Below, in pieces: positions 1-64,000 of a stretch of 64,000 nucleotides of DNA; position 1 is the stretch's first letter, and every line of letters starts with the position of its first letter. The position numbers and the translations under genes are program-made. A model generated the notes under the pieces. That model did no database searches and was not told the origin of the DNA. It was given only the letters and a program-made list of their open reading frames with translations. Source of the DNA: Nannochloropsis oceanica (lineage: Eukaryota; Sar; Eustigmatophyceae; Eustigmatales; Monodopsidaceae); contig CP038121.1 in assembly GCA_004519485.1 (NCBI GenBank), positions 558,001 through 622,000 of the forward strand, read 5' to 3'.

Positions 1-499
1 CTCGAAGAGGCGCGTCGGGCAAGGAAAGGGAGGACGGCAGAGGTTATACGGGCCGTGTCTCTCGCAGCAGCAGCCTCGGTAGCGTGGCCGTGGAAAAGGA
101 GCAACCGCCAGGTCAGGAGCAGGCGAAGAAGGCAGAGGCAGTGCATAGGCAAAAGTCCAAGGCGGCGGAAAAGTGGAGGGAGAGCAGCAGCAGCGGCGGC
201 AGCTGCAGGAGGAGGAGGAGGAGGGGGAGAAGAAAGAGGGAGGGGACGAGAAGGGGAATGGCGGGATCGGAAAAGGGCCGAAGACGATTAGTTCCAACGC
301 TATCTTGCCTGCCTGCCGGGAGTATCCTAGATTGGCTATCCAGAGTGAAAAAGCGGAGAGGGATGAAAAATAGGGAGGATGACGAGGATGGGAAGGAGGA
401 GGTGCAGTTGGGGGAGCAAATGGGGCGGGAGGAAAAGAAAGAGGAAAAACTAGAAGAGGAAGAGGGGGGGAGGAGGAGGAGGAAGAGGAGAAGGAGACG

Positions 500-1098
500 G
501 CGGTGGTGGTGAGTCGGGTGAGAGAGATTCGTGTTACTGCCCCAAATAATGTTACTATCGCAAACAGCGTTACTCTTTCGCGAATGCCGAGAGGGGTGAA
601 GGAGGTGGTGAAAGGTGGAAATAGCAACAGTTTTGGCGTTAGCGGTGCCAGCGACAGAATTAGTAGTAGTAGTAGTAGTAGTAGTAGTAGCCGCAGCAAC
701 AGCAACAGTGATGGCTGCGACAGCAGTGGGCGTGAAGAAGAGGACGATGAGGAGGAGGAAAAAGGAAATGGGGAAGAGCGCAGGCAGGAGGAAGAGGTAG
801 GGGCGGGTGGGACTGGGGCGAAGGGAGGGCAATCCTTTCTGATAGCGGCCACGGCCAAGGGGTGGCTATGGGGGGGCGGGCACAGAGGACTCTGGGAGAG
901 GACTCTGGGAGAGATGCTTGAGGAACCCGACATGCAGTTTCTCAAACGCTGGTCCCTCAAGATGCAGCCTGGCCTTGCCGAGGCGACTGCACGGGTAAGA
1001 GTATAATAAGTGGGAGGGAAGGAGGGGGAGAGCTCGTGCGAGAAAGAGAGAGCGAGTGAGAGATTGTGCGTAATGTGTGTAGGCGTAAATGAGTGGGC

Positions 1099-1153
<55 letters not shown>

Positions 1154-1204
1154 GTCTCTCTCTCTCTCTCCCTATCTATCTATTTATCTATCGATCTATC
1201 TATA

Positions 1205-1252
<48 letters not shown>

Positions 1253-2565
1253 ACACACACACAGACACACAGAGAGATGACGTGTTGTTTGTGCCGAACA
1301 CACAAATACGTAACTGTGTCTCATTATTTGCGATTGCCTCTACGCATCCACTTCATGCAGCCCTGCTTCCTCTGTCCTTGCCCTTCCATTCCCTGCAGGA
1401 GCACGTCGAGAGGGTGCTGACGGAGATATACGTGGCCTGTCGTCTCGCCAAGCGCGCCATCCCCCGCACCGAGGAGGCCATCAGGAGCTGGGCGCTGCAG
1501 TACGGGCACTGGCCGGAGTCGAAATCCCAGGTGCAAGCCAGCGACCGCCACAGGCTCTGGGGGCTGTTCTTGCGGAGGAAGGTCAGGGCTAGAGGTGAGG
1601 CGCGAGGGCGGGGGCAAGAAAGGGCAGGTGGATCCAGCAGCCGCATTAGCAGCAGTAGCACTACCAGCAGTACTCGTACCAATAGCACCACCAACCGCTG
1701 CATCATCTGCAGCAGGAATAGGAGCAGGGGGGCGAGGAAGGCGAGGAGGACGAGGACGAGGACGTGGAGGAGGAGGACGTGGAGGAGGAGGAGGAGGAGG
1801 AGGAGGAGGAGGAGGAGGAGGAGGAGGAGGAGGAGGAGGAGGAAGAGGAAGAGGAAGAGGAGGAGGAGGAGGAGGGAGGGGTAAAATAGAAGCCGAAGTG
1901 GCGGTAGCGAAAAAGCGGAAAGGCCGCTGGCCACGACAGCAGCAGAAAGGGGAAGAGAGAAGAAGCAGAAGCAGGAGCAGGATGGACAGCAGCAGCTGCG
2001 ACTGCAGGCGCACAGTCTGAAGTTGGAGGCGATAGGGGAAGGGAAAGGTGTCGAAGGAGGAAGGGGGCGAGGACGAGAAAGAGGGAGAGGACGAGGAGGA
2101 GGAGGAGGAGGACGACGACGAGGAAGGTGGAGAAAAGAAGAGGCCTCTGCGCTGGCGATAGCGACGACCAAGAAGACAATGAGGAGTATGAGGTCATCCG
2201 CAGCCAAGGATCGAGCAATCATTCAGGATGATGATGAGATAGAGGAGGAGGAGAGGGAGGAGAAGGGGGAGGAGGGTTGGTGGGGGGAGGAGCAGAAGGA
2301 GCTTGCTGCGGCGAGATTGGAAGATGGGAAGGAGGAGATGCCCATGGACGAGGAGAGGGCGGTTGTGGGCGACAGAGGGTGGGAGGTCGCGGCGACCGTG
2401 TGTCGTTCGGCCGGGCAGTCCCGCTTCACCTCGAAGGACGGCGAGGATGAGGACGAAGACGAGGACGAGGCTTCTCTGGCCAGGCAAGGCGGGGCGGCGA
2501 CGCCGAGAATCTCGATGGATGAGGACGAAGACGACACACCACCCCTCATCCTTGACCCGCGCTGA
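500..2565 (+). CDS. low-complexity acidic/basic protein, unknown function, 5' end unresolved
   Basis: I do not recognise this protein. The best-supported part is a splice joining two open stretches: an exon ending at 994 (CGG then GTAAGA) and one starting at 1399 (after CCCTGCAG), both in phase 0. The joined reading runs from EEPDMQFLKRWSLKMQPGL into EHVERVLTEIYVACRLAKRA and RSWALQYGHWPE, which looks like an ordinary alpha-helical domain. The upstream part is rich in Ser and Glu (poly-Ser about 661-691) and has no clear start codon; the gene may begin left of 500 or outside the window. The second exon probably ends near 1579 (AAG then GTCAGG) or 1595, and a (GGA)n block (about 1770-1876) would then be intronic. 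Coding resumes near 1885 and ends in an acidic tail with stop at 2563-2565. Boundaries after 1580 are guesses. Confidence 0.4.
995..1398 (+). repeat. intron with a cluster of microsatellites
   Basis: This intron contains, in order, (GT)n at about 1101-1151, (CT)n and (CTAT)n at about 1156-1203, (AG)n at about 1208-1249 and (AC)n at about 1249-1272. Four different simple repeats abut within 170 bases. Seen directly in the sequence. Confidence 0.9.
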
Positions 2566-3014
2566 AGCTGGCTGTCTATGTCGGAATAGGAAATCATCGG
2601 CGGAAGATAAGTCATGGCCTGCGCCATCAGGGAAAGGGAGGGAGGCCCATGCCGCCGACTGGCAGGCCCTATCTCCTCATCAGGCGGAGAGCCAAGGCGG
2701 CATCGAGACCTAAGCAGTGGATTGGGATCGGCAAAAGAAAAGGAGGACGGGGGGCAGGGGGTGAGGGGAAGGGAGTGCTGCATGTGTAAGCTGTGTTCGG
2801 TCCCCCGTGTTACCTGGCAGGGGTGGGAGCACTCGTGGTGCCAACAAGAGTAGACTGGGACGAGCAAGTGCCCAAAGACAGGTGAACGGGAAAAAAGAGA
2901 AATGTCAACGAGGGATGGAAAGGGAGCCCGCTGAGAGGCCGTGTTGGTTGTAATATTGCCTTAGGAGAGTCATATAGAACCAGTATATGTAAGGTTGAGA
3001 TCTCGTTATCTCTT
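2566..3014. other. intergenic, no gene recognised
   Basis: Between the stop of the low-complexity gene and the stop of the convergent NmrA-like gene. I see no domain-like open frame and no RNA gene here. Confidence 0.5.
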
Positions 3015-4040
3015 TTATTTTGTCCTTTGATTTGTTTTGATTTGTTTGTCATGCATATCGCGCACCAACCCATCCACAAACGTCTTGAACTCGGTGAGCG
3101 GCCGACCTCCAAGTAGTCGCAGGCACTCGGTCGCGCTTTCGGAGTCCTGCACATCGAAACCTCCCTGTCGTAGAAACGTCCATAAGCCTCGATAGTCCTC
3201 CTGGGCGGGTAAGGCGACCTCTTGATATATCACCGACGTGTCTGCATCCATTTCTCTGCCTCCGCTTCCGTCGTGTCTTGCCCCCAAGCATAGTCCAACA
3301 ATACGACAGAGATCGGGTGCACTGAGGGTATTAGAAGCAGGGCCCACCACGTCCACAGCACGAAAGATGTGCTGTAGCTTCCTTCCGCCTTGCGAGAATC
3401 GCAAATGCTCGTTTATGATGGCGGCTGCCACTCTTCCTATGTCTTCACATGCTACCCAATTCACTCGCGCCTCGTGCCCTAGCGGACTGCTGATTTTTCG
3501 GCCACCGTCACGCAAAGTAGGCCAGTCAAACGCCTCAAAATTAGAAAAGAAAGATGTGGGGCGGAGCGACACAAGCGGGATACCCTTGTCTTGGAAAGCA
3601 GCCTCGCCAGCGCGGTGGGCCTCCCCAAGGGGGCCTTGGCTGTGTTGGCCGTCGATGCCGTAGGACGACAGCTTGACAACGAGCGGAATGACCTCCCCAT
3701 ACTCCTCGGCATGTTTCATGCAATCTGCCACGGCTTCGGCAACAGTTTTTTGGCACGCGATCATGTCCGCGGACGCCAAGACTTGAGGCAAAGTTAGTAC
3801 TATGACACTATACCCGGTCAGGGCCGTCGCAAGCACGGCTGCATCGGACACCGTCATGTCCAACTCCGTCAAGCTCAACTGAGACAAAGCGGGAGAGACG
3901 GAGGCCAGCAGCGCTTTTGCACCCTCGGAACTGACGTCTCGAGTTGTTGCCACGACTTGGGGACCGTCTGGAGTGGTTAGCAGCGCCCTCACGATGTGCT
4001 TTCCCACATTCCCCGTCGCCCCGAGCACCACGACGCTCAT
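3015..4040 (-). CDS. NmrA-like NAD(P)-binding oxidoreductase
   Basis: This is an intronless gene of 341 residues. It opens with MSVVVLGATGNVGKHIV, a beta strand followed by the glycine-rich GxxGxxG dinucleotide loop of atypical short-chain dehydrogenases. Later features fit the NmrA/SDR5 group: VVATTRD after the second strand, KLSSYGIDG in the place of the usual serine strand, and SLRPTSFFSNF, which is typical of the substrate-side helix. Members of the family bind NADP(H) and act as quinone reductases, isoflavone-type reductases or redox sensors. The substrate cannot be told. An in-frame ATG exists at 4157, but the start at 4040 puts the first beta strand at the N-terminus as usual. It faces the gene at 4276 across about 235 bp, a likely shared promoter. 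Confidence 0.75.
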   Translation of the reverse strand: MSVVVLGATGNVGKHIVRALLTTPDGPQVVATTRDVSSEGAKALLASVSPALSQLSLTELDMTVSDAAVLATALTGYSVIVLTLPQVLASADMIACQKTVAEAVADCMKHAEEYGEVIPLVVKLSSYGIDGQHSQGPLGEAHRAGEAAFQDKGIPLVSLRPTSFFSNFEAFDWPTLRDGGRKISSPLGHEARVNWVACEDIGRVAAAIINEHLRFSQGGRKLQHIFRAVDVVGPASNTLSAPDLCRIVGLCLGARHDGSGGREMDADTSVIYQEVALPAQEDYRGLWTFLRQGGFDVQDSESATECLRLLGGRPLTEFKTFVDGLVRDMHDKQIKTNQRTK

Positions 4041-4275
4041 CGCTTGCTCTGCGACCTGTTTTTTCTTTGCGTTTTTTGAAATGTACAGGGATGTAAGATC
4101 CGCTAAACGCATGCTATGATACATGTACGTAGCACACCATATGTCCAAACCACACATATAGCCCCTGCCTCACAACCCAGGGAGCCGACGAAGAATTGAC
4201 ATGCAACGGTTTTTGTGCTTACCGCGCGCTCACACTCCCCACAATCTCAGGACAGTCAAGGCAAGGGATCGCGCC
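4041..4275. promoter_or_regulatory. divergent promoter region between NmrA-like gene and presequence protein gene
   Basis: The two genes are transcribed away from each other with about 235 bp between the preferred start codons. No specific promoter element is recognised; the call follows from layout only. Confidence 0.4.
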
Positions 4276-4893
4276 ATGCTGTTCATCCGCGCCCTCTTTG
4301 CCACGCCAATTTGCCGCCGCTGCTCCTCTCACCGCTGCTTTTCAAGCGCCACGGCATCTTCGCCCTCATTATCTTCCCACACCGACACCAACACAAATGC
4401 CTTTGCCGGCCTGTCCCGCCAAGATCTGAAGGCATATCATGCGCTGGTACGGAGTGCTCAGGTTTCCGTTGCTTTGCAACGGGGGTACCAAGATGGGACC
4501 TGTGCGGCGACTGTAGAAGGTAGTAAGGAACTCTACAAACTCTTGCGAGACACCCGGACGCGGCCTTCATTCCTTACCCCTTTCGCAAGCACTCTGGGCA
4601 TCGTCCTGCACTATTTGCCTGTTCCGCCTGGCGCGGGCATTGGGAATGTGAGACAGGGTTTGATCTCATCCCTGCAAGAGTCTTATGATTGCAGCGTCAG
4701 GCAATTGATAGAGATAGAACGTGCAGGAAAATCGAAAGCTCCGGCGGCCGCAGTGAAGCGCTTTATAAAGTCGAAACGAGATAGTCTTGGCGTGGAGGAT
4801 GATGAGGGGGGGACAGGTGCAAGTAGCGGGATTGTGACACAAGCAATCCAATTATTCTCCCGAATATTAATCAGAGGGGCGACTCGTGTGTAG
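4276..4893 (+). CDS. hypothetical protein with probable mitochondrial presequence
   Basis: Intronless, 205 residues from the ATG at 4276. An in-frame ATG at 4201 would add 25 residues. The start at 4276 gives MLFIRALFATPICRRCSSHR, a basic, hydroxylated, acid-free leader typical of mitochondrial import. The body includes DLKAYHALVRSAQVSVALQR and ELYKLLRDTR, predicted helical, then a charged C-terminal part. I do not recognise the family. It converges on the TVP15-like gene, with 263 bp between the stops. Confidence 0.55.
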   Translation: MLFIRALFATPICRRCSSHRCFSSATASSPSLSSHTDTNTNAFAGLSRQDLKAYHALVRSAQVSVALQRGYQDGTCAATVEGSKELYKLLRDTRTRPSFLTPFASTLGIVLHYLPVPPGAGIGNVRQGLISSLQESYDCSVRQLIEIERAGKSKAPAAAVKRFIKSKRDSLGVEDDEGGTGASSGIVTQAIQLFSRILIRGATRV

Positions 4894-5156
4894 ATCGACT
4901 GGAAAACAGCGGAAAATTAACAAGAATGGATCTCTACCGATTTGCCTTACTCCTTATTACCCTGAGGAAGAAAAGAAAAGAACTCCCACTGAGTTGCTTA
5001 CACTACCTTGTCTTTTTCCTTCTCTGCTGCACATTCTCCTGCCGTGTATGTGAGTAATAAGCAGTTACCGAAATGCAACGGCCTTCTTTCTGTGTCTTAT
5101 TCTCTACGTCTCACCCTCCCGACAGTCTTTCTTTTTCGTCTCCTTCGTTTACAATC

Positions 5157-6397
5157 CTACACCCTTGGTGGCGGCGCTAGTGAAGGGTCGCCTTGCAATT
5201 CGTCGGCCATTTCAGCATGAGCACGCATCGTGCGGTATTTGGCTAGATTTGAGTCCCGCCACCTTTTGACGAAGCACAACCCCATGCCTGCGTACAGAAA
5301 TCCGATGACGAGCAGGACCAACGAGGTGAAGATGATAAAATTCTGCTCGGCCTCGGTGACACTCGAGCCTTGTGGCTTCATCTGAGGGAGTGTGGTTCCA
5401 GGAGACAAAACGATTAGAAACGGTGTGAGAAGGCGGTGTGCATGGCAATCACTCACTGGGCATTCTTACCATGGTAAGTGATAGAATAATGATACTCAGA
5501 TATGCTTGTAAATGATTCACTCCACATCCCCTCCAAGAGGAAGTAAACACATAAAAAGATGTAGACATGTATGCATACATATGTCTAGATACCTTTATAC
5601 ATACAGTCATACATACATATATACATACATATATACATACATACATACATACATACATACATACATACATACATACATACATACATACATACATACATAC
5701 ACATATAAATATACAGTTATGCATACGTATATACACAGAAAACAGAGTGTCAGTGAAGGACTTACCTCGTAGACGAGGGCCGCCACAAAAATCTGAAATA
5801 CGCCTCTCCAAAACCACGACGTGGTAATCGCGCTGTCCCTCACAGGCTTGCTCCACTCAAGCTCGCTTAAGATTATGATTACCAAGAAGAAGAGGCAGTA
5901 TAACCGAACCGTTATGCTTGGAACCGTTTTTTTGCTCATATTTATCAAAGAAAGAAGCTCTGCTATCGCGGCCAAGACGGCCACAATTATGGTGATCCAA
6001 TTTATAACGGTGAAGATCTGGATATGTGTGGTTTGGTGGAGTGCTGGTGTGAGTTAAATGGTAGGGCCACACACTTTTGTTTCACTTCTTTTCCGATGTG
6101 CCCCGCCTCCTCAACTTGTACCTCTTTTTTTTGCGTTCACGTGGACAGGCACATTTAATAAATTGTCTCAGGCACGAACAAAAGATGGACCGGGCCCTCT
6201 CTTTCTACCCTTCCCACCCGAGAATCCCACCTACACCCCCTACGAACGAGCGGCTGCTTTCGTCTGAAGGAACTTATGAATGCTGACAATTCTCGGTAAC
6301 ATACCTTTAGCGCACGATGTGCTTGTACGCGGTCGCGAAGAGGATGGGCTGACACGGCAGGCATCTGGGAGCCCGGAAGCGTGGCGTCGGAAGGCAT
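5157..6397 (-). CDS. TVP15: TVP15/COPI-associated Golgi membrane protein
   Basis: Three exons on the minus strand, 6305-6397, 5766-6017 and 5157-5381, all in phase 0 with GT-AG ends, giving 189 residues. Exon 2 encodes IFTVINWITIIVAVLAAIAE, then TVRLYCLFFLVIIILSELEW and TTSWFWRGVFQIFVAALVYE. This is the arrangement of the COPI_assoc family: membrane helices, a conserved ELEW-type turn, and an aromatic-Arg-Gly stretch before the third helix. Exon 3 adds another helix (FIIFTSLVLLVIGFLYAGMG) and a cytosolic tail. Family members sit in late Golgi vesicles with the Tvp proteins. The start ATG at 6397 gives a 31-residue soluble leader. The 5382-5765 intron holds a long (CATA)n repeat. Confidence 0.7.
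5577..5705 (+). repeat. (CATA)n tetranucleotide microsatellite
   Basis: About 125 bases of nearly pure CATACATA with a few TATA interruptions at the left end. It lies inside intron 2 of the minus-strand TVP15-like gene. Confidence 0.95.
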
Positions 6398-6752
6398 CCC
6401 CTTCAGATAGTTGTAAAAGTACTGTCTGTCTCAGTTTGTTCAGGGAGGAGGGGTGGGTAGGGTAGGGAGGAGACACAACGGGAGAAAATGCAATACGAGA
6501 CGCAAAAATTTTGGGAGAGGCTGTGGATGCCGCCAAGACGTGTCAATACTGCTGCCGCTGGGCATGCTGCTTGAGATTGTCTGTACCTAGGTGTAGGTAA
6601 TGCTTTCTATGCTCTCGAGGGAAGTATTACATAACAGTCTTCGAGGTTTGATGCGATGATGGCGAGTTTATGTTGACGAACGGAGATCCGATCGCAATTC
6701 TTACACTGCGCACACTTTGTAGTGCACACACAGACACACATCCACACATAGG

Positions 6753-8068
6753 ATGGGTAAGAATAAACGCGGCAGTGGCAGCAGCCGTAAACCTTCCGGC
6801 AGCTCCGGTGTGGGTGGGGCTGGAAGCTTCGGTAAGTGATTGAGGGCTGCTTGCCCGGTTGTCCGGTGTACCCCGCATGGTTACGTATTTTCCTCCAGAT
6901 ATTGACCCCGCCTACCCCTCTACAAACCCTACACGCACACACAGCCCTGGGACTTGCCCTCGGTGCAAAACCAGCCATCAAAAAGACCCACGCTATGTCT
7001 ATGCTGGCGACTGACCAGCCGGCTGAAAGCAACTCTGCCGCCCGCAAACGACTGCGTGCGGCTCGTCCTGCGCCTCCCACATCGTTTCGAGCGAGTAAAG
7101 ATCCTCTTTTGGAGTCCAGCAGCGCCCGCGTGACGAAGAAGCAGCGGTCTGCCAACCCCGACTATGATGATGCCTACCGTAATCTCCTGGAGCGCACTGA
7201 GGGACAAGCGCGGAGCCAGGCCTTCCACCGGCAAGAGGCCCGAAAGCGAAGAGCTCAAGGCAAGACGCGGAATGGACTCATTGCACCTCCGATATTTGTG
7301 GACATGGGGGTCAGCCCATCGATTGCGGCAGCGGTGTCAGCAGGAGCAACCTTATCAAGCGTCGGGGAGTTTGTGGGTAGCCTCTGCGCGGGGTTGGAAA
7401 AAGAGCAGCGGGAGGAAGAGGACGAGAAGGGGCAGGTGAAGAAGGAAGGTCGAAGGAGAAGAAATGGACCAGGGGGCAAGCATGGCATGGGCGATGAGGA
7501 GGTAGTAGCGAGAGGTCCCAAGAAGCACAACCCCTTTGCGTCCTTGGGGTCATGTGACGAGGATGACGAGGATGAGCAGGAGGGAAATTCGCCCGGCGTG
7601 GTTTTCCAGCCCTCTGTGCTGCAACCGTCCTGTGTGCTCTCATCTCAGTCGCAGCCTTTGGACCAGGATACGACTGGATCACTGGGGGAAGCCCCGCCGA
7701 AGCCGGGTGGAGAAACTGGAGATAAAGCCTCTTGGAGGGGTCAAAATATTGAAAACGATTGGAGTTCCCTCAGTATGGAGGCGCTGTCCTCGTCGCTCTT
7801 GGACGTAGGGACTTTGCCAATGAAACCCCTGTCAATTTCCCCTGTTGATAACCACGAGAGAAAGAGAGAAAATAACGATTTGTTTACCTCCGCGACGTCA
7901 GAAGCACAGCCGCCACTCCCCATTTTCGTCCATTCCCCAGTGACAGCATCAAAGGATAACGTGGAATGGGAAGGCACGAATGTCTTGCCAGTAATAGGCG
8001 AAGGAGGTAATGGCGAAGGACATCAAGTCAGCACGCATGTCACAATAGAGGATTTTCACGACTTGTGA
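6753..8068 (+). CDS. hypothetical basic protein, two exons
   Basis: Exon 1 is 6753-6831 (MGKNKRGSGSSRKPSGSS...) and ends at G|GTAAGT. Exon 2 starts at 6945 after CACACAG and runs to the stop at 8066-8068. Phase 1 joins cleanly and gives 400 residues. The N-terminus is rich in Lys, Arg and Gly. A middle block, PDYDDAYRNLLERTEGQARS then RQEARKRRAQGK and LIAPPIFVDMG, looks conserved; the C-terminal half is acidic and probably disordered. The family is not recognised; a nuclear or RNA-linked role is only a guess from composition. The stop is 131 bp from the stop of the next, convergent gene. Confidence 0.6.
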
Positions 8069-8199
8069 AGTAATGTAAATAGAGTTCTCATCAAGTAGAC
8101 CAAACAAAATATGGTTAGTGAATATCGAGAAGATGCAACAATATGGTTGCTCATTCCCAATTTTATTTAATCCCACGGTACGTAATTTTGTCTCATCGC

Positions 8200-11100
8200 T
8201 TAGCTACTTAAGATTGCCTGAAGTTTACCTCCCATAGTAGACGGAGTGATGAGGGAATCCACAGCAACTTCACACATACCGTAGGGCTCTTCGTGTATAG
8301 TAAACAGCCCATGTGTAAGAAAAGCCAAGAAAGACCGCAGTGCAGCTTCTCCCGGCATCGATAAGGCCGGCAGACTTGTCCTTAGCTCTATTTGGCCTTG
8401 CCATATAGGTGCGCTTGAGAAAGACTGGCTGATTCTTGTACCACTCAGTACAGCAGCAAGCGGTTGATCGTCCAGTGTGCGAAAGAGAAACGCACATGAG
8501 AAGAACGACGAACTAGCATGTATTGAGCCCGGCATCATCACTCGGCCTGCCTTTCTTAACTCGAGGAGTTTGTAATCGTTGAGCGAACATCCTGCCGCCG
8601 AAGAAAGCAATGCGTGGTGGGCAGAGAAGCCTGGAATCGCTTCCATAAAAGAGAGCAAGTTCAGAGTATCTGCGGAGATGTCTAAAGAGGAAAGGCCTTC
8701 TGACACCAGAGAGTGAACAGTCTGTATTGGCCGAGTCTGTGAGTGGTGCAAAAACGTTAAAGTTGTGGATTGTGACTTGTTCGCGACTTTGTATAGAATT
8801 GCACGAAAACATACCTTTGATGATGTAAGCGAAGCCCACAGCGTTTGGAAGACTGAAAAGCGCCCACTTTGACTCTCCCATGGTGGAATCAAGAAATGGT
8901 AGAACGGTAGCGATAGTACGGAGCTTCTCAAGTAAACAGTAGACGCGACGGCATTTTGATAGGGAGAACCATTATTCTCCGAACATCGTTTGTGGCGCAT
9001 GGTGGTGGAGGAACTCCAAGCTGTCACCTCATCTGTCGATCAGAATGTAATGGATCTGGTAAGAGCGTACAAGTCTAGGCAGACTAATTACTACATGGTA
9101 CAAACCTGGCTTGTGCTCCAGAGAACCGAATGAAGGCGATGCATGCTCGAGATCCACTTTCACAAGCCCAAACTCGGCTTCATGTGTGAACTCCTTTTCG
9201 CCTGCTTGCGTCTTGTGAATGCATGAAGGCGGGGGAATTCAGAGAAGACGATTAATCACGAGTCAGAAAAGGTAGTCCATATGAGCAAATTTCGTTGAGG
9301 TGCATTACCAATAAGACTCGCCAATAACGCTCTTCCTCTTCATCCCGCCTTTCAGCTTCCACGCAAGGAAAGTTTATGTCAACCGCCAACGAAAGGTTAC
9401 CCAAGCTCGAGGAGGACGATGGGCTGGAGGGCTGTAAGACCTCAAGAAGAAAATGTGCCTGCAGAAAGAATGTGGAAGGCATTGTGACATTTCAGTCAAG
9501 CTCTACTTCAAAAATAGGGACAAAGGACTCACACTTAGGGAAGCGCCGGGAACCAATCCATCTCCCCATTGCGCAGGAATTCCAGCATAGCACGCCTATC
9601 ATTGAAGTGCGAAATAATAAGCATGAAGTATACGATGAATGAAACTGCTCGCTGCCTGATTATTTTACCTGTGGTCCTCCTATCAAGCGCGCCCGCTCTT
9701 GGTCAAGTACGATAAGCGAAAGACCCAAGCGCTCCAACCTTTGAAACGCGGGGCGAATAAATTGAGCGAGAATGATTAAGGACTTCATTTCGACTGAAAA
9801 CAAAGTTTACTTACTTGAGATTAGTATTATTGTAAGCCCGAAGCGTGAGGCTTAGAAGATGCCGTCGTTTTTTTTCCCTCCTTCTAGTACTTTCCTCATA
9901 TTGCACCTGCGTTCATTCACGTGGAACTTGTAGTCAGTTGTTCGTGATTACCATGTTCAATCTTCAATTTAATTTCCTTACCACAGCCTCTGAAACCACC
10001 ACATGCACTGGATCGCTTCCTCCTGTCAACGCGTGAGGAACCACACAGCCCATTGCAATATGCACGCTGGAAGGGGTGATGGCGGCACTAGCGGACGAAA
10101 ATGTGATGGGGTTGTGGGCGCAGAAACGCCGTAGAAGAGCGCTGTTTATGCAAAATTCTTTTGTGGGAATTAGCTCTTCTTGCTTCTGTCCTTTTTCCAC
10201 CCCATCTGCGTCTTCAAAGGAGGGAAAGTGGAGAAAAGGGAGAAGATAGTCATTCATCCAGCCTCTCTTGAATTCTCCTGTTAGGATATGCCGCCGGGCA
10301 AGGATGAGCCCCTCTCGAAAGATGCGGGCATTGGCACAAGTCGCGTCGTCCTCTTCCTGGTCAAGCTGCCGCCGAAGGTCATCGAGCACTGCCAAGACTT
10401 GTGGTGCTGCTGCCGCAACTTGCAGGGCAACCTGGTTTTCGTTAAATTAACGTTTGTAAGGGTTTTGGGATATGTATGTCGCTCTGGCTTGCTTCTGCCC
10501 ACGTCCTCACGAATGTACCTGTTGGAGAGCCTGAACGGCTACCTGAGCCTTCCCGGCACCTTTCCTGCGTACCCCCCTTTTCCTCCTTTCTTTCTTTCCC
10601 TGGTCGTCAACATCACTGACCGACCCACCCGCGCAAATAGAGAGACTCTGGGAGGGCGCAAGAGGCGCAACATTGCTACCGTCCTGTGAAAGCCGTCAGA
10701 AAAATTATGTGACTGACATCAAAAATATGCCTTCCACACTTCGCCCTTGGCCCTCACTCACCAGCTCTCGCCTGAGATTCTGCACCAGATCCCACGCAAT
10801 CTGTTCAGTGGCTTCGGGACTGCTCCCTGTTATAAAAATAGATTTATCAACAATCGACGAATATTAAATCTAGCAGCCATCTGCCCCGCAAGGTTAGCCA
10901 CCATCCCCACAGTCATTCTCCCCTCCCGTTGCAACCCACCTATACCACCCACGTGTCGGGCCAGCACGGAGAGAAGCCGCATCCTGGACGCGGCCGCTGG
11001 GATGCCCTCTGGGAGTTTGAACTCCACCAGGTCCTGTGGGAAGGGAGATGAGGACAGTGCGAGCGTATGAGGGTCTATAGAACAGAGGTGAAAAACTTGC

Positions 11101-14100
11101 GATGTCTTCTATCCTCCCGCACTCACCAACAAGACACTCTTAAGGCGGACCATCATCTCCTCTTTGTCCGCAGGAGGGAAAGGCAGCGAAGAGGAAGAGG
11201 GTGAAAGCAAGACACGGCACGCCACGGAGAGGAGGCTGGGGTTAAAAAGGGTTTCGAAATGTTAAAAAAAAAAAATGTTTAAGTTTGGAGCTTCCATCCA
11301 TGCACATAGCAGTCGCGCTATCCGCAAATCATCTCACCTGATGTACAAGGACAAGGGTCCCTCCTCCCCCTTCGCATCTTCCCCCTCCCTGTCCGGCCAG
11401 TTTGCTAGTATGGAGAAGCGCTGCAGGAGGGCCAGGATGCACGAGAGGTATCTGTGTACATTGCCCGCCCAGAAGGAGGAGGGCGCAATCGGAGGGGCTG
11501 CGGCGCTCCCCTCAGCGGGGATGTCAGAGAAAAGATAAGGTGAGAGCGACGCCACCGTCACGCGCGTCAAGGCCGTTGGGCGTCCTGTTGCCGCAACCTC
11601 CTCCCCCATTCCCACAGCTTCGCTCTCATCGGGTGGTGTGAGCACGAGAGGGCTTAGCTTTAGAAGGAAGAGAAAGGCCGCCGTCAGCACCACCCATCGG
11701 CAACGGGCATCTTGTGGACACTGCCAGTGGGAGAGAAGGGGACAGAGGGAAGGGAGGGAAAGGGATGCTCAGTACTTAGATATTTTGATGCGGCACACGG
11801 CAGAGGACAAAGAGCACCCGCGCACCTCATCATCCTCCCTTTCAAGGAGGGTGCGGTAAAGCGTTGCATCGGCTAGAATGGTTGGGAGGAGCCAGCCGTC
11901 CTGTCACGTCCAAGGCGAGATGAGTTCACCCGGATTAAGAGAGGAAGGAAACGGAGTAGGGCGAGATGTGACGTCGGATGGAAATTGTATGTTTCCTACA
12001 AGCGCCTATTCTCCCTTCCCTTCGTTTGGCCCTTTCCCTCCCCTGACCTGCATCCTGCCGTGTCGCTGTCCGTCCAGCAGGCACAGCCACACTACTTCTC
12101 CCACCAAACCGGCGCTGGCCGCCGACTCCTCCAGGGACCCCACGGCCTGTCATGGGAGATATGGAATATGGGTGTTGGAGCGGGAGGGAGGCAATAACAT
12201 TGGAGGCAGAGTGCGAGGATGAAGGGTGAAGTGGAGGGGTAATAACGGGACGAAAGCATGCACCAACCTGTAGGAGGCAGGCCGCCATGGTCTCATAAAG
12301 GGGAAGCGGCATCCACTTAAGCGCGATGACGGCCAGGGCCAGCGCCTGGCGAATGGGGACGAAAGGAAAAGGAAAAGTTTACAAGGCTGGCGCTGCGTCT
12401 TCATCGCTTCTCTCTCTCTTTGTCCTTGCATACAAGCTCACCTCCTCCACCTCGGAGGGTTCCCTGAGAAGCTGCGCCACGTGCAGCAGCCGCTCCAGGC
12501 ATGCCGGAGCAAGGTGCTGGCGGTGGTGGTGGAGGGCGGGTAGGTGGAGTAGGTCTAGAAGGGACCTGAGCGCAGGAAGCGAGACACTCTGCGACGACGA
12601 AGACTGACATAAGGTAGGGGAAGGAGTGGACGAAGGAAGCGAGAAAAGGACAGTTGGTGGGAGACGCATGAGTGAGTGTGCCCGAGTGTAAGAGAGAGAG
12701 AGATCTGCTTGTCTTGCGTCTTTCTCACCCCTAACGCCGCGGGCAAGAGATTGGTGAGGATCCACTCGTTGCTGGCTTGGCGGTAGTGGCTTGCCCAGTA
12801 GACGGCCGCTGAGGGCAGATGCACCACGGCGCTCCTGAGGGATGTGGAGAGGGGAAGAATCAGGAGAGGAGTGAAAGTCAGTAGAAAAGCCGAGCTCGAG
12901 CCGTCTGGCCAGCAAGTACGTACTTGTTTCGCGGGGGGTGGAGGTGCAGACCCTGGCCGTTGGTGGTTTCGAGGAGGGCATACGCGAAGAGACGAGAAAG
13001 GAAAGAGAGTGTGGAAGCGCAGGGTGAGGAAAAGGCGGATGCTCGGAGGAGCAGACGAGGGAGACGGCCAAGACCTTGCCTGTGTGGTTGAGGTTCCGGG
13101 GGATAACGGATGGACATCGTGTATGAATGATATAGATAGAATGAATCGAAGGGGGGAGGATGGGGTGCGGAGTGGAAGAAAGAAGAGCTCACCGAAGAAG
13201 GGAAAGTGCGATCTCTTGGGCCGACTCGGTTGGAAGCGGCGCCTTGCTGCCTCTACCCAGCAGCGTCCTGACCTCGCTGTCTAGCGCACGTGGCGCTCCT
13301 ACCTCCAGCATCGCGTCCAAGGCATAGAAAGCAGCAGCGCTGGTGCGGTCTCGCGGGGATTCGCTGGCCTGAGTACCGAGGGAGGGGGAGGGAAGTGAGG
13401 AGGCCGGAGGGATCTCATGGCGGGGTCAAAGGGGTGAATGCGGAGACTTCCTTCCGCCTCTTTTAGAATTACATATCCTCTTCGCACCTCAAAGAAGAGT
13501 TTGAGCATGTCCATGATACCGTCTCTCGCCTCTTGCCGGAAGCGTGTCTCGTCGGCCTGGGATTGGAAGGGGGCCACCACTTGGGAGAGGGACAGGGTGT
13601 CCACGCCAGCCGCAAGCCGAGGCAAAACCTCTCCAAGGTTCAGGAGGACCGTTTCCCGAAGCTGACATCGTGGGCTGGAAGGAGAGAGCGCATGCTTCAG
13701 GGCGGCGAGGAAGACGATATCTCTGGGTGGTGTGGAGGCAGTAAATATGGAAGTGGCATGAGGGAAAAGAGAGGGTTTTATCGGGTCCAGGAGATCCGGA
13801 GATTGGAAATAGGAGGATGGAGTGGATGGGAGTGCATGCCAAGTCACGAACACACGCATACATACAGATAAACTTAACATACCGTAGCAGTACCACCAGG
13901 TGCGTGTCCGTCACAGTGCTCAACAAAGCACGAATGGCCCACACACCCACGTCACCATTCTTTTTCAGACATCCTTCTTCTGCCCCCTCCTCCGCATCAT
14001 CGTCACCATCATCGTTGCCATCGTATTTTTCTTCTTCTTCCGTTCCCTTCCCAAGCTCACTCAGAACGCAGGCCACGAGCCTCTCGACCAAGTCCGGCGC

Positions 14101-14397
14101 GGCGAAGACATGTGGGGCAAGTGCTTTGCCCTGGGCCAGGACTCGGTAGGTGAGCAAACGGACAGCGGGTATGGCGGAAGCATCGAGACCCTGGGAAAGG
14201 AGGACGGCCAGCGTCGACCGCGGCAAATGACTCGCGGCGGCGGGCAAGGCGGCTCCAGCAGCACCAGGGAAGGGAGGAAGAAGGAGGAGGAGTTGCTGAA
14301 GAGAGGTTTCCAAGACCTTGGCGCTTCCGCTGCCGACGTCGACTCGCCCCACAAAGGCGGATGCCTTGACGGCCTTCATGCCTCTGTGTTTGTACAT
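8200..14397 (-). CDS. large helical-repeat (HEAT/ARM-like) protein, many exons
   Basis: One long minus-strand gene is the simplest reading of a chain of open stretches with matching splice sites from 14397 to the stop at 8200-8202. The first exon, 13883-14397, starts at MYKHRG or MKAVKAS and contains SLQQLLLLLPPFPG and RLLTYRVLAQGKALAPHVF. It ends at a strong GTATGT donor. Others cover about 13180-13722 (LRETVLLNLGEVLPRL), 12720-12840 (VYWASHYRQASNEWILTNLL), 12440-12600, 12260-12350, 12060-12160, 11330-11690, 11110-11240, 10780-11030, 10521-10686, 9980-10430, 9670-9800, 9350-9600 and 8200-8910. All show amphipathic helices with leucine patterns and no catalytic motif, as in alpha-solenoid scaffolds. 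A focadhesin-like or similar protein is possible, but I cannot name it. The exon borders listed are approximate and two genes are not excluded. Confidence 0.5.
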
Positions 14398-14803
14398 GGA
14401 TGTGGGGGGTGGTTGGCCATGTCCAACGTCATTGACCTCGCCACGGCGGGCGCATCGGGCTCGCCCGGTTCGCCGAATCGTTGCTGCTTCGTCGTGGTAG
14501 GGCAGGGGCAAGCAGTCCTTCCCCGTCCATTTCGAATAAAGACCCTCGCGGACACCCCAGCAAGAGGAGTTCCGGCGCATCATGCAAATACACCACTGGG
14601 CACTTATCTGTTCACCTACATGGCCGCAGGGATGCGTGTGGGCGTGGCATCGCGGCCATGGCGGCCCTCGATGGTACCGCCCTTCCATTCCCCGTACAAG
14701 TGAGGACCGGAATTTGCTTCTGTACCTTCTACTATGGTGAATGAAGACACAAATTACACGTGTACGCTTTTCCCCCGTCCCCTCAACCCTCCAGGTAAAC
14801 AAA
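14398..14803. promoter_or_regulatory. divergent promoter region, helical-repeat gene and GT60 gene
   Basis: About 400 bp separate two start codons that point away from each other. The call rests on layout; I see no defined element. Confidence 0.35.
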
Positions 14804-17800
14804 ATGGACCGGAGAAGATGGATGCTCTTTGTCTTGCTCTGTGTGGCCCGCCCGGCGGCTGCGAAGGAAGGAGACCAGAACCCGATGGTAGGTAATACAT
14901 TAGTGTGTATGTGTCACTTTCTCAACATGGGCATGTTCGAAAATGTACCGATCTCTTTCTTTGCTGCAAGCTGTCCTGATAAAGCTGTCCTGATAAGCTG
15001 ACACATTCTTCACCCACGAAAACTTCGACCATGCCTGAAGGTGTACGATGGCGGCTCCTGGCACGATTTAGACGAAAATATGGTGCCCGGAGAATCCCAA
15101 CCGTAAGTACATTTCCCAAAGCTTCATTTGCAATCTTCTCCCCTTACCACCAATACTCTTGCCATCCTCCAGGTATCCTCCCGTATCGGACTCGTGGCAG
15201 CAGCCGGAGACATCCATCCACGTGCAAATCTCCTCCTTCCGGGACCACCGATGCCCCAAGTGAGTGCCCACATCTCGTCTTGGGAGGTTTCAGAGAAAAA
15301 TAGAGGTGATTGCCTACACTCAAACTACCTTGCCGCACAAAGTCGCCTCCCGCGTACTCACTTTTCGCTCCTGTCGTCACTCCCCCCTCAGGACGCTGTA
15401 TAATCTTTTCACGAAGGCCAAGTACCCTGACCGCGTGCACGCTGGGGTGGTCCAGCAGAACAGCGAGGGGGACGTTGGTGAGAGAGATGGAAAAGGGAGG
15501 GATTGAAGGAAGAATAGAGATTGTGACTCCTGGCCCAATCCTCTTGAATTAAAATTCATCCGTGTTCAAATTGGTCCATTTTCAAATTTATGCATTTTTT
15601 CGTAGACTGCCTATTCAAGTACTGCCAGTTGATGACAAAGGAGCTTGGCCAGGAACCCAAAAAAGGAAATGCCGTGCCCGGCAAGAGCCGCCTGGTACGT
15701 AAAGCGGGGTGAGAGGACGTCAGGGAGGGAACGCTGGCAGGAGGGATGGGTGGCGCACGTATGTGCCCTGGTGGCACTTGGAATGATCTTTCTTGCCTGT
15801 CGTTCACTTTCCTCTATCTGACTTCCTTCTCTCTGACATAGGACCCGTTTGTACTGGAGAACTGTCCATATGTGGACCAAATCAAGATCATGCGCGTGTC
15901 GGCCGAAGAGGCCAAGGGCCCCACCTATGGCCGGTGAGGAAAAAGAGGGCAGGGAGGAGGGGGTACTGGACGAGATGTCTGAACCTGAGTTTCGAAGCAC
16001 GGAAAAGGTGGCAATGATGCACTTGCCCAGCACACACTTCACTCGCGTTTCAATTCAGGTACCTCGGCTCAAAGCTGATAGGGGATGAGGAATTCTGCAT
16101 GCAGACCGACGCGCACATGGATGTAAGTAAATGCACGTCCGCCCGTTCCTACTCTTCCCTTCTTGTCTCCCTCCCTCACTTTTAGTCGTTCCTTCCTTCC
16201 ATTCCATTTCCCCCCGCTCCGACTCCACAGTTCCTGTTTGAGTGGGACACGCTGCTGCTGGACATGTGGAGGCTGACCCAGAACGAGTACGGGGTGCTCT
16301 CCACCTATGTCCCTCGCTTCGAGGAGATGGGCCTCAACGCGAACGATCGATGGGAGGTGCGTGCAGAGAGGGAGGAGAGAGAGGAGAGGAACGGCAGGAA
16401 TCAAGGCCGCGACGTGTCTATTAATATCTCTGTTCTTTTCACCACTCTCCCCCTCAATAAATCCTCTCCTGTCGCGGCGAATGTGCAGGTGCCGCACATC
16501 TGCCGGGTCTTCTTCACCCCGGGAGACGGCATGCCGCGCAACGAGCAAGCGAAGGCTGCCATGTGGCTCACGCGGTACGTCCGGAGGCAAAGGAGGAGGA
16601 AAGGTCCGGAGGTAATGGAGTAGGAAAGGAATGATGACGAACCAGAAAGCGAAAGCCCTCTTGTCATGGCTCGCCCTTCATTCGTTCCTCTTATCGCTCC
16701 CGCCCCACACATTCGACCTCACTTCCAACAGCCCCAAGATGACCAGCACTTGGGCCGCAGGCTTTGCTTTTAATAAGGTAAAAGGCAGACAGCGAGAACT
16801 CAGCGAGTCAACCAAAGAGGAAAAAGAAAAGGGAATGCCCGCCTGTAAGCAGCCCGCCTCTTCCGCTCTCAATTTTCCTCCCTACCTCGCGTCCCTCCAC
16901 TAGTGCCACGCCGACAAGCGCACCCCATACGACCCTCACTTACCCTCGCTCTTCGACGGGGAGGAATATTCACGGTTCGCCCGTCTCTGGACACGGTAAG
17001 GCCGAAGAAAGAGGGAAGGGCGGAAGTGGGGAGGGAGGGAGGAAAAGGTCTTGACTCACACTCACGCACGTGTGCCCTCCTCCCTTTGTGGCACCTTTCC
17101 ACGCACTCACTCGACACCTACCTGACACCCGCACAAATATTTCACATCAACAAATCCTTTCTCTCTGGTGCAGGGGTTATGATGTGTACACACCACACCG
17201 GTCCGTCGTTTATCACGACTACAACCACGGCCCTGACACCTCCGTCACCTCATCCTGGTCTCGCAGGGGCCAGGAGCTGCAGGTAGGGGGGCTTGGCGAA
17301 GTGAAGAAAGAGGAGCAAGAGTAAAGAAGGAGGAACGAGGAAGAAGGAGGTGGAATTACTGCAAGATCTGCCGCCTACCTCTAATTTTCCATATTCGCTA
17401 TCTCTGCACCTCCCCCAGCGCTCACGGAGTAGGCTGAATGTGCTGCTAGGCTACAAAGACGCCCCCGTTGCTCGCAACAGCACCGGGGCCCACGACTTGA
17501 TGGGAAAGTGGGACCTGGGCACACGCCGCAGCCTCGCACAGCTGATTGACTTCACGGGTGTTGACACCATCAACCGCGAGGTGGGCGAGGGGGAGAAAGG
17601 AAAAGGAGGGAGAAAGGAGGTGGTCTTCCAGGCCCTCCATGCCATGGCTGCACACTTCCTCTACAGACTCTCATTCATTCTCTCTTATCTCACGCAGGTG
17701 ATCCACTCGTCATGCCAGCGCTTGGCTTGGGTGCCCTTTGAGCGGCCTGGCGAGGGTATCGACGACGACATAGACCCCTTCCACGCTCAGCGTCTGTTGG

Positions 17801-18364
17801 GGGAGAGGCAGCAAGGACAGCTGGAGGAGAATAGCAGACTCACTCCGGCCATGTGGAAGAGCTGGAGTGCGAAGGTAAAATTGCGGGATGATTACTGGGA
17901 GACACTGGTATCACTGTGGGAAATTCTAGTCTTTTGTGCCGCGGCAGCATGCTGTGTCTTCCACCAGCCCCCCTCGTGTCCCCCCTGTGAACGATCTCTC
18001 ACGACCGACTCCACACTTTTGGCCCTCGTCCCTCCAATTCCCTCTTCTTCAGACTGCCCCCTGGACCATTACAATTCTGTGGCTGGCGGTGGCTGTCCTG
18101 GTGGGTGTTTTTGTCAAGCGCCAGCGGGTCGCCACCTCCTCCTCTTTTTTGCCCTCCTCTTCCCCCTCCTCCTCCTCCCACAACAGCAGTAGAAGAGCCC
18201 TCGCCTCCCTCCACCCGCATGGAGGAGGGCCGAGAGGAGGCCTGTTTGCCGCTCCACTTGCCAATTTCCCCGTTCATTCCTCAGCCGTTACCGCGCACCG
18301 GTATTTCGATGGAGGGAAAGGGGAGGCTGGAGGAGGACGTATAGTTCATCAGATGGATGTGTAA
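14804..18364 (+). CDS. GT60-family GlcNAc-transferase-like glycosyltransferase, membrane anchored
   Basis: Fifteen exons (14804-14887, 15041-15102, 15173-15259, 15392-15477, 15606-15694, 15842-15933, 16059-16122, 16231-16356, 16489-16574, 16732-16777, 16904-16995, 17174-17282, 17419-17580, 17698-17874, 18053-18364) sum to exactly 558 codons with consistent phases. Residues 1-21 form a signal peptide (MDRRRWMLFVLLCVARPAAA). The core is the PF11397 GlcNAc-transferase fold: VQISSFRDHRCPKTLYNLF, then RVHAGVVQQN, EEAKGPTYGRYLGSKL and the metal-binding DxD-like QTDAHMDF. The family adds GlcNAc to hydroxyproline or Ser/Thr of proteins. Unlike the soluble Skp1 enzyme of Dictyostelium, this one has a leader and a C-terminal membrane helix (TITILWLAVAVLVGVFV), so it should work in the ER or Golgi. 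The least certain junction is the exon 2 acceptor (CTGAAG|GTG), which follows a duplicated CTGTCCTGATAA. Confidence 0.8.
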
Positions 18365-18621
18365 GAAAAAGGGGCTTAGGGGAAAGCCGAAGCACATATG
18401 AAAGATACGAAATGCCGAATCGTTGCCAGCGAAAACATAAAGAAAAAGCAACTGGGCATGCGCCAGGTTGAAGTCGATCACGAATTTTCTACTTGTTGCA
18501 TTTGATATAGGCTTTGTGCCTGAATGTCGAAGACTGCATTTCTCAACCCCTACCACACAGGCCCCTCCGGTACTTCCCTCCCTTAGACGCCGCCGGCTAA
18601 GACCAGGTTGACTGCAGGCCA

Positions 18622-19537
18622 TCATGTTGATCGACTTGGGCGGTATCGGGCAGGCATAACGCTCATGACTCGAAGTGCCCCCCCCGCCTCATCCGCCTCC
18701 TCGTCCGAATCGGAGTCACTGCTACTGTCGTCCTCCTCCTCATCATCCACATCTTCATCTTCGCTGCTGGTGCCCGAAGTCAGGGTCGAATTTGCGAGCC
18801 CTGAAGCCACCGCATCCCGCTGCTCTCGACGCCTTTGTTTTCGATGCGCGTTTTCCCGGCGCGCCTTCTCCATAGCCTTCTCCTCCTCCTCCTCGGCGAC
18901 GCTGCGTGGATGCAGGGCGCAGGCCAAGTGCTTGAGGGCCAGGTTGGGCCAGAGCTTCCGGGAGGGTAGCACTAGACCCGTCATCGGTGAAGTGCGATGG
19001 CCCCGTGTCAGCCAGGCCTCGATTGAGGCACGCTCGTAGCTGTGCCCGTCACATGTCAGAACGGGGTCTCTTGTGGATGAGCGAGAGATGAGGGGGAAGA
19101 AGAATAGAAATTTTGAGGAAAAAGGGAAGTTGTGAGACTCTGGAATAAAGAGATACTATGGAAAAAATACAATGGGTAGATCTGATGTACAGCATGGAAA
19201 AGAGATAGTAGGTCGCCCTCTCGAGGAGGCAGCGCATGAGGGACCGAAGCAGAGTGTGTTGGAGGATGAGGGGACGCAAGTCTGCTAGGGAGTGTTCGGT
19301 CGCTTTTTTGTCCACCTCCAACGCAGCTGACCAGCGATAAAACCTGAAGAAGTCCCCGTCTCTATTATTTCTCCATTTCACCCGTTGTACAATAGTCTTT
19401 GCTTGGGGGGAGGAAAATGGACGTGTCAATCGTGGCAATTACCTCATAATGCAGCGGGAGATGGGACACAGAAGTGGTTCAAGCGCCGCGTCGTGCAAAG
19501 GCTGTAGTGGATGGGCGGCTTTCGCGGTGGTATCCAT
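18622..19537 (-). CDS. small U-box protein, probable E3 ubiquitin ligase
   Basis: Two exons, 19443-19537 and 18622-19069, joined in phase 2 (AG + A), give 180 residues. The joint rebuilds a U-box: LEPLLCPISRCIMR followed by DPVLTCDGHSYERASIEAWL and a PMTGLVLPSRKLWPNLALK end. It has the conserved P-I start, DPV, DGxxYER, the aromatic-x-x-Trp-Leu helix and the final N-x-x-L. U-boxes recruit E2 enzymes and transfer ubiquitin. After the domain there is a basic coiled stretch and an acidic Ser/Asp/Glu-rich tail, but no WD40 or armadillo repeats, so the substrate-binding part is minimal. An open frame inside the 373-bp intron is best taken as chance, because the exons join at exactly the right place in the domain. 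Confidence 0.8.
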
Positions 19538-20119
19538 CTGGGAGTGTGTGGGGTGGATGAGGTGAAACCCAGGAAGTGGAGGTTGTGTTGCAAGCCGGCA
19601 TCCCAACGTAAACATTCAGGTGCTTGTTCTTCGTCAGAAGTTGAGGAGCGAAGGCGCTCGGTCGTGAAAGGATCAAGAGCAGAGTACTAGCAGGCAAAAT
19701 GCTTGAGCAGCTACAAGGTAAATACCGTTCGAGGCTGCTATTATTAGGTGCACTTATCTCTCTTGGACAGTCAGACAGGGCGGACAGTCGCAACGCCTGC
19801 AACGTTCCCTTGCAACGATCCCTTGAATTCGGGGAGAAAATGAGATGGCGCATAATCAATTGAGAACCATACGAACGCGGGGAACAGCGCAGAAATTTAT
19901 TCAACAATCACTGACTGGGCAGTCGTGTACGTGGTGTTGGTTGTATGTGTCCCTGCTGGCTATGACCAGAAAGAAATAGTGGTGCCAGGTCGTTCGTTAC
20001 TCTGGGCAAGTGCGGTGGTTCACGTTGGGGTGATTCGTCTTTCCCTTGGCTTCTACACCCCATACCACCGCGCACCGCGCATATGAAGGATACGATGACA
20101 AGAACAACATAAGAAAATG
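19538..20119. other. region between U-box gene and small unknown gene
   Basis: Open frames exist on the minus strand (for example around 19479-19907 and 19908-20210), but none has a recognised domain or a convincing exon chain. I call no gene here. Confidence 0.35.
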
Positions 20120-20452
20120 TCAGACAATCTGCAAAGCCACGTTTCCCGTAAAAATGGCCGGTACATTTTGTTCGAGCACCACCCCATCTCGAGGATCGCC
20201 TTTCAAGCATCTCTCCAGAGTTATTTCAAGGTCTAGAAGTAGGGCTTTAAACATATTCTCTATTTCAAATGGATCAGAATACATGTTTTCATCATTAACG
20301 ATCTTGAGCAAGGACTTGCCTCATGTGCTGTCTCTTTAACAAAAGCTAGTAGACTCACGATAGTAGAGCATTGAGAGTGCTTGTCGTTCGCCGGCGATAC
20401 TATCTCTATTCTCGTCTTCCTCCGCGTAAATTTTCGAGACTTCACATACCAT
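20120..20452 (-). CDS. small hypothetical protein
   Basis: Two exons, 20359-20452 (MVCEVSKIYAEEDENRDSIA, ending at a GTGAGT donor) and 20120-20319, joined in phase 1, give 97 residues. The second exon encodes KSLLKIVNDENMYSDPFEIE and then MFKALLLDLEITLERCL, which is ordinary helical composition. The acceptor (CACATGAG|GC) lacks a good polypyrimidine tract, so the join is uncertain. The family is not recognised. Confidence 0.4.
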
Positions 20453-21395
20453 GCTTATAAGCAAATTTAAATAAAGGCAGGCTTTCACGCATACATGAAC
20501 GATGTTGGTCAGGGATCTAAGAGGGTTAAGAGAGTTAGAGGATTTAGAGGATTAGAGGGAAATGTGCTTGGAAAGCTCAAACCACCGCTTGTTTTTTCTT
20601 TTAAGGCTTTATTCTGTATTAACCTTGATATCATCACATAAAACTGACTCTTGGCACTTCAGTCTTATGTGTTTTAGCTACCGAAGAGGCCATAAAGGTC
20701 GATTCAGGTAGGCGAGGCGTGGAATATGGTGATACCACTTTCAAACGTTCCAATGAAAAAAATGATTTAAACGACATGTTCAAAGCACTCCACGAGCCAC
20801 GATTCTCATGACGAAAGACACAAATACAGGCTTGTAGAATCAGTTTGACGACCAGACTTTATTGATGAAGCCGTCTAGGACTTCGACTCCCAAATTCCTA
20901 CAGCTTACGGGCTTGGACCCCCTCCGAGAAAACAATGGCTGGCTGGGCCACACCCATATGACTTTTTATGATGGCCACCCCTCCATCATGCCTCCCTGCT
21001 TTCCTTGACCCCTCTTTTCCTTTCAGACGACAGGGCAATACCAGTGCCGGCTCGCCTCTTCGTCTTGTCAACTTCGTGGGACGTTCGTAACGTGCCGTCG
21101 GGCATCCAACGCCGGGCCCATGCATCATGAGGACACGTTTTGATCGATGGTCGCTCTAGTGCCTACGCGCATCGCATTCCCCAGGCCAAGCCATATGGCA
21201 TGGCTCATGTACCTAGAGACCCGTCATGCCTGTTGCCCATGCTGCAGTCCAACATGAGACCCTCCCTTCTTCCCACTCTCCTCATCTAATCCTAGGTCGC
21301 CTCGCCTTGCCTGAGTCCTTCCCTCCCAGGGCTCATTTTTACCTTCCTTCCCGACCCACGCCATGCCATGTAAGTGATAGATAGAGGAGCAATGG
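20453..21395. other. AT-richer intergenic stretch, nothing recognised
   Basis: This is 940 bases with lower GC than the surrounding genes. A minus-strand open frame at 20898-21128 has no recognisable feature. The right part is the likely upstream region of the Rab gene. Confidence 0.4.
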
Positions 21396-22644
21396 ATGAC
21401 ATCAAGCCATACGTTTTTTAAAGTGGCCTCTGGAAAAAACCAACGCAACACCTCTGCACCACCAAACGCAGCGCTCGTCTTCAAATTCATCGTGGTTGGG
21501 AACACGGATGTCGGCAAGTCCTCACTCCTCCTTCAGTTTGTAGAACACCGATTTAATGAGAAACATGCCATGACGGTACGCTTTATTGGAGAGATTAGAT
21601 GTTTAAATAGGGATGCTCTGCGAGAGCTTGTCCTAGACGTATGTCGTGCTCCATAATTCTGCCTCTTTCGTTCCCTTGCTCTGTCCACCGTTCAACCATG
21701 TCCATCGCTCGGTTCAAAGCCACTTTGTTTTTATATTCCTCATCCGTATATTGTAGATCGGCGTAGAGTATGGGCTGAAGCCGGCACAAGTCAAGGGCCG
21801 CGACATCCAGATCGAGATTTGGGACACGGCCGGGCAAGAGTGCTACATGGCTTTGACACGCTCGTAAGCTAGCATGGCAGGAAGAGGTTTAGTCTGGGAA
21901 GAGGAAGCAGTCGGGCATCCTGAGCTTAGATTCCATGTATTTCATGCTTATGGAACCGTTGTATCTTTGCTTGTGTATCGTGCTCGTTGCCCGTCCCCAG
22001 CTACTCATAGGCCCACCCCTCCTCCCCCAACAGGTACTACCGGAATGCCGACGGCTGTCTGGTCTGCTTCGATTTGACAAATAGAAGCAGTTTCGACAGT
22101 GTCTCCAAATGGGTTGAACACGCTCGCAGCAACAGCGGTAACCCTTACCTCGTGCTCACGCTGGTTGGCAACAAGGCCGACTGCCAGGGGAGACGACAAG
22201 TGGCGCGGGCGGAGGCGGAGGCCTTGGCAGCCCATCACGGCATGGATTGTAAGTGGGCGATTGAGATGCTTTTGTAATGCTGTTTCACTGATGCCCTTCC
22301 TCCCTCGCTCGCTTTCTGGCGGCCGCACGGTTTTTGGTCAGTGTCATTCTTAGCCTCCCTCCTTTCCGCTCTTCCTCGCAGACCGAGAAATCACTGCCAA
22401 GGATAATGAGGCCGTGCAGGGGCTCTTCCACACCACCGCAGAGCGGATCTTCAAGGCAGTCGAGAGTGGGCCGGATGGAGAGGCGGGGGCGGTGGGAAGC
22501 GATATTGTCATCGACGGAGCCGGTCGAGTCCGCCTCCGTTCCACCTCTTCCTCTTCCGCTTCCTCTTCCACCGGGAACATTGTGCTCGCTCCAGGAAAGG
22601 CCAGCGTAAATCCAAGCAGTGCCGCAGAAGGCGGTTGCTGCTAG
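21396..22644 (+). CDS. Rab-family small GTPase, Rab2/4/14-like
   Basis: Four exons (21396-21575, 21757-21863, 22034-22248, 22382-22644) sum to 255 codons including the stop. All guanine-nucleotide motifs are visible: P-loop GNTDVGKSS, switch I with MTIGVEYG, DTAGQE with a following YYRNADGCLV, NKAD, and a shifted ITAK in place of the SAK motif. The protein ends in GGCC, a double-cysteine geranylgeranylation signal. Rabs recruit tethers and motors to vesicles; IGVE-aromatic-G in switch I is the pattern of the Rab2/Rab4/Rab14 group, which acts at the Golgi and early endosomes. The N-terminus (MTSSHTFFKVASGKNQRNTS) is longer than usual. The 254 residues include a Ser-rich insert before the tail, longer than a typical 210-220. 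Confidence 0.85.
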
Positions 22645-24069
22645 ACAGGGGTGGGTGGGAATGAAGGAGGAAGGGTGGGAGATGTATATGCATATTTCTA
22701 TGGCTTGGAATGAGTAAGTGAGAAAAGCACTTTAGTGAGTGGTGGAATGTCAAGGGCGAGGAGCCTCCAGGGAAGCCGAAAGCGGGACCTCCGCCACTGC
22801 CAACCTCCAACAGCAGTAGCTGTAAGATACGCTGACGGCCAGTCGAAAAGTGAGACTAATAGAGAGACAGAAACCGACCCAGCGGGGCAGGCAACCAGAA
22901 AGGCAACACCCGAAGTACCCCTTTTGAGACTTCAAATGCACAGGAAAGAAACTGGCACGAAGAAAAGTACCTCCCAGCACACAAGTAAACCAAATGCCTT
23001 TGAGGCTACAATCGTTACAATTTGAAGTCTCTTTGTGTCGTTTCTTTCTATCAAGCTCTGTTATGGTTAGATTTATTGTTACCGTTTATTGCTTGCGTTG
23101 TGGGGGGGTTAAAGGGCACATGTCCGCTACGGTGGCTGATGTGGTAGACATAGGGCAAATATATCCATTCCTATCCTTCCCTGCTCCCCAATCTCCCTCT
23201 GAGGGGCTGTGTGTCTCATTCTGCATGGCCTTCCTCCCTTTTCTCGAAACAGCTCGACATCTGTTAGTCTTTATAAATCATTCTCTCTCCGTCCTCTCAT
23301 CACATTGTCATGTTCTCAATCTATATTTACATTCAATTTCCATGTCCCAAAACACATGAATCAAAAAACATTTCCACTCTAATTATTTCTCCACCATCGT
23401 GCCAACCACATGCACGCATAGAGGCAGGGCGACGGCTCGATGGTTTTCCCCTTCGCTTTCCCTGTCTGCAAAGCGGTGGTGGAGGTGCTTCCACTTTCCC
23501 ACCGTCGGCTTTTTAATCCTTGTCTTTTTCCTCTGCCCGATCAGGCACAGTCATGCTCAACCTCTTCTTTCTCCTCTTCCGTATCGTTGTCGTCAATTGT
23601 GATCCTTACTCCTGTACTGTCTATGTCTCTTTCGACAGTACTTCCTCCATACACTCCATACATTGCCTTCCCTCTCATCTTATAATTGATCGCTAGTCCG
23701 CGTTCTCTTCTCTCTTTCTTTGTCGCCTGCGCTTTTGTGTATTTGTCTTTCCTTCGACCCAGGCAGGACAAAGGCCGCCGGGCCACTCCCAGGAGTGCCG
23801 CAGCTTTAGCCAAGCCGTGTCTGTTTGCCATTTCTTCCACCCGAATCGAGGCATTTCACTCCTGCCTTCTTCGGTTGTGAGTTTTCCATCTCTCGGGCAA
23901 ATGCGTCAGACACAAAGCAGGCCAGTCGGGACATCAGATATGTCGCATTTTTTAATTACCACCTGTCAGTGTCATAGAACGCCTAGCGTGTGTGTCCGAC
24001 TCTCTTTTCTCGAGAACGCCTTGCGTGTGTGTCCGACTCCTCCCTCCCTCCCTTCCTCTCTCGTCTACC
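22645..24069. other. intergenic, no gene recognised
   Basis: About 1.4 kb between the Rab stop and the stop of the convergent chalcone-isomerase-fold gene. The sequence is C/T-rich in the middle. No exon chain or domain is seen on either strand. Confidence 0.4.
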
Positions 24070-26406
24070 CTATCGGTGCGCTGTGGTGGCCATGGTGCGC
24101 CTCAGGTAAGCGTCCCATTCGTGCTTGCTCCTCTCAAGCGCCAAGTGCCGCATCGACCCTCCCCCACGACGCAGCCTTTCCTGGAATCGGCGCCGGCTGC
24201 CGGGCAGGGACATGAGCATGAGCAGGCCGTAGGCGAGGAGGAGGACGACGCACCACCTCCTCGAAGCTTTGTGGGCGACCACGTCCTTGGGCTCCTCCCG
24301 CGGAATGTAGTACTGCTCTTCCTCCCCCTCTTCCTCCTCCTCTTTTTTGCCAGACGGTCCTTCACGGTGCTTGCGGGCAGCGGCAGAGAGGCGGCGGAGG
24401 GGCTGGAGGATGAGTGTGGAGGGGGATGAGAGGACGGCACGCCAGCTGCTGGTGGTACTACTGGCGGTCGTCAGGGCCTCGGCGGCGACGGCAGCACCCG
24501 CGGCTGCGTCCAGATCTGCCTGTTTGTTGTGGTTGCCGTGTCTTGGTGCCTCCTGCTCCTCTTTCTGCTCCTGTTCTTGCTCCTTCTTCTCGTCCTCGTC
24601 CTCATCTGCCCCCCTGAGATAGACTTGCTCCAAGCCTTGCAGCCCGGGGCTACTGCTGTCCTTGGCGGCTGGGGGATGGGGAAAAGACGACACGCCCGCA
24701 GGCCGAATATGGCTGGGGAGGTGAGGGGGTGCGTGGTGGGCGGGGGAGGGATGGGAAACGGGGGAAGAGGAGGAGGAGGAGGAGGAGGAGGAGGAGGAGG
24801 AGGAGGAGGAGGAGGAAAAGAGGGTGCTGGGGTGGTGGCAGTAAGCGGCCAGGCGGTCGCGCTTGCGGGGGATGGGGGAGGCGGAGACCGAGGCGGCGGC
24901 GTGGGCCAGGAAAGCGGGGTACTGCGTGACAAAGCCCTTCTTGGCCTGGAGGTGGGTCGGGCAGGGGGAGGAAAGGGAAGGGGGGAGGGAAGAGGAGGGG
25001 GAGAGAGGAGGAGTGGGAGGACGTGAGTTGAAAACGAGGGCAAACAAGAGCGCACCAGTGACAGACAGCCACAACGATGACCCCTTTCATTCCCATTCCT
25101 CCTTCTTTCCTTGGCTGGCACCAACAAGTCCACCTACCTGCGGTGAGATCGGGTCGTCGTTCACGTAGTTGGCGAACAGCTCCTGGGCCAGCGCGTGGTT
25201 GCTGAAAGCCTCCACCAGCCTGCCGTTAAGCCGGACCTCGAGCACGTCCTCGGCGCTCCAGGTAAACAAAAGCTCGGTCCCCTTGGAGCAGCACCGGCTG
25301 GCCAGGGCGTGCTTGAACGAGGCCTCCAAGAAGAGCGCCTTGGCTTCGGGCTCCATGTTCCAGCCGTCCTGTGGTGTAGGAAGGGAGGGAAGAGGGAGGG
25401 AAGGAATGTGAGAGGGTAGCTGGTGAGTGAAAGAGAAAAGGTGTGCTACGTTTCCCTTCTTTCCTCCCTGGCCCAATTGCTTCGCTCCCTCTCAATTCCC
25501 TTTCATCCTTCGTGCTCTTGTTCTCCTTCTTCTTGCCCCCGTGTCATTACCTCGAGGGCGCCCTTCATCGTGGAGGCCTTGAGGGGGATCAGGAGCTTGA
25601 TGTATAGCGACCGCGAGTACTTCACCGGGTCCTGGACCAAATAGATTGGAAGGGAGGAAAGAAGAGAGGACAGAAAAGGTAAGCATCTGGTATTAGGGGT
25701 TTGGTTTCTTGCCTCAGCCCTCGTCTGGTTCTCCCTCCCTCCTTCAGTTATCACACGCCTGCACGCGCGCACGCACCTGTCCGCTCATCATGGCCTGGAA
25801 AAAGGTCTCGTTCTGCTGCAGGCTGGCCACGTCCTGGCCGTGGAAGGGGCGGAGGACGGGGGACGCGGCGGCACGGTGCGTGTCGATGTAGAGGGCCACC
25901 TGATAAATGTTGAGACCAAAGAAGCGGAAGGCGCCCCCGCCCATGAACACCTGGATGAAGGGGGGAAAGGAGGGGGGTGGGAGGAAAAGAGGAATGGGGG
26001 ATAAGAGGTGGAGGGTTGGAGAACCAAAAGAGGGGGGAGGAGGGAGGGAGGGAGGGGGTGCTTACCTGCTGGTGTGCATCCTGGTGGCTGTCGGCAAGGA
26101 AGAGGCCCATATCGGCCGGGAACCTCAGGCCTGAGGCCACGTCCAGGACCGTGTGGCTGCCATCCGTAGCGTGCACACTGTCCGAGGGGAGGGAGGGGGG
26201 AAGGGAGGGAGAGAGGGGTGGATTTGAGTGAGACGGACGCCGGCGGGCTCTAAACACACATGAGGTCCAGCTACAGCAAGTCCCCTGGTAAGGAACCCTC
26301 TGCACTAGCTTCCCCCCCCAGCACTCACACGCTCCTTTTGTCCCCGGCCCCTCTCGGTCCTCCTCCTTTTCCTCCTGCGACTGCCAGGCCTTGGCTACCT
26401 CTGCTC

Positions 26407-26439
<33 letters not shown>

Positions 26440-27843
26440 ACCGCCGCCTCGGCATCGAAGAAGGGCCGGTACTCGATCAGGCGGAAGGCGCGGGAGGCGT
26501 TGGCGGCGGCAGGATGGCCGCAGCTCTCCGTCCTCACACGGCCCCCATCACGGATTAGGCAGATGCTGGGGATGGAGGGATAAGATACAAGGGAAAAGAG
26601 GAAGGGGGGAGAAGAGGCCAGGGGGGAGTGAGATAAAGAGGGGAAGGACGACGGACATGATGAGATGAGATAAGAGGGGGATGAGGCAATAAAGAGGGAC
26701 GCCCAGGCAATAAGCACGGCATATACAGATATTGCACAAGTCTCCGCAAAAATCACAGCGAAAAAATTGTCGCTGCTTTTACCCCTCACTCTTTCCCTCT
26801 CTCTCTCCCTCCCTCCCTCTTTCACGCCACCAAAACGTACCGGCCGTGATCCTGGGAGATGCGGCCCGAGGGCTCCAAATCCCAGCCCTTGGCCCCGCGG
26901 GAAGTACACTTGGATACCCATACCTAGATAAAGGGACAGAGGGGTAGAAGGCAAGGAGAGAAGAACAGGGTGAGGAGGAAAGCGGGAGGGACAGATAGAT
27001 GGGATTGACGCCTGCATGCATTTTCATTTTATCCATACTCCCACTCTCCACCCTTCCGCCCCTCCCTCCCTCCCTCTCTCACCTCCGACGTTTTCCTGAA
27101 ACTGTTCCTCCGTGCCAAGCACTCTGCATTTTTGCCTGCCTCCTCGCTGGCCCATGTGGCCCCTAGCTGCCGCCCAGACATGAGCTCGAGAGTGTACCTG
27201 CACTCAACAAGGGGGGAGGGGAGGGAGGGAATGAGGGATGAGGCAAGTGAGTCTTCTCGGCCCCACGCAAGGCAGCTACTAAGAGCCATACATTTAACCC
27301 TTGGTCCCTCCTTTCCCTCCTCTGGTCCCACCTCTTGTTCGCCTCCTCCTCCTTCTTCTTGCTGGCTTCTGCCCGCACGCCCCACAGGTTGGCGTCGCCG
27401 CAGGGCATCATCAGGCCCACATCCCCCACGCACAGCTCGTCCCGCGGGTCCTGCACCCAGTATAATCGACCCTGATGCTCGATCTCCGCGCCCTAGTCAT
27501 GTCGATCATGAGGGAGAGGGGAAAGGAAAAGAAGGCAGGAGGGTTAGGAAACTGCACTCCGACTTTCATGTCATATTCTTCCCTTTTTTCTCCCTTCCTT
27601 TGACCCTTACTTACTTCCCTACCCATCCCATCACTCTTCCAGACCCATTGCTCCCCTTTATATGCATACCTCGCGAACCAAGGAGATAAAGTCCTCCTGG
27701 GCATCCGTGTGGCTCGTGGGGCAGGCTGTCAAGGCACACACCAAGGCCAGTTGCAGCCACACCGCCGCCTTGGGCCGGGCACGAGGACCTGTCGGCGGGC
27801 CTGCCACCAGGGCTAGGGCGCGCTTCAATGTTTGTAGTATCAT
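24070..27843 (-). CDS. chalcone-isomerase-fold (CHI-like) membrane protein
   Basis: Ten exons on the minus strand (27670-27843, 27332-27492, 27083-27197, 26841-26923, 26329-26565, 26066-26177, 25777-25950, 25551-25631, 25138-25368, 24070-24945) sum to exactly 748 codons. The N-terminus ends in a signal-like helix (AAVWLQLALVCALTACPTSH). A domain of about 200 residues that I do not recognise follows (IEHQGRLYWVQDPRDELCVG, DLEPSGRISQDHGRICLIRD). Exons 6-9 carry the CHI fold: VLDVASGLRFPADMGLFLAD, FRFFGLNIYQVALYIDTH, SRSLYIKLLIPLKASTMKG, ELLFTWSAEDVLEVRLNG and NYVNDDPISPQ. CHI-like proteins bind fatty acids or polyketides. The long last exon has a poly-Ser run, an acidic part and a membrane helix (WCVVLLLAYGLLMLMSL), so it looks like a type I membrane protein. 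A Ser-coding CTG/CAG run lies at 26402-26437. Confidence 0.7.
24764..24815 (+). repeat. (GGA)n repeat coding poly-Ser on the minus strand
   Basis: About 50 bases of GGAGGAGGA within the last exon of the CHI-like gene. In the coding direction this is TCC repeated, giving a run of about 18 serines. Confidence 0.85.
26402..26437 (-). repeat. trinucleotide (AGC)n run coding poly-Ser, next to an alternative splice donor
   Basis: On the coding strand the exon reads GCG GTAAGC AGC AGC..., so a donor-like GTAAGC sits just before the repeat. Splicing there would be phase 0 and would not match the next exon, which needs phase 2. Reading through to the GTGAGT at 26323-26328 restores the frame. The repeat is therefore probably translated. 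Confidence 0.6.
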
Positions 27844-29829
27844 TCTATCCAAATCGTTCTCTTGTCTACTCTACTGCGGATGCTGCCGAGGAATGAAGGC
27901 AGTCCCCTTATCGCAGGCGTGTCGAGGCGGACGTGTTAGGGAGTTGATGCGCGCCGGCTTGTGAGTGGCCAGCTAGACCCTTTCTCCTCTTTCCGTCTCT
28001 TGTATCGCTCTGTGTCGATGGTTATGGTAGGTGCAATAGTTGAAATGTGTCAGTTTTGTGGCAATGCAAGCTGCCAGCAAGCCCGCGCATGGAGGACGGG
28101 CTAAGACATCAAGCGTGGCTCTCTCCCAAAATCGTGTCGAGTTCGACCGTGCCCTTGCTTTCGGTGCCAGTCGCGGCTCTGATGGGTGCACGACCGGCTG
28201 TCGTGTCATGTCTGAGAACGAGGGGAAGGGCGGCCCAGTTTAAGGAAAGAGGGCAGCCACTATCAGTAGGATAGAGGCGGCGTGGCCTGAAAAGAAGGAA
28301 GAAGCACAACAACAACGACAAGCGTGCGGCTGCAGCGCTGCAGGCAACATCATGAGCAGCAGCTTTAAGTCGGGCACTAAATCCCACGGCATATTGCTGG
28401 GGTCAGGCACGCGCGCTTGACCCTGAGCTGAAAACGCACACCCTTCACTTCAAGGGAAAGAAAGCCACGACACACCAATCGGAGTAAGAGAAAAAAGGAA
28501 AAGTAGGGAGAGAGTATCCTGGCGTGTCACGCGGAGGCTTTGAGATTACACACGGGGCCTGCAGGGTTCCAATAAAGATGCATGGACATATTTATACTTC
28601 CTGTAATGTACATAACAAGGCAGGGCACCAGGTAAAGCTGCCTTGAGGCCCCTTCAGGCAAGACTTGCACTCGATCACGATCGATCCAAATTTGTGACAC
28701 CACTTTGAAGTGCCACGGTGCTCGCTTCACCTTGCTTTTTCTTCAGGAGCGTGGCGTTGTTCGTTGTTGGAAGGGCGTCGTTTTCACCTAAACTTGTTGT
28801 TGAGACGGCTGTCTCTCTCGTATTATTTCCCCGTCATCACAACCACTGCACGCAGCCCAGATAGTGGTCGCCCTTACTTTTTCTTTCATTGTCCTCCGAG
28901 CCAAGCCTGCTGATTCAAGTCCACGACACACATTGCACATAATGCAAACAACGCAGTTACGGCGGCACGAGCAGCCAATCGGTACATGACAGAATCATGT
29001 TGAAGCTTAGTCGATGCTTGGCTCTAGATATGTGGTATAATCGTGGGGGAGAAATGCTGTGCAGCATATAAAATGAAGCCTCTTACGAGGAATCCGCCCC
29101 TTCCTCCCCCGCCACTCCTCGGGCAAAAGTGACCCCATGAGAGTCATTCTCTTTTTATTGTGTCATCCGTCTTTTGAAAATGCTCATCAACTTGCTCCGT
29201 TCGCTCTTAAGGCAGATGATTCACTGAAGTTTGAGAGGGGAAGTCAGCACTGACTAAGCCACATGTCACCCAGATAGCACCCACAGATTAAATACATGCG
29301 TGCATTGCAATTTTTGTTCTACAATATTTTGGTCGGAAATGATTGAGTTGGAGCCCGACGGACAGCTCACCTCACATAAGCAGCAGGATGAAAACGGACT
29401 AAGTCATTTTTTCTACACGTCGGGACTGACTTTGTGGCTCACTAGTAGGAGATTAAGTCGTAAGCCGTTCAAAAGCTATCCATAAGGTGGAAAGAAGAGC
29501 TTGGAACGAACTAATCATTCCAAGCTGATTGCCGTTGATCCGATTATCCAATTCTTCAGTGCTGTCGGGACGTTTGTGCTGGGACATGAAACACCAAAAT
29601 AATCCCATCCCGTCAAACTCCAGACTTGTGAGGCATGGCGCAATTCAATGGCCTCCAAGCCCCGCAAAGTACTTGAACCCATTTCAGAGTTAGAAACGTC
29701 GGTCAATTTACTCATGCATCACTTCATAAGTTGCGTGGAGAAAGCGCTGACCGAAAGTTGCATTTGCCCCTTTCTCACTCACTTTTGCGGTGGCAGTGAC
29801 TAGTTCTTTTTGCCGTTCCTACATCCCTC
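27844..29829. other. 2-kb gene-poor stretch
   Basis: The left end is the upstream region of the CHI-like gene. Short open frames at 28040-28274, 28710-28913, 29300-29485 and 29515-29715 have no recognised motif and no splice partners. I see no tRNA-like cloverleaf and call no gene. Confidence 0.4.
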
Positions 29830-30215
29830 TAGAACTATTGCATGCAACCTGCGTCCTCTAGGACTTGCATACGAGGGGGAGCCTTCCAACAATAAATTGT
29901 TGCCTATTCACCCCTTATTCATTGTCCGAGTTTTACTAGCGACTTTGACAGTTTTTTTTACCAGGCAAAGTCCCCGGACGGCCCACACAGGGCCAGGAGG
30001 AGGGGGGGAAGGAGGATAAAAGAGGAGGTCAGCGGGAACGCTACACATAGAGTGTCCGCATATCTTGCCGCGGTTGACCAAACCGAAGATCATGGGGACG
30101 AGCTTCCCCACGGACCATACTCGTGTACACCCGTAGGATGTTACGTGCCCCATTGCCGTCCCGAGACACAAAGTGTTCAAAGGTGTCACACCAACAAAGT
30201 CCTCGGATGGCCCGC
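29830..30215 (-). mobile_element. Fanzor/TnpB relic, copy B (C-terminal end plus 3' flank)
   Basis: Read on the minus strand, 30215 to 30041 encodes the end of a TnpB/Fanzor-type RNA-guided nuclease: RGLCWCDT, then VSRDGNGARNILRVY, the RuvC-III motif whose Asp is the third catalytic acid, then a short basic tail and a stop at 30041-30043. The matching zinc-finger cysteine of copy A (CDTC) is Phe here. Similarity to copy A (62659-63062) continues for about 210 bases past the stop, ending at TTCTA near 29830. Everything upstream of the RGL motif is replaced by a polypyrimidine tract, so only the 3' end of the element survives. Confidence 0.7.
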
Positions 30216-30625
30216 CCATGACCTCCTCCTCTGCCTCGTCCTCGTCCTCCTCCGCCTCCTCCTCCTCTGCTTCCACCGCCTCCGCCCCCTCCTCCTCCTC
30301 CGCCTCCTCCGCCTCCGCCTCCTCCTCCCCTTTCCCTTCATTCTCCTCCCCCTTTTCCTCCTCCACCTTCCCCCCCTCCTCCTCCTCTGCTTCAACCGCC
30401 TCCTCCTCCTCCTCCCCTTCTCCTTCCACCCCCTCCTCGTCTCCCTCCTCCTCCCCCTCCTCCTCCTTCCCCTTCTTCTTCTTCCTCTTCCTCCTCTCCT
30501 TCTTCTTCTTCCTCTTCTTTTTCTTCTTCTTCTTCCTCTTCCTCTTCTTCTTCTTCCTCTTTTTCTTCTTCCTCTTTTTCTTCTTCTTCTTGTTTGTCTC
30601 TTCTTCCTCTTCTTCCTCTCCTCCT

Positions 30626-30657
<32 letters not shown>

Positions 30658-30700
30658 TTCTCCTCCTCCTTCTCGTCCTCCTCCTCCCCCTCTTGCTCCT
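30216..30700 (+). repeat. 480-base polypyrimidine tract, (CTC/CTT)n
   Basis: From about 30216 to 30700 the plus strand is almost only C and T, mostly TCC, CCT, CTT and TTC triplets with very few purines. It abuts the broken 5' edge of the Fanzor relic. All frames through it code only Ser/Leu/Phe/Pro or Glu/Lys/Arg runs, so I do not treat it as coding. Confidence 0.85.
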
Positions 30701-31365
30701 CTGCCGCAGCGACTTCTGGAGACATAGCAAAGAAAAACGTCATGACGCCAGTCTCGTCCCCTTCTTCCATTTCCTCCTGCTCCGATGACGATTCCTCGTC
30801 GACTGACACCGAAGCCTCTACGCAGCAGCCCTCAAAGGGATAGTACTCCGCCTGCCACGCATGCCACCAAGAAGCCGACCCACTCGTCCTCTGTGTCCTC
30901 CTCGTCCCTGGCCTCTACGACCACATCGACGTGGACAGGTCACCCAGAAGCTGTTTACTTCCCTCATTCAAAATGCCGTGCACCCTCTTGACATGCGTTG
31001 ATACGTGCAATCAGGAAGCCCAACCGGAGAAAGCGCTTGCACAACCTCAGCATATTAGCTGACGCCTTAGATATATCTCATCACAATATCAAAACCCATC
31101 CTGAGGGAGCTACCTCTCTTTCCATGAGCTTCGAGAGCCTCAACGTGAGAGACGAGGGTAGTTTAAGGGGAGAGTTCATGTCGGTGATCCGATATGCGAT
31201 TGTGGCCACCAACTGAAAAACAACCCGGAAGTGCGCGCCCGTCCCCTGTATTGGCTTTCAATTAATTCTCACGTCTTTTCCGCTCTCATTCGCCTTCAGG
31301 TCAAATACAATCAAGGCGGGCAGTGCATCCGCGTATATAGAGACCGCCAGCACAAGCCACGCATT
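30701..31365. other. region upstream of the mitochondrial carrier, no gene called
   Basis: Open stretches (for example 30998-31216, coding SILADALDISHHNIKTHPEG) are short and unmatched. The part from about 31220 is the likely 5' region of the carrier gene. Confidence 0.35.
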
Positions 31366-32834
31366 ATGCCCACAACAGGTCCTGTTCCCCCCTCACCCCA
31401 ACCTCCACATGTCCATGCCACGAGCGCCGCAGCAGCAAAGGTGGTGTTGCTCCCAACTCCTGTCACCTTTGCCATCGCCATGGCAAGTGGTGTCTCTGGT
31501 TGGCTCTTTGTTCATCCTGCAGACGTCGTCAAGGTCAGTGTGGTGACGGGTGCTTTTGCCTCCGTTATGTGTGCCCGCTTGACTAAATCCCTCCATTGCG
31601 GCCGCCACATCTCCCTTTCCACGCTCTCCTTCAGGTTCGAATGCAGCTCTCGGGCAAATCTGGAGGAGGCATGGTGCTGACGGCACAAAACATCATGAAA
31701 CAAGAAGGCTTTGCAGGTACGACGCGGGGTGGGTGTGGGTGTGGGGGGGGCGCCGCAGACGCGGCCCATCGGCCTCTCCGAGCGAGCAGGAAGGCTCCAA
31801 TGGCTTCATCAACCCGACTCGCCATCAACAGCATGAGCCTTCTATGGGTTTCTGGTGTCTTTTTGTATCGCTGCTCAATAGCAATGCCACGTCGCATCAT
31901 GTATGTGTTCCCGCGCACCATGCCTGCAATGTTTCTCCCCATCTTTTACCTTCTCCTCTTTCGTCTTTAGCCTCGATCAGACGCAGCAGGAGCTCGGACT
32001 TTCGCCTCCTCAGATTACATATTGATTCTTCATTATATGGTTCGGTGTTCATCGTCTTACTTGTTCTCCATCTCATGAATATCTCATGGTTATCCCTCTT
32101 GCTCCTTCTCTTTCCCCCCCCCCCAAGGCCTGTACAGCGGGCTGTCCGCGGCCATTGCGCGTCAGATGAGCTACACCACCTTGCGCCTGGGGTTCTTCGA
32201 TGAGATCAAAGCCCTTGTCGCTCAGCAACAGATCCAAGAAAGCGGCTTCACCCGCTCCATGTCGGCCATGACGGCCGGTGCCTGCGCCTCATTCCTGGCC
32301 TGTCCTGTCGAAGTCTGTCTTGTTAGAATGCAGGCCGACGGCAAACTGCCCAAGGCGGAGCAGCGGGGCTACAAGCACGTAGGTGACGCCTTATTGCGCG
32401 TAGCAAAGGAGGAGGGCGTACTCACCTATTGGCGAGGGGCAGGGCCGACCGTGTTACGGGCCATGGTGGTCTCCACCACCCAGCTAGGCACTTATGACCA
32501 GGCAAAGGTGACCTTTCAAGAGGGAGGCATGCCCGACGGCACAGGCCTCCATTTGGCCTCGTCCCTGACGGCAGGTTTGGTGTATTCCCTTGCCTCACTG
32601 CCTTTGGACACGGCCAAGACGCGGATGCAGACTCAGGGGGCGCCGAGCACACAAGGAGGGCAGTTGTTGTACAGGTCCACGGGGCAGACGCTCATGAAGA
32701 TTGCGGCAGAGGAAGGGGTGCGCGGGTTGTGGAAGGGCTTCGGTGCCTACTTCTTGCGAGGAGGGGGGCATACGGTCTTCATGTTCTTGTTTTATGAGCA
32801 ATACCGTGCTTTCGCAAAGTCATTTTATGTGTAA
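31366..32834 (+). CDS. mitochondrial carrier (SLC25), oxoglutarate/malate type
   Basis: Three exons, 31366-31533, 31635-31716 and 32128-32834, give 318 residues in clean phase. The three-fold carrier repeat is complete: PADVVKVRMQL in repeat 1, PVEVCLVRMQADGK in repeat 2 and PLDTAKTRMQTQG in repeat 3, each followed by the EG/G-type turn (KQEGFAGLYSGLSAA, KEEGVLTYWRGAGPT, AEEGVRGLWKGFGA). The protein exchanges metabolites across the inner mitochondrial membrane. The RQMSYTTLRLGFFDEIK helix after repeat 1 and the RAMVVSTTQLGTYDQAK helix after repeat 2 resemble the 2-oxoglutarate/malate carrier (SLC25A11) and its uncoupling/dicarboxylate relatives. The substrate is inferred. The start ATG gives a 37-residue Pro/Ala-rich leader. 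Confidence 0.85.
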
Positions 32835-33493
32835 AGTGAATCGCTTAGCTTAGGGATACATGGGGACGAGTACAAGGTAGCGGAGGGGGTGTGGAAAAGT
32901 GAGAACAATTTTGATTGAAACCATCGCGCCGCCCGCTACGGTAGGGATGAACTGTGTGAGGCTGTATGCCATCAGGGCCTGTGTCGGGAGGTATTCGATG
33001 GAAAGAAAAAAAAAGTAAGTTCAACAACGGCTTGTTCCTGTTGACTGACAGCTTTACGTTGCCGTGCTTTGAGTGAGTGGTGTCTCGCGTAACATTATCC
33101 AAATCCACAGCTCTAAGGAACAGGTCTCTATCAAGTGCTTGTGCTGCCTGATCTTAGTCTTTGCGGAGGAAAAGCGGCACAGTCAAAACGCTGGCTGACG
33201 TAAGCGTGCTTGGACCATGGACATGGGACCAGGGGTGTGTTGATAAGAAGCAATCAACTCAAGATTTCCGACTATTTCCCCATCCAACGACCCCACATAG
33301 ACGCATTAATTAGGGTGCCATAGGTCTCCAGCCCCTCGAGGTCGTCAGTCCCTCCTCCTTGCACCAGTCACCACCTCCGCTTCCCGCCCTCCGCCTTCCC
33401 GGCCCTCCTATTCCAACCCAACGAGAAGGAGAAGGAGTCGCAGGACCCGCCGCAGCAACCACCTCCAATACCGGGACGGCTACAGGCACGGCC
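32835..33493. other. intergenic, no gene recognised
   Basis: 660 bases between two plus-strand genes. The right half is the likely promoter and 5' leader of the cytochrome b561 gene. Confidence 0.4.
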
Positions 33494-34570
33494 ATGGTAA
33501 ACTACGGGGGAAAAGGCCCGAAGCCCACCACGCACGTCCAAAAGGTGGCCCTGGTGATCGCACATGTCTGCGCTGTGGTCTCAGTCATCCTCGTATCGCG
33601 ATGGGCTAATGGGACGGGGGAAGGCTTCTTGGGGGGATTAGATTGGGGGGACAAGAATTTGGTCTTTAACTATCACCCCGTGCTGATGGTGACCGCCTTC
33701 GTTTTCTCCTTTACGGAGGCTCTGCTGGTGTATCGGACGTTTCCCTTCTCCAAACGGGTCAATAAATCCATCCACCTCGGGTTGCAGACCCTGGCTGTGA
33801 TCCTCGCCAGCGTTGGCTTGCGGGTACGTGGCGGGGATAGGCGGGGCAGAGAGAAAAGGAGGGACGAAAGACGTGCATGGGAGAGAGAGACTGAGGAAGA
33901 CAGACTCCTCAACAATTAAATCATTCTCCCACCCCCCATCTCTTCCTTCCTTCTCCTCTCCCCCCCTCTTGCAGGCGGTCTTCAAGAACCACCAGGAAAC
34001 GAATAAGGCTGACCTCTGGTCTCTTCACTCTTGGCTAGGGCTCGCCGTCTTCATTCTTTTTCTTATCAATTACACCGTCGGAGTGGGCGCCTTCTTCTTT
34101 CAGCTGGCCCCCCTGCCTCTGCGTGCCTCCATCCTGCCCTACCACGTGCTGGTGGGCATCACGCTCTACCTGGCTGCCATCTTCACGGCTCAGACAGGTA
34201 AGGAGGATTAACGAAGGAAGGAGATATGGCGGATAAGGCCTCAGGACGACCAAAGCAGTTTAGGTGAGAGGCTGCAAATCTCACTTACGAAACCCTGCCG
34301 GTTTGGTTGTCTCCCTCCTTTCCCCCTTGCCCAGGCATCGTCGAGAAACTGGCTCTGTCGGGCAAGTGCACCGCCCACTATCCTCCGACCGAGGGAGGGG
34401 TGCATTACTCCTTGCTTAATGACGGCTGTCGCCTCGCCAACTGGATGGGGCTTGTCCTCTTCCTGACTGCCCTCGCCGGGGCCCTGGCCGTGCTCCCTGC
34501 GCAGCATACGCGAGAGGGAGGACGGGGAGGCAGGGGGTCGAGCCAGGTCCTACTGGAGACAGGGGTGTAG
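33494..34570 (+). CDS. cytochrome b561, transmembrane ferric reductase
   Basis: Three exons, 33494-33823, 33975-34197 and 34335-34570, give 262 residues. The hydrophobic core has the b561 pattern with four histidines on successive helices, two pairs for two hemes: FNYHPVLMVTAFVFSF, KSIHLGLQTLAVILASVGL, WSLHSWLGLAVFILF and LPYHVLVGITLYLAA. Two further helices flank the core (KVALVIAHVCAVVSVILV at the N-terminus, WMGLVLFLTALAGALAV at the C-terminus), making the usual six. The family passes electrons from ascorbate across a membrane to monodehydroascorbate or ferric ions. The frame is open upstream of 33494, but that is the first ATG. The C-terminal tail has no sorting motif that I recognise. 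Confidence 0.85.
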
Positions 34571-35433
34571 ACTTTGTGGCATGTGATTGGATACAGGGAG
34601 GGAGGCAGCAAGGGGATGTAAAAACGTATGTTCGGTGAGGGAGGGGGAAGGACGGTGAAGGGAGGGTGGAGGAGGGTGGGTCGGCTGGAGAAAAGGGATT
34701 TGACAAATACAGGATCACAGTGGGCTTGGAGGGCTGAAAATGAAGGAGGAAAGGTAGATGAAGTAGATGAAGGAGAAAAAGAGGGAAACAGGAAGGTGAG
34801 AGCCAGGTGAAGAAAAAGAGAAGAACCTGTAAGCGTGTGAAGTACTGCCCGAACCGTCCATGCTCTCGTTTGGGGGTTATTGCTTGCTTTCCTAACTCTG
34901 TATCTCAATCTTCCTCGAATGTGCTGATTTCCCATCATTTTCCTTTCGGCCACCGTATTGATTGCCTTCAGAAGCGCCAGCACAAGCATGCGGGTGGATG
35001 CGGCAAGGTTTACTGAAGCCTCCTCCTTTGCTCCTTGTCGTCTCATGCTGTTCCTCCCCATCATCGCGTTTCCTTCTCTCTCTGGTTGATTGCTGCGTGA
35101 GTTACTCTGCGCACGGGCCCAGTGGAGGCATGCCTGTCGTCGCGCCTTATACCTCAGGCCACACCTGGCCCCTCTACTTCACTCCCCTTCCTCCATCTCC
35201 TCTACCCCCTCCCCCGTATCCGCTACTTCCATCATTCGACTACTTCACTCCCCTTCCTCCATCTCCTCTACCCCCTCCCCCGTATCCGCTACTTCCATCA
35301 TTCGACTACTTCACTCCCCTTCCTTCATCTCTTCTTCCCCCTCCCCCGTATCCGCTACCTCCATCATTGGATTACTGCCTTCTTCCTCTCCTTCTCCCTC
35401 CTCCTCCTCTTGCGGCGCCGTTCCCCGTTCTTC
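34571..35433. other. intergenic between convergent genes, with a tandem repeat
   Basis: 860 bases with no recognised gene. The left half is G-rich in GGAGG blocks and the right half is C/T-rich. It contains the 66-bp tandem repeat listed separately. Confidence 0.4.
35177..35374 (+). repeat. 66-bp tandem repeat, three copies
   Basis: Units start at 35177, 35243 and 35309. The first two are identical by eye; the third differs at several positions. The unit begins CTTCACTCCCCTTCCT and ends in CGACTA or GGATTA. The unit length is a multiple of three, so all frames stay open through it. Confidence 0.9.
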
Positions 35434-36435
35434 TTACTCCTCGTCATCCTCCATTCCCACGCACCCTCCCTTTCCCTTCTCCTCCACCTCCTCCATGGCA
35501 CTCGTCCCCCCGTCATCAGCTTTCTTCCCTCCAGTTTCGGCCTCAGACTCAGCTCTCACAAAGGGACGCATCAACCGTACTCCCCCTTTTAACTCTCCTC
35601 CTCCGTCTCCTCCTCTTCCTCCTCCTCCTCCTCCTCCTCGCCCGAGCAGCTGATGCTCCCGCATGCTAGCCCTGGCCAGGCGAGCATCGGCTTCCTGTTG
35701 GAAGCGAGTGAAGGACGGGCAAATGGAGGCCTTCCGCTTGATGAGGACGGTGTGCGGCGTGCGGGTGTAGTGGGCCACGGGGTAAGGAGGAAGCTGCGGC
35801 TGCGTTGCACCTCCTTCCCCCTCCCGCTCCTCCTCTTCCTCCCCACTGTATGGGTAGAAGTGTCCGCCTTTCCCCTCAATCATCAATTTCTCTCCAGAAG
35901 AAAGCAAAAGGGAGGAAAACGACTTGTCGGTTTCCCGCCGCCCTGATGCAGGACTCCCTCCTCCTCCTCCTCCTCCTCCTCCTCCTCCTCCTCCTCCCCT
36001 ATTTTCTTCTTCTCCTCCTCTCATGGCGGAGGATGGTGAAGTGGAGGAGGTCGCGTCCCACATCATTGTTGAAGACATACTCTTACAAACGCGTGATAGT
36101 ACTGCGATTTCCGGCCAGTTCTCCGTTGTCAGCACCCCCTTTCCTTCTCCCACGCTACTCTCACTGCTGCCACCGTGTCGCGTGGACGGGAAGGAGCACG
36201 AAGAGGCGGGGCTGTCCCACTCTCCGATACGCGGCGCGTCCTGCGCAGTCTTAGTAAAAAGGAGCGATAAGTCGATTGGTGCCCGCTTCCGCTCGGCCAC
36301 CCGGCGGTCCCGTTCTTGGTCTCGTAGGAGGGCGGCCACACGGGCTTGGTTGAGGACGGACAGGGTTTGACGGCCGCCCTGGGAAGCAGGAGGGGTGTCT
36401 TGTTCGCCGCTGGTGCTGGTGCTGGTAGATGTCAT
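35434..36435 (-). CDS. hypothetical low-complexity protein
   Basis: Single-exon frame of 333 residues from ATG 36435 to the TAA at 35434-35436; a longer in-frame start lies at 36570. The N-terminus MTSTSTSTSGEQDTPPASQG is followed by VLNQARVAALLRDQERDRRV and ERKRAPIDLSLLFTK, which look like real helical coding sequence. A poly-Gly run, an acidic stretch and PSFTRFQQEADARLARASMR come later, with an acidic end. The family is not recognised. It is divergent from the poly(A) polymerase gene with 272 bp between starts. Confidence 0.5.
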   Translation of the reverse strand: MTSTSTSTSGEQDTPPASQGGRQTLSVLNQARVAALLRDQERDRRVAERKRAPIDLSLLFTKTAQDAPRIGEWDSPASSCSFPSTRHGGSSESSVGEGKGVLTTENWPEIAVLSRVCKSMSSTMMWDATSSTSPSSAMRGGEEENRGGGGGGGGGGGGGGSPASGRRETDKSFSSLLLSSGEKLMIEGKGGHFYPYSGEEEEEREGEGGATQPQLPPYPVAHYTRTPHTVLIKRKASICPSFTRFQQEADARLARASMREHQLLGRGGGGGGGRGGDGGGELKGGVRLMRPFVRAESEAETGGKKADDGGTSAMEEVEEKGKGGCVGMEDDEE

Positions 36436-36707
36436 CTTTTTTTTTTTAACTACGAAGAGCAAGGCGTATCTTAGGCGCGGGGGGGGGTGGAAGAGGGGGG
36501 AGGATGGGGCGTAAAAGGGGATGGGAGCGTATGGGACGCTGAGGGGAGGAAACCGCGGCGCGAAGGACATGCAGCATCACACCCTCCCTTTCAAGCCCTT
36601 CCTCCCCAACCACACTACCCACGCATTGACCAACAGGCAATATATTTTTTATTCGCTGACCGCTGTAGAAGTAGGAGTAGCACCCGTTCCTGCGGCATCA
36701 AGCCAAT
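36436..36707. promoter_or_regulatory. divergent promoter region upstream of the poly(A) polymerase gene
   Basis: Start codons at 36435 (-) and 36708 (+) point away from each other. The interval has a T-run at 36437-36446 and a G-run at 36480-36487. The call is made from layout only. Confidence 0.35.
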
Positions 36708-39700
36708 ATGACGGAGACCAAGGCCAACAAACAAGACAAGAAAGAGGCGGGTGACGAGGAGGAGGAGGAGGAGGAGGAGGAGGAGGAGGAGGCCTTCATC
36801 CAGTTTCACGACTCGGACGACGGTACGGGCGTAGGGATTGTCATCGAGGAGGATGGAGGGGAGAGTGAGAGAGGGGGGGGGATGGTTGGAGTTTAGGTAG
36901 TGATTTGTTTGTTTCTGCTGTTTGCATGCTCTGCGGCAGCCTCTCAACGCCTCCCTCCCCCTCTCCACACCCAACACCACAGACGACGATGGCGTCGCCG
37001 CCGGTGCACAAGTAGGGGTTGATGAGGAGGACGGGGAGGGAGGAGACAAGGTAGAAGAGGACGGGGGGTTGCTGCGACCATATACAGATGTGCCGTGGCA
37101 TCGGAAGGGTGGCCTGGTCACTGTCACCACAGGAGGCGGTGCAGGACAGGTACGGAGAGGGGATGGGGGAAGGATGAGGGATGGCGGGGGATCAAGACAG
37201 GAACTGCTTGTGCTGACGTTCATACGCCGTTAATAATAAGGCACAAACCTCCTTTCTTTCCCCTTCCTTTGCTTCTCTTCGCCTCACGTCCTCCCCCTGT
37301 AGAAACCCATCACCAGCACCATCAAGACGGACCCGACCTCCCTCCCTCCCCTCCTGCGGCTGCACAATGAGCTCTTGGATTTTTGCGATTTGCTGGCACC
37401 GACCAAGGCGGAGCTAGAGGCCCGGCAGAGGGTCACCAAGATTGCCTCCAACACGGTAGATATGCGGGGAAGGAGGAACCATGAATGGAGAGGAGGGGGA
37501 GGGGGGAAGAATGACATTGCGACCATGTCTGGTTTGGTGGGTGCACTCACCACCTCTTTCCATCGATCTTTCTCTCCCTCCCTCCCTCCCTCCCTCCCGT
37601 CCAACGCGGCAGGTGAAGGCGTTGTGGCCGGACTTCGACGTGCAGGTGTTCGGGTCCGAAGCCACCAAGGTGAGGCCAGCGAGAGGGACAGGGAGAGAGG
37701 GAGGGAGGGAGGGAGGAAGGGAGGGAGGGAGTGACGGAGTGACGGAGTGAGGGAGGAAGGAAGGAAGGGAGGGAGGGAGGGAGAGAGGGAGGGGCCAGAC
37801 GGTGATTTTAAAAACTGTTGCGTTTGTCTTGATTCGCCCCTCCTTCTGTCTCTCCCTCCCTCCGCCGCTCATCCTTCTCCCCTTACCGCAGGTCTTCCTG
37901 CCCGAGAGCGACATCGACATGGTGGTGCTGCCACCCCAGGAGCTGCCCGTGCACCAGGTCCGCAACAACCTCTTCCAGCTCGCCGAGGTGTGCGGGAAGG
38001 CGGGGGGGGAGGGAGGGATGGAGGGAGGGAGGGAGGGAAGGAGGGAAGAGACAGTGGTGAGAAGAGATGTGCCCCGAGGTGGAGGCGTTTGCCTGATACG
38101 CAGGAAGCCCGTCACCAACCCCCCTCCCCTTCCCCCTCAGGCCTTCAAGCAGGAGGAGTCGGTGACGGGCATGGAGGTGATCGCCAAGGCCCGCGTGCCC
38201 ATCATCAAGCTCCGCTTCCTCAACCTGCAGGTAAACTGGGAGCAGCGCGGGGGAGGGGAAGGGACGGAGGGAAGGAGAGAGCTCAGGTGGAGGGGTATTA
38301 CGGCACACATCTTCGAGACCATTATTCCATCCTTCTCCCCCCGCGCTCCTCCAGGTGGACATCTCCTTCTCCTCCGACTCCGGGCTCAAGTCCGCGCGCT
38401 ACATGCTCGAGCGCATGGAGGCCCTGCCCCCCCTCCGGCCCCTCATCCTCGTCTTCAAGTACTTCCTGGTCAGCGGGAGGGAGGGAGGGAGAGAGGGAGG
38501 GAGGGCGGGTCATAAGAACCCGTCGATGGTGAAAAGGAGAGAGAAACGTGACAAGTGGGAAATAATGGGTTCATACATGCCGCCCTGTGACCGTCCCTTC
38601 CCCCCTCCCTCCCTTTTGCCCTCCCTCCCCACCCGTAGGCCCAGCGGGAGCTGAACGAGACTTTTACGGGCGGCTGCGGCTCCTTCCTCCTGCAGCTCAT
38701 GCTCATCGCCTACCTTCAGCACGCGCAGAAGGAGGCGGAGGAGGTGAGGATGGGAATGAGGGAGGGAAGGGGGAAGGGACGGGAAGGGGAGATTTCGCCT
38801 CTCTGTGTCTGCCAGGCAAATCCGTGGGTCCGTCCGCCAATTCAATTAAATCGTTAAAATTATTCATTTTTTATATATGTATAAGTCGCTCGCTCGCCTG
38901 TCTTCTTTCTTCCTCCCGAATACTTCTGTGCAGTCGCGCTCACATCCGTCCACCTTGCCCTCCTTCCCTCCCTTACTCCCCTCCTCCCTCCAGGCTAGCG
39001 GCTCGGAACGCACTCTCAACCTGGGCTCCCTATTTTTGGGCGTCCTTCGCTTCTACGGCCACCAGCTCAACTACGAGGAGGTGGGCCTGTCGGTGCTGGG
39101 GGATGGCATCCTCTTCAGGAAGGTGAGGCCCAGGGGGAGGGGGGAGAGGGGGAGGAGGAGGGGGGGCTTATGATGGGATGGGCAGCACCATCTCATATCC
39201 CCCCATCCCCCCCTCCTCCCCCTCTCCCTCCAGCTGGAGCGCGGGATGTTCTCGTACGACCGCCCCTGGGTGCTGGCAGTGGAAAACCCGCTGGACTCGA
39301 CGCTGGACGTGGGCAAGAACAGCTACAACATGCCCCTTCTCAAGGAGGCCCTCGCGGAGGCCTACACCCGCCTGCACAACGTTCTGGTCTCTCCGCCGGC
39401 AGGTGCGTCAGGGGGAGGAGGGAAGGAGGAGGGGGGGAGGGAGGGGCAGTAGAGACTCTTGGATTTGATCGATTCCCGGTTGGTGGGTGCTTTCCTCGGA
39501 CCCACCTTCCCTCCCTCCCTCCCTCCTCCCTCTCTCCCTCCCTCCCTCCTTCCTTCCCTCCAGGCAAGCCCATCTCTCTCCTCGCCGTGGTCATTCGCCC
39601 CGATCAAGTGCTGTCCGGGCGGCCCATGCCCAAACGCCATATCTTTCAAACCCGCGTCTTCACTCCGCGCAAGCCTTATCGACCTCAGGTAGAGAGGGAG

Positions 39701-40088
39701 GGCGCGAGGGAGGGAGGGAAGGAGGGAAAGCCTCTGAGGGCTCGTGGAATCGGGCGCCTTCGACTCCCGTCTCCTCTTTGAATTCCTATGTCCCTGCCTC
39801 CCAACACAGGTCAGCAGCAATGACAACTACCACAGTAGCGCCAGCGGTAGCTTCGGCGGCATCGGCGGCATCGGCGGGGGGGAAGGGGCTGGGGGAGGGA
39901 GGGAGGTGCGCATGGTCTCCACCAACGACTATGGAGGAAGAGGAAGGGGAGGAGGTAGTGGAGGAGGTGGGGGAGAAGAGGGAGGGAAAAAGCGCGGTAG
40001 ATGGTCGGGGGGGCGGAGAGAGGATCAGCCGGCGTCTGACTTCCAAGCACGGGGGGACTACAACTTCAACAAGAGAGGCCGACGCTAA
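36708..40088 (+). CDS. TRF4: TRF4/PAPD5-type non-canonical poly(A) polymerase
   Basis: Twelve exons (36708-36822, 36983-37149, 37303-37455, 37613-37669, 37892-37987, 38141-38230, 38355-38468, 38639-38743, 38994-39122, 39234-39402, 39564-39688, 39810-40088) sum to 533 codons. The nucleotidyltransferase signature is complete: VFGSEATKVFLPESDIDMVV with the G-S helix and two metal-binding aspartates. The third acid is in VDISFSSDSG. The central domain (PLILVFKYFLVAQRELNETF, GGCGSFLLQLMLIAYLQ) and the PAP-associated part (LNLGSLFLGVLRFYGHQLNY, VENPLDSTLDVGKNSYNM) match TRF4/5, the TRAMP-complex enzymes that add short A-tails to nuclear RNAs for exosome decay. The N-terminus is acidic. The C-terminus is an RG/Gly-rich RNA-binding tail ending FNKRGRR. 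Introns are full of (GGGA)n and (TCCC)n. Confidence 0.9.
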
Positions 40089-41134
40089 GCTTCATCAAAG
40101 CCCAAATCCAAAATCATGAAAAAGCAATGGGACGCTTAAAGCGAAGGGAGAAAAAGAGAGGGAGGAGAGTGGCTGGCCCGGGTGGGGTCATGTTTCTTCT
40201 TCTCGGGGGGGTCGGATTGAATGTGCCCACACTCCCCACCCCCGCTTTGATCTGCCCATGATCTCGACTCTCTCTTTCCTTTCCCGTCTGTCTCCCTTCT
40301 AGCTGTGCATCTGCTTTCTCTCACTTCCCTTCTTTTCCATCGTTTTGGCGCCGTCATCCATCTCGTAATTGTTGTGCTGTATCCCTCCCTATTTCCCGCA
40401 TTTTTCCTGTTATTCTTCTCCTCCTTCTTCCTCTTCTACTTCTGCATTTTCTTCTTCCCTTTCTCCTTCTTCTTCTTCTTCTTCTTCTTTTTCTTCTATT
40501 TTCGTTTTGCTTCTTCAGCTGCTTCTTCTGCTGCTGCTTCTCCTTCTTCTTCTTATTCTTTTTCAGCTGCTGCTGTCTCATCAATATCGAACAACTTGTC
40601 GTCATATTTTTCCAAATCTATACATACACCCTCTCCCTCTTCCTTCCCTCCCTCCCGTTCTCCCTCATCCTTCCCTCCCTCCCGTTCTCCCTCATCCCTC
40701 CCTCCCTCCCTTTCTCCTTCCCTCCCTCCCTCCCCCGGCCCTCCTCTCCGAACGCCAGCTCCCAAGCGTGCTGTTTTCAAGACGCCAGCGAGTGCCCCCT
40801 CCACCACGTGAGTGAGTGAGTGAGTGTGTGAGTCTGCGTCCCCGCCACCGCACCCTCTCCAACGCGGACTTCAACGCTTCCGATTTCTCTTCCTCATCCT
40901 CCCTCCCTCCCTCCCTCCTCTATGACCACTCCCAGCGCTCCTTTCCCAGCATTCAGCCCAGCCCCTGACATTGCTTTGTCTCTCTCTGCCTCCTCTGTTT
41001 CCCTCTGCCTCCTCTGTTTCCCTCTGTCTCCTGTTTCCCTGTGTCTGCCGCCCCATGTCCCGACGCAAGACGCATCAACACCCTGCCCTTACCTCCACCA
41101 CTGCTGCTGCTGCTGCCACTGTCTATCTGCCTAT
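40089..41134. other. intergenic C/T-rich stretch between convergent genes
   Basis: About 1 kb with no gene called. Between about 40365 and 40740 the plus strand is mostly C and T (CTTCTT, then TCCCTCCC). A small (GTGA)n run is at 40807-40830. Open frames here code only simple repeats of amino acids. Confidence 0.5.
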
Positions 41135-43809
41135 CTAACATTCATTCCCCAGGCCCCACACCGCGCTGTTGCTCGCCAGCGACAAGAGGCGCTCCATGTC
41201 CCGACGGAGGGGGGAGGGCGTGGGCTGGTCTTTCCCATGACCGCCGAGGAGGATGCGACTGGACCTGATAAGAGGGAGGGAAGGAGCAGGGGAGGAAGGG
41301 AAAGAGGGACAGGTTCAATTACATGGAAGCGGGGGCTTAGGGAAGGAGGGAGCGAAGGGGGAACATACCGACGGATGGGTGTGGAGGTGGAGCGGGTCCC
41401 GTCGCCGTTAAAGCGAGAGACTTCCAGCAAAAACGACCCGCCGCCACCGGCAGGGGAGGAGACCGAGGGAGAGGAAGGGGTGCAACTCTTGGTCTTCTTC
41501 TTGTTGGGCATCGGGGTGCCCTTGCGTTGGCCCGAGGTCGCGTCCAGTTCCATGGCAGGGCAGACGCCAGGAGAGGACTGCCGAGGGAGAGAAGGGAGGG
41601 GGGGGTAAGGGGGAAGAGGTGAATAAATGCATGTGTATGTATGCAGCCACAGGGCCGAGTAGACCGGTTGATAACTCGGTGTGAGATAAAGATCCATCTC
41701 TCCGAGACTTGCCTTCGTTCCAGCTCCAGCTGCCGCGAAACCGCCATCGTGGTCACCGCTCTGGCCGTTCTCGACGTCCTCAAACCCGCCATCGCTACCG
41801 TCGCGATCCTCCTCCTCCTCCTCCTCCTCATACTGCTGCTGCTGCTGCAGCTGCTGCTGATCAGTCGAGACACGTGCAGGCATCGCCGTCATCCTCAGCC
41901 GAGCCGCCCCCGCAGCCATAGAAGAACGCCATGGGCCACGGCCAAGGGAGCGGGCAGGAGGAGGCGGAGGAGGCATGTCTGGATACTGCTTATTGTTACT
42001 GCTGGTGCTGGTGCTACCACCGCTGCGGCTGGGCAGGGTGGCAGTGATAGTATTGGTGCTGTCCTTGGCCTTCCGCGCCGAGCCCAAGAGAGACCAGTCG
42101 CCCTCCTCCTCCTCCTCCTCCTCCTCCTCCTCCTCCTCCTCCTCCCCCTCTTCCTGTCTCTCCCTGTCCTGCATCTGCTTGCTGTAGCCTTCCCAATGGC
42201 CCTCCTCACCACCCTTGTCACCCTCGTCCTCCATTGGCGACGAACCCGCCCTATAACCGTCACCCTCCCTCGCAAACAACTCCATCCTCCCATCCTCCCC
42301 CTCTTCCTCCTCTTCCTCCTCCCCCTCGACTCTTACCTCTCCCACCCCCTCCATGGGCAAGGCCACCACCCGCCTCGCCCCCCCACTCTTGAGGATGGCT
42401 GTGGGAGACATCAACAGCGATCGACGCCGAGCAGAAGAGGGCGCCTGCCCTTCCTCCCCCCCTCCCTCCTCCTCCTGTCGCCGCTGCACAAGGAGGGAGA
42501 CACGCCGGGCCCCTGTGGAGAGGGGGCTCATGAAGGGTGCTGCAGTCGAAGCCGAAGGCGGAGGGGTACGCTTGGCAGGGGAAGCGTATGAGGAGGGAGC
42601 GGCGAAGGAAGGGAGGGAGGAAGGGGCGGTTCGACGAGGAGGAGGGGGCATAGGGTCCGTGGCAGCTGTAGTGGAAGGGGAGGATGCCAAGCGATGATTG
42701 GCCGCTCGCAGCAAGCTGGCCCGTTTGGCCTTGTCGTCATGCTGCTGTTGCTGCCGCTCCTGCTGCTGGCGTTGCGCCGGCTCCGCCTCTCTTCCAAACA
42801 AGTCTCGCGTCACGAGTGCGTCCACCCCCCCTCCTTCTCCCTTGTCTTCCTTCGTCAACTCGTCCGTATCGTCGCCATCATGCGCCGACATGTCGGGCGG
42901 AATCCGACCAGAGAAGACTGTGGTGAGAGAAGAGGCACATAAGGTCTCGACCTCCTCCTCCTCCTCCTCCTCCTCCTCCTCCTCCTCCTCCTCCTCCTCC
43001 TCCTCCTCCTCCACGTCCTCCTCCTCCACGTCCTCCTCCTCCACGTCCTCCTCCTCCTTCTCCACTTCTTCCTCCTCCCGTTCCTTCAGACGTTCCACCG
43101 CCTTTTCCCTCCCCTCCTGCAAGACCCTCTCCTCCCTCGCACCGCCGAGCTTCACTCCCCTCATGCCCTCTTCCCACACCCTTGCCGCATCCGTCCAGGC
43201 TCCTTCCGCTTCCTCCACCTCAGCCCGCGCCAACCAGTACATAGCCTTGCCCTTGTGAATGGGCTGGCGTTTCCCAAGCTCCGTCAACAAGGTGCGGGCC
43301 GCTCCATGGCACCCCAAGTCCATCAGCTGCCGCGCTTCTTCAACGGCGGCAGCCAGGGTGGTGGAGGTGGAGAACGAGGACGAGGACGAGAGAGGGCCAG
43401 TGTGAGAAAAAGAGGACAAGGAGAATGAGGAGGAGGACGAAGAGGCGAAGGCCGCAGAGACTTGGGATTTGACATACGCGGTGTTCTTCGAGGTGGTGGT
43501 CGCCATAGTCGTCGTCCGACTGTTGAAGCTGCTGATAGGGCAATGCATGGCCAAGGGGGTTGTGGTAGGAGAACGCATAATTTGCTTTTTCATGCTGCTG
43601 GCCGTGGGAGCTGTCATGCCCCCGCGTGTAGTGGCCTTCATCTCGCGCCCCATCATCTCACTCGTCGATGCAGGAGGGGCCGCTGCGCTTGCTACTGTGG
43701 TAGTAGTGCCGCCCTTCTTGTTGTGCTTGTGGCTCTCAATGAGAGTGAGGCGCGAGGCTGCCGTCTCTGCGACAGAGGCTGCTACGTTCTCCTTGTTGGG
43801 GGCCTGCAT
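41135..43809 (-). CDS. KEN-box acidic protein, possible CKAP2-like spindle factor
   Basis: Exons 41713-43809, 41369-41577 and 41135-41264 sum to 812 codons. The N-terminus MQAPNKENVAASVAE contains a KEN box, the degron read by the anaphase-promoting complex. An element near residues 160-230 (KGKAMYWLARAEVEEAEGAW then DAARVWEEGMRG) resembles the TPR-like C-terminal motif of CKAP2-type proteins, where a W-x-x-L-A-x-x-E helix is followed by a helix with an acidic end. Very long Glu runs, poly-Gln and basic Ser-Pro blocks make up the rest. The C-terminus (RRDMERLLSLASNSAVWGLG) is helical. The first intron would start with a GC donor (AAG|GCAAGT); that 135-bp interval is also open in frame, so it may be retained. 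A mitotic role is inference from the KEN box and composition. Confidence 0.55.
42945..43020 (+). repeat. (CTC)n/(TCC)n run coding poly-Glu on the minus strand
   Basis: About 65 bases of CTCCTCCTC, followed by three CTCCTCCTCCACGTC units to about 43050. It codes the EEE and VEEED repeats of the KEN-box protein. A second run coding poly-Glu lies at 42098-42145. Confidence 0.9.
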
Positions 43810-44075
43810 GATGGCTGTTTTGTCAAAGTAGTACATGAGTGGGATCGTTTTTGTGAGCGCATTAAGTGGAAGAAGCGACCACCCCCGCCGTGTAGGGGTC
43901 CAGCGTGTTAGTCGCTTGTCATTCCCGAAAACAACCGTGGGGCTTGGCATCCAGGCTCTAATTTAGTGGGATTTTTGTGGTCATCCTCTGAGATGGTGCT
44001 CTACCTCTTATCCCCAAGGAGGAATTGTGGGCTGAGCGGTGTGACACGGGGGTCCAAACTGGCGTTTAAATGGGG
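43797..44075 (+). repeat. direct repeat, copy 1: 5' end and upstream region of the KEN-box gene
   Basis: This contains the start codon region and upstream DNA of the KEN-box gene. It matches 46717-46968 in the same orientation, with conserved landmarks GGGGGCCTGCATG, GAGCGCAT, TTATTCCC/TCATTCCC, ATGGTGCTCTA/ATAATGCTCTA, TCCCCAAGG and GGCTGAGC-GTGTGACA. The two differ by many substitutions and small gaps, so the duplication is not recent. Confidence 0.75.
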
Positions 44076-44481
44076 GGAAAGGAAGAGAGCGGGGGTTTGT
44101 GGGGTGGCTAATTTGTTGTATGTGCACGCTTTTACTGTGCATCATAGTGTACCATTATGTGGCTTTTTGTGGTGGGGCGGCTTTGTGGCCGTGATGGTCG
44201 GATGAGTGTGGTGGTTGGGTGAGGCGGCGTTTGCCCATTCGCCAGACGACCATTGTAACGGTTTGAGTGGGGGGTCATGAGGTCTCATGTGAGACCAAGG
44301 GGACCATTGATGAGACGTCACGCTGGATTGGTGAGGTCAGTGCGCCTCCCGCGAAGGGAGCACGGACGTTATTGCTCGCTACTAAGGATATCTATTTATG
44401 AGCAATTTCGCATTCGAGAACGAGGCGTGTATACAATACAAGAGTGGTGGCTTCAGGCAAGCCTCAACCCCTCAATTGCAG
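44076..44481. other. accessory stretch right of direct repeat copy 1, no gene recognised
   Basis: G/T-rich plus strand; short open frames only (44277-44555 runs into the inverted repeat). I cannot assign a function. Confidence 0.3.
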
Positions 44482-44662
44482 GGTTGGGCATGTGCCACGT
44501 GCACCTGGAGTGCACGTGCGCGAGCGCACGAAATAAAAGACAAATGTTAGAATAAGTCACGAAGAAAAATACCTTTGTTGGTTCTCCTTGGAATATGTGG
44601 CTCCAAAGGCCAAGAGGAAGCTATAGCCACACTTTTTGGGGTGAAAGATGAAGTGCTCGGTT
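44482..44662 (+). repeat. long inverted repeat, left arm
   Basis: About 180 bases that match the reverse complement of 45335-45517. Shared landmarks are GGGCATGTGCCACGTGCACCT, CGTGCGCGAGCGCAC, GACAAATGTTAGAATAAG, TGTGGCTCCAAAGGCCAA and GAAGTGCTCGG. I estimate 85-90 percent identity by eye. The arms enclose about 670 bases. Confidence 0.85.
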
Positions 44663-45334
44663 CAGATTTTTCGCCAAACCTGATTCGCCAAAGAAAATGT
44701 GTTCCCAAGCTCCACCTAATATAATCTCACACCACCACAACACTTATTACAGCGCTATGGATAATGGATAGGACCAGCCTGGGTGGGGAGGCTCAACAAG
44801 ATGCCGCGGTAGCAACACATTTGGGCTCGTCCTCTACCGCGCTCACTCCGGGAGCCACCAGGAACGACTCAATCGACCTTGTTATCTTGCGGAAAAGAAA
44901 ATCTGCACCCCCAAAATTCTGAACTATAGGTTCAAAAGATTTTCACCGACGCAGCTTCTCGAGCTCTCTTGCGCAGTGACTTGTTTGACCATTCAGGCGC
45001 AGCTGCCGGACAGTTTCGTGGAGAACCCTGTCTTTGTTGAATTCTGCAGTTTTATCACCGGTGGGCAGCTCGCATCCAACAGCAGGAGAACAAATGGCAG
45101 GCACTACAAGCGTATGTATGCCATTATGATAGAAGATTTGTGAGCGCTGGTTATCCAAAGTGGCCCGACCATTCTCTACAGTATATGTGTGTGACATTTG
45201 GTCCAGCCGTGTCAAGGACGCTTTCATGGTAATTTTGATCACCTACATTGGAGAGGACTATAAGTACTATGAGATCACAATGGGTTGCATCTTTATGCCT
45301 GGAAAGCATACCGCGGTGGCGATCGAAGAGAGTC
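44663..45334 (-). other. interior of the inverted repeat, with a coding-like minus-strand stretch
   Basis: A minus-strand open stretch at 44943-45242 reads like real protein (SQIFYHNGIHTLVVPAICSP, FNKDRVLHETVRQLRLNGQT), but it has no recognised family and no clear start or splice partners. It may be the remnant of a gene carried between the two arms. Confidence 0.3.
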
Positions 45335-45517
45335 CGAGCACTTCATATTTCATCCCAAAAAGTGCGGCTATAGCTTCCTCTTGGCCTTTGGAGCCACATA
45401 CTCCAAGGAGAACCAACAAAACTTTTTTCTTCGTGACTTATTCTAACATTTGTCTTTCTCTTTGTGCGCTCGCGCACGTGCAATCTAGGTGCACGTGGCA
45501 CATGCCCAGCCCTGCCC
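45335..45517 (-). repeat. long inverted repeat, right arm
   Basis: Reverse-complement partner of 44482-44662. The outer end of both arms is GGGCATGTGCCACGTGCACC, itself containing the palindromes GCACGTGC and GCGCGAGCGC-like pairs. I saw no clear target-site duplication outside the arms. Confidence 0.85.
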
Positions 45518-45729
45518 TCCATGCGCTGGTAAGAAGAGCACCACAGCTGGGGTTTGGCAGCAGCAGTGGCGATGCGAAAAGCAGAATAGAAAAATAGAAG
45601 AGAACGAGGAAAGGAAGCGAGCTTGCATGCACTCATCTGTTTTTATATTAAAATTCGCACGATGTGAGTGACACGTGTCCCGAGACGTCTGAGGTGGTCG
45701 GGCCGTGTGATGATCGGTATAGATCAGGT

Positions 45730-46560
45730 TAGAGGTCTGTGTGATGAACACAGTGCCTCCGCCTCCTCCTCCTCCATCTCCTCCGCCTCCTCCGCCTCCT
45801 CCTCCTCTGCTTCAACAGCCTCCATCTCCTCCATCTCTTGATGGCAAGGGAAGTCCGACATACCCTTGGGCTCCAGCCGCGGTGATCCTCCCGTACGGGG
45901 CAGAGATCTGACCACGCAGGATCACATCCCGAAAGAAGCCTCCCTCATCAGTTATGGCAGCGACACTCATAAATGAGTGGAAGCCCTTCGTAATAGAGAG
46001 GGCCATGACCGCCCCCCTCTATTCAGATGATACTTGTGGAGCAGTATACGCAGCGCTTGGACTGCCACGAATGCAGCGTCAGCCCCTCCGCGGTTGAGCA
46101 AGACGACGATGGGCGCGAGTTTGCCTTCGATTCTCATGTCCGTGTATACGATTACCCCCTCGCAGCTGAACCATCATGGAAAACACGGCACCATCGTCGG
46201 TGCTGTACACATTGCGAGTGATAAACAGGGTCTTGCCCGTCCATGCTGCCTCCTATACGGCAATACATCTAACTGCAAAAGGATTGTCACCGCGAAATGT
46301 AGCGGCGAAAATATCACCTGAGACCGAGTACCGAGCGATTGCGGCAGCGAGTGTGTACCCACTGGCACTCTGGTCTATAAATGGAAAGTTCTGTTGTACT
46401 GGCCGAACAGGCATACCAAAAGTCTTGACGTTGTCCACACGCGCGGGCAGGATGCTGGGAAAGTCATCCTCAAGAGGAGCGATGAAACAGGTTATTACTC
46501 TGACGCTGATGTCAGCTTTGTCACCGATGGTGCACATTGACGTGAGCGAACTAAAATATT
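45730..46560 (-). pseudogene. decayed coding region of unknown origin
   Basis: Several minus-strand stretches in different frames have protein-like composition: SITKGFHSFMSVAAITDEGG near 45900-46000, VVLLNRGGADAAFVAVQALR near 46060-46130 and PVQQNFPFIDQSASGYTLAA near 46330-46420. They sit downstream of direct repeat copy 2, which supplies a duplicated promoter-like segment facing them. The region looks broken in several places. I do not recognise the family and cannot say whether it was a host gene or part of a mobile or virus-like element. Confidence 0.35.
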
Positions 46561-46716
46561 GGTGGAATTGGCCAGGTGTCGTTTCATTTCACCTAGCCGG
46601 TGGTTTACCACCGACAACATGAGCCAAAGGAAAGAAAAAAACGCCATCATTATGATCGTGCTCCTCCTTCTGCTGCTGCTGCTGCTGCTGCTGTTGCTGC
46701 TGCTTTCGCTGGTTCT

Positions 46717-46968
46717 CGGGGGCCTGCATGGTAGCTGTTTTGTCTAGTGTAGTGTAACGATGGGGTCATATAAGTGAGCGCATCAGGTGGAAGGGGCAAC
46801 CAACCCCTTTTTGTTGGGGTCAACTTGAATTGAATGCTTGTTATTCCCAAGAAAAATCGTGGTGTGTGTGACAGGTTTTTGTTTCATGGAGAGATAATGC
46901 TCTATCGTTTGTCCCCAAGGGAAAACTGCAGGCTGAGCAGTGTGACATAAGGGCCCACTAGATCCGGA
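46717..46968 (+). repeat. direct repeat, copy 2: duplicated 5' end of the KEN-box gene
   Basis: Matches 43797-44075. On the minus strand it keeps an ATG with MQAP, but then reads ENQRK and a poly-Gln run from (CAG)n at about 46668-46703 instead of NKENVAAS, so the KEN degron is missing. The promoter-side sequence is kept for about 200 bases. Confidence 0.7.
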
Positions 46969-47332
46969 AAACATATTTACAAGGCTTAGACTTTTGTGTA
47001 AAGAGATGCCTTGCCATATGTGCCTGCCTCTTCGCCGGGCTCTGACCGATCCGACGAAGGAATGAACGATGACGACTGCGCCACTGCCAGGTCATACCTT
47101 TCTACGCCTCGACCGTGTGTCCCATACCAAGCATTTGCCATCCAAGTCAGTCCCCTCGCATCCTGGCAAATGAGTGCCTACATATTGCCTCAAGGTACTT
47201 TTGTTGCGGGCTTAACCCCTCCTTTCTTTACAACAAACGCTTGGTTAGACGCGGACCAATATCCGCCTCACCATCATCCATGTCGATCCCCGCCCATACC
47301 CATCCTACAACACACCCCACACTCCCCTTTAC

Positions 47333-50300
47333 ATGCAGTGCACCATGACCGGCCGCATAGGGCGGCAAATTTCTCTTTTATTTCTTTTCGTCCTTGCTGG
47401 CGTAGCCCGTGCCTTCTTCTTGGGCGGGCACAAGGCAACTCCAGCAGCAATTGGGGGAGGAGGTTTCTTGCCATCCTCAGGGCCTGTTCAGGCATGGACC
47501 ACCACCTCCCTGTCCTCCTCTGCCGTATACACCAGCAGCTCGTTGTACGCCGCAGTGGGAAGCGTGATGGAGAAGCCCGTCAAGATTCCTGAGACGGACA
47601 GCGGGGAGAACAAGAAGGTCTTTGAGCGGCTCTTTGTCCAACTCAGCAAGGAAACGAGCGAGGTAGGTTTTCCGGCCTCTATGTATGTGATATGTGAGGT
47701 GATTTGATCTTGCTGTCACTACGCGTGTCTCATTTTTCTGTCTTCCTTGTCCCCCATGGCCGCTTTGTTGATCGACCTTTCCGCCTATTTCTCAACTTAA
47801 TCCATCACCCCCCCCCCCCCCACCCCTATCCCCTCTCCTGCCTTCCTCCCTTATCAGATCCCCCAAGCTTCTCTCGACGAGGCTCTGGCCCTGGCTGCCC
47901 GCGGTCGTAGCTGGAGCCGTGCCATGAAACTATTGCGGTTGCCGACAGCAAGGCCCACAAGAGATCAGTACCACATGGCGATCGTGGCGTGTAAACGGGC
48001 GCAGCACAAATGGTAGGGAGGGAGGAAGGGAGGGAGGGAGGGAGGGAGGGAGGAAGGGAGGATGGAGGGAGATGGACGCAGTCAATTAACCTGAGCATAT
48101 TTCTCTCCTGCTTTACATATCTTAATTCACATGTCTCCTCCCCTCCTTTCCTCCCCTCCCTCCCTCCCTTTCTTTCCCCCCCCAGGCGCCAAGCCCTGGA
48201 GCTGATCGACGAGGCCGTGGCCCGGGGTCTGCAGCCCAACGCCACCTCCTTCCAAGAGGTCATGTCCATCTGCGCTGTCGCCCAGCGCCCCAAGGAAGCC
48301 GTCTCCGTCCTGGACCGGATGGGGAAGGCGGGGGTGAACGCCGGCCTCTCGAGCTACAACATCGCCGTGTCGGCGCTCGCTCATCAGGGCCAGTGGAAGA
48401 AGGCTCTCAAGATCATCACCTACATGGAGAAGCAGGCCGTGTGGCCCGACACCAAGACCTACACCTCCGCAATGGAAGCCTGCGCCAAGGCCGGCGAGTG
48501 GCAACGGGCTCTGCTTCTGCTAGAGGAGATGGTGGCGCAGAAGGGGGTCCCTCCCTCCACCCCTACCTACAACGCCGCCATGCGCGCGTGTGTAGTGGGC
48601 GGACAGGACGACCGAGCCCTGGCCTTCCTGGACGAGATGCTGCGAAAAGGCGTGGGGGTGGACGAGGACTCCTTCGGCATCGCCATCAAGGCCTGCGAGG
48701 GGGCCAAGAGGAAGGACAAGGCGCTCGAGCTCTGGCAGGAGGAGATGCCCCGTCAATCTCTCCCTCCTTCCCTCCCTCCCCTCGAGGCCCTTCTCCGCGT
48801 GCTGGTCAAGACGGAGAGGGAAGTGGAGTCCTGGCCGGCGGCCTGTGCGATCATTGATGCCCTCCCTCCCTCGTCCCCGTCCTCCTCCTCGCCCTCCCTC
48901 ACCCAAGCAGACGGTGCCATGGCCCTGGTCAGGGCGGCGAGAAGCTTGCAGTTGCCGGCGGAAGGACCGGGGGAAGAAGGGGTGGTTGGGAAGTATGTGG
49001 TTGGAAAGCTATTGGCAGCAGGGAGGGTGGGGGAAGCGGTGCGCCTGTGCTCGGAGGAGGACCGACTGGGCTTCGCGGTCATGAGGGAGGGAGGCAGGGA
49101 GGGGGGGAGCGAGGAGAGCGTGGCGTGTTTGGGGGTGTTGTTGCAGTGGAGGGAGGCGGTGAGGATGAGACAGGGGGCGGGGCCGTGCGCGAAACCGGAC
49201 CTGGTGCGAACGAGGCTGGAAATGGAGATGAAGGAGTCGGGGGTGCTGGGGAAGGAGGACGAGGAGATGAACGCCGTCAAGGCCCTGTGCGAGGACGGGG
49301 AGCTGGACGCGGCGATCGAGAGGATCCGGAGTAAGGGCGGCAAGCCCAGGCCGAGCGTGGTGAACTTGGCCATGGAATACGCCGTCGTCATCTTCAAGGA
49401 CGTGGCCGGTGCGTCTGCCTCTCCCTTTGATGTCGTGATTATTTTGAGTGAATCTGTGTGTATGAGTGTGTGTTTGAGTGTTTTCATTCATAATTTTTTC
49501 CTTCCTTATGTCCTTTAAAAAGGCTCTTTTATGTCATGCGCACCTCTTCCCTCCCTCGCTCTCTCCTGCCCAATTTCCCTTCCCCCCTCTCTTCCTCGCC
49601 CTCCAGAAAGATACAAATATATAATACGAAACATTCACTCATCTCTTCTCTCTTCCTCTCCCTCCCTCCTTCTCGCCAGCTGCCAAGAAGATTTTGGAAA
49701 TCCCGGGGGCCGGCTCCCGTCCCTTCTACAACAGGGCCTTGCGGGTCGCGGCGGCGGCCAAGCGTTGGGGAACGGTGGCCTCGCTGCAGAAGAAAATGAC
49801 AATGAATGGGATTGTGTCCGATGCCGAGACGTTCCTGCAGCTGATTGTGGGAAGTACTGAGGCTGAGAGCTTGACGCGGGTGCAGAGGTAAAAAGAGAGG
49901 GAGGGAAGGAATGGAAGGAAGGGAGGGAGGGAGGGAAAGGAGGGACCTCGTTTTTATGACCATAGTTTTTCATTGCTCCTCCCTCGTATATCTCTCTCCT
50001 CTCTCTTTTTTCACAGATACCACCACCAAATGGAAAAGGAGGGCTTTGCCACCGAGCCCGCCCATGCCGTGGCCCTTATGGCCTTCTACAACGACAAGCG
50101 CAAGTACTCCCTCTCCCTGGCCGTGTTCCAGGAGCAGGTAGCGAGGAACAGCGAGGCAGGGGGGGAGCAGCGGGAGGAGATGACGAGGCTGGCGCTGGAG
50201 GCATGTGCCATAGGGGGCCTGTGGGAGGAAGTCCAGGAGATCGCCGCAGCCGCACGTCTGTCGGTAGAGGAGGATGCCGCAGCCCGCACGGCGCTGTTGG

Positions 50301-50812
50301 AGGCCATGGCACGCGCGGGGGGTATGGTTGGGGAGGTGGAGAAGAGGGTGCGCGGGCTGGAGAGCGGGAAGAGTTTGGATGTGGCTGCGGGGAACGCCCT
50401 GTTGAGGGCGTACCAAGTAGAGGGACGGGTGGAGGAGGCGACGAGCACGCTGCAGGCTATGGAGTCGGGGTTGTTCAGCGTGCCCCCCTCGGCGGCCTCG
50501 TACGAAATCGTCATGGCGGCCCTGGCTGCCACCGGCGTGGCAGAGAGGGAGGCGGAGGCCGCGTCGCTGTTTGCGAGGCAGCAGCCCCCGTCCTCGGAGG
50601 GCTTCCGGCTGGCGCTGACGTGCTTGTGCCGTGGCGGTCGGTACAAGGAGGCCCTGGGCTTGCTTCCCGCCTTGGGAGACACGTGCAATGTGGACCCGAG
50701 CGACAACTTGCTCAAGGCGGCCATGAAGGCCGCGCTGGGCATGGGCACGAAGGAATCCTTGCCCGCGCTTCGAAAGCTGGCGGCATCGTCGCCGTCAAGC
50801 TCAGCCTTGTAG
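47333..50812 (+). CDS. plastid-targeted pentatricopeptide repeat (PPR) protein
   Basis: Five exons (47333-47662, 47858-48012, 48186-49408, 49680-49887, 50017-50812) sum to 904 codons. The start (MTGRIGRQISLLFLFVLAGV then ARAFFLGG) is a signal peptide followed by a Phe at the cleavage point and a basic, hydroxylated stretch: the stramenopile plastid signal. Exon 3 carries PPR units of 35 residues, for example GLSSYNIAVSALAHQGQWKK, TKTYTSAMEACAKAGEWQRA, TPTYNAAMRACVVGGQDDRA and DSFGIAIKACEGAKRKDKAL. PPR helices bind single-stranded RNA one base per repeat and act in organelle RNA processing, stability or translation. The second half has further degenerate repeats. No DYW or SMR domain is seen. 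The exon 3 to 4 intron has a T-rich acceptor region. Confidence 0.85.
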
Positions 50813-51256
50813 GAGGTGGCAGGAGAAGGGGGTATAAAAGAAAGTAAGGCACGTGTGTGATTTTTAGGGGAGGGGTTCAGGGGAGGATCTTTCGGGTTGG
50901 AGGAAGGAGGAAGAGGGGAAGGGCGGATATACTTGTACGACGGGAAACATTTAAAAAAGAAGAAGAAGGATGCAGAGAAGAAACAAATTTTTGGTTTGTG
51001 TTCAACGGATACATGTACAGACGGTCTTGATACGTACAGTTGTCCGGGAACGCATTGCATTTGGCGGAGGCGGTGACATATGCGCTCTAGCTTTAAAGCA
51101 TCCACTTCCGCATAACTTATTTTTCTTTTTTCTTTCTGGTCTAGGTTCGTCTCTCCCCCTCTCCGCTTCTCGTCTCCTCCATTACTCAGGGATACTTCAT
51201 TGGCAAGACACAGTGCACTGCGTTCCCCCCTTCCACCCGCCTTCCCTTCCTCCCTC
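50813..51256. other. intergenic between convergent genes
   Basis: 444 bases holding the 3' flanks of the PPR gene and of the lyase gene. No gene recognised. Confidence 0.45.
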
Positions 51257-54200
51257 CTAGTTGTGATCCTGCAGGCTCCCGCTCTCAGTCCCGCAGAATG
51301 GGTCGATGACGATGTTGATGAGGGTGGGGCCCGTCCCTGCGATTGCCTGGAGGGAGGGAGGGGGGGAGGGAGGGAGGGGGGGAGGGAGGGAGGGAGGGAG
51401 AGGAAGGTGTGTGAGTGTTGGTCTTACACACAATTCCTCCGCCCGTTGGATGTCAGTTGACTCGATTCTGCGAAACAGCCCACTGCACAGATTTTCTCTT
51501 GTCCCTCCCGCCCTGCCTCCCTACCTGCGCCAAGGCCGCCTCCAGCTCCTCTGGGGTCGCGGCCGAGAGGCCCCGAGCGCCGAGGCCGATGGCCACGAGG
51601 TCGTATCGCAGATCGGGAGTGAAGGCCGTGGGCGTGGGGTCCTGGGGGAGGGAAGGAGGGAAGGAGAGTAGGGGAAATGAAGGCAATCAGTAGTGGGCGA
51701 GAATGGGCCAAAGGGCCAAGCTGGGAGTAATTTGACTTTGTGCTGCCTGGAATCCATCCCTCTGCCTCCCTCCCTCCCTCCCTTCTTTCCTCCTTCCCTC
51801 CCCCCCATCCCGCTTTACCTCCGGGAAGGCCGTGCCAGGGTCGCCCTCGAACTTCCCACCGTAGATACCGTTGTTGTTGAAGACCAACACGATGATCTTG
51901 AGCTTGTAGCGGGCCATGGTCTCCACCTAGGGCACGGGGGGAGGGAGGGAGGTAGGTAGGAAAGTATTATGAATCGATGCATCATCTTCATCCCATCGAT
52001 TCCTCCCCCCCTTCCTCTCCCTCTCCCTCCCTCCCTACCTCCATGCCGCTGAATCCGAAGGCACTGTCGCCCTCGATCGCAAAGACACACCGCTCGGGTC
52101 CATGCACGGCTGCGGCACCGATAGCGTAACCTAGACCTACGCCCATAGTGCCCCACGTGCCTGAAGGAGGGAGTGAGGGAGGGAGGGAGGGAGGGAACTG
52201 CCGTTGGTTCGGGTACTACTGGAGGGAAAGAGGGAAGGAAGAAGGTGAGGAGGGAGGGAGGGAGGGAGGGGAAAGCAGGGCGTACCAGCGTCGAGGCGGG
52301 CGCGGGGCGTGGTCATGTTGAGGAGGGAGCGGCCGATGTCCATGGTGTTGGCGCCCTCAGAGACGATGACGGGGGGGGTCTAGGAGGAGGAGAGGAGGGA
52401 GGCATGTGGAATGAGCGGTCAGTAGTTTCACGACAGGAGGGAAAGAGGGAGGGAGGGAGAGAGGGAGGGAGGGAGGGAGGAGGGGGCAGGTACGTACGGG
52501 GAGGGCGGCGATGGCCTTAAGGATGACGGCGTAAGTGGTGTGATAGTCAAGGGGCACCTTGACCTTGGCCAGCTTCGAGGCCATGGACTGGCTGTTTTTG
52601 GCGACCTGTGGTGGGGGGGAGGGAGGAAGTATGAGGGGGGGAGGGAGGAAGGATGAGGACAGAGGCACCGTCGTCTTGGGCCATGGACAGGCTACTCCTA
52701 GGGCGGAGCGAGAAAGGGAGGGAGGGAGGGGAGGGAGGGAGAGAGGGATAGGTGGTGGACTATCTGGCACGAGGAAGGGAAGGAGGAAGGGAGGGAGGGA
52801 GGGAGGGAGGGAGGTGGGGGTACCTTGGCTTGGATGGCTCCGACCCACTCGCCGCCGGCGTCCACCTTCCAATTGGTCGCACCCAGGCCCTGAACGGGGG
52901 ATGGGGACATGCGAGGGAGGGGGGAGGAGGGGGTGAAGAACAAGATTAGATGCTGGAGGAGGAAATGATCGAAGAGGGGAAGGAGAGAGGGGGGAGGGAG
53001 GGAGGGAGGGAAGGAGGGCGGGTATACCTTGTACAGTGCGCTGACAATGGTCTTGGCGTGGCCCGTCAGGTGTCGCCGCCGCTCCGACTCGGGCAGGTCC
53101 TGCGGCATCGGAAAAACAAAAGAAACGAGGGAGGGAGAGAGGGAAGGAGGGAGGGAAGAAGGGAGGGAGGGAGAGAAGGAGGAGGGGAAGGAGGGAGGGG
53201 GAGGGAAGGCAAAAATGTACAATAAAGATGAGCAACTGTCACGATACACTCGCACGGTGTCCCTAGCCACCCTCTCTCTTTCTCCCTCCCTCCCTCATTC
53301 CAGACCTGAACCACGTCCACGAGGATAAAGGTCGCCTGTGGGTTCCAACGGGGGGGCTCGCCATAGTGCAGGATCCAGTTCAACCGCGCCCCTACTACCA
53401 GCACCACATCGGCCTGGAGGGGGGGGGGGCGGGAGGGAGGACGGGAAGGAAATGAATGACGTGGCAAAGGAAAAGTCGACAAGCCGGAAGTCCGCGCTTT
53501 GACCATCCTCGTTTCCGCCCTCCCTCCCTCTCGCCCTCCCTCCCTCCCTCCCTCCCTCCCTACCTCCTTCAAGACCAAGCTCCGCGCGGCCGCCGCCGAG
53601 AGCGGGTGGTCATCCTCCACCACCCCCTTCCCCATGGGCGTGGCCAGGAAGGGAATCCCTGTGCCGGCCACCAGGGCGCGGAGCTCATCTATAGGGAGGA
53701 AGGGAGGGAGGGAGGGAGGGAGGGAGGGACGGACGGAGGGGTGAGATGGGTGATGTATTATCATTCGTGGAGCCAAATTGGCCCTCCCTCCTTTCCTTTC
53801 TCCCTCTCGCCGTCCCGCCCGCCCTCTCTCCCTCCTTGAGCCTGCAAAAAGCATCTGGGCTGCTCAAGACAGATGAATACCTAGTTATCACAGCCGACCT
53901 CGTCTTCCCTCCCTCCCTTCCTCCCTCCCTCCCTCCCTCCCCGCTCACCCTCTGCTCGTGCGTAGGCCGCGCCCTTGCCGAAGACCAAGAGGGGCTTCTT
54001 AGCCTCCTGGAGGAGGGCCAGAGCCGAGGCCAGGGCGGTGGGGTCGGGGGTGAGGCCCGCAGACTGAGGGAGGGAGGGAGGGAGGGAGGGAGGGAGGGAG
54101 GGAGGGAAGGAGGGAGGGAGGGGTGGGTGAGCAGGCGCGCGCATGCGGGAGCCGAGGTAGCGTGGGTCCATAATGTTGGTCATGCTTCATCGAGGGCTTG

Positions 54201-56252
54201 AACGGGTGATGACGACAAAGGGGGGGCGAGGGACGGGAGAAGAGGGAAGAAAGAGAGAGAGGGAGGCTCGTCACACCTCTGCCTCCCGAGAAGCACAGAA
54301 AGAGGGAGGGAGAGGAAGTGAGCGGCAGATACCTGAATGCTGGCGAGAGTGGGGGCCACGGCCGCGGCCTTGTCGAGCTCTACCGCCTCCTCCGTGGGAG
54401 AAATTCTGCGACAGGTGGGGAGGCAGGGAGGGAGGCAGGCAGGCAGGCAGGGAGGGAGGGAGGGGGGGGGGGGCTTAGAATTAAAAGAAATGTAAAAAAT
54501 GACACGCCAGCCCCACTCCTCTCTTTCCATTCCCTCCCTCCCTCCCTCTCTTGCTCCCTCTCTCCCTCTTTCCATACCTGGAGTGCAACACGTCGGCGGG
54601 CAGGTCAATGTAGGCCCCTCCGGGCCTCCCTGAGGCGGCCAGAGTAACGGCGTCGGCTACGGCCTGGGGAATGGCCTCGATGGAGGTCACGGGGAATACC
54701 CCCTTGGCATGGCGCCTGGCCGCCTCGAGCTACGAGGGAGGGAAAGTAGAGAGGGAAAGGAGGTTATGTCGTTTCTGCTTAGTTTCCTCCATGTGATGTT
54801 TCCCCTTTCCCCCCTCGGCCCTCCCTTGCCCCCTCCCTCCCTCCCTCCCTCCCTACCTGATCCAGTTCCTGGAAGCCCCCGCCCTTGCCCCGATTGCTGC
54901 GGGCGGTGGAGCCGGAGAGCATCACCACGGGCCAGGCGTTCGTGCCTGGGTAGGGAGGGAGGAGGGGAGGGGAGGGAGGGGGAGAGGGCGGGTGGGACGA
55001 GGGAGGGAGGAGGGCGGGAGCGATAGATGTTGGGCTGGAGGGGGAGGGACGCGGCTTACCGGCGTTGGCGAGCCCCGCCAGCCCGTGAACGACGCCTGTG
55101 AGATGAAAGTTTCACCGTGTGTTAATCAGATGGGACACTATATGTGAATCTAGGCTAATCTCTTGAGTAAATGGAATGAATGACACATCTTAATCAAGAG
55201 ACCCCATTTCTTTCATATAAGGTAACGCCACACGAAGGTGAAGCGAAAGTGCTCAGTCATCACCCGCTATTCCTGCCTCCCTCCCTCCCTCCCGCCCTCC
55301 CTCCCGCCCTCCCTCCCGCCCTCCCTCCCGACCTGGCCCTGACACGGTGAGGAGACCGGCAGGCTTGCCGGTCATGTAGCCGATGGCAGTGGCGGCGTAG
55401 GCGGCCGCTTGCTCGTTGCGGAAGGCCAAAAAACGGATGCCCACCTCCTGGCGAGAGGGGGGGAAGGGAGGGAGGGAGGGAGGGAGGGAGGGAGGGAGGG
55501 AGGGAGGGAGGGAGGGAGGGAAATGAGTGCGGTTGTCGCTGCACAAGGAAACGACACAGCGAGAGGAAGAGGGACACGAGGGAGGGAGGAAGGGAGGGAG
55601 GGAGGGAGGGAGGGAGGGAGGGAGGGAGGGAGGAAAATAAGTGCGGTTGTCGCTGCACAAGGAAACGACACAGCGAGAGGAAGAGGGACACGAGGGAGGG
55701 AGGAAGGGAGGGAGGGAACAAGGCAGTACCTGCGCCGTGTTCCCCAGGCGCGTGACGGGGATGCCGACGACGCCGCACATGATGTCCATTCCCGCCGCCT
55801 TGAGGGCCTTGGCCGCCAGGAGGTAGCCGTCAGTGCCTTTGGGGGGGGGAGGGAGGGAGTGAGAGAGAGGGAGGAAGGGAGAGGTGAGGAGTAGGTGGAA
55901 CTCGGCGGCTGAATCTTTCCCGATTGGAGAGAAAGGGAGAGGGGAAGGGAGGGGGATGAAGAAAGGAAGGGTGGGAGGAAAAGAGGGAGGAAGGGCGGGA
56001 GGGAGGGGTAGTGAGTACCTTTGGAGGAAGCATCGGCAGCGGGGGTGGAGGAGGAGGAGGAGGAGGGGGAGTCGGCCGCGGGCGAGGCCCTGTGAAGGCG
56101 TGGCAAGAGAGGGAGGGAGGGGGGAAAGCAAGCAAGTGGATGGACGTGAGTAGGTCGGCGGCAAAAGGAGGGACGTACGTCCGTGAGGGTGCAGTCGTCG
56201 TCTGGAGAGAGGATGAGGCTCCTTCCTTCACTTCCGCCTTATGCTGCTTCAT
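51257..56252 (-). CDS. oxalyl-CoA decarboxylase / 2-hydroxyacyl-CoA lyase, ThDP enzyme
   Basis: Nineteen exons from ATG 56252 to the TAG at 51257-51259 (for example 56179-56252, 55730-55836, 55333-55447, 54578-54729, 53564-53688, 52039-52160, 51819-51926, 51525-51641, 51257-51346) sum to exactly 614 codons. All ThDP-enzyme landmarks are present: [20 protein letters not shown] with the catalytic Glu, [60 protein letters not shown], and the ThDP motif [11 protein letters not shown]...NNNGIYGG. The enzyme cleaves oxalyl-CoA to formyl-CoA and CO2, or 2-hydroxyacyl-CoA to formyl-CoA and an aldehyde. The ESGSLQDHN end resembles oxalyl-CoA decarboxylases; many internal motifs resemble HACL1. The last three residues are not a canonical PTS1. 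The first 48 residues are a Ser/Ala-rich leader. It lies 374 bp downstream of the ligase gene on the same strand, which favours oxalate as substrate. Confidence 0.85.
55527..55704 (+). repeat. 114-bp tandem duplication inside a lyase intron
   Basis: GTGCGGTTGTCGCTGCACAA begins at 55527 and again at 55641. About 60 unique bases plus the flanking (GGGA)n are repeated almost exactly. It lies in the intron 55448-55729. Confidence 0.9.
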
Positions 56253-56626
56253 TCTCTTCTCACTCTTACTCTTTATCTTGCTTTACTCTGCACCCTTACT
56301 CTTTTCATTTAATTTTTATTCTTCTCGTTCATATCCTCCTTCTTCATTCCCTCCTCCTCTCATTTTCTTCCCCCCTCCTTCTTCTTTTTCTTCTTCCCGT
56401 CTTCCCTTCTTGTAATTCATGCAACGGGCCTGCGCGCCCTCAACCAGGCCCTCCCCCGGTCCCTCCCCCGGCTCCTCTCCCGGTCCCTCCCCCGGCTCCT
56501 CTCCCGGTCCCTCCCCCTGACTTGATGCATCCTTTCGTCCATCGCAATTGACTCTCTTCTTCCTCCTTCTCCTCCTTCCTCGTCCTCTCCCTCGTCTTCC
56601 TCCCTCCCTCCCTCCCTCCCTCCTCC
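56253..56626. promoter_or_regulatory. intergenic between ligase stop and lyase start
   Basis: 374 bases between two minus-strand genes; it must contain the ligase 3' end and the lyase promoter. The plus strand is C/T-rich with a GGTCCCTCCCCCGGCTCCTCTCCC repeat-like block at about 56447-56517. No terminator or TATA element is recognised. Confidence 0.35.
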
Positions 56627-57742
56627 TCACCCCTTCAAAAAGTGTTCAGCCACGATGCGCCGTTGAATCTTGCCCGTGGCCGTGCGCGGAACCTGGAGAG
56701 AGGGACGGAGGGAGGGACGGAGGGACGGAGGGGCAGATAGCATGAGGAGCCAGCGAGGGGAGAAAGGGAAGGAGGATGGAACGAAGAAAGGGGGGAGGGG
56801 GGGGAAGGACGTACGTTGTCGGCGATGTACAGCTTCTTGGGCAACTTGAAGTCGGAGAGGGAGTGGCGGCAGTGGGCGAGGATGTCCTCCACCGTCACGG
56901 ACGAGCCGGGCTTGACGATCACCACGGCGTTGACCTGCAGGCAGGGAGGGAGGGAGGGAGGAAGGGAGGGAGGAAGGGAGGGAGGAAGGGAGGGAGGGAG
57001 GGATGTGAGGAGACTTTGAGAGGGAAGGGACTGCGGCTGCTCCTGCTAGTACAGGGTTACACTCCCTGTCTGGACAAGAGCACCTCCCTCCCTCCCTCCC
57101 TCCCTCCCTCCTGCCCTGCCTCCCCTCCTCCCTTTCTGTGTGGACTCCGTACCTCCTCCCCGTACTTGGAATCGGGCGCGGCGAAGGAGACGGCCTCTCC
57201 CACCATGGGGTGGGAGAGCAGGACGGCGTCCACCTGAGGGAGGGAGGGAGGGAGGGAGGGAGGGAGGGAGGCAGGGAGGGAGGGAGGGAGGTGCATGAGG
57301 CCCGTGGTCAGCGGCCTGGCTCCAAGCGACCTCCAAGACGGGGGGGGCAAAGCCGGCGAGAGGGGGGGATAGAAGGGCGGAGAAAGGGAGGGAGGGGAGG
57401 GAGGGAGGGGAGGAGGGAGGGGGAAATACGCTGTATACCTCGAGAGGGGAGATTTTCTCTCCGCCGCGATTGATGAGCTCCTTGAGGCGGCCCGTCAGAG
57501 TCAGGTAGCCCTCCGCATCCAGCCTAAGGGAGGGGGGAAGGAGGGAGGGAGGGAGAGAGAGAGGGAGGGTGAAAAATTAAGGGGAAAAGACAGTATGTTC
57601 GATGAAAAGAAGAGAGGCTGCAAAAGAGGGAGGGAAAGAGGAAGGGAGGGAGGGAGGGAGCGGACGTACGTGCCCTGGTCGCCGGTGTGGAACCATCCGC
57701 CCTCGAAGCCCGTCTTATTCGCCTCGTCGTTGTTCACGTAGC
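56627..57742 (-). CDS. AAE3: oxalyl-CoA synthetase (AAE3/Pcs60-like acyl-CoA ligase), 5' part missing at gap
   Basis: Five C-terminal exons are visible: 57670-57742, 57439-57523, 57153-57233, 56815-56934 and 56627-56692, all in phase. They encode the end of an adenylate-forming enzyme: GGWFHTGDQG (motif with the ATP ribose-binding Asp), LTGRLKELINRGGEKISPLE (hinge and A8 motif), VDAVLLSHPMVGEAVSFAAP, KYGEEVNAVVIVK and PRTATGKIQRR, whose Lys is catalytic. RLKELINRGGEKISPLEVDA is the pattern of plant AAE3 and yeast Pcs60, which activate oxalate to oxalyl-CoA. The N-terminal two thirds lie in or beyond the N gap. The C-terminus (EHFLKG) has no PTS1. Confidence 0.8.
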
Positions 57743-57765
57743 CTATGGGAAGGAGAGGGGCAAGG

Positions 57766-57865
57766 NNNNNNNNNNNNNNNNNNNNNNNNNNNNNNNNNNN
57801 NNNNNNNNNNNNNNNNNNNNNNNNNNNNNNNNNNNNNNNNNNNNNNNNNNNNNNNNNNNNNNNNN
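57766..57865. other. assembly gap, 100 N
   Basis: Exactly 100 N bases, a conventional fixed-size scaffold gap, so the true length is unknown. It cuts an intron of the ligase gene on the left and the 5' part of the plus-strand gene on the right. Confidence 0.98.
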
Positions 57866-57866
57866 G

Positions 57867-59449
57867 GAGGGGAAGAAGGAAAAAGGAGCACAGAAGGAGA
57901 AGAAATTGCAGGTATGTCTTCCTCCAGCGATTGTCCCTCGCTCCCTCCCTCCCTCCCTCCCTCCCTCCCGCCCTCCCTTCCTCTCTCCTTCCCTCCCTCC
58001 TCATCACTCCCTCCTCCCTTCCTCCTGGCGTATATCCATCCCCTCTATTCCCTCCCTCCCTCCCTCCCTCCCTCCCTCCCTCCCTCCTATCTCCCTCGAC
58101 CAAGATCAAGGGCGGGTGGGAGGGACAGCGCGAAGAGGAGCAGAGAGAGGCCGCCCGCCTCCTCCAGAGGAAAGTGGAGCTGACGGCAGCGATAGAAAAG
58201 GGGAAAACAGCACAAGCAGAGGTCAGGAGGGAGGGAGGGAGGGAGGGAGGGAGGGAGGGAGGGAGGGAGGGAGGGAGGGAGGGAGGGAGGGAGGGAGGGA
58301 GGTAGTCAGGCGGGACGAAAGATCGATGATGGAGACCGAGGCGAAGAAGACAGCGGCGGTAGCCCTCCCTCCCTGCCTTCCTGCCTGCCTGCCTCCCTCT
58401 TTCCCTCCCTTTCCTCAGGCATCCCCCCCCCCGCACCACTTCCTCCACTCCCTCCCTCCCTCCCTCCCTCCCTCCCTCCCTCAGGCATGGGCCGACTACC
58501 TTTCCCGCCGCTCCTCCCTCCTCGGCCTCTCCCAATCCCTTTTCCAATCCCGTGCTGCTTTCGCCGACATTAAACGCACCCACCGAGCCCTCCTCCAGGA
58601 GCATGGATACACCAACGGTACCCCCCCTCCCTCCCTCCCTCCTTCCCTCCCTCCCTCCCTTGCAACCGTCTCCCACCAGCTGCAAGTTATTCAAAACCGA
58701 GCCCAGACACTCATCCCTCCCTCCCTCCCTCCCTCCCTCCCTCCCTCCCTAGGCAAGCTCCCTCCTAATCTACGTGCAGCCGTCTCCCACCAGCTGCAAA
58801 TCATCCAAAACCGAGCCAAGAAAGAGGCTCAGTCAGCAGCAGGTAGGGAGGGCGCGAGGGAGGGAAGGAGGGAGGGAGAGAGGGAGAGAGGAGGGGAAAA
58901 GAAGACGAACGAATCAAATGTCAATTTGTCACATTTGTTATTTCATTCATCGGGTTTTCCCTCCCCTCTCTCCCTCCCTCCCCTCCCTCCCTCCCTCCCT
59001 CCCTCCCTCCCTCCCCCCCTCTCTCCCTCCCTCCCCTCCGTCCAGGAATCACGGCGCCCGACTCGTCCGAGGCCGAGAACGGCGGCAGCGAGGAAGGGGA
59101 GGAGGGTAAGGAGGGAGGGAGGGAGGGAGGGAGAGAGGGAGAGGTACCTCAAGGGCGCTCTCTCCTGCGTCTGTTTCACCCCTTCCGGCTTCTCATTCCC
59201 TCCCTCCCCCCATTCCTCTCTCCCTCCCTCCCTTCCTCAGCCTCCCCCCCCCGCCTGGAGCCGCGAAAGACTCGGAACAAGACTGCAGCGGAAGAAGGGA
59301 AGAAGGAGAAGGAGGAGGGCGGGAAGGAGGGTGGGGAGAAAAGCGAGGAGGAGGAGGAGGAGGGGGCTGAAGGGGGGGGAGGAGGGGGGGGTGGAGGAAG
59401 AGGGAATTTCAAGAAGAAGAAGTCGGGGGGCCGGAAGCGTTCAGCGTAG
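57867..59449 (+). CDS. hypothetical protein, 3' part only, basic tail
   Basis: Six exons after the gap (57867-57911, 58105-58221, 58485-58617, 58753-58842, 59046-59105, 59241-59449) join in consistent phase. They code KEKGAQKEKKLQ, QREEEQREAARLLQRKVELT, AWADYLSRRSSLLGLSQSLF, AAFADIKRTHRALLQEHGYT, NLRAAVSHQLQIIQNRAKKE and an acidic then basic tail ending GNFKKKKSGGRKRSA. It looks like a coiled-coil protein with a nuclear-type basic end. The family is not recognised. Its start is in or beyond the gap, and it points away from the ligase gene. Confidence 0.6.
58664..58708 (+). repeat. duplicated exon fragment inside an intron
   Basis: AACCGTCTCCCACCAGCTGC... at 58664-58708 repeats, with a few changes, the exon sequence at 58779-58823 coding AVSHQLQIIQNRA. 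The copy lies in the intron 58618-58752 between (CCCT)n tracts and is not needed for the exon chain. Confidence 0.75.
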
Positions 59450-60011
59450 GGAGGGAGGGAGGGAGGGAGGGAGGGAGGGAGGGAAGGAAAGAGGGCATGC
59501 ATAGAAGAATCATGGAGGAGGCTATTATGAAGTGTAGGTGGGGAAGATGGAAATAGGGATGGTAGGGCAAGAGGGAGAGAAAGAAGAAGAAGTACGAGCC
59601 GAAGCAGAAGTTAATAGTAGAAAAAAAAGAAGGAAAAGAAGAAGAAGAAGGTGGCGATGAAGAAGATGATGCGGATGATTGAAACAAGACGACTTATCAA
59701 TGTGGTAGGAAATAACTTTAAGATTCTCGTCGTGCTTATGAATATTGTCATCGTCGTTCTTGCTCTTCTTTTTTTTTTTTCCCCGGGAGGGGGGAGGTCA
59801 CATGTTTCGTCCTCCCTCCTATCCTGTTATCTTCTTCTCTTTTTCCTTTTCATAGCACCCCGGGTTATCGAAACAAATTTAACACTAAGGAGGACGAGGG
59901 AGGGAGGGAGGGAGGGAGGGAAGGAAGGAGGGTAGGGTTTGGCCCGAGGGGTCCTGAAGGAGATCCTCCCTCCCTCCCTCCCTCTCTCCCTCTCAGATGG
60001 AATGGGTATGC
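59450..60011. other. intergenic between convergent genes
   Basis: 560 bases: (GGGA)n directly after the stop, then an A/G-rich stretch (59575-59690), then a T-run at 59767-59780. No gene recognised. Confidence 0.45.
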
Positions 60012-61294
60012 TTAGTAGTAGTCGCCAGTGGCCTTGCCCTGTGCGTCGAGGAGACCAGCCCTGGGAAGCAGAGGGAGGGAGGGAGGAGGCACGATCGTTA
60101 CTCGTAAGACGGTTTCGGAAGAAGAGTCTGTAACTGTCGGGGAAGTGTTCAAACTGCCCCTCCCTTGCTCGCCTCCTTCCTTCCTCCCTACTTACCAGTA
60201 CTTGCTCTCGAACTCGGCCTTGAGGTTGACATTGATATACGCCTATCATGGAGGCGAGGGAGGGAGGGAGGGAGGGAAGGGGCGGAGTGTCCGGGTGGAG
60301 ATGAATTTCTTCATTTGTTCCCAGGGCTCAAAGGCTCATTTTCCACTCCCTCCTTCCCTCCCTCCTCCCTCCTTCTCCTTCTCTACCCTTCCTCCCCCCA
60401 TCCCGCCCGCATTACCTCGATCATATTTCCCTTGGCGCGGACGGGGAAGACGGCCAGGTCACGAGCCTCATAAAGCTTTCCAATCAGGGGGCCGAGGAGG
60501 GGAGGGAAAGGGCACCACTCCCCTACCAGCTCTCCCGTTTGCAGCGAGAAGGCAGAGCCAGACTGAGGACAGATCACACAGCCGTCTTGCAGGCGGCCGT
60601 CGGAAAGAGGGGCGGACATAAAGGGGCTAGGGAGGGAGGGAGGGAGGGAGGGAGGGAGGGAGGGAGGGAGGGGAGAGGTGACGATATAAAGCAGGAATGA
60701 ATGATTTTGGAGGACGAAGGAAACGAATCGACGTGATACAAGCAGAGGTGAAGGGAGGAAGGGAGGGAGGGAGAAAGGGAGAGAGGGAGGGAGGAAGGGG
60801 GAAACCAGAAACCCCCCACATACCTGCACCCAGCCGTGCAGTACACAGTGCCGTCATTGTCGGCGGCAAGGAGGAGGGAGAGACCATTCGTGTCAAAGGG
60901 GATCATGTCTCCGGGGGCAATCTCACTGGCCTTTATAAGGGGGACCCATTCGCGCTTGAGGATACACGGTGAGAAGGGGGGAATGAAGGGGTGGGAGGGA
61001 GGGGAGGTGTGGGCAGGGGCAAGAAGTGTCTGCGGTGGGACGGAGGCGGAGCGGAAAAGAGAAGAGGATAGATTGGAGGGAGAGGAGAGGGCTTCAATGT
61101 AGATTCTAAAAATGCTGTACCTTTTCCGGGATATTCTTGACGCGGATGGCTCCATCTGCTTGCTGAGGCCCAGCCATAAGGGCGCTAGGACTGGGGAGGA
61201 AGGCAGGACGAGGAACGAGGAAGGCCATGGTGGTGGTGGTGCTAAGCGACATCAGGAGGGAGATGAGGGAAGAAGCGAGGGCAAGGCGAGGCAT
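60012..61294 (-). CDS. plastid Rieske-like domain protein without histidine ligands
   Basis: Five exons (61121-61294, 60824-60954, 60416-60626, 60196-60242, 60012-60060) sum to 204 codons. The leader MPRLALASSLISLLMSLSTT then TTMAFLVPRPAFLPSPS is a signal peptide with Phe at the cleavage point, the stramenopile plastid signal. The body has the Rieske-fold layout: REWVPLIKASEIAPGDMIPF, LLLAADNDGTVYCTAGCSPF, DGCVICPQSGSAFSLQTGEL and a C-terminal VGEWCPFPPLLGPLIGK...YWAGLLDAQGKATGDYY. In a working Rieske center the two loops are C-x-H and C-x-x-H. Here they read CTAGCS and CPQSGS, so cysteines remain but no histidine is present. The family resembles Rieske-like plastid proteins of diatoms and related algae. 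The function is unknown; loss of the cluster or other ligands is inference. Confidence 0.7.
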
Positions 61295-62640
61295 CTTAAT
61301 CAGAATACTGTAGTTGAGTTGAAAGTCTGGCCGGGGGAGAGTCGGGGCAACAATGGTTGAGTGAGCATGCCACGAGGAAGGGGAATAAGTCAAGTGATAG
61401 GACATGAGAGTTGCGAAGATTGAGACACGCAAGCAGCATAATTTTTTTTGACAAGAAATCCCTTATGTCATTCACGCGCCAGTGGCATTAAAAAAGCTGG
61501 GGGAAAATGCACGAGGGCAGAGGGAGTAGCCATCGTCGCAGGGTAAGCCTGCGACGATGTCAAGGGCCAACGACGACTTTTGCAAAATTTTACAGGCCCC
61601 AAATGAAAGGACACATGGAGGCTCAGAAATAGACAAACAAATAAACAAATGTGTCATAGAACAAGGGATAAGGGATTGTGTCCTGCGTGTGCCCTGGGCG
61701 TGTGGGCCAGACGCGTGCCTTTGATTGAAGTGTTACTTCTTTGGCGAAGGGCGGCATCTTGATTTTTCTTTTTACTCTTTGGGTGGGGTGAAAGATTGAT
61801 ACCACAAAAATACAAACAACTTCGGGCGAACGAAAAGATTGATCGAATAGAGCATAGACATTTTAGGGATTTGCGTGTCCTGATTTGCCACAAGGAGTAC
61901 TTTGATGGCCTTGTTTTTCGTACGTTAGAGGAGGTTACTGCTCTGAACATTTTCTGACGTATTTATTTTTTAGTATCGAACATGTGAACCCAAAATGGCT
62001 ATACTGACCAAGGTTAGGGTTATCTATGAGACACAACGTATTCATAATGTAATTGCTGCATGGCGATTTGGGTCTTGCTTTGGCTTTCCAACCGAATGGA
62101 TCGGGGAATTGATCAGGTTAACCAACAGTTGGCGAATGATTTACATATTGTCTTGGGCAGATCTTTTGCTTGCCGCAACGGAGACGAAGACGCCAAGGAG
62201 AGGGCAGATTGTGTGACTGTTGGTGCTGGTGAAGGCTTCTTCAAATTGCGGTGGTGGTGCTGCTGCAGTGGCTGATGAGGAGGCCTCACAAAGTTCATGT
62301 CGCCGGCCTCGGTTAGTGGAGGAGATTTCAGAGCAGATGGAATCTTGGTGGTGATCATGATGCTCCATGGCAGACTTGTTTACTCCACGTGCTGAAGTGA
62401 ATGTGTGGATCATGTACAGTGTGCGTTTCTCGCTGACATTTATGAGGCTTCACAAGATACTGATAGATTGACCTGTTGATTGATAGGCTTTTGATGCATC
62501 TTTATGAAACATAGGACTTCCTTCCCTTCCTTCCTCTCTTGATTACCCCTCTTTTCCCGTCGATGGTTTATTGAGAAACGCCACAAACGGGTAACATTCG
62601 ACCATGAGACCTAATTTATTATTCATTTTTACCTCATTTG
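61295..62640. other. AT-richer intergenic stretch with a perfect hairpin
   Basis: 1.3 kb upstream of the Rieske-like gene. Open frames at 61995-62275 and 62141-62413 have no recognised motif. The hairpin at 61531-61559 is listed separately. No RNA gene is recognised. Confidence 0.4.
61531..61559. repeat. perfect 12-bp inverted repeat with 5-base loop
   Basis: CATCGTCGCAGG, loop GTAAG, CCTGCGACGATG. It lies about 240 bp upstream of the start of the Rieske-like gene and could form a DNA or RNA hairpin. Confidence 0.9.
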
Positions 62641-62658
62641 TATATGTCTTTCATGATC

Positions 62659-63062
62659 ACATAAATACGCATATTGGTGGCAGGTAAGGGGACTGTACTG
62701 GTGTGACACCTGTGAACAATTCGTGTCCCGGGACGGCAATGGGGCACGTAACATCCTGCGGATATACAGAAGTATGGTCCGTGGAGAAGCTCGTCGCCAT
62801 GATATTCGGTTTGGCCAACCGCGGCAGGATATGCGGACACTGTTTGTGTAGCCTCCCCGCAGACCTCCTCTTTTATCCCCCTCACCCTTCTCCTCCTGGC
62901 CCTGTTTGGGCCGTCCGGGGACTTTGCTTGATGAAAATCCTGTCAAAGTCGCAGTAGAAAAATCGGACGAGAATAAGGGATGAATAGGCAACAATTTAAT
63001 GTTGGAAGGCTCCCCCTTGTATGCAAGTCCTAGAAGACGTCAGGTTGCATGCAATAGTTCTA
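62659..63062 (+). mobile_element. Fanzor/TnpB relic, copy A (C-terminal end plus conserved 3' flank)
   Basis: From 62659 to the TAG at 62849-62851 the plus strand encodes KYAYWWQVRGLYWCDTCEQF and then VSRDGNGARNILRIYRSMVR. WCDTC is the second half of the zinc finger and RDGNGARNI the RuvC-III motif of TnpB/Fanzor nucleases, followed by a short basic tail. A stop just upstream and the lack of RuvC-I and -II show that only the 3' end of the gene remains here. The flank after the stop (62852-63062) is shared with copy B (29830-30215, opposite strand) and ends at TTCTA in both. In this class the guide RNA scaffold lies at that place, overlapping the gene's 3' end. Confidence 0.75.
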
Positions 63063-63774
63063 TAAAAAAGAAGTAAACTGGGTTTGTGGTTACAATAATC
63101 ATGTAACGAAGTGGACATGCCTTTTCTGGATAGGATGGCTTCGCTGGCGTTGAAAACATTGAGGACCGGCTGAGGGAGACCGACCGCAGACACGGGGTAT
63201 TTCCAATGGTCACTCCGAACTCAATTCCCGCTGTGAATCCTCCCACATCCACCACCCTAAATTCTCAGTGGTTAAGTTTGAAATCGATCAAGTAGACTCA
63301 CAAAAGAGAATGTTAAAATAGAGAGTCGACAGCAAAATGCTTCATATCATTCAAGTTGTCGTGATTCCAATTGTTATGTACATGAAGGAAATGATTGGTT
63401 AAATAATTAAAAAATAAATAAAAATTGGTTGCGCTTCTTTTCCGTTTCTGGCGCTCTCACCTTGTCCTTGTTCTTGCTTCCTCTTGACGCGTTGACCGTG
63501 ACTGAGTGAGCTCACGTCTACGGCTGCCCAGGGCATAGAAGCACATGGGTATATTCATGTAGCACCTCCTATCCAGTCTTCCTTCATTGGTGAGATAGAG
63601 AGGTTGCCGCAAGAGCTGGAGAGTCGGCAGAGCGCATCATCGGGCTAAGGACTCACTCTCCTCCCCCATCCTTGTATACACATTACAGACACAAACCCAG
63701 ATACAACGACGCATCCCTCCACGTCCAGGGATTATAGAGGAATCAAGCGCTGAGTCAAGCGCGCGGGCGCGGTC
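63063..63774. other. intergenic, AT-richer, no gene recognised
   Basis: 700 bases right of the Fanzor relic, including an A/T-rich part at 63290-63430. The right end is the probable promoter and leader of the TMEM184-like gene. Confidence 0.4.
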
Positions 63775-63977
63775 ATGCTTTCTGCTGCCGCAGCCAATGA
63801 CGCTCCTCTCCTCCTGGGCCGGGGAGATCTCCACCATACTGCTTCCACCGCCTCCTCTTCCTCTTTCCGACCTGACGGCTCGGTAGCCATGGCCCTAGCT
63901 AGTGTAGCGACGGCGATCTCGTTGTCCATATCTCTGTTTTGCATCTACAAGCACTTGACTAATTACAGCGTGCCAAG
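63775..63977 (+). CDS. TMEM184/organic-solute-transporter-alpha-like protein, first exon
   Basis: The ATG at 63775 opens MLSAAAANDAPLLLGRGDLH and leads into MALASVATAISLSISLFCIY, then KHLTNYSVPR, ending at an AG|GTATTC donor. The first membrane helix followed by K/H-H-L-x-x-Y-x-x-P is the start of the TMEM184 (DUF300) family, seven-helix membrane proteins related to OST-alpha. Only about 68 residues are in the window, so the family call is tentative. Confidence 0.5.
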
Positions 63978-64000
63978 GTATTCGGGACGCACGGGACGGA

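Follow-up and report, generated by a model that had tools for sequence, protein, structure and literature searches.

Two remnants of a Fanzor-type gene in a 64,000-nucleotide stretch of the Nannochloropsis oceanica genome (contig CP038121.1, positions 558,001 to 622,000; hereafter the window) are best explained as defunct copies, truncated at the 5' side, of a Fanzor1-type element. The element is scattered through the algal genome in many copies, usually with the tail kept and the head lost. Fanzor proteins are relatives of CRISPR-type DNA cutters, and the family bears on why eukaryotic transposons carry them.

The two relics and the common 3' end of the family

A search of the window placed matches to the element at two sites only, and re-reading of the frames confirmed that they lie in opposite orientation. 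Copy A (62690 to 63073, + strand) begins at 62690 rather than 62659 by DNA similarity in 36 of 42 match rows, from the best 40 of 174 candidates scored. Its C-terminal coding remnant (62690 to 62851) carries the second half of a zinc ribbon (WCDTC) and RuvC-III (RDGNGARNI) and belongs to a reading frame at 62660 to 62851, whose peptide runs through RGLYWCDTCEQFVSRDGNGARNILRIYRSMVRGEARRHDIRFGQPRQDMRTLFV to a TAG stop codon at 62849 to 62851. The 3' non-coding end, with predicted hairpins, occupies 62852 to 63073 and closes on the tail AAAAAAGAAG, followed by TA at 63074 to 63075.

Copy B, on the - strand, is longer than first stated and covers 29803 to 30701. It includes a GGA-repeat (polypurine) tract at 30224 to 30701 that belongs to the element and corresponds to the Gly-rich zinc-ribbon insert of better copies, the in-frame bridge being seen in locus L020. 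The coding remnant (GHGRAIRGLCWCDTFEHFVSRDGNGARNI..., 30041 to 30223; frame 30044 to 30223, stop codon 30041 to 30043) yields a peptide near that of copy A, but with WCDTF, the second Cys of WCDTC being Phe. The 3' non-coding end, again with predicted hairpins, lies at 29803 to 30040; the element ends in AAAAAGAAC at 29803 and is followed by TA. Copy B matches the copy on contig C9 at 81% over 927 columns. In translation both relics encode WCDTC or WCDTF through RDGNGARNIL up to the stop codon, and both lack the 5' part of the gene, as the original prediction had it; truncation is common across the family.

Several other observations were made in the window. A direct repeat of about 20 bases lies at 30194 to 30213 and 29966 to 29984 (- strand) and is also present in other copies of the family; in a secondary alignment match, GGGCCATCCGAGGACTTTG of the coding part has a counterpart, GGGCCGTCCGGGGACTTTG, in the 3' non-coding end. 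Rfam matches in the window numbered zero. A PPR-repeat protein and an NmrA/NAD-binding protein are encoded at 48010 to 49515 (+) and 3018 to 4157 (-), respectively.

Similarity between the relics had been said to continue past the stop codon and to end sharply at TTCTA. The continuation is borne out for both copies, to a fixed 3' end about 235 bases beyond the stop. The TTCTA border was rejected, since other copies, among them copy B and nearly all those aligned, run farther. Copy A reads TTCTATAAAAAAGAAG|TAAACTGG, the bar marking the junction, with TTCTATAAAAAAGAAG|TA at 63058 to 63075; judged against L010 and L003 (GTTCTATAGGAGTGTAGGAACGGCAGAAAAAAGAAC), its tail would be the family tail minus about 20 bases, an internal deletion. 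The match between copies A and B would then break at TTCTA by accident, because copy A is without those bases there. Similarity stopping at the stop codon, which had been named beforehand as one of two outcomes that would tell against the claim, was not seen: all 42 match rows (best 40 of 174 candidates) run past it.

In nearly all aligned copies the element end consists of TTCTAGAGRGATGTAGGAAC, a short variable stretch and AAAAGAAC (in some copies slightly altered), beyond which lie TA and unique flank, so that the common 3' end is ...AAAAGAAC|TA. A tail such as GATGTAGGAACGGCAAAAAGAAC is found in copy B and nearly all rows, copy A and L008 being the exceptions, and small variants of the last bases occur. 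The exact tail pattern has 55 occurrences in the genome, against none in a reversed control, and TA comes next in 53 of these. By comparison of coordinates by eye, 27 of the 55 are without a coding match nearby. The same tail on some other element was looked for in this group; all 13 places sampled of the 27 proved to be the Fanzor element, one of them (L090) with an internal deletion. The 12 tail-only copies that were measured are cut 32 to 276 bases from the end, and the breakpoints of L079 and L082 fall within one base of each other.

A chance resemblance or a lone pair of relics was rejected, the C-terminal protein having 109 matches at E<=10 (100 at E<=0.001) in the 29.26-Mb, 32-contig genome; in some cases a single copy accounts for two of these rows. 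On the viral contigs, 14 pattern stretches were found, none a relative of the relic protein. Judged by the overlap of L014 with the C9 copy, a complete element would probably measure some 4.6 kb. Paired copies were also observed. Tail-to-tail pairs lie at C11:850057-850753 (L005/L050) and C15:405361-405917; in L005 the two 3' ends stand about 16 to 18 bases (CTACCAAGAAGAAAGTAG) apart, as though one CTA...TAG site had been used on each of its strands. A head-to-head pair with both tails outward, at C27:183203-186657 (L056, L070), possibly represents a single event, with priming at each side of a break.

Coding region and assignment to Fanzor

Better copies code for an N-terminal part, a RuvC core and a zinc ribbon into which a Gly-rich tract, coded by GGA repeats, is inserted; the 3' non-coding end follows. 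A genome search for fuller copies, proposed as a check on the original prediction, found copies with RuvC-I and the same 3' end; among them, the gene of the C9 copy is broken and L020 is 5'-truncated. The C9 copy has an 887-residue open frame with IVAIDPGRVNLVTALD (RuvC-I; IVAIDPGRVN) and IIAYGAG...VPEHLTTKVHLDCGQRL, then some 300 Gly-rich residues from GGA repeats; the first N-terminal part is in another frame, and at least one stop lies between the long frame and GHGWAIRGLYWCDTC...RDGNGARNI. In L020, an insertion in its own right, a single open frame joins RuvC-I with RuvC-III through a Gly tract of about 60 residues; among the loci compared in this respect, no other has both motifs in one frame. 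The tract that splits the zinc ribbon ranges from about 60 to some 300 residues (L020, L053, L054, L062 and others), and in long copies a recurring island (GDPGRVGVGGVGAAGAATGGGG...PGEQAARALATIG) is found inside it.

The published definition of Fanzor comprises DPG in RuvC-I, a glutamate of the rearranged RuvC-II that precedes the first CxxC by six residues, and a second CxxC followed 4 to 8 residues on by the RuvC-III Asp. The first motif is present as IVAIDPGRVN in L020, L062, L067, L056, L068, L063 and L065 and as IVAIDPGGVN in L078; L077 has INPG, and RuvC-I is absent from the truncated copies A and B. A glutamate sits six residues before the first zinc-ligand pair, but the first Cys of that pair is replaced in every copy read, by His (L020, L062, L067, L056, L063, L077), Gln (L068) or Tyr (L078), and L063 has lost the second Cys as well. 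Spacing from the second CxxC to the RuvC-III Asp fits the definition, with WCDTC-EQFVSR-D in copy A and WCDTF in copy B.

Profile scores are low. The copy A relic matches PF07282 at E 0.05 with 14.2 bits (cut-off 26.3), its sole Pfam hit; family places also found by the protein search score 12 to 21 bits, and the cut-off is passed by five places of a second Fanzor family in the same genome. Placement of RDGNGARNI by profile, failure of which was the other outcome named beforehand, is thus weak rather than negative. The RuvC part gave no match to Pfam and NCBIfam models and only low-complexity or chance hits among solved structures; for the copy A relic, PDB yielded a TnpB-like protein at E 0.43 only. 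Because PF07282 scores fall under the cut-off, the assignment is by motif and gene order, and on that footing the family probably belongs to Fanzor/TnpB. The identity first proposed is therefore upheld by the motifs of the better copies and qualified by the replaced Cys and the relic's score.

The second family (L033-L039, on C1, C8, C4, C11 and C2) is more diverged, with an ordinary CSSCG zinc finger in some copies. A conserved non-coding stretch leads to a common 3' end of its own near GGTTAC, where five of the seven copies end together; neither the tail of the copy A/B family nor a clear target site duplication (TSD) was found in them.

Truncation, target duplications and the mode of insertion

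Junctions with a readable 5' breakpoint numbered 21, comprising 12 tail-only copies and L002, L006, L014, L020, L021, L026, L028, L030 and L067; L090 and copies A and B were left out. A direct repeat of at least 8 bases from the 3' junction recurs at the 5' breakpoint in 9 of the 21, against 1 of 420 mismatched left/right pairs; at 5 bases or more the figures are 10 of 21 and 17 of 420. The nine duplications, 8 to 15 bases long and at C|TA sites, are CTACTGTCGAACCCC, CTACTAGTACATCAT, CTATACGAGCAAC, CTAGGGATCGAAG, CTAACCCACATC, CTATTCATTC, CTAGTAGGC, CTAGTCAA and CTAGACCA. Their TA is fixed by the search string, which starts at the junction; the C before TA in the left copy, present in all nine, is not. 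Because L020, L021, L028, L030 and L067 were included once their repeats were already known, a fair count comes from the tail-only copies fetched blind, 4 of 12 (L079, L085, L087, L089). L084 has a 7-base repeat in the test, or 8 when overlap with the element is counted. No duplication of 8 bases or more is present in 12 of the 21 junctions, including 8 of the 12 tail-only copies, and matches of 8 to 9 bases far upstream of L042, L053 and L054 were not counted as TSDs. For the relics in the window, the longest exact candidate for copy B within 4 kb is 6 bases and far off, and the flanks of copy A share just TAA by eye. Extra bases are found at the 5' junctions of L020 (3), L087 (6) and L089 (2).

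Some copies without a duplication have 5' ends in common. L002 and L014 (1610 and 1665 bases, with internal deletions) share an identical first base (ACGATT) in unrelated flanks, and L006 and L026 share another 5' start; none has a duplication. From continuity with sequence upstream of the C9 gene, these 5' blocks may be the element's own ends, a claim that for L002 and L014 rests on that continuity and has a neighbouring repeat as its alternative.

With about an even chance of being right, the leading explanation is one-ended transposition, starting at the 3' end, through Helitron2-like machinery acting in trans. New copies would be written from the 3' end, which would be the recognition end, by a rolling-circle apparatus supplied from elsewhere, as proposed for the Fanzor1 elements CRe-1, CRe-2 and CRe-3 of Chlamydomonas reinhardtii (Bao and Jurka 2013; PMC3627910). 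In transcribed copies the same end could double as a Fanzor guide-RNA scaffold, the guide being read from the flank beyond AAC|TA. In favour of the rolling-circle explanation, 3'-anchored truncation goes with TSDs, and these are missing at copies with a common 5' end, as in CRe-1/2/3. Helitrons are reported to be the most abundant recognisable elements of Nannochloropsis.

Helitron hallmarks did not emerge from the analysis. The Rep domain PF14214 has 0 hits in the genome, in a search whose control gave no hit anywhere. An asymmetric terminal inverted repeat beyond chance was not found, the best being 6 bases in L002, which 269 of 500 shuffles equalled. A 6-bp hairpin folds at the 5' end of L002; on reading, L014 has lost one of its pairs. 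The element begins with A rather than T, the target C|TA is not T-rich, and the CTRR end, a Helitron feature, is absent. For want of end symmetry and a Rep domain, and because of the first base and the target, the family is not filed as a Helitron.

Five-prime truncation together with target duplications is also the mark of LINE and SINE retroposons, and the fixed 3' end, varied 5' ends and duplications are what first suggested target-primed reverse transcription. A Fanzor transcript would then be copied by a LINE-like enzyme in trans, since lost or missed, with the CUA at the RNA 3' end pairing to the nicked target. Besides the features just named, the identity of the target CTA with the element's last bases, which target-primed reverse transcription also predicts, the few extra bases at 5' junctions and the conserved 3' hairpins with their modest covariation (below) fit such copying. 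Full-length LINEs carry target duplications, however, unlike the copies with a common 5' end, and the family has no poly(A). The reverse transcriptase model RVT_1 gives three weak hits and none over the cut-off (control positive in three prokaryote genomes; no LINE-bearing control), the best of which (L092, C23:422700-423800) consists, by reading, of degenerate fragments resembling a Ty3/gypsy pol relic. The LINE endonuclease PF14529 has no hit, with a control positive in three prokaryotes, and the copia-type domain PF07727 none in the genome in a search without a working control. In the literature, LINEs in Nannochloropsis are absent by one account and amount to two copies of 659 bases in all by another. 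Retroposition is a minority possibility, less likely than not.

Improbable is the suggestion that the present family, CRe-1/2/3 and MCi-2, a Fanzor1 family of Mucor circinelloides, use one unrecognised 3'-anchored mechanism. A structured 3' end would be both copying start and guide scaffold, and a Fanzor cut at a short motif (here C|TA) would open the site, neither a LINE nor a Helitron enzyme having been found in the genome. In a separate rival explanation the Fanzor/guide-RNA complex would itself drive insertion, a cut at a CTA-adjacent site starting the copying and repair or another polymerase writing the element from its 3' end. The failure to detect a reverse transcriptase over the cut-off or a Rep domain agrees with such a role, as do the same habit in the Chlamydomonas Fanzor1 elements and the variable 5' ends of MCi-2, which is unclassified. 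On the other side, the negatives for PF14214 and PF07727 come from searches that lacked a working control, and few copies could code for a whole protein. Fanzor-driven insertion is decidedly improbable.

The conserved 3' end and known systems compared

The 3' non-coding end could alternatively be conserved chiefly as a guide-RNA scaffold, with spread secondary, akin to the SpuFz1 ghost loci that keep omega-RNA without protein. Between subfamilies (L077 and L078, respectively, against the C9 copy) local matches to it cover 179 of 232 bases at 71.5% and 140 at 75.7%, where the RuvC core stands at 72.1 and 70.3%, and over its whole length the figures are 71.0 and 69.6%, compared with 54-55% for shuffled sequence. 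Past the end of the C9 copy, the flank matches L077 over a single stretch of 19 bases and L078 not at all. The coding 3' end, however, is at least as conserved (81.1 and 77.4%). Within the family (35 copies, 20-base bins) conservation is 0.95-0.98 in the coding end and 0.90-0.98 in the non-coding end, falling to 0.74 in the last 18 positions; 3'-anchored truncated copying keeps both parts, so their roughly equal conservation needs no guide RNA.

A shared fold with compensatory changes had been proposed as a check. In a 40-pair structure, two-sided changes occur in 5 pairs compared with 1.7 in shuffles (2 of 500 as high) and in 1 to 4 when the structure is slid; since it was written from one family member, these counts lean towards that member. 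Against this modest covariation, further pair types number 21 versus 19.6 in shuffles (78 of 500), the folding energy is ordinary (z -1.2 and -1.8), and the structure is kept in 94.6% of cells versus 93.9 in shuffles. In alifold 4 of 43 pairs have a kept two-sided change, and the covariation term is just -0.2. The 37 rows of the structure alignment were mostly chosen for matching through to the 3' end and so cannot show how often similarity stops earlier.

Conservation between diverged subfamilies, together with the modest covariation, supports a functional 3' end. Being conserved and possibly structured, this end would suit a guide-RNA scaffold, a transposition end no less, or both; that the scaffold role is the chief one is very improbable. 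If the 3' end does make a guide RNA, AAC|TA rather than TTCTA is the junction where the guide would be expected to start. More generally, 3'-anchored copying is enough to produce conservation past a Fanzor stop codon, which taken alone is therefore no evidence for a guide RNA. Direct tests of how insertion works and of what the 3' end does are feasible in this alga, whose compact genome offers a defined target motif, clean target duplications and no fewer than 55 exact 3' ends.

The literature was compared through PMC3627910, PMC10432273, PMC10711439, PMC3499364, PMC8570151 and an engineering review (PMC13199778). An account of this family's insertions was not found in titles, abstract starts or passages among the matches listed for open-licence literature on Fanzor/TnpB and retrotransposition. 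A Fanzor from this species is already in print: a table line in PMC3627910 names NOc, a Fanzor1 of N. oceanica, which, from that line alone, is a candidate match to either the present family or L033-L039. The SpuFz1 ghost loci, in the passages of PMC10432273 that describe them, likewise keep the element end and the RNA region without the protein, but were aligned from inverted repeat to inverted repeat. In its description in PMC3627910, MCi-2 resembles the present family in its variable 5' regions, near-identical 3' part with Fanzor, lack of recognisable terminal inverted repeats and TSDs of 11-12 bases with a common start; it differs in that this start is ATAATT, and it occupies 11 loci.

The nearest parallel is with CRe-1/2/3. 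According to the passages on them in PMC3627910, their truncated copies mostly have TSDs of 7-19 bases that follow TTTT or similar, copies with the consensus 5' end have none, and a match of the element ends to verified Helitrons is the ground for filing them as non-autonomous Helitron2. These ends and the insertion after TTTT set CRe-1/2/3 apart from the present family, for which neither a Helitron partner nor end symmetry was found and which inserts at C|TA; in the present family, moreover, the zinc ribbon is interrupted by a GGA-coded tract. Shared are the Fanzor1 cargo, non-autonomy, 3' ends that are almost always intact, frequent 5' truncation with internal deletion, and the pattern of TSDs. 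With the Helitron class left unassigned, the element appears by this comparison to work as CRe-1/2/3 do, and the match in habit between the two is close.
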